Positions 1-54,973 of a DNA stretch of 54,973 bases are shown here, in pieces; the stretch's first letter is position 1, and every line of letters begins with the position of its first letter. The position numbers and the translations under genes were made by a program. The notes below the pieces were generated by a model. It saw nothing but the letters and a program-made list of their open reading frames with translations. It made no database searches and was not told the origin of the DNA. The stretch covers positions 1 through 54,973 of the forward strand of contig NZ_LFCV01000042.1 of NCBI RefSeq assembly GCF_001037465.1. The letters run 5' to 3'. This DNA is from Xenorhabdus khoisanae. GTDB lineage: Bacteria > Pseudomonadota > Gammaproteobacteria > Enterobacterales > Enterobacteriaceae.

Positions 1-1
1 G

Positions 2-109
2 CCATATTATGGAAAAACAATTACATGGTATTTTAAAGGACCTTCTGAAGCTTGTTTATATAATGGGAATCTCGCTTACACTGCTTACTATGAAGGTAGA
101 ATAAATTAA
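2..109 (+). CDS. C-terminal part of a small secreted protein (cut by window edge)
   Basis: An open frame enters from the left edge and ends at TAA 107-109. Its last residues (ITWYFKGPSEACLYN...YTAYYEGRIN) line up with the end of the protein at 380-664 (IKWYLKGFKKLYGCGMN...YVAKYEGRKS). Tryptophan, the YF/YL-KG step, one cysteine and the terminal YEGR are shared. It is therefore a tandem paralogue of that small exported protein. The start and signal peptide lie outside the window. The function is unknown and no family is recognised. Confidence 0.6.
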   Translation, partial: PYYGKTITWYFKGPSEACLYNGNLAYTAYYEGRIN

Positions 110-155
110 AATTCTACTAAAAATCCTCTTATTATAAGCTGTTCAGGACACTGAT

Positions 156-190
156 AAACCTCGTTTAAGATAACGGGGTTTTTACTTTTT
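156..190 (+). terminator. Rho-independent terminator after the first small secreted gene
   Basis: The stem AACCTCGTT / AACGGGGTT (one G-T pair) with a short AT loop is followed by a T-rich run. It lies about 50 bases after the stop at 109. Confidence 0.7.
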
Positions 191-379
191 TATGAAGAGA
201 TGTTTTCTATCTCGGAGTGTCAGCTAAGTTTTCAATATAAAATAAAAACATAATAAGTTTTAAATTTTGTAATTGTAAAAACATCTGGTGATGATTTACA
301 TTTAGCGCGCATTAGAAAACATTATTTGATAAGTGATAAATTTAAATTAAAAGTTACAAAACTGTTAATGGAGATTTTT

Positions 380-664
380 ATGTTTAAGAAGTTATTAGTA
401 GGTGGGACATTGGCAGCAAGCATCGCATTAACCGGAGGAATTGGGACTGCATCGGCAAACGTAACTATCCCTTGGCACAACTGTTATAATTCTCCTGAAG
501 AATATAACAACAGTATATATACTAAATATCTTGTTAAAGAGGGTATTGTTTTTCTTGATGTACGTAATGAAAATGGAATTAAATGGTATTTAAAAGGCTT
601 TAAAAAATTATACGGCTGTGGAATGAATGTTTATGTCGCTAAATATGAAGGTAGAAAATCATAG
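380..664 (+). CDS. Small secreted protein of unknown function
   Basis: A 94-residue protein. The ATG at 380 is preferred because it follows GGAG with good spacing and opens a clear signal peptide: basic MFKK, a hydrophobic stretch, then ATASA-like cleavage near residue 26 (TASA-NV). The mature part is about 68 residues with two cysteines (in HNCYN and YGCGM), which could form one disulfide, and aromatic-rich strands (KWYLKG, YVAKYEG). An earlier in-frame ATG at 326 would bury the signal peptide and is less likely. The protein is paralogous to the fragment at the left edge, and both genes are followed by related terminator-like sequence, so they arose by tandem duplication. No known domain is recognised. 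A small exported effector, inhibitor or envelope protein is possible but unproven. Confidence 0.7.
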   Translation: MFKKLLVGGTLAASIALTGGIGTASANVTIPWHNCYNSPEEYNNSIYTKYLVKEGIVFLDVRNENGIKWYLKGFKKLYGCGMNVYVAKYEGRKS

Positions 665-675
665 AGAAATTCTAC

Positions 676-703
676 GAAGAGCCTCTTATTAGAGGCTTCT
701 TTG
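676..703 (+). terminator. Rho-independent terminator
   Basis: The stem GCCTCT/AGAGGC with a short loop is followed by TTCTTT, just after the stop at 664. The sequence around it resembles the block after the paralogue at 2-109. Confidence 0.75.
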
Positions 704-925
704 GCTGGAAATTACCTCACTCCCCAACGTTTTAAAATAAAATACTCTATGACTGCTCATCTTCGACCTGCCTCATACTATTGAATGCCTTACAGACAAC
801 GGAAACAATTCGCTTGTATCTTTGTCATATCAGCAAAAGACTTTTGTATTTATAGCCCTTTTTTTATTACGATGTATCTCATGATAATAAAATCTAACTT
901 AATCAAATAATACATGAGGTTTACT

Positions 926-1732
926 ATGTCAGTTCCTGCGTTTGGATTAGGTACTTTTCGCCTGAAAGATGATGTTGTTATCACATCAGTAAAAAATGCT
1001 CTGGATCTGGGGTATCGTGCGATTGATACGGCGCAGATTTATGAAAATGAAGCAGCGGTAGGACAAGCTATAGCAGAAAGTGGTGTGGCTCGTAAGGATA
1101 TCTATATCACGACAAAAATCTGGACAGAAAATCTGGGCAGAGAAAAATTGATCCCAAGCCTTAAAGAAAGTATAGCGAAGCTGGGCACTGATTATGTTGA
1201 CTTGACATTAGTTCATTGGCCATCACCGGGTAACGCCGTCAGAGTCGAAGAAACAATGAAGGCGTTGCTGGAGGCTAAAAATATGGGACTGACACGTGAG
1301 ATCGGTGTTTCAAACTTTACTATTGATCTGATGCAGCAGGCTATTGATGCAGTAGGTGTTGAACAAATTGCCACTAATCAGATTGAGCTTTCTCCGTATC
1401 TGCAAAACCGTAATGTAACGGAATGGGCGAAAGCTCACGGAATTCATATCACTTCCTATATGACCCTCGCTTATGGTAAAGCGCTTCAGGATGAGGTTAT
1501 CGGACGCATAGCAGAAAAACATCAGGCCACTCCGGCTCAAGTGATCCTGTCTTGGGCTATGGCACTGGGCTATGGCGTGATACCTTCTTCAACTAAGCGT
1601 GAAAATTTACAGAGCAACCTGAAAGCCACTGAGCTTAAACTTGATGCAGACGATATGGATGCTATTGCCGCACTTGAGCGTAACGAACGTATCGTCAATC
1701 CGGAGGGGCTGGCTCCACAATGGGATAATTGA
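926..1732 (+). CDS. dkgB: Aldo/keto reductase DkgB (methylglyoxal / 2,5-diketo-gluconate reductase type)
   Basis: A 268-residue cytosolic NADPH-dependent aldo/keto reductase with a TIM-barrel fold. The catalytic tetrad is visible as D34 (AIDTAQ), Y39 (QIYENE), K64 (TTKIW) and H97 (LVHWPSP). The N-terminus [15 protein letters not shown] and the overall length match E. coli DkgB closely. The start at 926 is chosen because TGAGGT lies just upstream; an in-frame ATG 12 bases earlier lacks this. The family reduces 2-oxoaldehydes such as methylglyoxal and can reduce 2,5-diketo-D-gluconate. The convergent LysR gene next to it matches the dkgB-yafC pairing of E. coli, which supports orthology. Confidence 0.93.
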
Positions 1733-1758
1733 TTCACCTCACTGCTTAACAAATTATT

Positions 1759-2658
1759 TCAGCTCCTTCGGGAGCTGTTTACATATTCGCTCAGAAAATC
1801 GATAAATGCCCTGATTCTCGGGCTTACAGCCTGATCGCTGTAGTAAACAGCATTGAGTGGCATCGCGACAGGTAAACGTTTTTCAGCCAGTAGTTCAACA
1901 AGTACACCGCTGGCAATCTCCTTATCAATCATATAATCAGACAAACACGCGATACCATTACCCGTCACACATAGTTGTTTAAGGGTTTCACCGCTGTTGG
2001 AAGAAAGCTCCATTGTTATTTCATGTGGCTGTCCGTCCTGACTGGCTATCGGCCATGTATTAAGTGATGGCGGTTCGGTAAAACCGAGACAAATATGGTT
2101 TTCCAGCTCCTCAACGCATTGCGGTATACCATATTTTTTCAGATATTCAGGCGAGGCGACGATTTTCCGGTAGCTGGTAAAGAGCGGGCGGGCTCTCAGA
2201 CTGGAGTCGGTTAAGGTTCCCACTCGAATGGCAATATCCACTTTGCGCTCAATCAAATTGATATAAGTTTCCGACGAAATCAGCGATAGCGTCATTTCTG
2301 GGTAGCGTTCGCGAAAAGGTTTAATCAGCGGTACCAGTAAATGTAATATTACAGGTGTTGCGGCATCAATACGTAATAAGCCACGCGGTGTATGTTTGGA
2401 CTCCATGAGTTCGGTTTCAGCGGCTGCCATTTCTTGTAGTACATGCTGGACGCGGCGGAAATAGCGCTTACCTTCCTCAGTCAGGCTGAGTTGGCGTGTT
2501 GTACGATTAAGCAGACTTACACCCAGTTTATTTTCAAGTTTTTTTATCGAGCGGCTCACGGCGGAATTTGCCAATTGCAGATGTTCCGCTGCACGACTGA
2601 AGCTTCCACATTCCACTACCGTTACAAAGATCGTCAACTCTTCTGAACTTGCCTTCAT
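1759..2658 (-). CDS. yafC: LysR-family regulator YafC
   Basis: A 299-residue LysR-type regulator with an N-terminal winged helix-turn-helix (about residues 1-60; [19 protein letters not shown]) and a C-terminal periplasmic-binding-protein-like effector domain from about residue 90. It lies convergent with dkgB, 26 bases from its stop. The same dkgB-yafC neighbourhood exists in E. coli. It is divergent from mdaB with a gap of about 100 bases, so it could control the quinone reductase. The effector is unknown. Its symbol rests on family resemblance plus synteny. Confidence 0.8.
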
Positions 2659-2757
2659 TGTTGCTATTCCTGCAAAAGACTATTGAGATTTTGAATATTT
2701 TACTGCTTCATCGCTCAACTTATCATGATTACGTGATAAATAAATCTAGGGAAAATT

Positions 2758-3342
2758 ATGAGCAACATTCTGATTATCAATGGTGCGAAAAAATTCGCTC
2801 ATTCTAATGGTCAGTTGAATGACACCCTGACTGAGGTCGCGGATAATTTCCTGCGCGACACCGGACATGATGTCAAAATAGTACGCGCAGACAGCCAATA
2901 TGACGGGAAAACAGAAGTACAGAAAATTCTGTGGGCCGACGTCGTTATCTGGCAGATGCCGGGTTGGTGGATGGGAGCTCCGTGGACGGTGAAAAAGTAC
3001 ATGGACGACATTTTCACTGAAGGCCACGGTTTCTTGTACGCCAATGACGGACGCACCCGCTCTGACGCCAGTAAAAAATATGGCTCTGGCGGTCTGCTTC
3101 AGGGCAAGAAATATATGCTATCACTAACGTGGAATGCGCCGCTGGTAGCATTCACTGATGAGAATCAATTCTTTCATGGCGTGGGTGTGGATGGTGTTTA
3201 TTTACCATTCCATAAAGCGAATCAATTTCTGGGTATGGAAGCTCTGCCAACTTTTATCGCTGACGATGTGATTAAAATGCCTGATGTTCCACGTTACATC
3301 GAAGAATATCGCATACACCTAAATCACATCAACAGAAGTTAA
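2758..3342 (+). CDS. mdaB: NADPH:quinone reductase MdaB
   Basis: A 194-residue flavodoxin-like FAD enzyme that reduces quinones by two electrons with NADPH and so limits redox cycling. The sequence is near-identical to E. coli MdaB through its length: it begins SNILIINGAKKFAHSNGQL, has the GWWMGAPWTVKKY segment near residue 65, the KKYGSGG loop and the FHGVGVDGVYLPFHKANQF block. GGGAAAAT lies just before the ATG. In E. coli ygiN follows mdaB; here there is no ygiN. Divergence from the yafC-like LysR gene suggests shared control of the intergenic region. Confidence 0.95.
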   Translation: MSNILIINGAKKFAHSNGQLNDTLTEVADNFLRDTGHDVKIVRADSQYDGKTEVQKILWADVVIWQMPGWWMGAPWTVKKYMDDIFTEGHGFLYANDGRTRSDASKKYGSGGLLQGKKYMLSLTWNAPLVAFTDENQFFHGVGVDGVYLPFHKANQFLGMEALPTFIADDVIKMPDVPRYIEEYRIHLNHINRS

Positions 3343-3348
3343 ATTGGT

Positions 3349-3489
3349 CTATAGCCCGTTTACTCTGGCTATCAATTCATCTAAATAATTGGTGCGGCTT
3401 TCATCACGGTTAACTGGCAAGCTATGGATGAATTCCGTGCCCTTTTCCATCAGCGGAAGATAGCGGAAAATAAGTAGATATTTAACTTT
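3349..3489 (-). pseudogene. Possible C-terminal remnant of an unidentified gene
   Basis: A 46-codon open stretch bounded upstream by an in-frame TAG and lacking a start codon. It reads like the tail of a real protein (YLPLMEKGTEF, then RTNYLDELIARVNGL before TAG). It fills most of the gap between mdaB and the DUF1801 gene. I cannot assign a family. It could also be chance coding. Confidence 0.3.
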
Positions 3490-3519
3490 CTATTACATTC
3501 TGTTCTCTGAATAAATTCT

Positions 3520-3924
3520 TTATCTCTTTTTCCTCAACTTATAAGTGAGTGACATTTCAATGCATATACTCAATTCATTTGTTGGTAAATCGGTTTTTGG
3601 GTCCAAAACAATTGCCCGGTTTTTTGAATAAGTCAGTTCGGGAAAAAGTGTTCTGAACGTATCAATCAATGTAGTCTGGCAGTGAAAAAAGATAGCCACC
3701 TGCTCATCGCCGAAACGATCCAACCGGATTGTTGTTCCCGATCTTGTTTCAAGAGTAAGATAACTGGGCTGCCTCCATTTCAAAGTCTCTGTAATTAAGC
3801 CAACCCCTTCCGTTTTTGATGCGATGTCAAATATTAACTCTCTTATTGTCAATAGCTGTTTTTGGTATCGTTCAGGATAATTATTAAATACCGAATGAAC
3901 TTCATGATTTTGAAATGTTTTCAT
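3520..3924 (-). CDS. DUF1801 domain protein
   Basis: A 134-residue cytosolic protein with the DUF1801 (YdhG-like) pattern: an N-terminal helix with the FNNYPERYQKQLLTIRELI segment, a middle segment ETLKWRQPSYL, then RLDRFGDEQVAIFFHCQ. The family is small, soluble and of unknown biochemical role. The gene stands alone between a probable gene remnant and the decayed dgoR region. No operon partner is seen. Confidence 0.7.
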   Translation of the reverse strand: MKTFQNHEVHSVFNNYPERYQKQLLTIRELIFDIASKTEGVGLITETLKWRQPSYLTLETRSGTTIRLDRFGDEQVAIFFHCQTTLIDTFRTLFPELTYSKNRAIVLDPKTDLPTNELSICIEMSLTYKLRKKR

Positions 3925-4099
3925 AAGATTGCTGCCTTATCCGTTAGTTTGTACAGAAACATCATCTTCCATAAGAATTCATTTTTATTAAAAAAATCAG
4001 GAACCTTGATGATTATGTGAAGATGATCACCAAAGTACAGTCCTGAACACATTTTGTATTTTTTGTGATCTATATTGTAGTACAGTTATTTTTTCTGGC

Positions 4100-4284
4100 G
4101 TTACTATACAAACTTCACTCATTGCAATAATCAAACAAGGGGCACAGTCCAGTTCTGATACCCATTGCAGTACATCAGCATCCAGATAATTCCACTGATT
4201 TCAATCAACCGGTTAACCATCAATATACAGGCAAATTCCTGAACGATATTGCGAAAGTACCAAACTCCATATAGGCAACATGCT
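4100..4284 (-). pseudogene. dgoR: dgoR remnant, inverted (middle part of the galactonate-operon repressor)
   Basis: Read on the minus strand, this stretch encodes pieces matching the GntR-family repressor DgoR as recalled from E. coli: RNIVQEFACILMVNRLIEI (DgoR RNIIREVFRSLMAKRLIEM), then NYLDADVLQWVSELD and IIAMSEV (DgoR NYLDTDVLQWVLEND and ISAMSEV). Frame changes separate the pieces and no start is left. In E. coli dgoR lies upstream of dgoK on the same strand; here this segment lies in the opposite orientation. This points to an inversion plus decay, so the protein cannot be made. Confidence 0.7.
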
Positions 4285-4326
4285 GTATTTGAATGGACTT
4301 GGATGGATGATGAGGTTAAGACTTAA
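4282..4326 (+). pseudogene. dgoR: dgoR remnant, C-terminal piece in original orientation
   Basis: The plus-strand reading AVFEWTWMDDEVKT-stop matches the DgoR segment AVFERTWMGDEANMP. It sits 9 bases before dgoK, in the strand expected for dgoRKADT. It directly abuts the inverted remnant, so the inversion breakpoint is near 4270-4285. Confidence 0.6.
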
Positions 4327-4335
4327 GGCAATCAC

Positions 4336-5220
4336 ATGACACACCGCTACATCGCTATAGACTGGGGTTCCACCAATCTTCGCGCCTGGCTCTTCGAAAA
4401 TGATGTTTGTCTGGATGAGCGCCAGTCCGAGATGGGAGTTACAAAACTGAAAGTAAAGTCCCCTAAGGCGGTGTTAGCAGAAATAACCAGTGGTTGGTTT
4501 GATACCAATACACCCATAATTATGGCAGGAATGATAGGCAGTAATGCAGGCTGGAAAGTTGCGCCTTACCTTCCCTGCCCTGTTGCATTCTCAGCAATTG
4601 GCCAGCAATTAATGCCCGTTGCTGAAAATGTCTGGATTATTCCCGGCTTATGTATTGAAAATATCAATAACGTCAATGTAATACGGGGGGAAGAGACTCA
4701 GCTTCTCGGAGCTTCCTGCCTGGCGCCTTCCTCTTTATATGTGATGCCGGGAACCCATTGTAAATGGGTGATGGCAGATCAAGACTGCATTCTGGATTTC
4801 AGAACAGCGATGACTGGCGAATTACATCACATTCTGTTAGCACATTCTCTGGTCGGCCTTGGCTTACCCGAACAACAAGCAGATACCGCTACGTTTGAAG
4901 CTGGTTTACAGCATGGTATCGAAAACCCGGCGCTGTTACCGCAACTCTTTGAGGTGCGTGCGGCCCATGTTTTAAAGACCCGGCCTGCCAAGTTTATTAG
5001 CGAATTTCTATCTGGATTGCTTATAGGCAATGAAGTTATCAATCTGACGAAACAGATTGTCCGTGATACAAAACTCCCTATTACTCTTGTCGCTACCCCT
5101 AAATTAGCCGCACGTTATCAGGCAGCATTTCATCATCTTCAGCTACCGACTCAGTGTGTTGAAGGTGATGCTGCATTTCTCGCAGGTATAAGGAGAATTA
5201 CACATGCACTGGCAAACTAA
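4336..5220 (+). CDS. dgoK: 2-dehydro-3-deoxygalactonokinase DgoK
   Basis: A 294-residue cytosolic kinase (ASKHA fold) that phosphorylates 2-keto-3-deoxy-D-galactonate with ATP. The phosphate-1 loop IAIDWGSTNLRAWL at the N-terminus, the GEETQLLGA segment near residue 117, the MPGTHCKWV loop and the EFLSGLLIGNE helix all match E. coli DgoK (292 residues). Its end overlaps dgoA by 17 bases, so the two are translationally coupled. Upstream lies only the broken dgoR, so normal galactonate-responsive repression is probably lost or supplied elsewhere. Confidence 0.95.
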   Translation: MTHRYIAIDWGSTNLRAWLFENDVCLDERQSEMGVTKLKVKSPKAVLAEITSGWFDTNTPIIMAGMIGSNAGWKVAPYLPCPVAFSAIGQQLMPVAENVWIIPGLCIENINNVNVIRGEETQLLGASCLAPSSLYVMPGTHCKWVMADQDCILDFRTAMTGELHHILLAHSLVGLGLPEQQADTATFEAGLQHGIENPALLPQLFEVRAAHVLKTRPAKFISEFLSGLLIGNEVINLTKQIVRDTKLPITLVATPKLAARYQAAFHHLQLPTQCVEGDAAFLAGIRRITHALAN

Positions 5221-5821
5221 TCTCCCTCTTATTGCAATTTTGCGTGGCATCACACCGTCTGAAGTGGCTTCTCATATTAATGAATTGCTTGAATCCGGGT
5301 TCGATTCGATTGAAATTCCACTTAATTCACCTGACTGGGAAAGCAGTATTCCCACAGCAGTAAAAATTTATGGTGATCGTGCCCTGATTGGGGCGGGTAC
5401 GGTACTGAAACCTGAACAGGTAGAACAGCTTGCTGATATGGGCAGCAAACTCATTGTTACCCCGAATACACAACCTGCTGTTATTCATCGGGCGTTGGAT
5501 TTCGGCATGACGGTGTGTGCAGGTTGCACTACGGCGACAGAAGCTTTCAATGCACTTGAGGCGGGAGCACAATCATTAAAAATTTTCCCTTCCTCAGCAT
5601 TAGGCCCTGACTATATCAAAGCGCTGAAAGCAGTGTTGCCCACCGATGTTCCTGTGTTTGCAGTAGGCGGCATCACACCAGAGAACTTGGGGAGTTGGTT
5701 AACAGCAGGTTGCGTGGGAGCCGGGCTGGGTAGTGATTTATACCGGGCTGGGCAACCTGTCAGCCGGACAAAAGAGAAAGCGGTGGCATTTGTTAAAGCA
5801 TACCAAGAGGCATCGCAATGA
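5204..5821 (+). CDS. dgoA: 2-dehydro-3-deoxy-6-phosphogalactonate aldolase DgoA
   Basis: A 205-residue class I aldolase that splits 2-keto-3-deoxy-6-phosphogalactonate into pyruvate and glyceraldehyde 3-phosphate. The Schiff-base lysine K126 (SLKIFPSS) and the acid/base glutamate E37 (DSIEIPLN) are present at the same numbers as in E. coli. [11 protein letters not shown] and [10 protein letters not shown] mark other barrel strands. The gene starts inside dgoK and its stop overlaps the dgoD start by 4 bases (ATGA), a tight operon arrangement. Confidence 0.95.
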
Positions 5822-6966
5822 AAATAACAAAATTGACAACCTATCGTTTACCACCGCGCTGGATGTTCCTGAAAATTGAAACCGATGAGGAAATTGTCGG
5901 TTGGGGTGAACCTGTGATTGAAGGACGTGCCCGTACTGTTGAGACCGCAGTTCATGAGTTAGGTGAATATCTTATTGGTCGGGAACCATCAAGAATCAAT
6001 GACTTATGGCAGGTAATGTATCGTGGTGGTTTCTACCGGGGAGGCCCGGTACTGATGAGTGCCATCGCCGGAATCGACCAAGCTCTCTGGGATATCAAAG
6101 GAAAAGTATTAAATGCCCCAGTCTGGCAGTTATTGGGGGGATTAGTGCGGGACAGAATCAAGATTTATAGCTGGGTTGGCGGAGATCGCCCTGCTGACGT
6201 TATCGCGGGAATTGAAAGTCTGCGTAAAATCGATTTTGACACATTCAAATTAAATGGTTGTGAAGAACTGGGAATTATAGATGATTCACGCAAAGTAGAC
6301 GCAGCAGTAAACACCGTTGCACAGATCCGTGAAGCTTTCGGTAATGAAATTGAATTTGGGCTGGATTTCCATGGCCGCGTCAGTGCACCAATGGCTAAGG
6401 TTATGATCCATGAACTGGAACCTTACCGTCCGCTCTTTATTGAAGAACCTGTGCTCACTGAACAGGCCGAATACTATCCGCGTTTAGCCGCGCAGACACA
6501 TATTCCGATTGCCGCCGGCGAACGTATGTTCTCACGCTTTGAGTTTAAACGTATTCTGGAAGCCGGTGGTGTATCTATTCTGCAACCTGATCTCTCTCAT
6601 GCCGGCGGTATCACAGAATGTTATAAAATTGCCTCCATGGCAGAAACTTATGATGTGGGTCTGGCACCGCATTGCCCGCTTGGCCCGATTGCTCTGGCCG
6701 CCTGTCTCCATATTGATTTTGTCTCCCGTAATACGGTTTTTCAGGAGCAGAGCATGGGTATTCACTACAACCAAGGTGCTGAACTCTTAGACTTTGTTAA
6801 AAACAAAGACGATTTCGATATGACCGGAGGTTATTTTCACCCGTTGATGAAACCGGGGCTGGGAGTTGAAATCGACGAAGAACAAGTTATCCGCCGTAGC
6901 CAAAGCGCCATTGACTGGCGTAATCCGTTGTGGCGTTATGCCGATGGTTCTGTTGCCGAGTGGTAA
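5818..6966 (+). CDS. dgoD: D-galactonate dehydratase DgoD
   Basis: A 382-residue enolase-superfamily dehydratase that converts D-galactonate to 2-keto-3-deoxygalactonate, the first step of the pathway. Magnesium ligands D183, E209 and E235 and the catalytic histidines H185 (LDFHGR) and H285 (APHCPLGP) are all in place, with the same numbering as the E. coli enzyme. The length is normal. It overlaps dgoA by 4 bases and is followed after 53 bases by the transporter gene. Confidence 0.95.
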
Positions 6967-7019
6967 TCCACTGCACTAGTTATGCCTGAATATATATACC
7001 TAAATTTGGAGATGACTGT

Positions 7020-8312
7020 ATGGACATTTCTATTAAGACAGCAAAACCTACACGCCGTCGTTACCTGACTTTATTGATGATTTTTGTCACCGTGGTCATT
7101 TGTTATGTTGACAGAGCCAACCTTGCTGTAGCCTCCACACATATTCAGGAAGAATTTGGTATCAGCAAAACACAGATGGGGTATATTTTCTCCGCATTTG
7201 CCTGGTCGTATACCCTTTGTCAGATTCTGGGGGGATGGTTTTTAGACCGCATAGGTTCGCGAATTACCTACTTTATTGCTATTTTAGGTTGGTCGGTAGC
7301 GACTTTATTGCAAGGATTCGCGACAGGGCTACTATCCTTAATTGGTCTGCGGGTGTTGACCGGTATTTTCGAAGCACCGGCATTCCCGACCAATAACCGC
7401 ATTGTCACGAGCTGGTTTCCGGAACATGAACGTGCTTTTGCCGTTGGTTTCTATACCTCCGGTCAGTTTATCGGGCTGGCTTTTCTGACACCGATACTGA
7501 TTTGGATTCAGGAAATACTAAGTTGGCACTGGGTGTTTTTCATTACCGGGTGTATTGGGGCCATCTGGTCATTTGTCTGGATCAAAGTTTATCAGCCACC
7601 GCGTAAGAGCAAAGGCACTAACAAACTTGAACTCGACTATATCCGTAACGGCGGCGGATTGGTGGATGGTGATGCGCCTGCTGAGAAAAAAGACCGTGTA
7701 CCTCTGACTAAAAAAGATTGGAAATTGATTTTTCATCGCAAGTTAGTGGGAGTTTATCTTGGCCAATTCGCTGTAGCATCAACCCTGTGGTTCTTTTTAA
7801 CCTGGTTTCCTAACTATTTGATCCAAGAAAAGGGAATCACCGCACTGAAAGCCGGATTTATGACAACCGTTCCTTTCTTAGCTGCTTTCGCAGGCGTGCT
7901 TTTATCGGGTTGGGTTGCTGACAAACTTGTGGAAAAAGGCTACTCACTTGGCGTTGCGCGTAAGACGCCCATTATCTGTGGATTACTGATTTCTACCTGT
8001 ATTATGGGTGCCAATTACACTAACGAACCTATGTTAATTATGACATTGATGGCACTGGCATTTTTCGGTAATGGCTTTGCTTCAATAACATGGTCACTGG
8101 TCTCATCATTGGCTCCCATGCATTTAATCGGATTAACCGGAGGGGTATTCAACTTTGTCGGCGGATTAGGTGGTATTACAGTACCGTTGGTAGTTGGCTA
8201 TCTGGCTCAGAATTATGGCTTTGCTCCGGCACTGGTTTATATCTCGGTTGTTGCACTTATCAGTGCGTTTTCTTATATTTTTTTAGTCGGTGATGTGAAA
8301 CGTGTAGGCTAA
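7020..8312 (+). CDS. dgoT: D-galactonate transporter DgoT (MFS, anion:cation symporter type)
   Basis: A 430-residue inner-membrane MFS transporter with 12 predicted membrane segments. The N-terminal [27 protein letters not shown] and the [10 protein letters not shown] loop after segment 2 are typical of the ACS/DgoT family, which takes up sugar acids with protons. GGAG precedes the ATG. As the last gene of dgoKADT it should bring in D-galactonate for DgoD. The paired acidic and basic residues of the first helix (D-R in VDRAN) are kept. Confidence 0.92.
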
Positions 8313-8364
8313 TGATCCTTATGGCGCTGTCAGGCTATTCGTTCCGGCTACTCACTGAGGCATG

Positions 8365-8430
8365 AGAGTTACCTCTTATCTTCGATTTCAGATTTAGAGT
8401 CCTTAATCAAAGTCGGTAACTCTTTTCTTT
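8365..8430 (+). terminator. Possible terminator after dgoT
   Basis: The nine-base arms AGAGTTACC and GGTAACTCT are perfect but separated by about 41 bases, and TTTCTTTTC follows. The long loop makes it weaker than the other terminators here. Confidence 0.4.
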
Positions 8431-8469
8431 TCAAATTGAAATGTCAGATTGGATTTTAGTTAATACATT

Positions 8470-9645
8470 TCAGGTGCCACTGAGCCTATTATGTTTTTTT
8501 AGTATCTCTTTAACCCTGTCTTTAGGGATAGCATACGAAGTATTGCCATTTCTCCCAACCATTGTTTTAGCTGCAAACATAGCATTAATTACAGCCTCTT
8601 CTGTTGCATTTATTGTTGCTTCATACAAAGGATCGAGTTTGTCATTTGGCAGTATTTTGATTGTTCTTACCTCCTCTCTGGAGAATGCATCATTATTTGC
8701 GGTTGAAAATGCAATAAATATTTCACCACTGGTATTTCTGGCAACACCGCCTACTCTTGCAAGCCCAAGAGAGACTCTTTTAGCGATTTTGTTTAATTGA
8801 TGAGGAGCTAATGGTGCATCTGTTGCTACCACTGCTATTATCGAACCGACATCCTTTAGTTTTTTCTTGTCTCCATGATATATCAGATCGAAATCCTTTA
8901 TTTCTTTACCAACCGGAATCCCAGAAATAATTAAGTCATTCCTATCGCCAAAGTTGCCCTGAACAAGAACACCAACCGTATATCCTCCATCTTTTTTATC
9001 CAGAATTCTTGATGAAGTACCTGTACCTCCCTTAAAATCGAAAAGATTCATTCCAGTTCCGCCACCGACATTACCTTCTTCGATCTTTCCTGATTTGGCA
9101 CTATTCAACGCGTTATACACATGTTCTTTTTTTACATGCATGCCATTTATGTCATTTAATATTCCATCCCACGTTTCCGCAACCACAGGTAATAACCAGA
9201 ACAGATCATCTTTTAGGGGGGATATTAAATTATTATCAAACATCCAACTAATTGTTGAGTCTCTGACAACACCAACACTATGGGTGTTAGTTATTAATAT
9301 TGGCGTTTCCAAGAAACCACTTTCTTCGACCCACTGACTGCCTGTCATATCTCCATTTCCATTTAAAGAGAATATACTAGAAAAGACAGGGCTGAATTTC
9401 TTTCCTCTTGGCAATATCGCTGTTACACCAGTTCTTACTGGTCCTTTTCCAACCTCTAGTTTTCCATCGCCTTCTATTATGGTTGAGTAGCCGACTTTTA
9501 CCCCGCTGACGTCGGTAATTGCATTATACTTCCCGGGTATTCCAGCAAAAGGAATGCCCAATTCTCTTGCCCTAACCTCATTGGCTAAAGAATGAGAAGC
9601 TATCATTGCCGAGATAGATAAGACTATAATATTTATTATTTTCAT
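8470..9645 (-). CDS. Secreted P1-family (DmpA/BapA) aminopeptidase
   Basis: A 391-residue member of peptidase family P1 (S58), the DmpA / beta-peptidyl aminopeptidase group, which cleaves N-terminal residues from peptides or beta-peptides. A signal peptide (MKIINIIVLSISAMIASHSLA) suggests periplasmic or outer location. The self-cleavage and nucleophile site is visible as G267-S268 in VGSIIAVVATDAPL. GNVGGGTGMN near residue 195 and VLVQGNFGDRNDL near residue 230 are family blocks. The proenzyme should split at 267/268 into alpha and beta chains. The gene stands alone, convergent with dgoT. Substrate preference cannot be read from the sequence. Confidence 0.85.
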   Translation of the reverse strand: MKIINIIVLSISAMIASHSLANEVRARELGIPFAGIPGKYNAITDVSGVKVGYSTIIEGDGKLEVGKGPVRTGVTAILPRGKKFSPVFSSIFSLNGNGDMTGSQWVEESGFLETPILITNTHSVGVVRDSTISWMFDNNLISPLKDDLFWLLPVVAETWDGILNDINGMHVKKEHVYNALNSAKSGKIEEGNVGGGTGMNLFDFKGGTGTSSRILDKKDGGYTVGVLVQGNFGDRNDLIISGIPVGKEIKDFDLIYHGDKKKLKDVGSIIAVVATDAPLAPHQLNKIAKRVSLGLARVGGVARNTSGEIFIAFSTANNDAFSREEVRTIKILPNDKLDPLYEATINATEEAVINAMFAAKTMVGRNGNTSYAIPKDRVKEILKKHNRLSGT

Positions 9646-9787
9646 AAATACTCCTTGTTATGCCAAATTAACTTGAAGGCTAAAGATTCAAGTTATGAAA
9701 ATCCAATATGAAAGAAAATCGGTTATTAGAAAATATTCCTTTTTGTGTAGCGGGTCTGCATTTTAATACTGAGTTTTTCAGGGAAAT

Positions 9788-10705
9788 TTATAATTTGTTA
9801 GTTTTCAGCAGCCCAGTCTCTTGAGCGTGTCCCTGAAGAAAATCAATCAGAGCACGTACCTTAGCGGAGATGTGGCGGGTATTAGGATAAACCGCATACA
9901 CGCCCTGCGAAGGGAAATGGTAATCGGGCAGCAAATGCTGCAGTTCCCCGCTTGCTAGAGCGGGCCGGACGAGCCACTCCGGTAGCAGCGCAACACCACA
10001 GCCTTCCAGTATAAAACTCATCAGCGCAGAAGCACTGTCAGTTGAGAACCTGACGGGTCCAGTGATGGAAAAATCGATCTTCTGCTGTTCCGGACCTGTT
10101 ACTTGCCAGCGTAGAGGAGACTGGAGACGAGTATGAATAACCCATTCCGCCTTACCCAATGTATTAAGCGAATCTATCGGGTTATTTTTAATCCATTCTG
10201 GCGCGGCCACTGGGATTATTGAAAAGTTGTCTATTAGCGCTGCGTGATAACTGGAATCAGCCAATTTGCCAAGACGAATGGCAACGTCGAAGTGCTCTGA
10301 AATAAGATCGGCATGATAGGAAGACGAAACGTGGCGAATACTCAGCTCCGGGTGTGCCTGCCCGAATGCCACTAAAGCGGGGATGATCATTGTAGTGCCA
10401 TATTCCGGTGTACTGGTTATTCGTAACTCACCACCAAATCCTCTATGACTGAATTGCACATCGTTCACAATATCTTCTGTTTCTTTCAGAAGATGAACAC
10501 TACGCAGGTAAAAAGCCTCCCCCGCTTGCGTAAGTGCCAGACGTCGGGTAGTGCGTAGCAACAACGACACACCAAGCTCTGCCTCCAGTTGCCGGATATT
10601 AAAACTAACTACTGCCTTCGTTTGTCTGAGCGTGGTGGCTGCTGATGTGAAACTCCCCGCCTCTACCACGGCCACAAACATTGCTACACGCTGTAAATTG
10701 AGCAT
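9788..10705 (-). CDS. LysR-family regulator next to an efflux pump
   Basis: A 305-residue LysR regulator of the CrgA-like group: the HTH at about residues 15-35 (SFTSAATTLRQTKAVVSFN), RRLALTQAGEAFY, then the effector domain. The start at 10705 (MLNLQRVAMF) fits LysR N-termini better than an in-frame start 21 bases earlier. It is divergent from the MFS pump at 10814 with a 108-base gap, the usual layout for a regulator controlling the neighbouring exporter and itself. The inducer is unknown. Confidence 0.85.
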   Translation of the reverse strand: MLNLQRVAMFVAVVEAGSFTSAATTLRQTKAVVSFNIRQLEAELGVSLLLRTTRRLALTQAGEAFYLRSVHLLKETEDIVNDVQFSHRGFGGELRITSTPEYGTTMIIPALVAFGQAHPELSIRHVSSSYHADLISEHFDVAIRLGKLADSSYHAALIDNFSIIPVAAPEWIKNNPIDSLNTLGKAEWVIHTRLQSPLRWQVTGPEQQKIDFSITGPVRFSTDSASALMSFILEGCGVALLPEWLVRPALASGELQHLLPDYHFPSQGVYAVYPNTRHISAKVRALIDFLQGHAQETGLLKTNKL

Positions 10706-10813
10706 AAATCTCCCGCTTACTGTCAAATATTTTTTGACAGTGTATCACTGCGGCAGTTCTTTATCCTTCCCATTACCGGAATTATATTAGTCATTTTTAA
10801 CAGGGAAGAGAGT

Positions 10814-12196
10814 ATGAATTATCGTAGTAAAGTTGCGGTCGTTTACCTTCTTGGCTTTTTCCTCGACTTAGTAAATATGTTTATCTCCAATGTCGCTTAT
10901 CCCACTATAGGTAAGGAAATGAATGCGTCAGTGGCAGAGTTAGCATGGATCAGTCATGGCTACATATGTGGGCTCACGCTTATTATTCCTCTCAGTGCGT
11001 GGTTGACACAGCGTGCAGGTGCCCGGCGGATGTTTTTACTTTCGTTAGCCTTATTTGCACTGGGAACAGCAGCATCTGGATTTGCACATTCACTTGAAGT
11101 ACTGGTTTTCTGTCGAGTTGTGCAGGGCATTGGCGGTGGACTGTTGATACCAGTCGGTCAGGCGTTGACGTGGCAGCTTTATGCAAAACATGAGCGAGCT
11201 AAACTTTCATCTGCAATTATGCTGGTAGCACTACTAGCCCCTGCACTATCCCCTGCCTTGGGTGGCGTGCTGGTCCAAACGCTCAACTGGCGCTGGGTGT
11301 TCTTTGCCAGTCTGCCGCTAACCCTGCTGACACTGATACTGGCTTTCATATGGTTACAGGACGGGGTCACGTCTGAAAAAAACAAAGCTCTCGATTTCTC
11401 TGGTCTTGTCATCGGATGTGCCGGCCTATTTCTCATTTTACTCGGAATGACAAAAATGAGTGAGGCAGGAAGCATTGCAAAAGGTACGATACTTTTCTTA
11501 TCAGGTGTTATTTTGCTGGCTTTTTTCATTATTCGCAGTAGTCGGCATTCTGCACCACTTTTCAGCTTTCACCTCCTTTCTGACCCATTGATGCGCTTCT
11601 CAATGTTGGTTTATCAGTTCGTGCCTGGCCTGTTTATGGGGGTAAGTCTGGTTGGCGTCATTTATCTACAGACATTTCTCGGTATGTCTGCCGCTGAGAC
11701 AGGAGCATTAATGATCCCCTGGTCGTTGGCTTCATTTCTGGCGATCACTTTTACAGGCAAAACATTTAACCGCTTGGGACCACGGCCACTCATCATAACC
11801 GGTTGTCTGCTACAGGCGATCGGCATTTTGTTATTTTCGGTAGTGACCCACGACGGGCAGAACTACCTGCTGGTGACGGCTTTTGCACTGATGGGGATGG
11901 GAGGAAGTCTGTGTAGCAGCTCCGCCCAGAGTAGTGCTTTCCTTGAGGTATCAGCTACAGCCATGCCTGAGGCAAGTGCATTATGGAACATAAACCGTCA
12001 GCTCAGCTTCTGTTTTGGTGTAGCACTGTTGAGTCTGCTACTCAATCTGCTTATCAGCCATCTCGCACTGCGACAGGCTTATATGTGGACATTTTATACA
12101 GCAGCAGCCGGTGCTCTTATCCCACTCCTGCTCAGCTTGAGCATCAATAACCGAAACGTAAAACTTAAGCTTTTATCATCAGAAGAGAATAGCTAA
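10814..12196 (+). CDS. MFS drug exporter, DHA2 (EmrB/QacA-like) family
   Basis: A 460-residue inner-membrane transporter, probably with 14 membrane segments. Family motifs include the AELAWISHGYICGL segment near residue 40, VFCRVVQGIGGGLLIPVGQA (motif C/B region) near residue 100, and the ALSPALGGVL antiporter motif around residue 145. It should expel a hydrophobic compound using the proton gradient. AGGGAAGAG lies just upstream of the ATG. Its stop overlaps the start of the next gene by one base, so the two are co-transcribed under the divergent LysR regulator. Confidence 0.85.
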   Translation: MNYRSKVAVVYLLGFFLDLVNMFISNVAYPTIGKEMNASVAELAWISHGYICGLTLIIPLSAWLTQRAGARRMFLLSLALFALGTAASGFAHSLEVLVFCRVVQGIGGGLLIPVGQALTWQLYAKHERAKLSSAIMLVALLAPALSPALGGVLVQTLNWRWVFFASLPLTLLTLILAFIWLQDGVTSEKNKALDFSGLVIGCAGLFLILLGMTKMSEAGSIAKGTILFLSGVILLAFFIIRSSRHSAPLFSFHLLSDPLMRFSMLVYQFVPGLFMGVSLVGVIYLQTFLGMSAAETGALMIPWSLASFLAITFTGKTFNRLGPRPLIITGCLLQAIGILLFSVVTHDGQNYLLVTAFALMGMGGSLCSSSAQSSAFLEVSATAMPEASALWNINRQLSFCFGVALLSLLLNLLISHLALRQAYMWTFYTAAAGALIPLLLSLSINNRNVKLKLLSSEENS

Positions 12197-12585
12197 TGAA
12201 CCATTATATTAATGAAGTGTTGGAGGCTCATATTGCCATTGAGAACTGGCTTGGCAAAGGTGAAGGAGACGTGCAGACACTCCTTGACCGTTTCAGTCAG
12301 GATTATGCAATGATCACGATAACAGGCATGATGCTTGATCATGAATCTCTGAGCCGTTTTTTTGTTGCTAAACGTGCAAGCCGCCCGGGATTACAAATTG
12401 TCGTGGATTCGCTGTCTGTCTTGGAAGAGTGGGAGAATGGGGCTGTGATTTTATATCGTGAAAAGCAGACCGAGCCCGACAAAGAGACCACAATTCGCTG
12501 GTCAACCGCTATCTTTAACCTTCATGCAGATACACCTGTCTGGCTTCATTTGCACGAAACATTACAGCCAAACAATCCAGATTAA
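12196..12585 (+). CDS. SnoaL/NTF2-like small protein
   Basis: A 129-residue soluble protein with the look of the NTF2-like fold (DUF4440/SnoaL group): an N-terminal helix (VLEAHIAIENWLGKG), a strand block (YAMITITGMMLDHESL), and C-terminal strands (TIRWSTAIFNLH, PVWLHLHETLQP). Such proteins are small cone-shaped binding pockets or isomerase-like enzymes. It starts on the last base of the MFS gene (TAATG), so it is translationally coupled to the pump and may act on the same compound. The family call is by pattern only. Confidence 0.6.
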   Translation: MNHYINEVLEAHIAIENWLGKGEGDVQTLLDRFSQDYAMITITGMMLDHESLSRFFVAKRASRPGLQIVVDSLSVLEEWENGAVILYREKQTEPDKETTIRWSTAIFNLHADTPVWLHLHETLQPNNPD

Positions 12586-12652
12586 ATTGGATAATTATGG
12601 GAATCAGGTTACAGCCTTCTTTATTTAAAACGTAGTGAACCTGAAATTCATA

Positions 12653-12779
12653 TATACCCAATGGATTTCAAGTTGCGTCGCGGCGGCAAGGGAACGAATC
12701 CCCGGGAGCATAGATAACTATGTGACTGGGGTGAGTGAGTGCAGCCAACAAAGAGGCAACTTGAAAGACGAAGGGTATA
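12653..12779. repeat. ERIC (intergenic repeat unit), 127 bases
   Basis: It starts TATACCC and ends GGGTATA. Inner blocks CAAGTTGC...GCAACTTGA and GAATCCCCGGGAGC...GTGACTGGGGTGAG match the enterobacterial repetitive intergenic consensus from memory. The length is exactly the canonical 127 bases. It lies in the 440-base gap between the SnoaL-like gene and the hydrolase. The rest of that gap (12780-13025) shows no gene I can defend. Confidence 0.92.
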
Positions 12780-13025
12780 GTACATAATGCAGCCACCCAT
12801 GTTTTTTCAGTAAAGTACGGACGGCTGCGACATCATTGCGAACAAGGAACAAGTCCTCACTCCTAGTGATAAACCACCTGTCAAAGCATAACACTCGCCA
12901 TAGTTATTGATGGAAAGACACATAATGCCTCTGATTCGTTGACATCGTTCATCTTTATAACAACCCAATTTTAACTTCACTGACGTGAAGTGATTTGTTG
13001 CAATTGTAAAAAGGTAATTATATCA

Positions 13026-13877
13026 ATGAATAAAGTACATACTATTCAATGCGGAGACTTTTCACTAAAAGTCATTGAGCAAGGCGTGGGAGAAACTCTT
13101 CTTATCATTGGCAGTGCTGATTACTATCAGCGGGTCATGCCTGAATCCTTTTATGGTCATTATCATTGTGTGTTTGTCGATCATCGCGGGTTTTCAGTCT
13201 GTCACCGAAGAGTTGATGAGTCTGATGTTTCTCTGGCACAAATTACCCAAGATATTGAGCGTGTTTGTTGTGAACTTAATATCAGGCAATGTTGGATATT
13301 AGGTCATTCCGGCCACGCTTATATGGCACTGGATTTTACGGCGAACAGCAGTGGTCGCATTAAAGGAACCATACTGGTTGGTGCTTCACCCTGTTTATCA
13401 AAAACCATGCAAGCGTTACAGTTCGCCAGGTGGGAAGCTGACGCGGATGAAAACAGGAAACAGATTTTCAACAACAATATCATTCATCTGGAATTTGATA
13501 TTCAGAATGATCCTGAACGCAAATTTGTTCATGTTTGTTGTCGATTAAGTGCGATGCGGTGGTTTGATGCAAACTTCAATGAAAGGTTTCTATGGAATGA
13601 TGTCCCCACTCACACAGCCATATTTGATAAATTGTGGGGAAATGTGTTTAGTGAAATCAATATCTTGGATTACACAACTAAAATTGCCTCTCCTGTGTTA
13701 ATTATCTCAGGTTCACATGATTTTAGTATCGCTCCACCAGCCGCATGGCTTGATATTCATCCAATGTTTGAAAATGCGGAACATGTTTTGATCAATAATA
13801 GTGGTCATACTCCAATGTTGGAACAACCTGAAGCATTTGACAAAGCTCTACAACAATTTCTGAAAAAAAATCGATAA
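13026..13877 (+). CDS. Alpha/beta hydrolase
   Basis: A 283-residue soluble hydrolase. The nucleophile elbow is LGHSGHAYM, serine 95, so the usual second glycine of GxSxG is histidine, a variant seen in some proline-iminopeptidase-like hydrolases. The acid is in ISGSHDFSIAP and the histidine in NSGHTPMLEQPEAF near the C-terminus. FVDHRGFS near residue 50 forms the oxyanion region. The ATG at 13026 is preferred to an in-frame TTG 36 bases earlier because AAAGG lies between them. The gene is a single unit ended by a strong terminator. Substrate unknown (ester, amide or lactone). Confidence 0.75.
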   Translation: MNKVHTIQCGDFSLKVIEQGVGETLLIIGSADYYQRVMPESFYGHYHCVFVDHRGFSVCHRRVDESDVSLAQITQDIERVCCELNIRQCWILGHSGHAYMALDFTANSSGRIKGTILVGASPCLSKTMQALQFARWEADADENRKQIFNNNIIHLEFDIQNDPERKFVHVCCRLSAMRWFDANFNERFLWNDVPTHTAIFDKLWGNVFSEINILDYTTKIASPVLIISGSHDFSIAPPAAWLDIHPMFENAEHVLINNSGHTPMLEQPEAFDKALQQFLKKNR

Positions 13878-13889
13878 GTTATTTACACA

Positions 13890-13926
13890 GAAAAATGCCA
13901 ATCTACAAAGCAGATTGGCATTTTTC
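13890..13926. terminator. Strong, likely bidirectional terminator
   Basis: A perfect stem GAAAAATGCCAATCT / AGATTGGCATTTTTC with a 7-base loop. A-runs and T-runs on both sides let it serve the hydrolase (plus) and the convergent alkene reductase (minus). Confidence 0.9.
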
Positions 13927-13989
13927 TTCATTCCACCAGCAAATAGCGGCTTTACTGGCGCTATCCGGTTAAACTGCTATGACAATCAA

Positions 13990-15093
13990 TTAAGAATTCG
14001 CTTTCGGCCAGTCAGTATATCCCTTTGCCCCATTACCGTAATGGGTATCATAAGTTGCCTCTGCTAATTCAAGACCGTAGCGTAAACGCTCTACCAAATC
14101 AGGATTGGCAATAAATGGGCGTCCGAATGCAACTGCGTCAATTTTACCTTCCGCACGACGGGAAATCGCCAGTTCAAGATCATAGTTATTATTGCCAATA
14201 TAAGCGCCGTCGAATAAAGACCTTAGTGCTTCAAGATCAACATTTTTAGGAACGTCACGGTTTTTTTGGGTTGTTCCCTCAACAAAATGGAGATAAGCCA
14301 GTTTGAACTTATTTAGTTGCTGAATCAGATAGCCATAAGTTGCCATCACATCGCTATCAAGTGGAGTGTTACCTACTTCTGTTGTGACAGGAGACAATCT
14401 AATACCCACTCGACCACCACCCCAAACACCAGTTACAGCTTCAACAACTTCCAAAATCAGTCTGGCTCGATTTTCGATTGAGCCACCATATTGATCGGTG
14501 CGATGGTTAGTTGAATCCCGCAAGAATTGTTCCAGCAAATAATTGTTAGCAGAATGGATTTCTACACCATCGAACCCTGCACGTTTAGCGCATTCAGCAG
14601 CATGTCTATATTGTTCGATGATATCAGGAATTTCTTCGGTTCTCAGGGCACGCGGCATAGAGGCTTCCGCAATGCCATTATTCGTGTAAACATTACCGTC
14701 TGCTTTAATGGCGGATGGTGCTACTGGCGCATCTCTATTTGGTTGAAGATCAACGTGTGAGCAACGGCCAACATGCCACAATTGCATTACAATCTTACCG
14801 CCGACAGCGTGAATGGCATCTGTAATTTTTTTCCACCCTGCTACCTGATCTTCTGTCCAAATACCGGGGGTCATGGCATAACCGCGCCCTTGAGCTGAGA
14901 TATTGGTTGCTTCTGAAATGATTAAACCAGCGCTTGTGCGCTGAACATAATATGTGACATTAAGATCGTTCGGAACACCCTCTTCATTTGTGCGGCCACG
15001 CGTTAAAGGCGCCATAACAATACGGTTGGCAAGTTCAATTTCTCCCAATTTGATTGGGGAAAAAAGATCTGTGCGAATACTATTGTCAGCCAT
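13990..15093 (-). CDS. Old-yellow-enzyme family alkene reductase (NemA-like)
   Basis: A 367-residue FMN-dependent TIM-barrel reductase that uses NADPH to reduce activated C=C bonds or nitro compounds. Family markers: LANRIVMAPLTRGRTNEEGVP near residue 20, MQLWHVGR near residue 100, the substrate-anchoring pair H and N with the catalytic tyrosine in EIHSANNYLLEQFLRD (usual form HGANGYL), NHRTDQYGGSIENR, and AFGRPFIANPDL near the end. The start at 15093 follows AAGGAAAT; a start 24 bases upstream lacks this. Monocistronic and convergent with the hydrolase. Natural substrate not evident. Confidence 0.85.
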   Translation of the reverse strand: MADNSIRTDLFSPIKLGEIELANRIVMAPLTRGRTNEEGVPNDLNVTYYVQRTSAGLIISEATNISAQGRGYAMTPGIWTEDQVAGWKKITDAIHAVGGKIVMQLWHVGRCSHVDLQPNRDAPVAPSAIKADGNVYTNNGIAEASMPRALRTEEIPDIIEQYRHAAECAKRAGFDGVEIHSANNYLLEQFLRDSTNHRTDQYGGSIENRARLILEVVEAVTGVWGGGRVGIRLSPVTTEVGNTPLDSDVMATYGYLIQQLNKFKLAYLHFVEGTTQKNRDVPKNVDLEALRSLFDGAYIGNNNYDLELAISRRAEGKIDAVAFGRPFIANPDLVERLRYGLELAEATYDTHYGNGAKGYTDWPKANS

Positions 15094-15294
15094 AAGATTT
15101 CCTTTTTTAGTAATCAATATTCGTTTATAAAAAATGCGACTTTAAATAATTTCTACTACCGAAATTATTTAATCTTGAAATAGTTGTCATTTTATATTTA
15201 ATAACCCAAACCTTGAGTTATGTTAAATTACGCATATTCTAATGTAATTAAGATCTTGCACTATAACTTGTTCTATTTATAACCGAGGCAACAT

Positions 15295-15912
15295 ATGTCA
15301 GAACAATTTATTACTCTAAAGCCACTTATTATGACTTTTTGCGAAGGTGATCCAAATGAAAATCCTTGGGTTGGAGGCATTAAACAGACACCAGAACCCA
15401 TTGTTATCGTTCCCTACTCTACTGAATGGAAGAATATTTACAATGAAGAAAAAAATAAAATCCAGCGCCAATTGAAAGAGAAAGTCATCAATATTGCACA
15501 TATTGGCTCTACAGCCGTGCCCGGCTTACCCGCAAAACCTGTCATCGATATCGATCTCATCGTCGCAGATCCTGCACAAGAAAAAGATTATATCCCTGAA
15601 CTTGAAAAATTAGGTTATGTGTTAAGGATAAGAGAACCGTCTTGGTATCAGCATAGAATGCTGAGGCTTGATTCACCACGCGTTAATTTGCATCTATTTG
15701 GCGAAAATTGCCCGGAACATATTCGCCATCTTCTTTTTCGTAATTGGCTGAAAAGTCATGAAGATGACAAAAAACGATATGCAGCAGCTAAACAGGCGGC
15801 CATTAAAGGTACTGTTCATGTTATGGAATACAATCATAATAAAGAGAAGGTAATCAAAGGTATCTACGAAAAGATTTTTAATAACATGGATATTTGTTTG
15901 TCTGAATTATAG
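15295..15912 (+). CDS. GrpB family (UPF0157) nucleotidyltransferase-like protein
   Basis: A 205-residue soluble protein of the GrpB/UPF0157 group, distantly related to nucleotidyltransferases. The core is IVPYSTEWKNIYNEEKNKI near residue 38, AHIGSTAVPGLPAKPVIDIDLIV near residue 75 (the GSTA...DxD signature) and NLHLFGENCPEHIRHLLFRNWL in the C-terminal half. The N-terminus has about 30 extra residues before the domain. The gene stands alone with an AT-rich promoter region. The biological role of the family is unclear. Confidence 0.8.
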   Translation: MSEQFITLKPLIMTFCEGDPNENPWVGGIKQTPEPIVIVPYSTEWKNIYNEEKNKIQRQLKEKVINIAHIGSTAVPGLPAKPVIDIDLIVADPAQEKDYIPELEKLGYVLRIREPSWYQHRMLRLDSPRVNLHLFGENCPEHIRHLLFRNWLKSHEDDKKRYAAAKQAAIKGTVHVMEYNHNKEKVIKGIYEKIFNNMDICLSEL

Positions 15913-15988
15913 ATGTGAAGCTCCTAACCCGACCGATCTTATAGCCCGATGACCGGTCGTCAATTTAATTGGCCTTCCCTATATGTGT

Positions 15989-16843
15989 CTACAGGCACAA
16001 TGTGTCCACAGATACCCGATATAACGATGTCGTCGCCGTAATATACAATTGATCTCCATTAGGGCCACCAAACGTACAATTAGAGACCTGTTCAGGCACG
16101 ACGATCTTATGTATTTGTTTGCCCGAGTTATCAAAAACCAAAACACCATCTAAGCAACTGCAATAGATATTACCTGATTTATCAACACAAAATCCGTCTG
16201 GAAATCCGGGATATATCGTCGCAAAATGTTTTCCTGCCCCTAAGATGTTATTCTGCACTGGGTAGATGCGAAGTTCACGCCTTCCATGAACAGGAAAATC
16301 AATAATAGACATGTCTGCAACATAGAGCCATTTTTCATCTGGAGAAAATGCAAGTCCATTCGGTCGTTGGACATCACTCGTTGCTATAGAGATAGTATTA
16401 TAATTTGGATCGTAGCAATATACATAGCAACCAATAATCTGACTTTCTGATTTGTATCCTTCTTTGTCGTTGATAATTCCATAAGGGGGATCAGTAAACC
16501 AAATTGTACCGTCAGAACGCACAACCACATCATTGGGTGAATTGAATCTTTTCCCATCGATTTTTTCAACCAATATGACAACGCTACCATCTTTTTCTGT
16601 CCGGGAAATTCCTCGCCTACCATGTTCACAGGTAATTACCTTTCCTTCATTGTCCAACGCGTTACCATTGGCATAATTAGAATATTGCCGCCATACACTG
16701 ACACCATCGTGTTCTGACCAGCGAAACATTCGATTTCCCTTCACATCACTAAAAATAATGGCATCTTCGTCTGGAAGCCAAACTGGCCCCTCTGCCCAAA
16801 GTGCCGGAGAACAAAGTTTTTCTAAATATGTTTTCATAGTCAC
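15989..16843 (-). CDS. SMP-30/gluconolactonase-type lactonase
   Basis: A 284-residue six-bladed propeller enzyme of the SMP-30/LRE family, which hydrolyses sugar lactones using a divalent metal. The first glutamate ligand is in LWAEGPVWLPDED, the asparagine in RFNSPNDVVVRSDG, and the aspartate ligand in FSPDEKWLYVADMS. It is the last gene of the seven-gene operon and overlaps the permease gene by 4 bases. It may open gulonolactone-, ascorbate- or related lactones to feed acids to YiaK. No signal peptide is visible, so it acts in the cytosol. The true lactone is not known. Confidence 0.8.
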   Translation of the reverse strand: MTMKTYLEKLCSPALWAEGPVWLPDEDAIIFSDVKGNRMFRWSEHDGVSVWRQYSNYANGNALDNEGKVITCEHGRRGISRTEKDGSVVILVEKIDGKRFNSPNDVVVRSDGTIWFTDPPYGIINDKEGYKSESQIIGCYVYCYDPNYNTISIATSDVQRPNGLAFSPDEKWLYVADMSIIDFPVHGRRELRIYPVQNNILGAGKHFATIYPGFPDGFCVDKSGNIYCSCLDGVLVFDNSGKQIHKIVVPEQVSNCTFGGPNGDQLYITATTSLYRVSVDTLCL

Positions 16844-18249
16844 TCTTGTGATTTTTGGGGAATGATATTATGTTGCCGCTCTAAATAATTCGTCAGTTTC
16901 GTAGAATTCACTCTTCTTTTTGTCAATCCATATGAAATTTCTTTCATCATATGGCGATCCACTTTCAATAATTTCACTGATAGTGCAGTCAAGAAATAAC
17001 CTAACGCAGGAATGACAGTAAAGAGAATAACAATAGATAATTGAACATGATCATTTTGTAACGATTGATTTGCGTCATAGCCAACCAGTGCCAATACTCC
17101 ACTGACTAAGGCACCAGAAAGAGCCAGTCCTAATTTAAGAGCGAGAAAGTTGCATGAAAAGTTAATACCCGTTAGACGCTTACCAAATTTATATTCACCA
17201 TAATCATCAACATCAGCCATAATTGACCAATTGATTGGTTGTGCAATTTGGTGGATAACATTCAAAATAAAATACCCAAATAAAATTAAGTAATGCATAT
17301 CAACCGGAATGAAATAGATAAGCAAGGAAAGGATGGTCATTAATAAACTCACCCAATAAAATATTTTGAGCTTACAAAAGCGATCACTCAGTGGCTTAGC
17401 TAAAGCACTGCCCAATGTCATGCCAATAACACCAACGCTCAAAAATATTGTAGTGAAGATTTCACTGGCATGAATCACCCAAGTCAGAAAATACATGACG
17501 GATGCCATTCTGGTAAAACCGGGTAATACGTTGATAAATGTGACAAGCAATAAGCAAGGCCATTGATCATTTTTTATGATATCGCAGTAATCTTTTACTA
17601 TTGAATCCCTTGTCGGAACAACGGGACGCACTCTCTCACGCACCAAAGAAAAACAGAGTACAAACATTATCAGGCCAACAGAGGTCAACAGAATAATTGC
17701 ATCATGGTAACCTTTAGCTTTATTGCCGTGACCAAACAAGTTAACCAGAGGCAATAAGGTTAATGTCAGAACGAGAGTTGCAACTCCTACCCCCATGAAT
17801 CTGAAACTTTGGCAGGCAACCCGTTCACGGTTATTATCACTGATGACACTACCTAACGAACAATAGGGAATATTAATAAATGAATAAGTCACTGACATCA
17901 TCAGATAAGTAAAAAATGCATAAATAGCTTTACCTGTATAATCCAGATTGGGCACGGTAAACATTAATACCGAAAATAAAGCATAGGGAAATGCAAAGAA
18001 GAGAATATAGGGCCTGAATTTACCCCAACGTGTTTGTGTTCTGTCAGCAATATAACCAATAAAAGGATCTGATATCGCTTCTATGACCCTAACTCCCAAC
18101 CAAATGGCAGCAACTGTACCGGCATTAAGGCCATAAATATCTGTATAATAAAAATTCAAAAACAGGAAAACAGCGCCTCCAACAATATTACAGCCAGCAT
18201 CGCCAAATCCATATCCTATTTTTTCCAGAATGGAAATTTTTTCTTTCAT
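16840..18249 (-). CDS. GPH-family sugar:cation symporter
   Basis: A 469-residue inner-membrane transporter of the glycoside-pentoside-hexuronide family (MelB/XylP/YihO fold), 12 membrane segments. Typical features: KIGYGFGDAGCNIVGG at the N-terminus, the DPFIGYIADRTQTRWGKFRPYI loop near residue 60, and SFINIPYCSLGSVISDN near residue 122. It lies between sgbE and the lactonase in the operon and takes the place held by the TRAP transporter yiaMNO in E. coli. Likely cargo is diketo-gulonate, a related acid or a glycoside/lactone precursor, an inference from context. Confidence 0.85.
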   Translation of the reverse strand: MKEKISILEKIGYGFGDAGCNIVGGAVFLFLNFYYTDIYGLNAGTVAAIWLGVRVIEAISDPFIGYIADRTQTRWGKFRPYILFFAFPYALFSVLMFTVPNLDYTGKAIYAFFTYLMMSVTYSFINIPYCSLGSVISDNNRERVACQSFRFMGVGVATLVLTLTLLPLVNLFGHGNKAKGYHDAIILLTSVGLIMFVLCFSLVRERVRPVVPTRDSIVKDYCDIIKNDQWPCLLLVTFINVLPGFTRMASVMYFLTWVIHASEIFTTIFLSVGVIGMTLGSALAKPLSDRFCKLKIFYWVSLLMTILSLLIYFIPVDMHYLILFGYFILNVIHQIAQPINWSIMADVDDYGEYKFGKRLTGINFSCNFLALKLGLALSGALVSGVLALVGYDANQSLQNDHVQLSIVILFTVIPALGYFLTALSVKLLKVDRHMMKEISYGLTKRRVNSTKLTNYLERQHNIIPQKSQE

Positions 18250-18294
18250 AAGCTGATTTCCTATTTTTCGGTTTTTTTTCAGTGTTATTAAGCC

Positions 18295-19002
18295 TTATTT
18301 CTGCTCATCTTGCCCATAATAGGCGTTGGCACCATGCTTACGTAAATAATGTTTATCCAGTAATTCCTGTTGCATAAATGTAATTTCTGAGTTTAATTGT
18401 TGGGAAAATAAACTCATATAGGCGCATTCTTCGAGTACGACGGCATTGTATACTGCATCAGCTGCATCTATTCCCCATGTGAAAGGCCCGTGGGAATGAA
18501 CCAAAACAGCGGGGATTTTCATTGGATCGAGACGTTGCTCTATAAATGTTTGAACGATGACGTTCCCTGTTTGCAATTCGTAATCATCCTCAATTTCTTG
18601 TCTGGTCATTAAGCGCGTGCAAGGAACTGCACCGTGAAAATAGTCGGCGTGAGTTGTGCCATGAGCTGGCAAGAAACGTCCGGCTTGGGCCCAAATAGTG
18701 GCATGGCGAGAATGCGTATGAACAACTCCCCCGATATCCCGAAAATGACGATATAAAACAAGGTGCGTTGGGGTGTCTGAAGAGGGTTTTTTATCCCCTT
18801 CCACGATGATGCCAGTCTCAATATCAACGACAACCATATCATTAGCTTGCATATCACTATATTCCACACCAGATGGCTTAATCACCATCAAGCCTCTGGC
18901 TTTATCAACAGCACTGACATTTCCCCAAGTGAATGTCACTAGATTATGTTTTAGCAACGCCAGATTTGCAGACAGTACATCGGCCTTCAGTTGTTCTAAC
19001 AT
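18295..19002 (-). CDS. sgbE: L-ribulose-5-phosphate 4-epimerase (SgbE/UlaF/AraD family)
   Basis: A 235-residue class II aldolase-fold epimerase that interconverts L-ribulose 5-phosphate and D-xylulose 5-phosphate, joining the pathway to the pentose phosphate pool. Zinc ligands H95 and H97 (VVHTHSRHA) and H171 (VHSHGPF), the catalytic aspartates D76 (SSDTPTH) and D120 (THADYF), and the KPSG phosphate loop near residue 42 are all present. It overlaps the 3-epimerase gene by 7 bases. Context in a yiaK-lyxK-sgbHUE operon favours sgbE over araD or ulaF. Confidence 0.92.
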
Positions 19003-19856
19003 TCAAAACCCCCTTCCTGCATACGAGCTTCGATCCAACGGCGAGCCTGTATAATTTCCAATACAGGTTCTTCCGCTTTTTCTGTCCACATTTCTATTAA
19101 GAACGTTCCACGGTAATTCAATGTATGAAGCGTTCTGAATACTCCGACAAAATCGACACAACCCTGACCGAATGGCACGTCACGGAATTGTCCCGAATGG
19201 GTTGGAGTGACTGGATAAGTATCTTTGAGATGAATTGCCGAAATACGGTTTATGCCAAGCTTGAGTTCTTCTGAGACATCATTGCCCCAAGCACTCAAAT
19301 TACCAATATCGGGATAAACGCTGAACCACGGTGAGGCCAGCATTTCATCCCATATTTTCCATTTGGTGATCGAGTTTATGAAATCTGTATCCATAATCTC
19401 CATTGCCAGCATGACTTGTGCTCTGGCTGCTTGCTGAACTGCCCACGCTATTCCTTCAGAAAAGCGCTGTTTCGTTTCTTCGTTATGTTCTTCGTAATAA
19501 ACGTCATAACCCGCCAGTTGGATTGTTCTGATGCCAAGATCCCGCGCTAAACTGATTGCTTTTGACATAATCTCATAAGCTTTCCGCCGTACAGTTTCAT
19601 CACGACTACCAAATGGATAACGACGATGTGCAGATAAACACATGGAGGGAATGGAAATACCTGTTTCCAGCATATTCTTAATGAGTTTAAGGCGTGTTTT
19701 TACATCCCAATCCAATCGTGACAAGCGTTCATCTGTTTCATCCACAGACATTTCAATAAAATCGAAACCACAGCTTTTTGCCAGAGATAATCGCTCTGCC
19801 CATGTCAGATTTTTAGGCAATGCTTTTTCATAAATCCCAATAGGATGGATGCGCAT
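18996..19856 (-). CDS. sgbU: L-xylulose-5-phosphate 3-epimerase (SgbU/UlaE)
   Basis: A 286-residue TIM-barrel epimerase (AP-endonuclease 2 fold) converting L-xylulose 5-phosphate to L-ribulose 5-phosphate. Family blocks: [20 protein letters not shown] at the N-terminus, [20 protein letters not shown] near residue 31, [13 protein letters not shown] near residue 107, and the metal-site strands [22 protein letters not shown] and HLKDTYP. Its start shares a base with the stop of sgbH and its end overlaps sgbE, so all are read together. Confidence 0.92.
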
Positions 19857-20512
19857 TATGCTTTCCCCCAGAGCTGAGTAATTTGAGTATGAAATGCTTG
19901 AGCGACTTGTTTGGGTTGAGTTGATCCAGATAACGCCCGGCCTGCAATAAAAGCTTGTACAGAAATATCTTTGAATTGAAGGAGGTCTGTTGGAACAATG
20001 CCACCGGTAATAGAAACCGCTAATCCTATATCGGATAACTTTTTCATGCGGGATATATCTTCCTTATCCCACACTTGCCCATTAGCTTGAGCATCGCGGC
20101 CGCGATGATAGATCACTTGCCGGATACCAATGGCATGCCAATTTTTTGCATCAGAGAATGTCCAGTTACCAAATAATTCAATTTGGATTTCTGCCTTTCT
20201 CTGCTTTGCCACATGATGGGCTTTTTCTATGGTTGCCAGTGGTGCGGCACAAATCATCGTCATCCAGTTTGCACCAGCATCGAATGCCTGTGTTGCAAGA
20301 ATTTCACCCGCATCAGCAACCTTCCAGTCCGCAACAATAATTTTGTCCGGATAATGGAGACGCAGTTGGCGGATAGCGTTAATTCCTTCGGAAAGGCAAA
20401 GAATTGTACCGGCTTCCACAATATCAACATCGTCCTGCAATAGTTCAGCATCCTGCAATGCTGAACTCAGGCAAGTATGATCCAATGCCAGTTGTAATAA
20501 TGGTCGGCTCAT
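19856..20512 (-). CDS. sgbH: 3-keto-L-gulonate-6-phosphate decarboxylase (SgbH/UlaD)
   Basis: A 218-residue TIM-barrel enzyme of the orotidine-decarboxylase suprafamily. It decarboxylates 3-keto-L-gulonate 6-phosphate to L-xylulose 5-phosphate. Active-site residues D11 (LALDHT), E33 (IVEAGT), D62, K64 and D67 (DWKVAD) sit at the same numbers as in E. coli UlaD/SgbH. The start at 20512 overlaps the lyxK stop as ATGA and has GGAGGAAAGAAT just upstream; a start 36 bases earlier is unlikely. Confidence 0.94.
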   Translation of the reverse strand: MSRPLLQLALDHTCLSSALQDAELLQDDVDIVEAGTILCLSEGINAIRQLRLHYPDKIIVADWKVADAGEILATQAFDAGANWMTMICAAPLATIEKAHHVAKQRKAEIQIELFGNWTFSDAKNWHAIGIRQVIYHRGRDAQANGQVWDKEDISRMKKLSDIGLAVSITGGIVPTDLLQFKDISVQAFIAGRALSGSTQPKQVAQAFHTQITQLWGKA

Positions 20513-22035
20513 ATTCTTTCCTCCCTGAACGTATTCAATGACTCGCATTGAGAATGAAAGTCACGCAATGATTCGATAATTAGCTGATATTTATTAATTT
20601 TATTAAGATATGCTGAATGTGAATTTTGATCTGGTTCAATAGTATATATGGTGTAACCCAAATTTTTCTGAGCTTCAGTGAAATCCTTATAGATGCCCGT
20701 ACCTACTAAAGCAGCCAATGCAGCCCCCAGGCATCCCGTCTCTTCGACCTGAGGTAATTCCACCGGTAGATTGCTGACATCCGCAAACATTTGCATCCAG
20801 ACTTTGGAGTGTGCAGGTCCCCCCATTACTCGTATCGTCTGAGTTTGAGTAAAACGTTCTAACATTCGTTTCAAATGGGTCATATGGCTGAAAATAACGC
20901 CTTCATACACGGCTTGTAGTAAATGGCTGCGATCATGGCTGGACTGTAAACCATAAAACCCCGCCGTCATTTCCAGCCCAGCATTGCTGCCATAAAGAAA
21001 GGGAAGAAAAAGAACTTCACTGGAGGCTTTGGGAAGATGGTTAACTGCAGCATTGATTTCTTCAAAAGACATTTTTCCCCAAAGGGCGGTAAGCCACTCA
21101 AGGTTACCTGACGAAGTGGGACTGGCTTCATGAACAATATAATGGCCTGCATTAACGTATCGCCCATAAATATAAGGGTATGGTTCATGAGTACGCAGTT
21201 GATCCGCAATACCACTGGTTACTGACCAGGTTCCCATAACGGCATTCAGCGTGTATTCATCTTGAAGACCTGCACAAACAGCGGAGGAAGCCACATCAAA
21301 CAGTCCGCCGACCACGGGAGTACCTGCAACCAGCCCGGTTAACTCAGCGGCTGGTGGGGTGACTTCTCCACCAATTTCAGCCGAGCCGACAATTCGGGAG
21401 AGAACACCATCAATTTCACTGATATTCAAAAGGCTTGAAAGTGCAGGATCATAATCTCCCGTATTCATGTTGTAGAGATTGGATTCCGAAATATTGCTTT
21501 CTTCACAGCTCTTTTCGCCAGTGAGACACCAGCGCAGATAATCATGTGCCATCATAACGGCACCGATGCGGTTGTAGCGTTCAGGCTGGTTCTCTTTAAG
21601 CCAACGCAATAAAGATACAGGATGGCCTGTCCAAAGGGTTTGGCGCGTATGGGGATATAACTTTTCCCGCATTCCTTGTTGTTGCCATTGACGTACAATT
21701 TCTGTGGCACGACGATCAGAAGAAAGTATCCCGTTACCTAACGGTTTGTCATCTTTATCTAAAAGAAATAGCCCTTTGCCTTGAGCTGAAATACCAATGC
21801 CCTTGATTTGCTGACCACAGATGCCCGTATTTCTCAATAAATGGTTAATTATGCTAATTAACGCATTCCATAATTCGCTGAGATCTCTTTCTGCATATCC
21901 CAATTGGGGAGTAAGCGTTTTCAATGCAATACGTTCTATACTGTATTCTTGTCCTCGTTCATTATATAAGCCCGCTTTAAGATAAGTACCGCCACAATCA
22001 ATACCCAGATAAAAGTTATGCTTATGTCTGCTCAT
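20509..22035 (-). CDS. lyxK: L-xylulose/3-keto-L-gulonate kinase LyxK
   Basis: A 508-residue FGGY-family carbohydrate kinase. The ATP phosphate loop is LGIDCGGTYLKAGLY at the N-terminus; GIGISAQGKGLFLLD near residue 88 and the VMGGPAHSKVWMQMFADVSN segment near residue 405 are FGGY signatures. In E. coli LyxK phosphorylates L-xylulose and 3-keto-L-gulonate. Between yiaK and sgbH it should convert 3-keto-L-gulonate to its 6-phosphate. It ends on the ATGA that starts sgbH and is 13 bases after yiaK. Confidence 0.9.
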   Translation of the reverse strand: MSRHKHNFYLGIDCGGTYLKAGLYNERGQEYSIERIALKTLTPQLGYAERDLSELWNALISIINHLLRNTGICGQQIKGIGISAQGKGLFLLDKDDKPLGNGILSSDRRATEIVRQWQQQGMREKLYPHTRQTLWTGHPVSLLRWLKENQPERYNRIGAVMMAHDYLRWCLTGEKSCEESNISESNLYNMNTGDYDPALSSLLNISEIDGVLSRIVGSAEIGGEVTPPAAELTGLVAGTPVVGGLFDVASSAVCAGLQDEYTLNAVMGTWSVTSGIADQLRTHEPYPYIYGRYVNAGHYIVHEASPTSSGNLEWLTALWGKMSFEEINAAVNHLPKASSEVLFLPFLYGSNAGLEMTAGFYGLQSSHDRSHLLQAVYEGVIFSHMTHLKRMLERFTQTQTIRVMGGPAHSKVWMQMFADVSNLPVELPQVEETGCLGAALAALVGTGIYKDFTEAQKNLGYTIYTIEPDQNSHSAYLNKINKYQLIIESLRDFHSQCESLNTFREERI

Positions 22036-22048
22036 CCTATAATTGCCC

Positions 22049-23047
22049 TCAGAGCGTTTTAATTTTTTCCCATACGCTATCGTTAATGGTCATACCATTT
22101 CGTCTGTTTTCTGCTTGTTTGCGCACCAATTCGTGACCCGGTAACCGAATGGCCATATTGGGATCTGCACATTCCGCAGAGGTAATAAAATGCATGATGG
22201 ATTTCAGTTTTGCTTCCCGTGAAGGGCCATCAATTAACCTGTCTACATCAATGGCGATAAATACCTGTGAAACCCCGTACTCATCACTATTATTCTGCGT
22301 AATTTCCGCGACCGATGAACCATTTGAAAGCAAGGTGGCGATGAGATCCAATACGATGGATAATCCTGAACCTTTCCAGTATCCCATGGGCAAAATCCGG
22401 CGATTTTTTTCAATCGTTGCGGGATCTCTGGTTAAGTTGCCTTCGTCATCAAAACCACCTTCAACCGGTAATTGCTGCCCAGCCAGCCGATTTACTTCTA
22501 ACTTTCCGTAAGAAAACATGGACATTGACATATCGAGCAACGTTATGGGATCGCCGGGTATGGCTATGATTAATGGATTTGTGCCGATACGGCACTCTTT
22601 CGCCCCCCAGGGAGGCATGGCAGCAATAGAATTGGTCCAGCAGATGCCAATAAACCCTTTTGTCGCAGCTTGCCAGCCATAGCTTCCTCCTCGCATCCAA
22701 TGGTTGGCATTGCGTAATGCCACCAAGCCAATACCATATTCCGTAGCCAATTCAGTAGCTCTGTTCATCATATCCCTGGCAGTCAGATTGCCTATCGCCC
22801 GTTGTGCATCCCATTGTTCAATCGCTCCCAACGATGCCACTCGCACAGGCTTGGCATCAGGGATGATATCCCCTGCATCAAGTTGCTGAATAAACCGGGG
22901 AAAACGATTAACACCATGTGAGTAAACGCCATATTCCGTGGTACTGGCGAACATTTCCGCGCAGGCATTTGCTGTCTCAAACTGAACACCCCGAGCCAGC
23001 AATATTCGGGTAAGTTGTTCTTTTAATTGTTCGAAAGTGACTTTCAT
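22049..23047 (-). CDS. yiaK: 2,3-diketo-L-gulonate reductase YiaK
   Basis: A 332-residue NAD(P)H-dependent reductase of the malate/L-lactate dehydrogenase-2 (YlbC/DpkA) fold, the same length as E. coli YiaK. It reduces 2,3-diketo-L-gulonate to 3-keto-L-gulonate. Family blocks: [29 protein letters not shown] near residues 20-48 (with the catalytic histidine in YSHG), [18 protein letters not shown] near residue 113, and [18 protein letters not shown] near residue 218. It is the first gene of the operon, with 240 bases of promoter space before the divergent yagU-like gene. No IclR-type regulator (yiaJ/plaR) is present nearby. Confidence 0.92.
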
Positions 23048-23287
23048 GCCTTCTTCCTTATATAAGGTTTTAACCTATGGAAAATATCAGCAATAACACA
23101 GGGGAATAGTTGCAATTAAAGTAATATTGTATTTTTAAAAACCTAAACAGTTCCTCTCAGAGTGAGTAAATAAACAGAGATAAATGAACTTAAAAGATAG
23201 GTAGTATTAGGAATGGTTTAAGCATGTTCATTTATATTCCACTATTCCAATTTTCAACCACTATCTTTAACCACTACCTTATGCGGA

Positions 23288-23809
23288 ATGAATATGCCTT
23301 CATTTTTATCTTTGTCAGTAACTAAGAGAAATACCAGACATTACGGAATTGCTTTATGGGCAGGTTTTCTTGGTGGGAATATTGCCAGTTTCGCTAAATG
23401 GGGAACAGAAATTCTCATGCCTCCCAGAACACCAGACAGAGCTATCCCTCCTGGCGAGATGCTTCAAAGTTGGGGAGGGAAAGTCAACTACATGGTCTAT
23501 CATTACTCGGATCACCTTGTGAATTGGGGCATGGCGGGAGTTCACCATCTTTTTTCTATCATTTTGGCAATGTTTTACTCCGTCATTGCGGAAATCTTTC
23601 CTATCGTAAAATTATGGCATGGTGCTGTTTTTGCTGTCATTGTTGCCTTCATTTTCCACGGTATCATTTTACCCATTTATGGATGGTCTCCTGTTTTCTG
23701 GGAACTGCCTTTTGATGAGATATTCTCGGAAATAGTGGGAACTATAATCTGGATGTGGGCTATTGAAATTTTCAGGCATGACATTCGCACCAGAATGGTA
23801 AAAGACTAA
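23288..23809 (+). CDS. YagU-like inner membrane protein (DUF1440)
   Basis: A 173-residue protein with three or four membrane segments (IALWAGFLGGNIASFAKWG, HLFSIILAMFYSVIAEIFP, GAVFAVIVAFIFHGIILPIYG, VGTIIWMWAIEIF). The PPRTPDRAIPPGEM loop and the GWSPVFWELPFDEIFSE segment are typical of DUF1440/YagU, which in E. coli has been linked to acid resistance. It is divergent from yiaK and ends at a good terminator. Role here not evident. Confidence 0.8.
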   Translation: MNMPSFLSLSVTKRNTRHYGIALWAGFLGGNIASFAKWGTEILMPPRTPDRAIPPGEMLQSWGGKVNYMVYHYSDHLVNWGMAGVHHLFSIILAMFYSVIAEIFPIVKLWHGAVFAVIVAFIFHGIILPIYGWSPVFWELPFDEIFSEIVGTIIWMWAIEIFRHDIRTRMVKD

Positions 23810-23833
23810 TCCCTTATGGTGTTAAAAAGTTAA

Positions 23834-23870
23834 AAACTGGTTCAAATCTTTCCATTGAACCAGTTTAAAT
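23834..23870 (+). terminator. Rho-independent terminator
   Basis: The stem AAACTGGTTCAA / TTGAACCAGTTT with a 9-base loop lies 25 bases after the yagU-like stop. The trailing T-run is short. Confidence 0.7.
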
Positions 23871-24021
23871 TAATGACCACATACAATTTACCTTATCGCC
23901 ATAAACGCTTACATTATAAATACCAAATTAGAAATGTATCCATGACAATAATTTGATTGTCATGATGTTGAGCCATACTCTGTCTGTCCGCAACGATTAA
24001 AACAAATGAGGAATAATAGCC

Positions 24022-24900
24022 ATGCTGAAAACGGTTGAAAATAACACAGCAAGTGGATGGGTTAATGGTTTTCTTGGGGTACTGATTTTTAGTGGTTCAC
24101 TACCTGCAACCAAAGTTGCTGTTATGAATTTCGATCCTATTTTTCTAACCGTTGCCCGTGCTTCCATTGCCGGCTTATTGGCGCTCATTATTTTATTCGT
24201 GTTTAAAGAAAAGCGTCCTGTATCCAATCAGCTGGTTTCATTGTTCATTATTGCCATGGGTGTTGTTATTGGATTTCCACTTTTAACTGCATTGGCTCTG
24301 CAACATATTACATCAGCACATTCGATCGTATTTCTTGGGTTATTACCTCTTTCTACTGCCATTTTTGGCGTATGGCGTGGTGGAGAACGCCCCCGAGCTG
24401 CTTTCTGGGTATTTTCTGGTGTGGGAAGTTTGTTAGTGATTGGATTTGCTTTCATGCAAGGGTTATCTGCTTCACTCACTGGAGACTCATTAATGCTTGC
24501 TGCCGTTATTGTTTGTGGACTTGGTTATGCAGAAGGTGCAAAACTTTCCCGCGTATTAGGCGGATGGCAAGTTATCTGTTGGGCTTTGCTCATTTCATTA
24601 CCTGCTATGCTTATTATGACAATTCTGTTTATGCCAAATTCATTTTCGAATGTTGGTATTCCGGCATGGATTAGTCTTGCGTATGTATCCCTGTTTAGCA
24701 TGTTAATCGGTTTTATTTTCTGGTATCGAGGTCTGGCATTAGGAGGAATTACTGCCGTTGGCCAACTCCAATTACTACAACCTTTTTTCGGTCTTGCTTT
24801 GAGCGCGAGTTTACTTTCTGAACCCGTGAGCTTACTGATGGTAGCAGTAACAATAGGGGTGATTCTTTGTATTATTGGCTCACGGAAATTTGCAAGGTAA
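24022..24900 (+). CDS. EamA-family (DMT) exporter
   Basis: A 292-residue inner-membrane protein with ten predicted segments arranged as two EamA repeats (about residues 8-135 and 150-290). The first repeat begins with GFLGVLIFSGSLPATKVAV; the second includes VILCIIGSRKFAR at the end. The family exports metabolites, often amino acids. TGAGGAATA upstream of ATG is the ribosome site. A LysR gene follows in the same direction after 115 bases and may be its regulator. Cargo unknown. Confidence 0.8.
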   Translation: MLKTVENNTASGWVNGFLGVLIFSGSLPATKVAVMNFDPIFLTVARASIAGLLALIILFVFKEKRPVSNQLVSLFIIAMGVVIGFPLLTALALQHITSAHSIVFLGLLPLSTAIFGVWRGGERPRAAFWVFSGVGSLLVIGFAFMQGLSASLTGDSLMLAAVIVCGLGYAEGAKLSRVLGGWQVICWALLISLPAMLIMTILFMPNSFSNVGIPAWISLAYVSLFSMLIGFIFWYRGLALGGITAVGQLQLLQPFFGLALSASLLSEPVSLLMVAVTIGVILCIIGSRKFAR

Positions 24901-25014
24901 ACGGAGTTTAATATTGAGTACGAATCTGATTGGTGAAGGTGAAATTGACCTTAGTTATGGATAATATAGGCTGAATCTTTATTAATACATTAACTGATAC
25001 AGATATTCTTAAAC

Positions 25015-25926
25015 ATGCGTAGAACAGATCATCTTGGCGGGATAACGGCGTTTGTCATAACAGCGCAATTAGGCAGTTTCACTGCTGCGGCAGAGCGTCT
25101 AGGCTTAACAAAGTCTGCGGTAGGTAAAAGCGTCGGGAGGCTTGAGGATCGTTTAGGACTTAAACTTTTTCAGCGTTCGACGCGCAGTTTGAGCTTAACG
25201 CCTGATGGAGAAGCTTTCCTGATAAGCTGCCAGAATGCTCTTGATATTCTCGAACAAGCTGAAGCGGCCCTTACTTCACATATTTCCTATCCTGCTGGCC
25301 GCCTCCGTATTGATCTGCCGGCTGCTTTTGGACGTCAGCGAATATTTCCGGCTCTTCTGAAAATTGCCAGTAATTATCCTGAGCTATCTCTGTCAGTTTC
25401 ATTCAGTGAGCGTTTTGTTGATTTGATTGAGGAAGGTATCGACATTGCTATACGAATCGGGGAACTCGCTGACAGTAGTGGACTGGTCGCCCGTAAATTG
25501 ACAACGCAAAAACTTGTTATTTGTGCCTCACCGAATTATTTACATTCTCATGGTGAACCCAAAACCCCCGAGAAATTGAGTCAACATCGGTGTGTGGTAG
25601 GATTTCGCAGGAATCAACCTATATCTTGGTTATTGAAAGAAGAAGATGGCGAGGTAAGACGTTACACTCCACCAGCAACTTATGAGTTTTCTGATGGAGA
25701 TGCAATGTTATCTGCTGCGTTGGCCGGATGCGGATTTGCGCAGCTACCATTATGGATGGTGGGTAATTACCTTGAGAGCGGAGAACTCAAGGAGGTATTG
25801 CAAGAATATTCTGGAGTGGAAATTCCGATTAGTGCGTTATGGCCTAAAAACCGTCAACTGTTACCTAAAATACGTTATGTTGTAGATACTCTGGTGGAAT
25901 TGGCAGAAGACGGTTTGTTAGATTAA
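25015..25926 (+). CDS. LysR-family regulator
   Basis: A 303-residue LysR regulator: the HTH at about residues 15-40 (SFTAAAERLGLTKSAVGKSV), RLEDRLGLKLFQRSTRSLSLT, then the effector-binding domain from residue 90 (GRLRIDLPAAFGRQ). Its stop overlaps the convergent MFS gene by 4 bases. It could control that pump, the EamA exporter before it, or both. The inducer is unknown. Confidence 0.85.
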   Translation: MRRTDHLGGITAFVITAQLGSFTAAAERLGLTKSAVGKSVGRLEDRLGLKLFQRSTRSLSLTPDGEAFLISCQNALDILEQAEAALTSHISYPAGRLRIDLPAAFGRQRIFPALLKIASNYPELSLSVSFSERFVDLIEEGIDIAIRIGELADSSGLVARKLTTQKLVICASPNYLHSHGEPKTPEKLSQHRCVVGFRRNQPISWLLKEEDGEVRRYTPPATYEFSDGDAMLSAALAGCGFAQLPLWMVGNYLESGELKEVLQEYSGVEIPISALWPKNRQLLPKIRYVVDTLVELAEDGLLD

Positions 25927-27074
25927 CGCTGAAGATTATTTTTAATGTAGATGCTTAAAAATGCCATAAATGAAAAGAGAATACTGATTAACATAACCGT
26001 ATGCACATTAAATTGTGAAAGAAACCATCCTCCCGTAACGGAGCCAATTGTGATCCCTAAATTAGCAAAAGAAATGTAAAGGCTGTTGGCAAATTCAGGG
26101 GCATCATTAGCTTCCTGTATAAGCCAAGTTTGGCTGACCACAAGCCCCGCAGAATGCAATCCGCCCCAAAAAACGGTTAACACACACATTGCTATCGGCG
26201 AGAAACCTAAATACCAGACTTGGAGATAGAGAAAGATTAATAAAACAGGATAAGCATAAGTTGTGCTTACAACACTTTTCTGCAAAAAGTGACTAAAAAC
26301 AAAATTGCCAATAAATCCACTAACACCAAATAGTATTAAAATCGCACTAATGAAATCATTATCAAATTGCGTGATTTTCGATAAATAATCCGTGATGTAG
26401 CTAAAACTTGAAAACATTGCGGAGAAAATCAATGTCACGGTAGAAATCGTCAGCCATAGTTTTCCTCTGCGCAACACGTTTAATTGTTCAATAGCAATAC
26501 GGTTTTTTGTTGCAGGGATAGAAGGAACAAAAAACAAGATACCGAGAAAAGCGAGCATACAAGTCGCTGCACCAAAATAAAATGCAGCACTGAGTGATAA
26601 ATGTTCCGCTATAAAGGAACTCAAAGGCATTCCTAATACCATCCCCACAGTCACTCCGGCAAAAACTTTTGCAATAGCACCTGCACTTTTTTCCTTAGAA
26701 ACGGACTTCGCTGCAATAACAAGGGCAACCGCAAAGAAAACAGCATGCCCCAACCCGGGAAGAATTCTGAATATCAACATCAAATTAAAGAGGTTTGTTG
26801 TGGCATAGATAAGGTTAGAAACGATAAATACAAATAGAATGGCAAGAAGAACGTGTTTTTTGTTATATCCAGATAATAGCAGAGTCATAAATGGCCCCGT
26901 TATAGCCACAACAATGGCATAAATACCGACAAGAAAACCGACTTGAGTCGGTGTTACATGCAATTGTGCTTCCAATTGCGGCAGCAATCCAATAACAGCT
27001 ATTTCAGTCGTAATAACACCAAAGACCGCAATGGATAACGTCAACAACAACAGCAGAGATTTTTTATTTTCCAT
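25923..27074 (-). CDS. MFS exporter (DHA1, arabinose-efflux-like)
   Basis: A 383-residue inner-membrane transporter with 12 predicted segments. The N-terminus LSIAVFGVITTEIAVIGLLPQLEAQLHV and the FRILPGLGHAVFFAVALVIA segment near residue 107 are typical of the DHA1/AraJ-YdhP group of exporters. It converges on the LysR gene and overlaps its stop by 4 bases, a compact arrangement seen when regulator and pump evolve together. Cargo unknown. Confidence 0.8.
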   Translation of the reverse strand: MENKKSLLLLLTLSIAVFGVITTEIAVIGLLPQLEAQLHVTPTQVGFLVGIYAIVVAITGPFMTLLLSGYNKKHVLLAILFVFIVSNLIYATTNLFNLMLIFRILPGLGHAVFFAVALVIAAKSVSKEKSAGAIAKVFAGVTVGMVLGMPLSSFIAEHLSLSAAFYFGAATCMLAFLGILFFVPSIPATKNRIAIEQLNVLRRGKLWLTISTVTLIFSAMFSSFSYITDYLSKITQFDNDFISAILILFGVSGFIGNFVFSHFLQKSVVSTTYAYPVLLIFLYLQVWYLGFSPIAMCVLTVFWGGLHSAGLVVSQTWLIQEANDAPEFANSLYISFANLGITIGSVTGGWFLSQFNVHTVMLISILFSFMAFLSIYIKNNLQR

Positions 27075-27194
27075 AATGAGAATCTATTGAGAATTTACTT
27101 TTAACAGGTAGGCAAAATGATGGCAAATACTCTATAAAAACAGAAGGATATTTTCGTCTATTGTCTGTAGACATAACTTCTTCAATGATTTTTT

Positions 27195-27225
27195 CTCAAA
27201 AGAAAAGCCGCGATAATGCGGCTTT
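27195..27225 (-). terminator. Terminator of the ASCH gene
   Basis: On the minus strand the stem AAAGCCGC / GCGGCTTT with a 6-base loop is followed by TCTTTTGAG. It lies 35 bases downstream of the ASCH stop. Confidence 0.75.
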
Positions 27226-27259
27226 AATTTCTGCATTGTCGAAAATGTAGAGAGTTTGA

Positions 27260-27688
27260 TTACAGTTTCTCAACAACCTTAAATTCGATAACAACAATTT
27301 CCATATCGGGTGAGAAAACACCTATACTCTCAAAAAAACGTTGATGCTCTAATTGCCAGTGAAGCAAACTTCTGTCTCCCTCTCCTTCTTTCCAGGCCAA
27401 ATCTGCGGTCATTTCTGAAAATTGCATCAAGTGCATTGCAGTGACTCTGGCAACGCAAACCGGACTTTCTTTGCTGTCGAAGACAGTGTAGTGATTACCA
27501 ACAGTAATCTTGCCATCATCTGATTCATAAGAATCATACAAACTGAACGGGCAAGTTGTTGCTGTTTTTATACCTTTGGCAACTAATTCAGCCAGTTCAT
27601 CGTGCATAGCAGGAGAATCACCAAATACCCAACGCCCGGCTTTTGGATATTTGCTTTCAAGCAGTTTCGTGATCTTATCTGTTTTCAT
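27260..27688 (-). CDS. ASCH domain protein
   Basis: A 142-residue soluble protein with an ASCH (PUA-related) beta-barrel. The pattern is RWVFGDSPAMHDELAELVAKGIKTAT near residue 18 (G-x-K-T-A-T is the ASCH hallmark), then VGNHYTVFDSKESPVCVARVT and DLAWKEGEGDRSLLHWQLEHQRFF. ASCH proteins bind RNA or act as small amidohydrolases on modified nucleosides. The gene is a single unit with its own terminator. Confidence 0.8.
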   Translation of the reverse strand: MKTDKITKLLESKYPKAGRWVFGDSPAMHDELAELVAKGIKTATTCPFSLYDSYESDDGKITVGNHYTVFDSKESPVCVARVTAMHLMQFSEMTADLAWKEGEGDRSLLHWQLEHQRFFESIGVFSPDMEIVVIEFKVVEKL

Positions 27689-27879
27689 ATTATCTTTTAG
27701 GTGTTTCGTTAAGTTTATACGTAGGCGTCTTTACTAACATAATGACACTATTTTCCACCATGGTTTTATGTCAACTATATGACATGGCTCCATATTATAA
27801 GATTGATGAATGTAAGAGCTGGAAATATGGGCGGTAAAACAGTCGCCCATTTGAATGGGTTAATAGAGATTAATGATTT

Positions 27880-27999
27880 TCACAGCGGATACATCCATAG
27901 AGGAACCATTGCGGGAAAATTAAAAGGCGTTATGCCGGCAACAATACCCATTGCCTGAAAATCAATCCCTCTTTTCAATTCTCCGGCTGAATCACTTCC
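27880..27999 (-). pseudogene. mmsA: mmsA remnant (methylmalonate-semialdehyde dehydrogenase)
   Basis: Directly after the transaminase stop, one minus-strand frame reads [20 protein letters not shown] and then [12 protein letters not shown] before TGA. This matches the conserved [21 protein letters not shown] core of CoA-acylating malonate/methylmalonate-semialdehyde dehydrogenases. Only about 38 codons remain; both the start (about 130 residues) and the catalytic C-terminal two thirds are gone. A transaminase plus mmsA is the usual beta-alanine/valine catabolic pair, so the remnant records the loss of the second enzyme. Confidence 0.75.
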
Positions 28000-28000
28000 T

Positions 28001-29332
<1,332 letters not shown>

Positions 29333-29575
29333 TTTTTAACTCCTCGCGCAAGGTTGTAACAAAGAGTTTGCAATGAAACTATATTCAAGTTAAATCTCAT
29401 TTATCGAATCATTAGTTATGAGTTTACTTACGTAAATGAAATAAACAACTCTTAGATTACACGATCAGCATCTACGGGCCAGTGAAACGATGATGGCATC
29501 CATTGAAGAGTTCCTCCAGCATGTAAAAACAGTTACGCGGGGAATTTAACATTGGCATTATTAATAGTGCCGTTA

Positions 29576-30394
29576 TCAGGATTGAATACGTGACCTATAT
29601 TTTTTATACTCCGCAGGAGTCGCCGCAACCAATTTTTTGAAATTCCTATGAAAGTGGCTTTGGTCATAAAAACCTAACTCAGTTGCTACAGACGCTATAT
29701 TCATTCCTTGCTTCAAAAGTACTTTTGCTTCATTAATGCGCATTGCGATTTGCATAGCATGTGGAGTAATACCATATGCCTTTCGAAATGCGTGGATAAT
29801 ATGATATTCACTCAATTGAGAGTGAACAGCGATATCCTTTACCGATATATTGCTTCGAAAATTTTCACAAATATATTCATACGCCCTAGATACACTACTT
29901 TTTGGTACAACTTTCTCTAAAGGTATGGAGTTGGACTGTGAAAAAAGATTGAAAAAAAAAGAGATGCTCTCTTCTTCCGTTTTCATTTTGTCTTTATCAA
30001 GAATGATTGTGTTGGCTAATTCTTGAAACTGTGCATAAAGTTCCGGAGCATCGGTATGATTAATTGAGAACGGGATAAAATTCGTTATTCTTTCACCTAC
30101 AATCATTGATTGCACATAACCTAACCATTTTGGACATACATACAGCATTTTGTAGCTCCAATTTGTATCTGGTACTGGGTTGCATGAATGGACCTCTAGA
30201 GGGTTAATTATGACAAGGGAACCCTTTTGTATTCTACGTTCAATATTACTATTGAAGTAATCACTATGACCGCAATCTACAGCTCCAATGGAAAATTCTT
30301 CATGAGTGTGTTTCCCGTAACAGGCTTTCGAGTTTTTAGAAAAGCGCAGCTCAATGGGTACTGCGCTCGAACGATAAAATTTTTGCTTGGTCAT
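29576..30394 (-). CDS. AraC-family regulator
   Basis: A 272-residue regulator with an N-terminal cupin (about residues 10-110; GKHTHEEFSIG, LVIINPLEVHSC) and a C-terminal double HTH (about residues 170-270; ISVKDIAVHSQLSEYHIIHA and NIASVATELGFYDQSHFHRNF). AraC regulators of this type often sit next to LysE exporters and respond to an amino acid. Only 17 bases separate its start from an IS5-type remnant, so its original upstream sequence has been displaced. It lies at the 3' end of the cluster at 30765-33572 on the same strand. Confidence 0.82.
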   Translation of the reverse strand: MTKQKFYRSSAVPIELRFSKNSKACYGKHTHEEFSIGAVDCGHSDYFNSNIERRIQKGSLVIINPLEVHSCNPVPDTNWSYKMLYVCPKWLGYVQSMIVGERITNFIPFSINHTDAPELYAQFQELANTIILDKDKMKTEEESISFFFNLFSQSNSIPLEKVVPKSSVSRAYEYICENFRSNISVKDIAVHSQLSEYHIIHAFRKAYGITPHAMQIAMRINEAKVLLKQGMNIASVATELGFYDQSHFHRNFKKLVAATPAEYKKYRSRIQS

Positions 30395-30410
30395 CTGTGT
30401 TCATACCCTT

Positions 30411-30768
30411 TTAGGGTCTGTTGATGTTTTGTGAGGAATTATTAGACAGCAAGATGATTTGGTATAATTACTTTTGCCAAAAAACAACCAGTTTTCACCA
30501 TAATGCCGCGAACCATGTTAACAGATCTCCATTGGAATAAGCTATTTGCGTTAATGCAACACACGGATTAGATTTATCACAAACTTGACCTTTGAAGGCA
30601 TTTTTTACCGAATGAGAATAAGCATTCTCTGGCGCGATTAACCGCCAGAATATGGGGAGGGGCAACTATGCTGACAGAGGGGGGATATGTTGGCACTGGA
30701 ATTTATCATTATCTGGTTACCGATGTGGGTTGAATGAATTATGACCTTAAAACATCAACAGACCCTAA
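30411..30768. mobile_element. Internally deleted IS5-type element
   Basis: A 358-base element bounded by perfect 20-base inverted ends (30411-30430 TTAGGGTCTGTTGATGTTTT; 30749-30768 its complement). Inside lie the first and last pieces of an IS5-family transposase in one orientation (see 30503-30737), so about 400 to 500 bases have been lost. It could still move if a matching transposase is elsewhere in the genome. The right end supplies the stop codon of the LysE gene. No clear target duplication beyond the TTA/TAA ends is seen. Confidence 0.85.
30503..30737 (+). pseudogene. IS5-family transposase remnant
   Basis: The N-terminal frame reads MPRTMLTDLHWNKLFALMQ and soon meets a TAG; this is the typical start of IS5/IS1031-like transposases. 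The C-terminal frame reads MLALEFIIIWLPMWVE before TGA, matching the ALACIFIWLPMW end of the same family. The catalytic DDE middle is missing. Not functional. Confidence 0.8.
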
Positions 30769-31367
30769 CCTGATATAAAAAAAGTATATACGACCGTAAT
30801 TGCTAACAGTAGCCCCATAGTGAGATTGAAAAGCTTATAATGTTTAGGTGTGTCCAAAACTGTCTTAATCGTTATTCCCAAAACAGCCCATGCTGAAATT
30901 GATGCATAACAGACAATAAAAAAAATCCCACAAAAAAGTAGTAGTGCATTAATTTCTGCATCGTGACTACTAAAAACGGATATGCCTGCTAAAGACACAA
31001 TCCATGCTTTCGGGTTAAGCCATTGGCACATTATTCCTTGTATAAGGGATGGAGCACTGGTTTCTGGTTCACTATCATCACCGATCATTGGGTTTTGCAT
31101 AGCAACTTTATATGCCAAGTATAATAAGAAACTGCCTCCTATATAGGTAAGTATTTCGGTAAGATATGGCACCTCATTTATAATTTGGGCTAATCCAAAG
31201 CCCAGTAAAAATAAAATCGATACAAAACCAATTGTAGCACCGGTTATATGTGGGATAGTTCGAATATATCCGCAATTGGCTCCGGTAACTGTCGCTATTA
31301 TGTTTACAGGTCCTGGCGATATAGAGGTTACAAAGGCAAAAACTGTCATTGCAAATAATTGAGTCAT
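30765..31367 (-). CDS. LysE-family amino-acid exporter
   Basis: A 200-residue inner-membrane protein with about six segments. The N-terminal FAFVTSISPGPVNIIATVTG carries the family SxSPGPxN motif; GGSFLLYLAYKVAMQNP near residue 95 and CQWLNPKAWIVSLAGIS near residue 125 (NPKAW) are further LysE/RhtB signatures. It is the last structural gene of the cluster, 13 bases after the molybdopterin-type gene, and so probably exports the cluster product or an amino acid. Its stop codon TAG lies inside the IS5-type end, so the last residues may differ from the ancestral protein. Confidence 0.85.
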   Translation of the reverse strand: MTQLFAMTVFAFVTSISPGPVNIIATVTGANCGYIRTIPHITGATIGFVSILFLLGFGLAQIINEVPYLTEILTYIGGSFLLYLAYKVAMQNPMIGDDSEPETSAPSLIQGIMCQWLNPKAWIVSLAGISVFSSHDAEINALLLFCGIFFIVCYASISAWAVLGITIKTVLDTPKHYKLFNLTMGLLLAITVVYTFFISG

Positions 31368-31380
31368 AAGCTTCTACCTC

Positions 31381-32019
31381 CTAAAAATCAGTTACTTCTC
31401 CAGAGCCATTAATAAAACGATTCTCTTGCAAATCAACAATACGGTACCGTTTTGCCTTGATTTTTCCCTCTTTGCAATAACCCGCTTTGCTTTCCCAAAA
31501 TCCTTGTTCGAACTCATCAGTAAAGTACAATTCAGACAAGCACTTAACCCCTTTGTACCGATATAGCGAAAAGTCGACTAGACGGATAGGATAACCTTCT
31601 TCCAAAGATAGGGGTTTACCGTCCACCGCCCAAATAATCATAGCTCTATTTTCTAATGCATTACTAAGGGATATTGTAGAGTCATACCCTCCCTTACTTG
31701 TACCTAAACTTATCTGCTTCAAATTGTATGAAAGATATTTTGCTTGGTTTATCCCTAGATATTTCAATAGGTCTTCTAGTAAAACACCTGTCCAGTTTCT
31801 TCTGATACTCCAATTGCAAACACATACAACTCGGCGGCTTTCTGTTATTGGCGCAATGTTCTTAAGGTCTTCGAATGCGACAAGAATTGGTGTTGACTCA
31901 TGAGGTAAAAATATCTTGAGCGCCCATTCTTTCATATCAATAGAATCATATGATTCAGGTGGCCCTTCTTGGTAGTACCGTAAAGAAGAAGGCTTCTTAT
32001 CAATATATGGAGTAATCAT
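31381..32019 (-). CDS. Sulfite-oxidase-fold (molybdopterin-binding) protein
   Basis: A 212-residue protein resembling the molybdopterin-binding domain of sulfite oxidase and MsrP. The likely metal-ligand cysteine is C66 in VCVCNWSIRRNWTGVLLEDLL, which matches the C-V-x-x-W-S...W-x-G pattern of MsrP. EEGYPIRLVDFSLYRYKGVKCL near residue 150 matches the second conserved block (G-x-P-x-R...Y-G-x-K). No Tat or Sec signal is present, unlike MsrP, so it should be cytosolic. It lies 23 bases after the SUMF1 gene in a tight operon. Reaction unknown; an oxidation or oxygen-transfer step on a small molecule is an inference. Confidence 0.65.
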   Translation of the reverse strand: MITPYIDKKPSSLRYYQEGPPESYDSIDMKEWALKIFLPHESTPILVAFEDLKNIAPITESRRVVCVCNWSIRRNWTGVLLEDLLKYLGINQAKYLSYNLKQISLGTSKGGYDSTISLSNALENRAMIIWAVDGKPLSLEEGYPIRLVDFSLYRYKGVKCLSELYFTDEFEQGFWESKAGYCKEGKIKAKRYRIVDLQENRFINGSGEVTDF

Positions 32020-32042
32020 ATTTTCCTTTCTTATGTAATCTA

Positions 32043-32795
32043 TTATAGAGATTTGACACAGCGTAAACCTACGATGTTGTCTCGTACTGTTGGAGGGTAG
32101 TTATCTCTGCATGTACAGCGCATATAATCTTCATCATGCAGCCCTGAACCACCTCGAACTACATGATCGTCAGTAGGAATACTAAGATAAACGGGATCAA
32201 TATGAGTTTTGTCCCAACTGTAATCTTGGTAGTAATTATCTAGACACCACTCAGCTAGATTACCTGCCATATCAATACAACCAAATGGAGAGCGATTTTG
32301 TGGATGTGCATCCCAATCCGTGGATTTTCGGTTAAGCTCAGCTGGCTCACAGTCTGGGGCATAGTTTGCAATTGTAATAGATGGCTCGCTATTTCCCCAT
32401 GGATAGAGTCGATTATCGTTCCCCTTCGCAGCAAATTCCCACTGCGCTTCAGTGGGTAATTCCTTACCTACAAATGTTGCGTATGCGACAGCTTCATACC
32501 AACTAATGCCGGTTACTGGCTGCTTTGGTTGGTTCCAATTAGAATCATGCCAATATAAAGGTTCCGAAATACCATTATCTTGGATAAACTGAAAACCTTC
32601 TTCTGACCAATATTTCTTACTTCTATAGCCCCCCTGCTCAATGAACACTGCAAACTCAGCGTTAGTCACAGGGTGAACATCAATGAAAAAATCACTAAGG
32701 GTAACTACGCACACAGGTTGCTCATCAGGGCTCAACTCTGAACCGCGTAGATAAGGAGATCCTGTCACTAAAACCATATCAATTAAATTGTTCAT
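32043..32795 (-). CDS. SUMF1/FGE-fold protein (not a classical formylglycine-generating enzyme)
   Basis: A 250-residue protein spanning one SUMF1 domain: the VTLSDFFIDVHPVTNAEFAVF segment near residue 31, PVTGISWYEAVAYATFVGKELPTEAQWEFAAKG from residue 93, YPWGN, IDMAGNLAEWCLD, and the C-terminal VVRGGSGLHDEDYMRCTCRDN followed by GLRCV. The family includes the sulfatase activator FGE, EgtB/OvoA sulfoxide synthases and PvdO. The first copper cysteine of true FGE is missing here, and there is no DinB domain as in EgtB, so the chemistry is probably different. It overlaps the DUF2000 gene by 4 bases. Confidence 0.75.
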   Translation of the reverse strand: MNNLIDMVLVTGSPYLRGSELSPDEQPVCVVTLSDFFIDVHPVTNAEFAVFIEQGGYRSKKYWSEEGFQFIQDNGISEPLYWHDSNWNQPKQPVTGISWYEAVAYATFVGKELPTEAQWEFAAKGNDNRLYPWGNSEPSITIANYAPDCEPAELNRKSTDWDAHPQNRSPFGCIDMAGNLAEWCLDNYYQDYSWDKTHIDPVYLSIPTDDHVVRGGSGLHDEDYMRCTCRDNYPPTVRDNIVGLRCVKSL

Positions 32796-33196
32796 CGTAT
32801 TAACTTCATATTTCCAGTTTGCTTAATGATGGCTTTTTTGTCGCCGTACACAGCTATGCCTAAATATTCGATGCTGTCCTCACTGGCTGCCTCTAACCTA
32901 CTTGAGTAATCCTCATAACTCTTAGTGTTTTTTGCTACGTTCGAGAAGTCAACTATCGTAGCGTATGATTGTAATTGAGAACGAATTTCCTTTATCTCGC
33001 TTGCAGTTGCCGCAAGAATTGGGATTGGGATACGCGTGATCCCAAAATGATCCCCTCCATCACGGTTCTTGATATTGTCACCTACGAGCTCAGGGTGAGC
33101 CTTGCCAAGGCTAAGAGCTAGCACTGCTGCTGTGTTTGCAATGACTCCAAGAGGAAGATCTTTATCGATTACCAATACACACTTTTTGTCATTCAT
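32792..33196 (-). CDS. DUF2000 protein
   Basis: A 134-residue soluble protein of the DUF2000 family (PTH2-like fold). Family features: KCVLVIDKDLPLGVIANTAAVLALSLGK at the N-terminus, ITRIPIPILAAT near residue 52, and LGIAVYGDKKAI near the end. The role of DUF2000 is unknown; the fold resembles peptidyl-tRNA hydrolase 2. It begins on the last base of the decayed BacA-like gene (TAATG) and overlaps the SUMF1 gene, so it was translated together with both. Confidence 0.75.
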   Translation of the reverse strand: MNDKKCVLVIDKDLPLGVIANTAAVLALSLGKAHPELVGDNIKNRDGGDHFGITRIPIPILAATASEIKEIRSQLQSYATIVDFSNVAKNTKSYEDYSSRLEAASEDSIEYLGIAVYGDKKAIIKQTGNMKLIR

Positions 33197-33572
33197 TATG
33201 CAACTTTCCTTTTATGAATTTGGCTGTTAGAAAATACCACCCATGTCATTTCAATATGTAGAGGGTGAGATATTGCTGTAAGCCCATAATGTTTAATTGC
33301 ATCAGCATTCGCTAAGCAACAATCAACATCGCCGTTTACAACTAGTCTCGCTCCATTGCTTGTAGAGTTCGTAATCTCTATTTCTAAATGAGCATCGGAT
33401 ATTCCAAAAATCTTGTCTTCAGCCGATTCAATTAAGCTCTCTAAACGAGATAGAGGCGCGTGATGCGTAGCTATTTTTATGGTTTGTTGCTCAGCTATCT
33501 TGGTCCAAGAGTCGCGATTGAAGCAATTTCTGGGGGGTGCCTAATCCAAAAGCTATCAGTGTTAAATATCAT
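33196..33572 (-). pseudogene. BacA-like prephenate decarboxylase remnant
   Basis: Two pieces on the minus strand. The first, from ATG at 33572, reads MIFNTDSFWIRHPPEIASIA then TLGPR and stops, matching the TLGPEGTSS start of prephenate dehydratase/decarboxylase proteins. After a frame change the second reads IKIATHHAPLSRLESLI, then EITNSTSNGARLV, HYGLTAISHPLHIEMTWVVFS and TAA at 33196. The second matches the tail of BacA (VSHPSPINLI, LVNSTSAAAKRV, KYGLQF..IPMSW as recalled). About 80 middle residues are missing, so the enzyme is dead. BacA-type enzymes decarboxylate prephenate for non-proteinogenic amino acids such as anticapsin precursors and dihydrophenylalanine. Confidence 0.7.
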
Positions 33573-33901
33573 CTCATAATTCGCTTAAGTTAAATTTACA
33601 TTAACGATATTCCTGCCTGGATGTTAAATATTGTACAAAATTGTTGTTTATAGAATTGCGCAAAATGAGAGTGTAGAATCTATGAAAGCTTCCATTTTTA
33701 CTAGCCAAGTCGCCGCTAATCTTCACCTGTTTTTATGGCATTGCGAGTTCTTCTCTATAGCACAAAAAGCCACACTAACAGGCCAAAAATTAGACATGTG
33801 GTGCAATGAAACTTGGATTAATGGAATATGGCTTGGGGAAGGTGCCGGTGGAACTTTGCCGTATGGTTTACCATGACGTTTATTCTATAAAACATTGATC
33901 C

Positions 33902-33944
33902 TATAACCCCAGAGCAATCAATTATTACTCTGGGGTTATAATTG
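33902..33944. terminator. Strong hairpin, likely terminator
   Basis: A perfect 13-base stem TATAACCCCAGAG / CTCTGGGGTTATA with a 13-base loop, between the BacA-remnant cluster and the copper module. No long T-run follows. Confidence 0.6.
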
Positions 33945-34015
33945 ACATGCTAATCCAAAAAATATTTTAACAACTCAATCAAAAATGCAGTAATATTGGC
34001 GTCCAATCGTGGAAA

Positions 34016-34462
34016 TTGCTCTGGATCATTAGCTTGTTATCGCTTTTTCATCTATCACAACGCCGAACACCTGCCTTTATCGCCTTATTGGCGATTTTGA
34101 TGTTGTTCATCGCGCCAGTGGTATCAAAAACGCTGGAGCACCATCGTGATGATATAAAAAGCGAAATGAATCACAGCATGTCTATGCCTGACATGCAAAA
34201 CAGCAGTTATCATCAAACAGCGCCTTCATCACACTCCATGAATCATCATGGTGCTGATCATATCCATATGGGGTTGATGGATGATATCGCTTGTGGTTAC
34301 TGTCAGCTTCTGATTAACCTGCCATTATTGGCAGGCTGTTTTATTCCTTTCATCCTGCTGACGCTAACCGTATCCCGTGCGCCACCAGCACCACGCTTCA
34401 CTGGACCAATCATCCGGCTATTCTACGGAGAATCACAACCCCGCGCCCCTCCCCTTAATTAG
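34016..34462 (+). CDS. DUF2946 protein, putative copper-binding membrane protein
   Basis: A 148-residue protein with an N-terminal hydrophobic segment (FIALLAILMLFIAPVVS), a histidine/methionine-rich stretch (about residues 60-90: MNHSMSMPDM, HSMNHHGADHIHMG), a CGYC motif near residue 103, and a second hydrophobic segment (LPLLAGCFIPFILLTLTVS). This is the DUF2946 pattern found next to copper-linked TonB receptors. The start is uncertain: the annotated codon is TTG with GTGGAA before it. It lies 79 bases before the OprC-like gene and probably forms an operon with it for copper handling. Confidence 0.75.
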   Translation: MLWIISLLSLFHLSQRRTPAFIALLAILMLFIAPVVSKTLEHHRDDIKSEMNHSMSMPDMQNSSYHQTAPSSHSMNHHGADHIHMGLMDDIACGYCQLLINLPLLAGCFIPFILLTLTVSRAPPAPRFTGPIIRLFYGESQPRAPPLN

Positions 34463-34541
34463 TCTACTTAATTGAAATAAAGGATTTTATTTTTCTTGCC
34501 TTGTTTTGTTTGATTTGTGACTAATTAAGGAATATTTTTTT

Positions 34542-36551
34542 ATGTCCACTACACAATTGTTTCGTATATCACCTCTGACAACCGCTTTGGCAATTGCCCT
34601 TGCCCTACCAACCAGCGGCATGGCTGCCAGTGAACATCACTCCAAAGAGATAAAAGAAACGCACAATGTTAATGATAGAGAGTCTGTCATCATCGTAACG
34701 GCTCCGGCTGTTTCCCCGCTTGAAGTGGCGACTTCACTCAAAACGCCGCGTCAGCCAGTCCCTGCCAGTGATGGTTCTGATTATCTGAAAACCATTCCCG
34801 GTTTTTCTCAGATCCGTAATGGTGGTACTAACGGCGATCCTGTATTCCGTGGCATGTTTGGTTCTCGTTTGCGAATGCTGATTGATGACGGCGAAATTCT
34901 TGGCTCCTGTGGCGGACGCATGGATGCACCAAGTTCTTATATTTCACCGGAAAGCTATGATGTTCTCAGTTTAGTGAAAGGCCCACAAACTGTACTTTGG
35001 GGACCGGGTAACTCTGCGGGCACTATTCGTTTTGAACGTACCCGCCCTCAATTTGAACAATTTGGTGCTCAAGGTAATGTCAGTACCGTTGTCGGTTCCA
35101 ATGGGCGTTGGGATGGTAATGCCGACCTCAGTTTGGGGAATGAACTGGGTTATATTCGGATGATTGGTAATAAATCCCGCTCTAATGATTACAAAGACGG
35201 TGATGGTCATCGCGTACCTTCTCGTTGGGATAAATGGAATACCGATGTCGCATTAGGTTGGACGCCAGATGAAAATACCTTGCTGGAATTAAATGCTGGA
35301 CAAGGCGATGGCGAAGCGCGCTATGCCACTCGTATGATGGATGGCTCCCAATTTAAGCGTAAAAGTTTTGGGATACGTTTTGAGAAATCCAATATTGGTG
35401 AGGTTTTTGACAAATTTGAAACTAATTTTTATTACAACTACACCGACCATGTGATGGATACTTATTCCCTGCGCCATTCAGAACATAAAATGGCTTCAGA
35501 GCCAGATCGCCTTACGATGGGCGGCCGCATGATCGGAACCTGGATTTGGGAAGATTTCAAATTACAAAGCGGCGTAGATACGCAAACGAACACCCATCGG
35601 ACTAATACCGATCGCTTTATGAAAAAAGAAGAAAGAATAGGCTGGAAGAAGAATGCCCGTTTCAGTGATTATGGTATTTTCAGTGAATTAACGTGGGATG
35701 CGACTGAACAAAGCAAAGTAATCGGCGGTGCACGCTTGGATCGCGTGATGGTGTATAAATATAGTACCCAGCAAGAACGCAAAGATACTCTTCCCGCTGG
35801 CTTTATCCGTTTTGAACATAATCTGAAAGATGTCCCAGTGATGTTCTATGCTGGCGTTGGTTATACCGAACGTTTTCCTGATTACTGGGAGTTATTTTCT
35901 GGCAAAGCCGGAGAAGATGCTTTCACTAATATCAAGGCCGAAAAGACAACCCAGTTGGATATCGGTGCGCAATATAATGATCAATACCTGAAAGGCTGGG
36001 TATCGGCTTATGTGGGTAAAGTGAATGACTTTATCTTGTTCCGTTATGGCGAGAATGCTCGTAATAACCAAGCCCATAATATCGATGCCACTATCATGGG
36101 CGGAGAAATGGGAGTTGCTTATCAGTTGACCGACAATTGGAAAACGGATGCAAGTTTAGCGTATTCCTGGGCACAAAATACGACAAATCACCGTCCTCTG
36201 CCACAAACTCCACCTTTGGAAGCGCGATTCGGTCTGACTTGGGAACATGGTGATTGGACCAGCAGCAGTTTGCTGCGTTTGGTTAACAGCCAGCATCGGG
36301 TCGCCATCAATGAAGGTAACGTTGTAGGCAAAGATTTTAATAGCAGTAGAAGTTTTGCCATCTTGTCTGCCAATGCGGCCTATAAAGTGACTAAAAATGT
36401 TCAGGTCAGCGCTGGTGTTGACAACATTTTCAATAAAACCTATAGCGAGCACCTTAACTTGGCAGGAAATGGAGGCTTTGGTTATTCAGGCAATACGCAA
36501 ATCAACGAGCCGGGACGGACTTATTGGGCAAGAGTTAATGTTAAGTTCTAA
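34542..36551 (+). CDS. TonB-dependent copper receptor (OprC/NosA-like)
   Basis: A 669-residue outer-membrane beta-barrel protein. The signal peptide (IALALPTSGMAA, residues 17-28) is followed by the plug domain: SDYLKTIPGFSQIRNGGTNGD near residue 78, RGMFGSRLRMLIDDGEI, and SLVKGPQTVLWGPGNSAGTI near residue 145. The barrel ends RTYWARVNVKF with terminal phenylalanine. The plug wording is that of the TonB-dependent copper receptor family. With the His/Met-rich DUF2946 protein before it, a role in copper uptake or sensing is likely. AAGGAA precedes the ATG. A terminator follows the stop. Confidence 0.88.
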   Translation: MSTTQLFRISPLTTALAIALALPTSGMAASEHHSKEIKETHNVNDRESVIIVTAPAVSPLEVATSLKTPRQPVPASDGSDYLKTIPGFSQIRNGGTNGDPVFRGMFGSRLRMLIDDGEILGSCGGRMDAPSSYISPESYDVLSLVKGPQTVLWGPGNSAGTIRFERTRPQFEQFGAQGNVSTVVGSNGRWDGNADLSLGNELGYIRMIGNKSRSNDYKDGDGHRVPSRWDKWNTDVALGWTPDENTLLELNAGQGDGEARYATRMMDGSQFKRKSFGIRFEKSNIGEVFDKFETNFYYNYTDHVMDTYSLRHSEHKMASEPDRLTMGGRMIGTWIWEDFKLQSGVDTQTNTHRTNTDRFMKKEERIGWKKNARFSDYGIFSELTWDATEQSKVIGGARLDRVMVYKYSTQQERKDTLPAGFIRFEHNLKDVPVMFYAGVGYTERFPDYWELFSGKAGEDAFTNIKAEKTTQLDIGAQYNDQYLKGWVSAYVGKVNDFILFRYGENARNNQAHNIDATIMGGEMGVAYQLTDNWKTDASLAYSWAQNTTNHRPLPQTPPLEARFGLTWEHGDWTSSSLLRLVNSQHRVAINEGNVVGKDFNSSRSFAILSANAAYKVTKNVQVSAGVDNIFNKTYSEHLNLAGNGGFGYSGNTQINEPGRTYWARVNVKF

Positions 36552-36573
36552 TATGTTCTTTTAATTAACCTTA

Positions 36574-36607
36574 GTTCGCCCTGACCTCAGCCAGGGCGAA
36601 CTCCTTT
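36574..36607 (+). terminator. Terminator after the copper receptor gene
   Basis: A perfect stem GTTCGCCCTG / CAGGGCGAAC with an 8-base loop, followed by TCCTTTC, 22 bases after the stop. Confidence 0.8.
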
Positions 36608-36693
36608 CAGAATCGCTTTAACGAAAGATATTTCTTTTTGTGAGAAAAACCATATCTTTCAATAAAGATACTTTTTCAGCCTGCCAGAAAGCA

Positions 36694-37185
36694 TCAATTA
36701 GCAGATTCATTAGCCAGCAACCAATGACGTAATAACATCGCAAGCTGCTCTTGTTGAGTTTCTGTCAATGATTCAAGAATGTTTTTTTGATTCTCTAAAT
36801 GACTTTCCACCGCTTTATCTATCAATGCCTTCCCTTCCGGTGTCAGGAAAATCTTGCAACTACGCCGATCTTCTTCATTGGCAATACGCTCAATCAATCC
36901 TCTCTGCACCATATGCTCAATGCGGGTACTCATTGCTCCAGAAGTGAGCATAACGGATTGATACATTTCTGTCGGTGTCATTGGCATGTTGTTACGACGG
37001 AGAGTCGCAAGGATATCAAACTCAATAGCACTAAGGCCGTGTTCTTTGAAAGCATGTTGCAAGCGTTGCTCAATGATTTTGTTTACGCGACATAGTCTTC
37101 CAATGACACCCATTGATGATGGATCAAGGTCTGGACGCTGCTGTTCCCACTGTATCAGTAATCGGTCAACGTGATCATATTTCAT
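36694..37185 (-). CDS. MarR-family regulator
   Basis: A 163-residue winged-helix regulator. The HTH lies at about residues 70-110 (MTPTEMYQSVMLTSGAMSTRIEHMVQRGLIER) followed by the wing NEEDRRSCKIFLTPEGK, both typical of MarR. It is divergent from the EamA exporter at 37362 with a 176-base gap. Copies of AAAGATACTT occur in that gap (near 37218 and 37268) and could be operator sites. It probably represses the exporter and itself, released by a small aromatic or toxic compound. Confidence 0.87.
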   Translation of the reverse strand: MKYDHVDRLLIQWEQQRPDLDPSSMGVIGRLCRVNKIIEQRLQHAFKEHGLSAIEFDILATLRRNNMPMTPTEMYQSVMLTSGAMSTRIEHMVQRGLIERIANEEDRRSCKIFLTPEGKALIDKAVESHLENQKNILESLTETQQEQLAMLLRHWLLANESAN

Positions 37186-37361
37186 GCTTTTTTATCCTGT
37201 TTATTTTTTTCAACAAAAAGATACTTGATAAAAATCGTTTAGGCTATTATTTTAATTTAACTTTATTTAAAGATACTTTTATTGATGATAAATACGTATT
37301 GGCAAGCAGAGAAAGAGTGATACACAGGATGAAAATATGAATAAATCGGAAGGAAATTCCT

Positions 37362-38255
37362 ATGTTAGACATTAGAGTTGTTCGGAATATTTTGCTGACT
37401 GCATTGGCACCAATTGTTTGGGGAAGCACCTACATCATCACAACGGAAGTATTGCCACCCAATATGCCTTTGCTGGCTTCTACTGTCAGGGCGTTACCAG
37501 CCGGTATCTTATTGCTGCTGATTTGCCGTACCTTCCCCAAGGGGATCTGGTGGTTACGTATCGCAGTACTGGGATTACTCAATATCGGTGCTTTTTTCTA
37601 TTTTCTCTTTGTTGCGGCTGAATATCTTCCCGGTGGAACGGCAGCACTAATCATGGCTTGCCAACCCATTATTGTGATCCTATTAAGTGCTTATTTGTTA
37701 AAAACTTCCCTGACAATAAAACACATTATTTCTGCAATATTGGGCATTATTGGGATCAGCTTATTAGTATTGAACTCAACCATCAGCCTAAATTGGCAAG
37801 GAGTGACTGCGGGCTTTGCAGGATGTGGTTGCATGGCGTTAGGTGTTGTATTAACCAAATATTGGAATCGCCCCACCAACTTATCGTTACTCAGTTTCAC
37901 TGGCTGGCAATTAACATTTGGAGGATTGATATTATTACCCATCGCTATTTTTATAGAAGGCTTGCCACAAAATCTCACTATAACAAACCTGCTCGGCTAC
38001 AGTTATTTGTGCCTGATTGGTGCTGTTTTCTCTTATATCATTTGGTTTCGAGGGATTGAAAAATTACCGGTAGTAACCATCTCTTTCTTAGGGTTCCTCA
38101 GTGCATTGTCCGCCTGTTCTTTGGGCTATTTGTTTTTAAAACAAACATTTTCCTTGCCACAAATGCTTGGAGCATACACCATCATTATTTCTGTTTGGCT
38201 TTCGATTCCCCGGAGTCAGACAGAAAAAACCGATACCCTATTACTTAAGAAGTAA
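37362..38255 (+). CDS. EamA-family (DMT) exporter
   Basis: A 297-residue inner-membrane protein with ten segments in two EamA repeats. The start LLTALAPIVWGSTYIITTEVLPP matches the first-repeat motif, and FLGFLSALSACSLGYLFLKQ lies in the second repeat. GGAAGGAAATTCCT lies before the ATG. It is followed after 23 bases by an FMN reductase gene in the same direction, so the two are probably co-transcribed and controlled by the divergent MarR regulator. Cargo unknown. Confidence 0.85.
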   Translation: MLDIRVVRNILLTALAPIVWGSTYIITTEVLPPNMPLLASTVRALPAGILLLLICRTFPKGIWWLRIAVLGLLNIGAFFYFLFVAAEYLPGGTAALIMACQPIIVILLSAYLLKTSLTIKHIISAILGIIGISLLVLNSTISLNWQGVTAGFAGCGCMALGVVLTKYWNRPTNLSLLSFTGWQLTFGGLILLPIAIFIEGLPQNLTITNLLGYSYLCLIGAVFSYIIWFRGIEKLPVVTISFLGFLSALSACSLGYLFLKQTFSLPQMLGAYTIIISVWLSIPRSQTEKTDTLLLKK

Positions 38256-38278
38256 ACAAAAAAATAACAGGAAAATAA

Positions 38279-38875
38279 ATGAAACTGACTATAATTTCAG
38301 GCAGTCAACGCCCAGATTCCCGCAGCCAACGTGTGGCTCGTTATTTGCAGAAATTAAGTAGTGAACATGGCTTTACCGACATACAGAACCTTGATCTCTC
38401 CAATGTAGAATTACCATTACACGATGGTTTTACGACAGATATATCGGCTGAATCTCACCCCTGGCAAGCAATTGCACGGCATTTAAGAGATAGCGAGGCA
38501 TTTATTTTTGTCACTCCGGAATGGCATGGAATGGCCACTCCGGCATTGAAAAACTTTTTATTACATTGTTCGCTGGCCGAATTGGGTCATAAGCCAGCAT
38601 TATTGGCCAGTGTGTCAGGTGGAGTTAATGGCGTTTATCCCCTCTGCGAATTACGTATGACCGGTTTTAAAAATAACCATGTGTGTTTCCTGCCTGATCA
38701 TTTGATTTTCCGTCAGGGTGAGAATTTGATTTCAAACGATCTGACTTGCAGCGATGCAGCCTTTGAAAATCGTGCTAACTATACTCTGAAATTACTTAAA
38801 TCTTATGCCAAGGTGCTTAAGCAAGTGCGTGAAGATATAGACGAAGAAAGTAAAAATTATCAGTATGGTATGTAG
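38279..38875 (+). CDS. NADPH-dependent FMN reductase-like flavoprotein
   Basis: A 198-residue flavodoxin-like enzyme. The FMN phosphate loop is IISGSQRPDSRSQRVARYL at the N-terminus; FVTPEWHGMATPALKNFLLHC near residue 77 is the PEY/W-NG-type flavin-binding block of NADPH-dependent FMN reductases. It should transfer electrons from NADPH to FMN, azo dyes or quinones. It lies in a probable two-gene unit with the EamA exporter and ends at a hairpin terminator. Confidence 0.82.
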   Translation: MKLTIISGSQRPDSRSQRVARYLQKLSSEHGFTDIQNLDLSNVELPLHDGFTTDISAESHPWQAIARHLRDSEAFIFVTPEWHGMATPALKNFLLHCSLAELGHKPALLASVSGGVNGVYPLCELRMTGFKNNHVCFLPDHLIFRQGENLISNDLTCSDAAFENRANYTLKLLKSYAKVLKQVREDIDEESKNYQYGM

Positions 38876-38905
38876 ATAAACGATATTCTTTCTTGATGAA
38901 TAAAC

Positions 38906-38929
38906 CTCGGCTCAAATTTTTGAGCCGAG
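38906..38929 (+). terminator. Terminator after the FMN reductase gene
   Basis: The stem CTCGGCTCAAA / TTTGAGCCGAG lies 30 bases after the stop. AT-rich sequence follows but no long T-run. Confidence 0.65.
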
Positions 38930-39149
38930 AATAGAGGTATTAAGCAGCCATCTTCTGTCGATCCCAATCAAATCCACCAGCAATCTCCCCTTCTATTAAA
39001 GACGAATGGATTCTTAAAATAAAAGAAAGCATTATTCAATAATAAGCATCACTATATTTAATTAAAAAATCACTCAAAAAATAATAACAGAACCATATTG
39101 ATGGTTTAAACATGAAACTAAATACAATAAATTTTTTAATCTCTTAGGG

Positions 39150-39185
39150 TCGAATTCTCCGCCGCAAGCGGCGGGGTTCTTCATT
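39150..39185. repeat. GC-rich hairpin resembling an IS200/IS605 end
   Basis: CCGCCGC-AA-GCGGCGG flanked by GAATTCT and GGTTCTTCA. Such GC stems next to GAATTC/GGTTC resemble the subterminal hairpins of IS200/IS605 elements or REP-like repeats. It sits in the 426-base gap 38876-39301, in which I also see a terminator and a 30-codon minus-strand open frame (38942-39034, ending DWDRQKMAA) that I cannot support as a gene. Confidence 0.35.
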
Positions 39186-39301
39186 GGATTGCTAGTATGT
39201 AGCATGAGAGTTGGTTGGCGGTTGGCTATTTTGATTACTGGTAGCTCTATGCACTTTTAGCTATAATAGCTATTCGAGCCATTTTAGACGGTAGGTGATG
39301 T

Positions 39302-39571
39302 ATGGAAATTATTCCCGCACAACTAGCTAAGAACCAGTTTGGTGATCTGCTTATGAAAGTTCAGCGTGAGCCTGTGGAAATTAGTAAGCATGGTAAGCGT
39401 GTGGCCGTGGTTATCTCTCCTGAAGAGTATGATCAGTTCACACAGCTCAAGTTACAGAATTTAAAAGCCGTTCTGGCTGAATCGATTGTACAAGCTGATC
39501 GTGGCGAATTGCATAGTATTGATGATGTATTTACACCGTTGACGGTTGATGAAATTGAGGGTAAAGCTTAG
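39302..39571 (+). CDS. Type II antitoxin, Phd/YefM family
   Basis: An 89-residue antitoxin. The N-terminal IIPAQLAKNQFGDLLMKVQREPVEISKHGKRVAVVISPEEYD is the Phd/YefM DNA-binding fold (A-K-N-x-F-G-x-L...G-x-x-x-A-V-x-x). The acidic, flexible C-terminal part would wrap the toxin. It is 2 bases before the toxin gene. The region just upstream (TAGCTATAATAGCTA near 39260) has dyad symmetry suited to autoregulation. Confidence 0.88.
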   Translation: MEIIPAQLAKNQFGDLLMKVQREPVEISKHGKRVAVVISPEEYDQFTQLKLQNLKAVLAESIVQADRGELHSIDDVFTPLTVDEIEGKA

Positions 39572-39573
39572 GG

Positions 39574-39867
39574 ATGAGTGTCCGGTTTACTAAGAAGGCC
39601 AGAGAGCATATTCGTGCAATAAAACTCTATTCTATGCGCCGATGGGGGGCGAATATCGCGGAAGCTTATGCAACTTCGTTGCGTGTGACTATGACGGAAA
39701 TTCTTGATCGTCACCCATCCCCCGGTCGTGATCGCAGTGAGGATCTTTATTTTGGTGTGCTGAGTTTCCCCGTAGAGAGCCACATTATTTACTATCGGGA
39801 AGTTCCGACTGGTATTGAAGTGTTGGCGGTGTTGCATCAGACGCAAGATCCGCATAACCATCTATAA
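39574..39867 (+). CDS. Type II toxin, RelE/ParE family
   Basis: A 97-residue toxin of the RelE/ParE fold. It starts VRFTKKAREHIRAIKLYSMRRWG (helical hairpin with basic face) and ends in strands with SHIIYYREVPTGIEVLAVLHQTQDPHNHL, where the HxxQDP-like tail is typical of ParE. ParE toxins block DNA gyrase; RelE toxins cleave mRNA, and sequence alone does not separate them cleanly, though ParE is favoured. Paired with the Phd/YefM antitoxin. Confidence 0.85.
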   Translation: MSVRFTKKAREHIRAIKLYSMRRWGANIAEAYATSLRVTMTEILDRHPSPGRDRSEDLYFGVLSFPVESHIIYYREVPTGIEVLAVLHQTQDPHNHL

Positions 39868-40308
39868 TGTAGAGCATAAAACGTGGGGTGCTTTATTTAA
39901 TTCGCGATAAAATAAGCAATTAAACTTTTTTATCAGATGCTTGAGTAAGTTACCCGATCGCCGTTTTCCTCAGAAACCTGAGTTGTCGAACTATTTCATC
40001 CGGTTCTCACCAGACACATGCCCCACGATTTTTTTATGCTTTCCAATCTTCTCTTTTCTTGCGACAACCCATTCAGATTTGAAGAACTGACCCATTTAGC
40101 GGCAAGAGCATTGGGTCAGTTCGAAGATGTGTAGATACCTATGCCTAAAGGGTGGGTAGCACTACATATTTCCCCTACCCTTCCACTGTTTGTTATGCAG
40201 AACAACTATTTGGCTTCACGACTGAAAAGAGGCTTCTCTTCGATTTGATTACCTCCGTGAAATCTAAAGTGCCACGGGAAATCAAAAGTGAGTCTCTAGT
40301 CGTTCATA
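39868..40308. other. Gene-poor stretch after the toxin-antitoxin pair
   Basis: 441 bases without a gene I can support. Two short readings look like tails of lost genes: minus strand near 40000-40070 (KHKKIVGHVSGENRMK-stop) and plus strand near 40075-40133 (EELTHLAARALGQFEDV-stop). Neither family is recognised. This suggests a scar of earlier insertions. Confidence 0.3.
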
Positions 40309-40842
40309 TTAGTTGTAATTTACCGTACAGTCATAAGTCGAAATATATGGCGGCTGATACAACCCGCCCGTGATATTTCCAACTTTCATTTGCAAGGTGA
40401 TCCTACAGTCTGCTGGAATATTAGAACCTGCAGCATTGACAGTGGTCGAGCTACTGGCTACATCCAGAAGTGCTTCCCATGCAGCAGAATTATTCGGAGT
40501 GGTAATAACAAGACGCAGCGTGATTTGATTTTGCCAGCCAGCCCAATTGAGTCGGTTATAGTTACACAAAATGGTGCTCACAATTCCCCCTGAAGGAGTC
40601 TGTCCGCTTAAAGGAGCCAAAGTCGCACCAGAAATATACACTCCGCCTTGAGTTGGTTTAGGCCCTGAATTAGCACGATACCAACTTGGTCCAGCTCGTT
40701 GCGCGAGATTGTCCTCTGCTTCAGTTTGCTGTTGTAGTAAATCCAGCAGAGATGAATCTTCTTTGGTTAGGTCTATTGGGGTCAACGAAACGGTTTGCCC
40801 CTCTTTCAACAGCATATCAGGGGGAAGAATCAGCTTATTCAT
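40309..40842 (-). CDS. Hypothetical protein, unrecognised
   Basis: A 177-residue soluble protein with no recognised domain and no signal peptide. AGGAG lies 7 bases before its ATG, which supports real translation. The N-terminal part (about 50 residues) is acidic and helical (TKEDSSLLDLLQQQTEAED). The rest is rich in Ser, Thr, Asn and Gly with alternating strand-like patterns (GGVYISGATLAPL, QITLRLVITTPN, CRITLQMKVGNITGG) and two cysteines, suggesting a beta-sandwich, for instance a lectin- or fibre-like fold. It lies alone behind a broken LysR gene. Function unknown. Confidence 0.55.
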   Translation of the reverse strand: MNKLILPPDMLLKEGQTVSLTPIDLTKEDSSLLDLLQQQTEAEDNLAQRAGPSWYRANSGPKPTQGGVYISGATLAPLSGQTPSGGIVSTILCNYNRLNWAGWQNQITLRLVITTPNNSAAWEALLDVASSSTTVNAAGSNIPADCRITLQMKVGNITGGLYQPPYISTYDCTVNYN

Positions 40843-40857
40843 TCACATTCTCCTAAT

Positions 40858-41280
40858 TTATATCGAAAAGATGGTGTAGGGAATTAAAACATCTCTCGCA
40901 AATGCAACACAATCGATAATGCTGTACTGATGATCCTTATAAATTGGCAGAGTAGGACTTATTGGTATAAGAGAGGCGCTTGCTAGCCCTTCATACTTCT
41001 GAACACCCTGACCTGCGATAGTCGCTTGGATAGCGTGACTTTCCTCGTAATACCGAATACCAGTGGACACATCTGATGGGTTAAGTCCGGTGACTTGGGC
41101 CCAGACACTCCATGTTAGATCTACAGGCAGAGAGCGATGCCAGTCGAAATGAATCAAAGGCCATTGTGATACATCCTGATTTATCGTCGTTAGGAGCGTT
41201 GGACTGGCGACAGGCGCAAAATGATCCTCCAGAAGCAACGTAGCGATCTCACCCGCATACTGACTAAGACCATACCTAAT
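40858..41280 (-). pseudogene. LysR regulator remnant (effector domain only)
   Basis: An open minus-strand frame begins IRYGLSQYAGEIATLLLED and continues DHFAPVASPTLL, LIHFDWHRSLPVDLTW and ESHAIQATIAGQGV. These are the effector-domain blocks of GcvA-like LysR regulators. The DNA-binding half and dimer helix are missing at the 5' side, and after GQGV the sequence no longer follows the family. There is no start codon for the full frame. Non-functional remnant. Confidence 0.7.
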
Positions 41281-41388
41281 TCACACTTTAGTCCTACTGC
41301 ATATACCGTTTCATTTGATACAATTTCAGCCGCCCCTTCATCTTTTAAGGGTTTAAGGGGCGTCCATGTATGTATGACAAGATTTTAG

Positions 41389-42003
41389 TTAGTACAAAGT
41401 ATCTTTAAGCCTCTGTGGTAATTTCTCATCATAATCAGCGCCATCAAAGTCACCTTTGCTGATTTCTTTGAGAATATTGCCAACACTGGGTAAAGCGCTA
41501 CGTTCAAGTTGGTTAGAAACATCCCATAAACCAGAGCGTAAAATTGCTCTGGCACACTGGAAAAAGACGGCATCTACAGTGATACGTAATACAGAATAAG
41601 GCAGCATATTACGATGGGAAAAACGTTCTAATATCTCTGGATCAATAACAATTTCCGCTCTGCCATTGACACGTAATGTTTCACCGATTCCCGGAATAAG
41701 GAACAATAATGCGACATGATTATCGTGCAGAATATTACGTAAGCTATCAATACGGTTATTGCCTCTCCTATCTGGTAATAGCAACGTTTTTTCATCTTCA
41801 ATGTGAATAAATCCGGCTTGATCGCCACGAGGAGATACATCCATTCCCTCTGGGCCAACAGTTGCTAATGTGACAAAAGGTGAGGCTTCAATAAAAGGGC
41901 GATACACAGGGTGGATATAGTTCACTTCTTTAAAAACGGAAGCAGCCGCAGGTTTTCCGTAAATTTGTTCTAGTGTGGCGATATCAGTAACAGTTTTGTT
42001 CAT
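41389..42003 (-). CDS. Pyridoxamine-5'-phosphate-oxidase-fold flavoprotein
   Basis: A 204-residue split-barrel protein of the PPOX family, close to the MSMEG_1061 group of FMN-dependent proteins. Blocks: FVTLATVGPEGMDVSPRGDQAGFI near residue 43, LLLPDRRGNNRIDSLRNIL near residue 74, and LFLIPGIGETLRVNGRAEIV near residue 98. It probably binds FMN and acts as a general oxidoreductase or detoxifying enzyme; substrate unknown. It is a single gene between scars. Confidence 0.8.
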   Translation of the reverse strand: MNKTVTDIATLEQIYGKPAAASVFKEVNYIHPVYRPFIEASPFVTLATVGPEGMDVSPRGDQAGFIHIEDEKTLLLPDRRGNNRIDSLRNILHDNHVALLFLIPGIGETLRVNGRAEIVIDPEILERFSHRNMLPYSVLRITVDAVFFQCARAILRSGLWDVSNQLERSALPSVGNILKEISKGDFDGADYDEKLPQRLKDTLY

Positions 42004-42084
42004 TAATGGTTATCCCCTATATGTTCGTTGTCTTTCAAATTACAAAATTAACTCGTAATTTGTTAACCGTATGTGTTTTTTTAT

Positions 42085-42510
42085 TTACCTCTTTAAACAC
42101 ATAAAATATTCTTGGCACCCTGTATTTTCATCTATTTCTTCGCTGACAACATAAAACCCTTGCGACAAATAGAAGTTATAACTCGCTTGGTTCTGCTGAT
42201 AGACCGATAACGTAAGTTCATTTCTTCGTTTTTTAGCATCATCAATTAACGTCTTGCCAATTCCCTGCCCTTGCTTATCTGGCGATACAAAAATAGCCGC
42301 CAATTCATTACCGTGCAGAGCATAAAAAGCAATGACGTTAGAATCCTGTACATAGACGTGTACTTCTGACGCTGGGATATAAATACTTTTCATGCTTTTT
42401 ATTTGAGATTGCCAAAATTCAGCCGCTACAAAATCGTGAGCTTTCATTGAAGCTTCTAACCAAATGGACAAAACGGTATCCATATCTGCTTCTGTAAATG
42501 ATCTGATCAC
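42085..42510 (-). CDS. GNAT-family acetyltransferase
   Basis: A 141-residue N-acetyltransferase. The acetyl-CoA loop is IFVSPDKQGQGIGKTLIDDAK (Q-x-x-G-x-G/I-G) near residue 75; SVYQQNQASYNFYLSQGFYVVSEE is the motif B region, and the start FTEADMDTVLSIWLEA is usual for the family. Its ATG overlaps the stop of the truncated MFS gene (ATGA), so it was once translated after a full pump gene. The substrate is unknown. Confidence 0.85.
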   Translation of the reverse strand: MIRSFTEADMDTVLSIWLEASMKAHDFVAAEFWQSQIKSMKSIYIPASEVHVYVQDSNVIAFYALHGNELAAIFVSPDKQGQGIGKTLIDDAKKRRNELTLSVYQQNQASYNFYLSQGFYVVSEEIDENTGCQEYFMCLKR

Positions 42511-42860
42511 GTTTCAATCTCCCCATAATGGACATCTATATTTCGATGTAATATTTTCAACAAATAAAATGTAATAAAAGCGGCGGCAATATTGTAAAAC
42601 ATACTATGAACAAAGGCATTTTGGTATGTGATAAAAGTGAGAATATCCACATTATTAAAATGCCATTGAATTAATATACTGACCACGGCAACACCAAAAG
42701 CTGCTCCAACCTGTTGTAAAGTAGCAATTATTCCTGATGCCATACCGGCAAAGCGTACGTTGACAAAAGCCAGAACAACATTGAGCAATGGTGTCATAAC
42801 AAAACCTTGACCATAACCAAGCAGCATCAAAATCGGCTTATGAATGATTTGTCTCCTCAT
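42507..42860 (-). pseudogene. MFS exporter remnant (C-terminal quarter)
   Basis: A 117-codon frame encoding the last three or four membrane segments of a DHA2-type exporter (MLLGYGQGFVMTPLLNVVL, then FAGMASGIIATLQQVGAAFGVAVVS). About 350 upstream residues are missing. The break at about 42840-42855 is exactly where the fragment of a divergent MmyB-like regulator begins, so one deletion removed both 5' ends. Confidence 0.8.
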
Positions 42861-43277
42861 CTAACTTATGTATTGAATTTGCATTGGGATGTTTTAGCCT
42901 TTAATCAACCAGCAGATGAGTGTTTTTGTTTCAGTCAGGTCGGAAGTGAACAGAGGAATTTTTTGTGGTTATTGTTTACCAGTGAACATTATCGAGAATT
43001 GTTTTGTCATTGGGAACGAGATGCTTATCGTTTACTGGCCAGCTTTAGGCGCGATTATGCCCTTGCTGTTAAAGACAATTATATTCAGGAATTAGTCAAC
43101 AAATTGCTTAAAACTTCACCTGACTTTTATGGGATGTGGCATAAACATGAAATCTATGAGCCTTGTAATGGAGTGCGGGAGCTGAATGTAAATGGACAGG
43201 TAACTACTTTCGGTTACACATCAATGATTACTGATGCCGAAAGACATTTGCGCTTGATTGTTTATGCTAAAGATTGA
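42840..43277 (+). pseudogene. MmyB-like regulator remnant (ligand domain only)
   Basis: The frame reads LSPHLTYVLNLHWDVLAFN, then VGSEQRNFLWLLFTSEHYRELFCHWERDA and later NGVRELNVNGQVTTFGYTSM, LRLIVYAKD. This is the MmyB-like ligand-binding domain that follows an XRE-type HTH in these regulators (P-x-Y-V-L-x-x-x-W-D-V-L-A-x-N). The HTH (about 90 residues) is missing. It starts at the break with the truncated MFS gene on the other strand. Unlikely to bind DNA. Confidence 0.72.
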
Positions 43278-43942
43278 TCGGCTCTGCCAGAATAAAACAA
43301 GTGTGGATATGAATATACAATCAATATTTGAATAAAGTATTCACTTATTTATTAGTACGCATGCCAAATGATATTAAATTTTGAAATAACCTCTTTGTAA
43401 AAATAATATTTTATACAGAAAGTATAACACTCTAGTATGTAGAGTAATTATTTTAAAAAGAGGATGACCCCTCCCCTTAATATCCATAAATCATCTACTG
43501 ATTTCAAACGGGATTATTAAGTGGCTCAATAGAACAAAACACTGCGCTCACAGTCTCAAAAAAAGATACCAATAAATCACAAAAAGTTACTTTTTTGTAA
43601 AAAATTAAATACATTTCACTATATTTAAAAATAATTTATTGCTTTTCAACAGCATAAAAATACTCTTTATTAGATGACTTTTATTTTTTGTTTCAAATTA
43701 GTTATAAATAAGTTAATGTTTTTATTGCAATTTGGCTTTAATTATTATGCTATAGCAACTTGCAGGTAAAGAACATTATGGTTGACATATACCCTATAGA
43801 CAGTCGAAAAAATATAGGGTCGGACCGCTACTGCCTGCTTATTGTAATTTAATCATCGGTTTTATTAATAAGGACTTTTCAAGGAGCGATGTGCCAAACA
43901 GCGAATTGAAAGTTGCCACTTTTGAAAAATGGATCATCTCTT
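43278..43942. promoter_or_regulatory. Long AT-rich upstream region of the autotransporter with an inverted repeat
   Basis: 665 bases with no supported gene and very high AT. It contains a perfect inverted repeat ACCCTATA (43791-43798) / TATAGGGT (43813-43820), a possible operator. AAGGAG at 43881 precedes a six-codon frame (ATG 43889, MCQTAN-stop) in the same frame as the autotransporter. No confident promoter boxes are assigned. Confidence 0.4.
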
Positions 43943-46900
43943 ATGAAAAAAAATAATCCGGCACGACCGATCTTTTTGTGGATGACGTTATTATTTGGAA
44001 CATTACCTGTTAGTGCTTCAATGGCTGCGGCTGAATATCAGGAACAGGGTAAAAAGAACTCGCCAAGCAGTTGGTTATCTGAAGAGTTTAATCATCAATG
44101 GGGATTGGCTGCTATTGGTGCTCATTATGCTTATGCCCGTGGTTACACGGGTAAAGGCATTAATGTTGGTGTACTCGATGAAGCTGTTACCAATCATCCT
44201 GAGTTTGCAGGTAAGTTGAAGATTCTGAGCCCAGAAGACCCATGGAGCTATGACAAAGATATCTTTGGAAATATCGAATTCGGTGCCCATGGTAACCATG
44301 TTTCAGGGACCATTGCAGCAAACCGGGACGGTAAGGAAATGCACGGTGTGGCATTTGATGCGGGTTTAATTACAGGGAAATATTTGCAAAATGACTATAA
44401 CCGTACAGAAGCCATGATTCAAAGCGATGTACGTGTAATTAATAACAGTTGGGGTGTTCGCCCTCGCTATTATACTGATGCGAACGGTAGGCCCAAACGG
44501 AGACCAGATGGTACGGTTGATTACTATAAAGTCACTTTGCAAGATGTCATTAATTATGTGACACCCATTAAAGATGACCTGGATCGGTTAAGTCGTTCTC
44601 CAATTCCAGAACTCGATGATTATACAACCAGAAGCGCGGGTTTGTTGCGTGCGGCACGTCATGAGAAATTGGTTATTTTTGCGGCAGGAAATGCAAATAA
44701 CTATAACGTCACCTGGTTTCATGCAGGTATGCCGTATTTCTTCCCTGACGCGTTGAAAAACTACCTCAGCGTTGCCAACCTGACCAGAGAAAATGAGATT
44801 AATGTCTCATCAACGAGTTGCGGATATACTGCCAGCTATTGTTTGTCCGCACCAGGGACAAAAATTTACAGCAGCACAGGCGATTTTATTTCTAAAGTTG
44901 ATGGGGAAATCGATGAAGATGCTCTCAAAAATGGTGAGTTGACGATCGATCCTACTTATGATTCTTATACCGGTACATCAATGGCATCACCCCATGTAGC
45001 AGGGGCCGCAGCCGTCTTAATGCAACGTTTCCCTTATATGACTGCCGGGCAAATTTCTGATGTCCTCAAAACCACGGCTACCGACCTGGGTGCCCCTGGT
45101 TTGGATGACATGTATGGCTGGGGAATGTTGAATCTGAAAGATGCCATTGATGGTCCTAAAATGTTCATTACTGAAAGTGATATTCCTAAAAAATACTATA
45201 TTCCTGGCTCTTATACTGAAACCCAGTTTATTGCCAATATTCCGGGCATCGGTGAGTTGGTTGAAAAAGGTACGACTGTAGAAAGAACATGTAACAGTAT
45301 TGAATGTGTCTATGACAATTGGAGCAATGATATCTCCGGTCACGGTGGATTGACGAAAATTGGTAAAGGGACACTTGAACTTGCGGGTAAAAAGAGTACT
45401 TACAAAGGGCCGACTTTGGTAGAACAAGGCCATTTGCAAGTCAGTGGCTCCATAACTTCTGATGTAACCGTGCATGATGGTGCAACTCTTGGAGGAACGG
45501 GGACTGTCGGTTCTCTTATGGCTAATACCGGAGCCAATATTGCTCCAGGCGGGTTAGGATCAAGTGGCACGCTGAACGTTGATCGCAATATTACCTTCCA
45601 AAATGGTTCACGTTACCTGGTAAAAGTGGCACCAAATAACCAGAGTAATGGCGATCGCATTATCAGCAATGGTTTAGCAACGCTGAAAGGTGGTGAAGTA
45701 CAAGTTACACTGGAAAACAGCAGTAACTTATTATCAAAACAAGAAGTTCGCAGCCTTCTTAATCAGCAATACAATATCTTGCAAGCAAACAATGGTATCA
45801 ACGGGAAATTTGCTTCCGTAGTACCAAACTATTTGTTTGTTGGTACTGAGCTGAGTTACCAAACTAGTCGGGTGATGTTGGATATAAAACGTAATTCCAC
45901 AAGATTCGCCAGCTTGGGAATGACCGCTAATGAACGCGCCGTGGCTGATGCGGCCGATAAACTGAGTTTAGGACATCCAGTTTATGAAAGTATCTTAATG
46001 TCTGATACAGCAGTTCAGGCTCGTCAAGCATTCCAGCAACTCTCTTCCGGACAGATCCATGCTGATATCGCTGCGGCACAAATCAATGGTAGCCGTTATC
46101 TGCGCGATACGCTGAATACCCGTTTACGTCAGGCTGATGGTGGAACTATCGGACAGGATATCAAATCGGATAAAAACGGTGCTTGGGTGCAAGTCATGGG
46201 CAACTGGCAACGTGCGAATGGTAACAGTGAAGTCAATGGATATCGTGTATCCAACTATGGTGTGTTACTGGGTGCAGATAGAGAACTGGGTAATGATTGG
46301 CGTCTCGGTGTAGCTACTGGTTATACACGTTCTTCACTGAAAGGTGGCTACAGCACTTCAGCGCGCAGTGACAATTTCCATCTGGCTCTATACGGTAGCA
46401 AGCAGATTGAGGCTTTAGCATTGCGTGCTGGTGCTGCTTACAGTTGGCATCGCTTTGACACAGAACGCTCGATTGCCTTTGGTCAACAATCCGATAACCT
46501 GAAAGCCAAGTATAACGCCCATACTGGTCAATTGTTTACTGAAGCGGCTTATGGAATGAATACATCCTGGGTGAATCTGGAGCCATTCGTCAATCTGTCT
46601 TATGTTAACTTCCGTAACGGTAGCATTAATGAGCATGGCGGTGCTGCTGCATTGAATGGTAACAAACAATCGAAAAATGCGACCTTCTCTACATTAGGTT
46701 TACGTGTAGATCAAAAATGGCAGACTGAAAATGAACTGACTGTAGGCGTATATGGCGAATTGGGTTGGCAACATCAGTTTGGCAAAGTAGATCGCGACAC
46801 TAAATTAAGTTTTAGCAATAGTAACTCAACGTTTACTGTCAATAGTGTGTCAGCAGCACGTGATTCCGCTGTAATCAAAGCAGGTACGGAATTAGGCATT

Positions 46901-46996
46901 AATGAAAACACTAAGTTGTCACTGGGATATAACGGCGTTCTGTCAGGAAATCATAAGGATAACGGCGTATTCCTGAATGCTAAATGGCGCTTCTGA
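43943..46996 (+). CDS. Subtilisin-type serine protease autotransporter
   Basis: A 1017-residue type Va secreted protease. Signal peptide: residues 1-30 (MKKNNPARPIFLWMTLL...SMAAA). The S8 peptidase domain, residues about 45-420, has D79 (NVGVLDEAV), H116 (GAHGNHVSG) and S346 (YTGTSMASPHVAGAAA), with oxyanion N250 (FAAGN). A passenger-associated repeat at about 470-540 (LTKIGKGTLELAG, LVEQGHLQVSGS, DGATLGGTGTVGSL) is followed by a C-terminal beta-barrel, about 745-1017 (NGAWVQVMGNWQ), ending NAKWRF with terminal phenylalanine. The ATG at 43943 follows GGAT; an in-frame TTG 30 bases earlier is poorer. It resembles Serratia and Photorhabdus/Xenorhabdus secreted proteases. A terminator follows, then a second protease gene. 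Confidence 0.93.
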   Translation: MKKNNPARPIFLWMTLLFGTLPVSASMAAAEYQEQGKKNSPSSWLSEEFNHQWGLAAIGAHYAYARGYTGKGINVGVLDEAVTNHPEFAGKLKILSPEDPWSYDKDIFGNIEFGAHGNHVSGTIAANRDGKEMHGVAFDAGLITGKYLQNDYNRTEAMIQSDVRVINNSWGVRPRYYTDANGRPKRRPDGTVDYYKVTLQDVINYVTPIKDDLDRLSRSPIPELDDYTTRSAGLLRAARHEKLVIFAAGNANNYNVTWFHAGMPYFFPDALKNYLSVANLTRENEINVSSTSCGYTASYCLSAPGTKIYSSTGDFISKVDGEIDEDALKNGELTIDPTYDSYTGTSMASPHVAGAAAVLMQRFPYMTAGQISDVLKTTATDLGAPGLDDMYGWGMLNLKDAIDGPKMFITESDIPKKYYIPGSYTETQFIANIPGIGELVEKGTTVERTCNSIECVYDNWSNDISGHGGLTKIGKGTLELAGKKSTYKGPTLVEQGHLQVSGSITSDVTVHDGATLGGTGTVGSLMANTGANIAPGGLGSSGTLNVDRNITFQNGSRYLVKVAPNNQSNGDRIISNGLATLKGGEVQVTLENSSNLLSKQEVRSLLNQQYNILQANNGINGKFASVVPNYLFVGTELSYQTSRVMLDIKRNSTRFASLGMTANERAVADAADKLSLGHPVYESILMSDTAVQARQAFQQLSSGQIHADIAAAQINGSRYLRDTLNTRLRQADGGTIGQDIKSDKNGAWVQVMGNWQRANGNSEVNGYRVSNYGVLLGADRELGNDWRLGVATGYTRSSLKGGYSTSARSDNFHLALYGSKQIEALALRAGAAYSWHRFDTERSIAFGQQSDNLKAKYNAHTGQLFTEAAYGMNTSWVNLEPFVNLSYVNFRNGSINEHGGAAALNGNKQSKNATFSTLGLRVDQKWQTENELTVGVYGELGWQHQFGKVDRDTKLSFSNSNSTFTVNSVSAARDSAVIKAGTELGINENTKLSLGYNGVLSGNHKDNGVFLNAKWRF

Positions 46997-47025
46997 TCGG
47001 TAAAAATAGATGTCTTTTTAATAGC

Positions 47026-47062
47026 AAAAACTCACTGCTGACAAGGATTGGCAGTGAGTTTT
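47026..47062 (+). terminator. Terminator after the autotransporter
   Basis: The stem ACTCACTGC / GCAGTGAGT is followed by TTTACTTTTT. Confidence 0.9.
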
Positions 47063-47172
47063 ACTTTTTAGGCCATTTGTATCTTCTTTAGCACAAATCA
47101 CTTCGGTGGTATCGGTTAATGATTAAATCTGATAATGGGTTAAGTCATTAGAACACCTAAAGGAGGAAAAGT

Positions 47173-48693
47173 ATGGCTTATCGTAAAACTCTATTAATCA
47201 GTTTGTTTTCCCTTTCAGCAATCTCAAATGCTTTGGCTTTGAATGGCTCCATACCTTTTGAAGCGCCAAATGATAGTGGTGCTCCATTAATGAAGTCAAC
47301 TGACCCCGGCGCTGAAAAATACAGAACCGTGGGTAAATTCAATGGCTATTCACACTGTACTGCAACTTTGATTGCTGGTGAAAATGCACCTGATAAAAAT
47401 ACACCAGCATTGATACTGACCGCTGGGCACTGTGTAGACAGCAATGTAGGCACAAATGACGTGGCGGTTGATCAACCAGCTCCTGATTATTGGGAATATA
47501 CTCCGGATTATTTCATTGATAAAAAGGACAACCTTTCTCCAGTTAAAGTCAACCGTATCTTGTATTCAACGATGAAGAACGAAGATATCGCGGTATTAGA
47601 GCTGAAAGCAACTTATGGTGAGTTAGCTCAAAAAGGTTATCATCCGATGAAGTTGAAGAAAAATCTTGAGATGAAACAGCAACCTATTGTGTTAACTCAT
47701 ATTCCTGTCAATAACGTTGATTACAATTACGCTTATCTCAGAAAATCTGAATGTGATATTACTGGAAAGTCACCAGAATTATATGAAGGTGGCTCTCCAT
47801 GGTTTTGGTCTCCGGTTTTCTCAGTTAACTGCGCTGGTGTCGTCGGTGGAAGCTCCGGCTCTCCTGTTTTTGAGAAAGGTCAAACAAACGTAATTGGGGT
47901 GCTTAATACAACGACAGAACCTGGGATGACGGGTTGTGGGGGTAACAGACCTTGTATTATTGAGGACAATAAAGGTGTTCCACAGGAAGGTATTAGCTAT
48001 TTCATTCCTGTAGATAACGTTGCGAATGCACTCACAAAAGATAGCAAGCTTGACCTGTCTAAGCTCCAAAATGGCAGTGGCAATGTTCTGGAAAAAACGA
48101 ATTTCTGGTCGCCGTGGATATCTCAGAGTGTTGATCCTACTAGCGGAGAGAAAGCAAAATGGGATGTTATTATCAAGGAAAATGCCAACGTCAAGAATAT
48201 TCGATATAAAACAGGCTTAATCAGTGAAGTAAATTGTGCAGATGAAGCCGGATATGGTGCTCCCGCTATTGCTAGCCAGAATCCGCTGCAAAACTTGTTG
48301 CTTCCAGAAAAAGATGGGATCTACAAGCTTTGTGTGATTAACCAGAATAACGATGGTCAATGGCAGAAAACTAAAGACGCATCAATCATGTTGCGGGAAA
48401 TTGATAATACTCCACCATCAATTAAACCCACTTTACATGTAAATGATTATGGGCATGGAGCTTGGACTGTAACAGCTGAATCTCGTCCATATGAGCTCGG
48501 AAGTATATTTGTCAAATATGGCCCTAAAGCGACAACCCATTGTGACAATAAAGCAGATTACAGTTTCTTCTGGAGACCAGTAAATTTGGATAAATCTAAA
48601 GCTCCATGGCGTGTCTGTGCATATGGTGAAGATACAGCAAGAAATGCCGGCCCGATTAATGTACTTGATTTTGATTCTACTATTGCTGAGTAG
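47173..48693 (+). CDS. Secreted trypsin-like serine protease
   Basis: A 506-residue exported protease. A signal peptide covers residues 1-23 (LLISLFSLSAISNALA). The chymotrypsin-fold domain, about 45-300, carries H86 (LILTAGHCVDS), D138 (MKNEDIAVLEL) and S228 (VVGGSSGSPVF). The C-terminal 200 residues contain a repeated beta-rich segment (WDVIIKENANVKNIRYKTG, AWTVTAESRPYELGSIFVKYG) with cysteines, possibly a substrate- or surface-binding domain. AAAGGAGG lies before the ATG. It follows the autotransporter after 176 bases with a terminator in between, so it has its own promoter. A role in insect or eukaryotic protein degradation is an inference. Confidence 0.87.
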   Translation: MAYRKTLLISLFSLSAISNALALNGSIPFEAPNDSGAPLMKSTDPGAEKYRTVGKFNGYSHCTATLIAGENAPDKNTPALILTAGHCVDSNVGTNDVAVDQPAPDYWEYTPDYFIDKKDNLSPVKVNRILYSTMKNEDIAVLELKATYGELAQKGYHPMKLKKNLEMKQQPIVLTHIPVNNVDYNYAYLRKSECDITGKSPELYEGGSPWFWSPVFSVNCAGVVGGSSGSPVFEKGQTNVIGVLNTTTEPGMTGCGGNRPCIIEDNKGVPQEGISYFIPVDNVANALTKDSKLDLSKLQNGSGNVLEKTNFWSPWISQSVDPTSGEKAKWDVIIKENANVKNIRYKTGLISEVNCADEAGYGAPAIASQNPLQNLLLPEKDGIYKLCVINQNNDGQWQKTKDASIMLREIDNTPPSIKPTLHVNDYGHGAWTVTAESRPYELGSIFVKYGPKATTHCDNKADYSFFWRPVNLDKSKAPWRVCAYGEDTARNAGPINVLDFDSTIAE

Positions 48694-48717
48694 ATAGCTA
48701 TCTGGCAAATTGGAGAT

Positions 48718-48752
48718 GTGGGGCAATAAAACACCGTTGTCCCATTTTTTCT
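48718..48752 (+). terminator. Terminator after the trypsin-like protease
   Basis: The stem TGGGGCAA / TTGTCCCA (one mismatch-like G-T) with a 10-base loop is followed by TTTTTTCT. Confidence 0.8.
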
Positions 48753-48903
48753 GATAGTATCATTTTGCCCTCTCCCGAATATCTTGTCGTTCTCTATACC
48801 ACCACTACTTTATCAATCCTGAATATTTCTGCTGAAATCTCTTTCAGTCAAATTTTCATCAATCAACTACTTGAATCCTATTTCTATTAAAGGAGGCTTG
48901 AAT

Positions 48904-50112
48904 ATGCCATCGCGTACTATTCCACCTGCCATTTCTCGGGTTATTTTGCCTATATTTTCATTTGCTGTATTTTTCATCGGTGCAACAGAATTTATGTTAT
49001 CCCCTATGCTCAAGCCCTTGGCAGAAGCATTTAAAACAACAACAGATAAATCGGCTTGGCTGGTATCTGGATATGTTTTTGCTTATGCACTTGCTGCACC
49101 GATTTTTGGTTGGTTATCTGATCGAATAAATCGGCGCAAATTATTATTAGCATCCCTGCTATTTCTTGCCCTTGATGGTTTGGCATTAACAATAGCTCCC
49201 AATCTGGAGACTGCAATTGGATTGCGTATCTTTGGTGGCATTGCTTCAGCCGCTGTGATTCCAACTATCTTTGCGTTAATCGCGGAAATTTTTCCACTCC
49301 ACAAACAAGCGTCAGTTATGGGGATCGTCATGCTCGGTATGACTGGTGGTATAGCAGGCGGCCCTATTTTTGCCGGTATTTTAACGGAGTTATCTGGCTG
49401 GCGGATACCATTTCTGATAAGTGCAAGCGGATGTCTTTTACTCTGCATCTTAAGTAAAAAATATATTCCAGATCTGGTTAGTATTCGAAAAGCAGAGCTT
49501 CAGACAGTCGCATTTCAATGGGTACATCAAGGTAATTTAATACTCCCTCTCATTGCAAAAGGACTTTGGAATGGAACGGCAGTATCTACTTTTATTCTAG
49601 CTGGAGAGGTTCTAAGGCAGCATTATGGATTGGGAACAGGAGCAATTGGCCTATCCGTTTCTGCATTTGGCATTGGACTTGGCTTGGGTAATTTGTCCGT
49701 AGGTATTGTAAAAAAGCGGTATGTCAGAGATGAATGGATTCTTTTACTGGCAACAGTAATACTATTCCTCACTATTTCTGCATTTATGCTAATGCCTCTG
49801 TCCCTGTTTTTCAGTCTTGGTTGTTTGATGTTATGGGGATGCTCGCTTGGCCTTGCAGCTCCGATAAGCACTTCTATTTTGGCAAATCGGGCAGCACAGA
49901 ATAGAGGCCAGATATTGGCAATTTCAGAAAGTATGAATAATCTGACAATTTTATTCTTACTCCCTATTGCCACCAACTTACTGATACAGCATGGTGTTAC
50001 GATAACTATGATAGCGCTGGGGAGCTGCTTTATAGTGGGAATCGGGCTGTCACTACGGGATCTTATAGTGACACTGTCACTTACCCATCGCTATGAGAGT
50101 GGTAAAACTTAG
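48904..50112 (+). CDS. MFS exporter (DHA1 family)
   Basis: A 402-residue inner-membrane exporter with 12 predicted segments. FFIGATEFMLSPMLKPLAEAF at the start, the GWLSDRINRRKLLL loop (motif A) near residue 75, and the GGPIFAGIL antiporter motif near residue 155 are visible. The ATG at 48904 follows AAAGGAGG; an upstream in-frame TTG at 48871 has no such site. Its last 32 bases overlap the convergent LysR gene. Probable drug or metabolite exporter; cargo unknown. Confidence 0.83.
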   Translation: MPSRTIPPAISRVILPIFSFAVFFIGATEFMLSPMLKPLAEAFKTTTDKSAWLVSGYVFAYALAAPIFGWLSDRINRRKLLLASLLFLALDGLALTIAPNLETAIGLRIFGGIASAAVIPTIFALIAEIFPLHKQASVMGIVMLGMTGGIAGGPIFAGILTELSGWRIPFLISASGCLLLCILSKKYIPDLVSIRKAELQTVAFQWVHQGNLILPLIAKGLWNGTAVSTFILAGEVLRQHYGLGTGAIGLSVSAFGIGLGLGNLSVGIVKKRYVRDEWILLLATVILFLTISAFMLMPLSLFFSLGCLMLWGCSLGLAAPISTSILANRAAQNRGQILAISESMNNLTILFLLPIATNLLIQHGVTITMIALGSCFIVGIGLSLRDLIVTLSLTHRYESGKT

Positions 50113-50989
50113 AAAGTCGTGAATAAGTTGCACTAAATTCTTTTTTTAACCATTCAAGAAAGATAGCCTGCGGTGTATTGGCAGCAAAAGTATCGGGTGA
50201 TATCAGGTAATAAGCAGAACCATCTGGAATGAAACCATAAGGAGCGTTTACCCGTTTATCACTCAACTCTTGTTCAATCATGTATATCGAGCTTATTCCA
50301 ACGCCATGTCCGGCCATCACCGCTTCCAATAGAATATAAAAGTGTTCAAACCAGTGTTCGTGACGTTTTAGGATAACGTGCTGGGTGCCTGACATCCAAT
50401 CATTCCACGCTTCAGGACGGGTATGTGTATGCAGTAAAGTCATTGGCTGATTTGCAATAACATCGTTTTCTGCATCAGGTAAACAAATCGGGGCTATCCA
50501 TTCTTTTCCCAAAATTTCAGCAAAGTAACGCTTATCCCAAATAAAATCATTTCGACGAATAGCTAAGTTAACTGAGTTTCGTGAAAAATCGATATTACCT
50601 CCACCAGCGACTAAATGGATTTCAATATCAGGGTAATATTTCTTAAATTTCATTAGATTGGGAATAAGCCATTTCATCATAATAGTGGGTTCACAAGAAA
50701 CAACTAATCTCGTTGTTTGCAATGTTTGTCGAAGCTCATTAATTGTTAGTGTTAAAAGCCCGAAAGCTTGTTGACAGGCTTGCTTGAGTTTTTCACCTGC
50801 TGGTGTTAGAAAAAGCCCTCTATTCCTACGCTCAAATAATACAACCCCCAAAGCCGTTTCTAATTGCCGGATCTGACGACTTACCGCACCCTGTGTCACA
50901 AACAACTCTTCAGCCGCTTTGACTAAATTTTGGTAACGAGCTGCGGCTTCGAACGCCCGTAATGAGTTCAGTGGAGGAAGGTTTTTCAT
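50081..50989 (-). CDS. LysR regulator, GcvA-like
   Basis: A 302-residue LysR regulator. PPLNSLRAFEAAARYQNLVKAAEELFVTQGAVSRQIRQLE is the GcvA-like N-terminus with its HTH; the effector domain contains ISSIYMIEQELSD. It is convergent with the MFS gene (32-base overlap) and divergent from the LysE exporter at 51111 with a 121-base gap. The second arrangement suggests it controls the LysE exporter. Confidence 0.86.
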   Translation of the reverse strand: MKNLPPLNSLRAFEAAARYQNLVKAAEELFVTQGAVSRQIRQLETALGVVLFERRNRGLFLTPAGEKLKQACQQAFGLLTLTINELRQTLQTTRLVVSCEPTIMMKWLIPNLMKFKKYYPDIEIHLVAGGGNIDFSRNSVNLAIRRNDFIWDKRYFAEILGKEWIAPICLPDAENDVIANQPMTLLHTHTRPEAWNDWMSGTQHVILKRHEHWFEHFYILLEAVMAGHGVGISSIYMIEQELSDKRVNAPYGFIPDGSAYYLISPDTFAANTPQAIFLEWLKKEFSATYSRLSKFYHSHSDG

Positions 50990-51110
50990 TGCATTCCTTT
51001 ATCGTTGATTTTTTCTCAATCATTCTAGCGCAAATTAATCGTTATTTTTTAGTCAAAAAAATCAAGAGAATAAGTTATCGAAATATGACAGCCAATAATC
51101 AGGAGACATA

Positions 51111-51725
51111 ATGACAGAGTTAATTACTGTAGCCATTATTACCATTCTTGCTGTTATCAGCCCAGGAGCTGACTTTGCGATGATCACCCGTAACAGCTAC
51201 TTGTATGGTCGGCAAGCAGGCATATTGGCGGCATTTGGGATTGCTGTAGGTATCTTGGTGCATGTTACTTATACCATACTTGGTATTGGTATTTTGATTG
51301 CTCATTCTCCTAATATATTACTTGTTATAAAGGTTGTAGGGGCTATTTACCTTATCTACATTGGTTATAAGACACTCACATCAAAAACGAAAGTTGATAT
51401 TGATATTAACTCAACAAAGAAAGCCTCAATTGCCTCGTTTAGAACAGGTTTTTTGACAAATGTATTAAACCCTAAAACAACACTTTTTGTTGTCAGCACA
51501 TTTACTCAAATTGTTTCCCCATCGACCGATATTAGCTTGCAAATGGGCTATGGTTTTTTTATTTCTCTAATGCACCTTTTCTGGTTTGTTGGTGTTGCTA
51601 TCTTTTTTTCTCACCAAAAACTTAGGACTGCAATGCTAGAAAAACAAACAATGCTCAACCGAATTATTGGCGTTATTTTAATCGGATTGGGTATTTCTTT
51701 AGGTGCAATTCCTGTTGTTAACTGA
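51111..51725 (+). CDS. LysE/RhtB-family amino-acid exporter
   Basis: A 204-residue inner-membrane exporter with about six segments. The family motif ISPGADFAMITRNS lies at residue 17; VVGAIYLIYIGYKTL near residue 75 and TNVLNPKTTLFVVSTF near residue 117 (NPK) are typical of RhtB. AGGAGA precedes the ATG. Divergent from a GcvA-like LysR regulator, which may induce it in response to an amino acid. A broken methyltransferase gene follows. Confidence 0.87.
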   Translation: MTELITVAIITILAVISPGADFAMITRNSYLYGRQAGILAAFGIAVGILVHVTYTILGIGILIAHSPNILLVIKVVGAIYLIYIGYKTLTSKTKVDIDINSTKKASIASFRTGFLTNVLNPKTTLFVVSTFTQIVSPSTDISLQMGYGFFISLMHLFWFVGVAIFFSHQKLRTAMLEKQTMLNRIIGVILIGLGISLGAIPVVN

Positions 51726-51770
51726 TAAAACTTAGAGATGAATTAATAGCAGCGTTAAGAGATCTCTATT

Positions 51771-52459
51771 ATGCCAATCAACTTTAATGCAAAAGAAAAC
51801 AGACATACTTATGTTGGCCGTGATGCTCAACAGGAATGGTACGATTTAATCCAAAAACTGGTGGAACCTCGCAATAAGGAAATTGCAGATATTGGCTGCG
51901 GTGGTGGTATTTATTCACTGGCGTGGATAAAAATGGGGGTGAAAAAAATCACTTGTATTGATTTTTCACAGCAAATGTTGGCTGATGTGGCAGAAAATAC
52001 TCACGGCCTTTCGAATGTTATGATCAAACAAGGAGATGCTCTTTGCACTGGTTTGCCTGATAGCAGTCAGGATATTGTCTTTGAAAGAGCGCTTATCCAC
52101 CATATAACCCAAGAAAACAGAACAACATGTTTCGCTGAAGCTCAACGTTTATTACGTTCTGGTGGAATGTACATCATTTTGAAGCCCAACGTAGGCCGGA
52201 CAATGTTGAAGTCATTAATGGACTAAAAGTAGTCGGGTTTAAACAAGTTAAGGCGGTACCTCTTTTAGAAAAATACACCACTTATAAAAATTTTTCACAA
52301 TTGGCAGCAGATTTCCAACTACGCAAAGGCCGCTCTATTTTGCACGAGTTGAGCGATGAAGAAATCATTCACCTTATCAACCACATGGAAAAATCGTTGG
52401 GTAACAAGACTGATATTGTTGAGAAAGACTTTTGGACAGTTTGGACAGGCATAAAATGA
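51771..52459 (+). pseudogene. Class I SAM-dependent methyltransferase, broken
   Basis: The first frame (51771-52226) holds the SAM-binding fold: IADIGCGGGIYSLAWIKMG (motif I), CIDFSQQMLADV (motif II), QGDALCTGLPD, then RALIHHITQ and LLRSGGMYIIL. It stops just after this. A second frame continues from about 52193 (RPDNVEVINGLKVVGFKQVK ... EKDFWTVWTGIK-stop at 52459) with the C-terminal part. A frameshift together with loss of the central segment (about 35 residues normally between these blocks) makes the gene non-functional. Confidence 0.75.
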
Positions 52460-52656
52460 TAAATATACCAGAACCTATTCCCGGCTATTTGATGTTGATT
52501 CTTACTGCAGTCCATATTTACATTGGAAGATATGGTCATACTGTAGAGTTACCTATCCATTTTCATATGAGAGAATTCTGTGAAAACCACACCTCACCCT
52601 CTTGCCAAGGGGTAAACAAAACAGAAATCATTAATTTCTTAAAAAAGAGTCTATAA
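52456..52656 (+). CDS. Small hypothetical protein
   Basis: A 66-residue frame whose ATG overlaps the final stop of the broken methyltransferase (ATGA). It starts MINIPEPIPGYLMLILTAVH with a hydrophobic run and has a basic C-terminus (EIINFLKKSL) and two cysteines in EFCENHTSPSCQG. No family is recognised and no good ribosome site is seen. It may be a coupled small gene or chance coding. Confidence 0.35.
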   Translation: MINIPEPIPGYLMLILTAVHIYIGRYGHTVELPIHFHMREFCENHTSPSCQGVNKTEIINFLKKSL

Positions 52657-52671
52657 AAACAGACTCTTTTA
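52645..52671. terminator. Terminator between converging genes
   Basis: The stem AAGAGTCT / AGACTCTT with an 8-base loop, with A-run before and T-run after, so it could act in both directions, including for the decarboxylase at 52726-54678. Confidence 0.75.
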
Positions 52672-52725
52672 CATTCAACCATTTTTAATATTCAAATCTT
52701 GATTGAACAACGTTTGGACGTTTAT

Positions 52726-54678
52726 CTATTGGCCAAGTAATGGTGCATCCAAACTTGATTTTAATCGTGCTTTTTTCTCTTCTTCATCAACCAACTGATT
52801 TAGTTTCTTAACAAAGATAGTTTGAAGCTGATTCCAGAACTCTTCAAAGTGCTCTTCATCACGTAAGCAATAAGTCATTACCGCTGCACGCAATACAAAG
52901 ATACGGCGAATCTTATCCCATTCACTGCGGCTAAAACCACACCGCTCTGCGTAGTGTCTTGGTGTATCACCATACTCTTTATAATCGAGTATGGTTGATG
53001 ATGTGAGGAAGTCGTTGGTATAAGCTCGTCCTGTAGAATAGGAACACAGTTCATAAAGCCGCTTGTTGAGGGTATTGTGGCTTTCCAGATTTTCGTTACC
53101 CATTTCTTTAAATGTAAAATTGATCATATGAAAATCTGGGGATGGCATAATATGTACTTCAAACCGATGCTTACCTACTTCTATGGGTGACATATTTTCC
53201 AATTTATCTATTAATCTTTGTGCTGTAACGATACCAGCAGCAATCACTTTCCCATACCCGTTGATATTCAAAGGTAATAAGCGATGAGCGGCCCAAAGCG
53301 CTGCTGCGGTTGCTCCCGCTTTTGAGCCTTCCATAATAGACGAACCAAGAATACCTCTATTGTTGACAACAGGGGTTGTGTTGTCATTTTTTTCTTCAAA
53401 AACATAAGCTGCACGAGAAGAGATCAAATCAAGAATGCGTTTGTCTTTCATACAAATTGCCCCCGCAGCGTATTGAATGAAACCAACTTTATGGGGATCA
53501 ACTGTAATTGAATCCACTTCTTTCAATGCTTTGAAGCTCTTATAAACTTCTGGCTTCGGCCAACTGATGTTTTCCGGCATAATGCCTATCGAACGATGAC
53601 AATTAGCAAGCTCGTCATATTCAATAAATTCGCCCTGTTCATTCAGCAACATGGCGCAAGCGTATCCCGCGTAAGCCGCATCAACATGAATATAGAAAGA
53701 TTCACCATAACGCTCTTCACACTCTTGCCTCAAGGCAATAACTTCATCAATCCGATCAATCGCCCCAACTTCTGTTGTACCAACCACAGCAATCAGCGCC
53801 AAAATTGACTCACCTTGTTCGATTAACTCCAAGGTGATTTTCCGCATTTGAGCAACGTCAGTTTGATAATTTTCATTAACAGGTAGTGGGATAATATTTT
53901 CTTGACCAATACCAAAAATATCTGCCGCTTTCATCCAAGAGTAATGTTTGGATTGTGGAACCAACAGCTTGCCTAATATTTCTGGTCTAGTTCCTGTACC
54001 ACGACATGTCATATCACGTACTTCTTCAAAAATTCCGCGTTCTTGTAGCGTACTGATTAAATCCAGAATTTCAGCCGTTGGCATATTTTTCAATTGCTTT
54101 GTCGACTTATGGATGACCAGATCTTTTGCCTTGGGATGTTGAGATATTGCAAAAGGTAATGTTTTTAAATTCCTGGCTACCCACAATCCTTCATAATTCG
54201 CGACTGTACCGCCAGAAGTAATATGCCCCCAAGATTGATGCGGGTTATAACCAAACATGCGGCAAAGATCTAATCCTGATTCAAGTTCCAGTTCTGTTGT
54301 TGTCGGGGATGCTTCATAACTACAGTTATTCGGGTTGTACATCATGGCCATGACGTAAGCAAGATTAGAAACCATTAATGTGTCACTGTTAATGTGACCA
54401 AGATAACGGGGAGAAAAGAAAGGAATTGAAGTATTTTTTAGTTTTGCTGATAGTTGATTTAAAATTCCTTCTGTCCGATAAAGTGTCTCTCTATAATTAT
54501 GTTCATAGCGATCAACAGATGTGACTAACGTAGAATCTCCAGGATGAAAACCTGAACGCCAGTACATGTGTTCGTTAATCGCATAGTCCATCATCTCTCT
54601 AAAAAAAACCGCATTCTCTGATTTTGGTCCTAAAAATAACGCATTTACATTTAAATTAGGATGAAGTGGTTTAGTCAT
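52726..54678 (-). CDS. Group II PLP decarboxylase, tyrosine-decarboxylase-like
   Basis: A 650-residue PLP-dependent decarboxylase. K397 (VDPHKVGF) should bind PLP and D333 (HVDAAYAG) contacts its ring nitrogen. The N-terminal NVNALFLGPKSENAVFF and the YLGHINSDTLMVSNLAY and YEASPTTTELELE blocks resemble bacterial tyrosine decarboxylases (about 620 residues) more than glutamate or aspartate decarboxylases. It should release tyramine (or phenethylamine) plus CO2 in the cytosol. The usual partners of lactic-acid-bacterial TDC (tyrosine permease, tyrosyl-tRNA synthetase) are not in the window. The 295 bases upstream (54679-54973) are AT-rich with no gene seen. Confidence 0.82.
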   Translation of the reverse strand: MTKPLHPNLNVNALFLGPKSENAVFFREMMDYAINEHMYWRSGFHPGDSTLVTSVDRYEHNYRETLYRTEGILNQLSAKLKNTSIPFFSPRYLGHINSDTLMVSNLAYVMAMMYNPNNCSYEASPTTTELELESGLDLCRMFGYNPHQSWGHITSGGTVANYEGLWVARNLKTLPFAISQHPKAKDLVIHKSTKQLKNMPTAEILDLISTLQERGIFEEVRDMTCRGTGTRPEILGKLLVPQSKHYSWMKAADIFGIGQENIIPLPVNENYQTDVAQMRKITLELIEQGESILALIAVVGTTEVGAIDRIDEVIALRQECEERYGESFYIHVDAAYAGYACAMLLNEQGEFIEYDELANCHRSIGIMPENISWPKPEVYKSFKALKEVDSITVDPHKVGFIQYAAGAICMKDKRILDLISSRAAYVFEEKNDNTTPVVNNRGILGSSIMEGSKAGATAAALWAAHRLLPLNINGYGKVIAAGIVTAQRLIDKLENMSPIEVGKHRFEVHIMPSPDFHMINFTFKEMGNENLESHNTLNKRLYELCSYSTGRAYTNDFLTSSTILDYKEYGDTPRHYAERCGFSRSEWDKIRRIFVLRAAVMTYCLRDEEHFEEFWNQLQTIFVKKLNQLVDEEEKKARLKSSLDAPLLGQ

Positions 54679-54973
54679 AATTACGCAGCCTTTTAACTGA
54701 TTCTTTGTGTTTTGTAGTAAAGTTAATTTATAAACTTATTAATAATTTTGTTTTTGTTTTCTATGGTTAATGACAAGCTCATGTGGCGGTTATAAAACAC
54801 CTACAATAACTCATTGAAATAAATTTCTTGATTTTCAATCTATGCGCAAAAAACACTCTGCAACATATGCCAAATCAATCTATTTTATATAGATATAAAA
54901 CATAGTTATTAGAATATGTTAATAATTATCTTTAAATTTGTGCGCTACCACAAAGAAATGAGAAGAATATCTC

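Follow-up and report, generated by a model that had tools for sequence, protein, structure and literature searches.

The window, i.e., the whole 54,973-nucleotide stretch analyzed here (contig NZ_LFCV01000042.1 of Xenorhabdus khoisanae), contains a compact set of minus-strand genes. Four of them are intact (DUF2000, SUMF1-fold, molybdopterin-fold and LysE), and a bacA-like gene at their upstream end is broken. The features are the following:

29576..30394, minus strand: regulator of the AraC family, the operon's sixth gene (PF12833, PF02311; follows lysE in relatives)
30414..30765, no strand: insert of 352 bases located at the stop of lysE; X. lircayensis and X. szentirmaii lack it
30765..31367, minus strand: LysE-family amino-acid exporter, 200 aa (PF01810, 1.1e-19, 71.1 bits, cut-off 25.6)
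31381..32019, minus strand: short molybdopterin-fold oxidoreductase, 212 aa (PF00174, 9.7e-23; invariant Cys66; PDB relatives)
32043..32795, minus strand: SUMF1/FGE-fold protein, 250 aa, without a DinB domain (PF03781, 1.2e-52; PDB relatives)
32792..33196, minus strand: DUF2000 protein, 134 aa, peptidyl-tRNA-hydrolase-2 (PTH2) fold (PF09391, 141.4 bits, cut-off 25)
33196..33572, minus strand: broken bacA-like gene with a prephenate dehydratase (PDT) fold, putatively of the prephenate-decarboxylase type (259-base internal deletion and frameshift at 33501/33502)

The matches of the four intact genes (PF01810, PF00174, PF03781 and PF09391) all lie above the family cut-offs. An earlier note had described a tight packing of five genes, and the rechecked coordinates agree exactly, with overlaps of 1 and 4 bases and gaps of 23 and 13 bases. 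The AraC gene (29576-30394) is a member that was missed in that five-gene listing. In the window strain, it is split from lysE by the 352-base insert, and a 20-base perfect inverted repeat lies across the insert edges (30411-30430 and 30749-30768). Across the six operon genes, dN/dS between the window and the X. anantnagensis copy (L009) ranges from 0.05 to 0.28; the LysE rows of L010 and L011 in this table were unusable, as the comparison is ungapped and the lengths are one codon apart.

Similarity between the window and the other Xenorhabdus copies stops at about 29579-29597 and 33656-33683. An omega-aminotransferase (28001-29332) and a TonB receptor (34542-36551) were excluded as pathway members, since both are unmatched in the relatives' loci searched and lie beyond these two ends, the similarity ending before the former and the latter being outside the block.

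The bacA-like remnant starts with an ATG at 33572, and its stop codon ends at 33196. Compared with X. anantnagensis, a single 259-base block (positions 7036-7294 of L009) is gone between 33501 and 33502, and the part downstream of the deletion is out of frame. The remnant is matched twice by a BacA-like model, over model positions 1-29 and 110-210. The remnant is also its sole match in the strain's assembly at E up to 0.01, and no second bacA-like copy was found by this search. The earlier note had allowed for a normal pheA fragment. The remnant is not one, because contig C8 of the strain carries an intact pheA in an open frame of 390 aa and because the TRF motif, which is catalytic in PDT, is missing at its place in BacA-like proteins. 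In the alignment, the TRF motif of PheA stands opposite a gap in all 19 BacA-like rows, with the letters TRF occurring elsewhere in one row only (L030).

The Arcobacter BacA-like protein has 39% identity to an annotated BacA of Streptomyces goshikiensis, the neighbors of which are a cupin, two dehydrogenases/oxidoreductases, an MFS transporter and an aminotransferase. This kinship and the lack of the PDT TRF motif support a predicted role of the BacA-like protein as a prephenate-decarboxylase-type enzyme. Its substrate could differ, since the matches to PF00800, the PDT-fold family, are weak: five intact relatives score 26.2, 23.3, 18.2, 25.2 and 29.5 bits, three of them at or above the cut-off of 25.2, and the Vibrio variant L046 scores 27.8 bits. 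In the tree, the BacA-like proteins of the studied operon do not group into a single clade. The annotated BacA groups with Arcobacter/Sulfurovum, Rhodoferax is unplaced, and the long branch of L046 was flagged as unsure by the tree tool.

Copies of the operon were found in Xenorhabdus, Vibrio, Aliivibrio, Arcobacter, Sulfurovum and Rhodoferax. The co-occurrence for which the earlier note proposed to search is seen as a gene order common to six genera. The genes form a conserved unit, and the recurrence of their order in five other named genera argues that the cluster is more than chance. The anticipated strains with an intact BacA-like gene were also found. All five core genes are kept in 12 of the 20 copies tallied (full length being a coverage of at least 0.92), two copies are cut by contig ends and six are broken. 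The operon is intact in X. szentirmaii DSM 16338 and V. halioticoli, among others, and the intact copies thus include some of marine bacteria.

Of the 20 copies, 18 have a full-length LysE-type gene, the exceptions being L017 (contig end) and L048 (a decayed copy); the gene is kept even where the LysE subfamily differs. Among the six broken copies, bacA is broken in every one, and LysE and AraC are full-length in five. In L010, L011 and the Vibrio/Aliivibrio copies L012-L015, AraC comes no more than about 60 bases after lysE and has the same orientation; no AraC gene is adjacent to the Rhodoferax set. The variant L046 has the order BacA-like, SUMF1, molybdopterin-fold, DUF2000, LysE, with a divergent BacA-like protein, a LysE of a different kind and an Lrp-like frame. 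Second records of one genome (L004-L007, L012, L023 and L033-L041; re-fetches or duplicates) were dropped from the tally, and genomes with DUF2000 only were left out of the count. Where a row's own BacA-like or variant protein served as the query (L011, L031, L014, L018, L019, L046 and the molybdopterin-fold gene of L045), a coverage of 1.00 for that gene tells only of an open frame. In L047, one search gave a TAG inside the SUMF1 match and the tally gave an open frame over 99% of it, and SUMF1 was not scored as broken.

Judging from these sequences, the genes bacA-DUF2000-SUMF1-moly-lysE-araC probably constitute a small, horizontally moving operon that would convert prephenate into an exported non-proteinogenic amino acid. 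The BacA-like enzyme would decarboxylate prephenate (or arogenate) without aromatization, giving a dihydro-hydroxyphenylpyruvate-type compound. As no transaminase is present in the operon, the amino group would be provided by a housekeeping transaminase. The SUMF1-fold and molybdopterin-fold proteins would form a two-part enzyme that oxidizes or otherwise tailors the ring or the side chain, and the resulting amino acid would leave the cell through LysE. Control of the set would be exerted by AraC, with an Lrp-like gene in one variant, and DUF2000 may have an accessory role linked to the amino acid or to its export. With bacA lost in the window strain, the first step is gone and the pathway is probably off there, the exporter and the regulator still being in place.

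The DUF2000 protein has the feature of the PTH2 fold. The position which we take to be that of the PTH2 Gly-Lys motif reads Gly-Val in the window protein, which speaks against a plain PTH2 activity. DUF2000 is also present without BacA in other genomes and is therefore not specific to BacA chemistry; its name was not found in the open-access literature searched. The trio DUF2000-LysE-AraC stands alone in Azospirillum and Paracoccus, which would suit a role in repair or detoxification, with the BacA-like protein lacking decarboxylase activity and acting in binding or as a chaperone, the molybdopterin-fold and SUMF1-fold proteins repairing or degrading an oxidized amino acid, and LysE exporting the result. 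MsrP is known as a repair enzyme, a plasmid-borne sulfite-oxidase-like gene of Comamonas is located near msrB, and the Phaeobacter BacA-like gene lies amid genes of no clear biosynthetic kind. However, the same gene set accompanies divergent BacA-like proteins, and several other BacA relatives adjoin NRPS/PKS, ATP-grasp or aminotransferase genes, so that we regard such a role as unlikely.

It is decidedly doubtful that the SUMF1-fold and short molybdenum pair performs, on a prephenate-derived amino acid, a chemistry undescribed for either family, while DUF2000 hydrolyzes tRNA mischarged with the product, protecting the producer, and LysE exports it. If true, the repeated loss of bacA, with the exporter and the regulator kept, would leave non-producing but still immune strains.

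Within the favored prephenate pathway, the two central proteins are treated as a pair, and in Sulfurovum and Arcobacter a single fused frame of 458/459 aa encodes both. The predicted structure of the fusion is poor (pLDDT 59.8) and was dropped as evidence. The best NCBIfam match of the SUMF1-fold protein is EgtB (1.3e-41, 143 bits, cut-off 360), and its best PDB relatives are EgtB (4x8b), then FGE. The 250-aa protein aligns to EgtB residues 174-429 only, and the DinB domain, the carrier of the EgtB iron ligands, is absent. In the alignment with FGE (6muj), at the presumed location of the active-site cysteine pair, the first cysteine is placed within an insertion, and the second lies opposite Tyr224; the pair is absent. 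The protein was thus rejected both as an EgtB, for lack of the N-terminal DinB domain and with 143 of 360 bits, and as an FGE, for lack of the cysteine pair. Its motif RGGSGLHDED is invariant in the 10 rows of the main SUMF1 set (alignment A2) and not conserved in L046. The three most distant SUMF1 matches (L020-L022, about 33%) were left out, as no other operon gene is beside them.

The molybdopterin-fold protein matches the MsrP family at 8.2e-14 (51.6 bits, cut-off 207), and its PDB relatives are SorA (2blf) and 1xdq. Cys66, presumably the Mo-ligand position, is invariant in 10 of 10 rows (alignment A3). No Tat signal was seen, the protein starting with MITPYIDKKPSS without RR. With no Tat-type start and 51.6 of 207 bits, it was not retained as a periplasmic MsrP.

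The rank of EgtB in NCBIfam and in the PDB, the resemblance to MsrP and the fusion in two species would fit a sulfur route, in which the SUMF1 protein acts like EgtB/OvoA, forming a C-S bond as a sulfoxide, and the MsrP-like Mo protein reduces it to a thioether or thiol amino acid. Such a route is very improbable, given scores far below both family cut-offs, the missing DinB domain, with EgtB aligned only from residue 174, and a conserved unit in which neither a cysteine gene nor a sulfur gene was seen. The thiolated product considered in the earlier note is likewise unsupported, as the DinB domain and the FGE cysteine pair are both missing and no gene for sulfur handling was observed in that unit. 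There is equally little chance that the bacA break is an assembly artifact and the operon intact in the strain: the window is one contig of a 265-contig draft and the remaining genes are at low dN/dS, but the missing block is clean and single, with flanks 95-97% identical to L009, the assembly has no other bacA-like copy, and five further copies have a broken bacA too, with the breaks at different places.

Anticapsin and dihydrophenylalanine are examples of the antimetabolites to which BacA-type enzymes lead. The operon joins BacA to the SUMF1-fold and Mo-fold families, which to our knowledge have not previously been described together. A compact operon of this kind, intact in named strains, could bring to light a new amino acid as well as a new SUMF1/Mo chemistry, and it provides a testable setting for DUF2000.

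As the earlier note had supposed, no described pathway with the exact BacA-DUF2000-SUMF1-moly-LysE set was found among the matches listed in the open-access literature searched. The SUMF1-fold protein shares the PF03781 fold and core motifs with EgtB and FGE, and differs by its own RGGSGLHDED motif and the absence of the DinB domain and the cysteine pair. Similarly, the molybdopterin-fold protein shares the PF00174 fold and the invariant Cys with MsrP/YedY/SorA of the sulfite oxidase superfamily, whereas it is short, has no Tat-type start and no extra domain, and is SUMF1-fused in two lineages.

A second type of cluster, on plasmids of Pantoea, P. aeruginosa and Photobacterium (L028, L029 and L025), also combines BacA, DUF2000 and a LysE-type gene, with an Lrp-type regulator. 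It has genes of its own (PaaK ligase, transaminase, Dabb, carboxymuconolactone-decarboxylase-like and ornithine cyclodeaminase), and neither a SUMF1 nor a Mo protein was found in a search of those loci. The window LysE has no match there at 1e-3, and the Pantoea-type exporter is thus only a family relative. The BacA-DUF2000 cluster of Pantoea was also considered for a possible link with the antibiotic PNP-3; the available parts of PMC11350110 and PMC7744662 do not name the PNP-3 genes.

In Photorhabdus, a prephenate decarboxylase followed by a transaminase yields dihydrophenylalanine (PMC5897657). As in the operon proposed here, a non-aromatizing decarboxylase reroutes prephenate to a non-protein amino acid; in contrast, the accessible part of that source names only the decarboxylase and the transaminase, with no SUMF1/Mo/DUF2000/LysE set. 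In the bacilysin/anticapsin bac operon, according to the part of PMC9147277 available, BacA decarboxylates prephenate without aromatization. The likeness lies in such a decarboxylase as the first enzyme and in a dedicated exporter. When the frames of the conserved unit were read by eye, no cupin, reductase, aminotransferase or ligase was seen. The studied operon has instead a SUMF1-fold protein, a Mo-fold protein, DUF2000 and a LysE-family exporter.

The earlier note placed five minus-strand genes at 30765-33572 of the window (C42, one contig of a Xenorhabdus draft genome), with overlaps of 1 and 4 bases and gaps of 23 and 13. The gene positions and Pfam matches bear out both the set and its spacing:

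3' end of the 30765-33572 set, minus strand: LysE (PF01810, 1.1e-19)
Within 30765-33572, minus strand: Oxidored_molyb protein, 212 aa (PF00174, 9.7e-23)
Within 30765-33572, minus strand: FGE-sulfatase-fold (SUMF1) protein, 250 aa (PF03781, 1.2e-52)
Within 30765-33572, minus strand: DUF2000 protein, 134 aa (PF09391, 2.2e-41)
5' end of the set, minus strand: broken bacA-like gene

The SUMF1 protein is 94-99% identical between the window and the named Xenorhabdus relatives. A DUF2946 gene followed by a TonB-dependent receptor gene (34016-36551), a pair that may be tied to metal uptake, adjoins the operon and has no match beside it in the relatives searched. Two neighbouring minus-strand frames of 177 and 126 aa (40309-41238) have no Pfam match at 0.01.

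Judged by its sequence, the remnant at the 5' end belongs to the BacA type rather than being a piece of pheA. Its 114-aa stop-free stretch matches no Pfam or NCBIfam family. At the same place, a 211-aa open frame is found in X. anantnagensis, X. bovienii T228, X. lircayensis and X. szentirmaii; compared with its relatives, the window gene misses a single block of 259 bases and loses its frame downstream of the gap. Intact BacA-like relatives match PF00800 weakly, reaching or passing the cut-off in three of five. An Arcobacter BacA-like query retrieved 20 records from the plasmid collection, including annotated BacA genes of Streptomyces, Pantoea and P. aeruginosa (36-40% identity). These intact relatives, with the kinship to annotated BacA, uphold the earlier proposal of a BacA-type remnant. 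A pheA fragment is ruled out, since the strain's own PheA is a 390-aa open frame on contig C8, the BacA-like model matches only the remnant in the assembly, and the TRF stretch of PheA lies opposite a gap in all 19 BacA-like rows of the alignment (one row, L030, has these letters elsewhere).

The SUMF1 protein is rare and scattered, as indicated by the low genome counts. With the window protein as query (E up to 1e-20, window genome counted), the protein turned up in 6 of 30 Xenorhabdus genomes and in 2 of 149 from the family, each count including one fragment. With an alignment of SUMF1-fold proteins, 3/394 genomes of the order (window genome counted) and, without the window genome, 8/296 of the family holding the Aliivibrio and Vibrio operon copies matched at E up to 1e-55; in the phylum, only the window's own did (1/398, E up to 1e-50). 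In named genomes, the scan turned up 14 loci, 11 with the operon and three with a distant SUMF1 protein only. The proposed co-occurrence is found: leaving out repeat records of any genome, 12 of 20 copies keep all five core genes full-length, two run off the end of their contig (L017, L045) and six are broken (the window, L013, L044, L047, L048, L049). For 10 copies, the pairwise distances of the five proteins are correlated (r = 0.87 to 0.96), most strongly for SUMF1 and the molybdopterin-fold protein; as relatedness is included, this reflects common descent only.

Three signs point to one functional unit. A single open frame (458/459 aa) encodes both the SUMF1 and the molybdopterin-fold protein in Sulfurovum and Arcobacter. 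A rearranged Vibrio variant (L046, whose genome shares its genus label with the V. halioticoli copy; L045, of the same variant, is cut) holds the same five protein kinds in the order BacA-like, SUMF1, molybdopterin-fold, DUF2000, LysE, beside a divergent frame reading as an Lrp-type regulator; unlike the others, its SUMF1 protein has no HDED motif. Finally, LysE of Arcobacter and Sulfurovum is only ~20% identical to that of Xenorhabdus, which suggests that an amino-acid exporter joined the operon on more than one occasion.

Among Xenorhabdus copies, DNA likeness to the window stops ~85-110 bases upstream of the bacA start and near the araC stop, and the flanking genes are unlike by eye. The V. 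halioticoli operon lies on a 244-kb plasmid. Between the lysE stop and araC, the window carries a 352-base insert (30414-30765) whose edges are spanned by a perfect inverted repeat of 20 bases; the X. lircayensis and X. szentirmaii copies lack this insert. Extra DNA at this place also occurs in X. anantnagensis and in L049, where a transposase-like frame was seen by eye. The bacA gene is broken in all six broken copies and alone in two (window, Vibrio sp. J1-1), while LysE and AraC are full-length in five. Heavily decayed copies occur in another genus of the family (L048) and in another Xenorhabdus (L049, only lysE and araC full-length). Between the window and X. anantnagensis, dN/dS is 0.08 for the bacA 3' piece, 0.28 for DUF2000, 0.05 for SUMF1, 0.12 for the molybdopterin-fold protein, 0.21 for LysE and 0.20 for AraC; these low values, with small numbers of changes behind them, fit a recent bacA loss.

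A second BacA cluster type is found on plasmids of Pantoea vagans, P. aeruginosa NY8709 and Photobacterium sp. GJ3 (the last read by eye), with genes for Lrp, Dabb, DUF2000, a PaaK-like ligase, a transaminase, BacA, a carboxymuconolactone-decarboxylase-like protein, ornithine cyclodeaminase and LysE. Streptomyces versions (L026, L032) adjoin NRPS/PKS genes without an annotated DUF2000. Azospirillum and Paracoccus plasmids (L050, L054) carry a stand-alone trio of DUF2000, LysE and AraC, with no BacA, SUMF1 or Mo protein near it.

According to two papers, prephenate loses its carboxyl group via BacA without aromatisation (PMC9147277), and Photorhabdus makes dihydrophenylalanine with such a decarboxylase and a transaminase (PMC5897657). 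On this basis, the likeliest reading, held with reasonable confidence, is that BacA would lead to a non-aromatic amino acid, which the SUMF1/Mo pair would tailor (a chemistry we infer) and LysE would export. The earlier interpretation, a route making and exporting a prephenate-derived or oxidised/thiolated amino acid, is partly supported, by the BacA-type first enzyme and the recurring gene set. An operon for repair or detoxification instead of biosynthesis is unlikely; its standing is slightly raised, and that of the amino-acid route slightly lowered, by the Pantoea-type cluster, whose LysE is unrelated, by six of eight DUF2000 loci without LysE, and by a BacA-like tree that is weak in places. 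Only 5 of its 17 inner branches have good support, the Rhodoferax protein is unplaced, and L046, on a long branch flagged unsure, groups with Phaeobacter and ATP-grasp-linked proteins. On the amino-acid reading, the window strain misses the first step, so what is left of the pathway probably lies idle or works on a compound supplied from another source.

The annotated BacA of S. goshikiensis groups with Arcobacter and Sulfurovum in the tree and is 39% identical to the Arcobacter protein. Its gene neighbours (cupin, SDR oxidoreductase, annotated glucose 1-dehydrogenase, MFS transporter, aminotransferase) give a layout that we read as bacilysin-like. Among the papers listed from an open-access library, none deals with the operon's partner set, in line with the earlier note, which knew of no described pathway with this set; the observation as a whole is confirmed. 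The operon belongs with the known BacA-led amino-acid pathways, to which it adds a partner set that is new among those papers.
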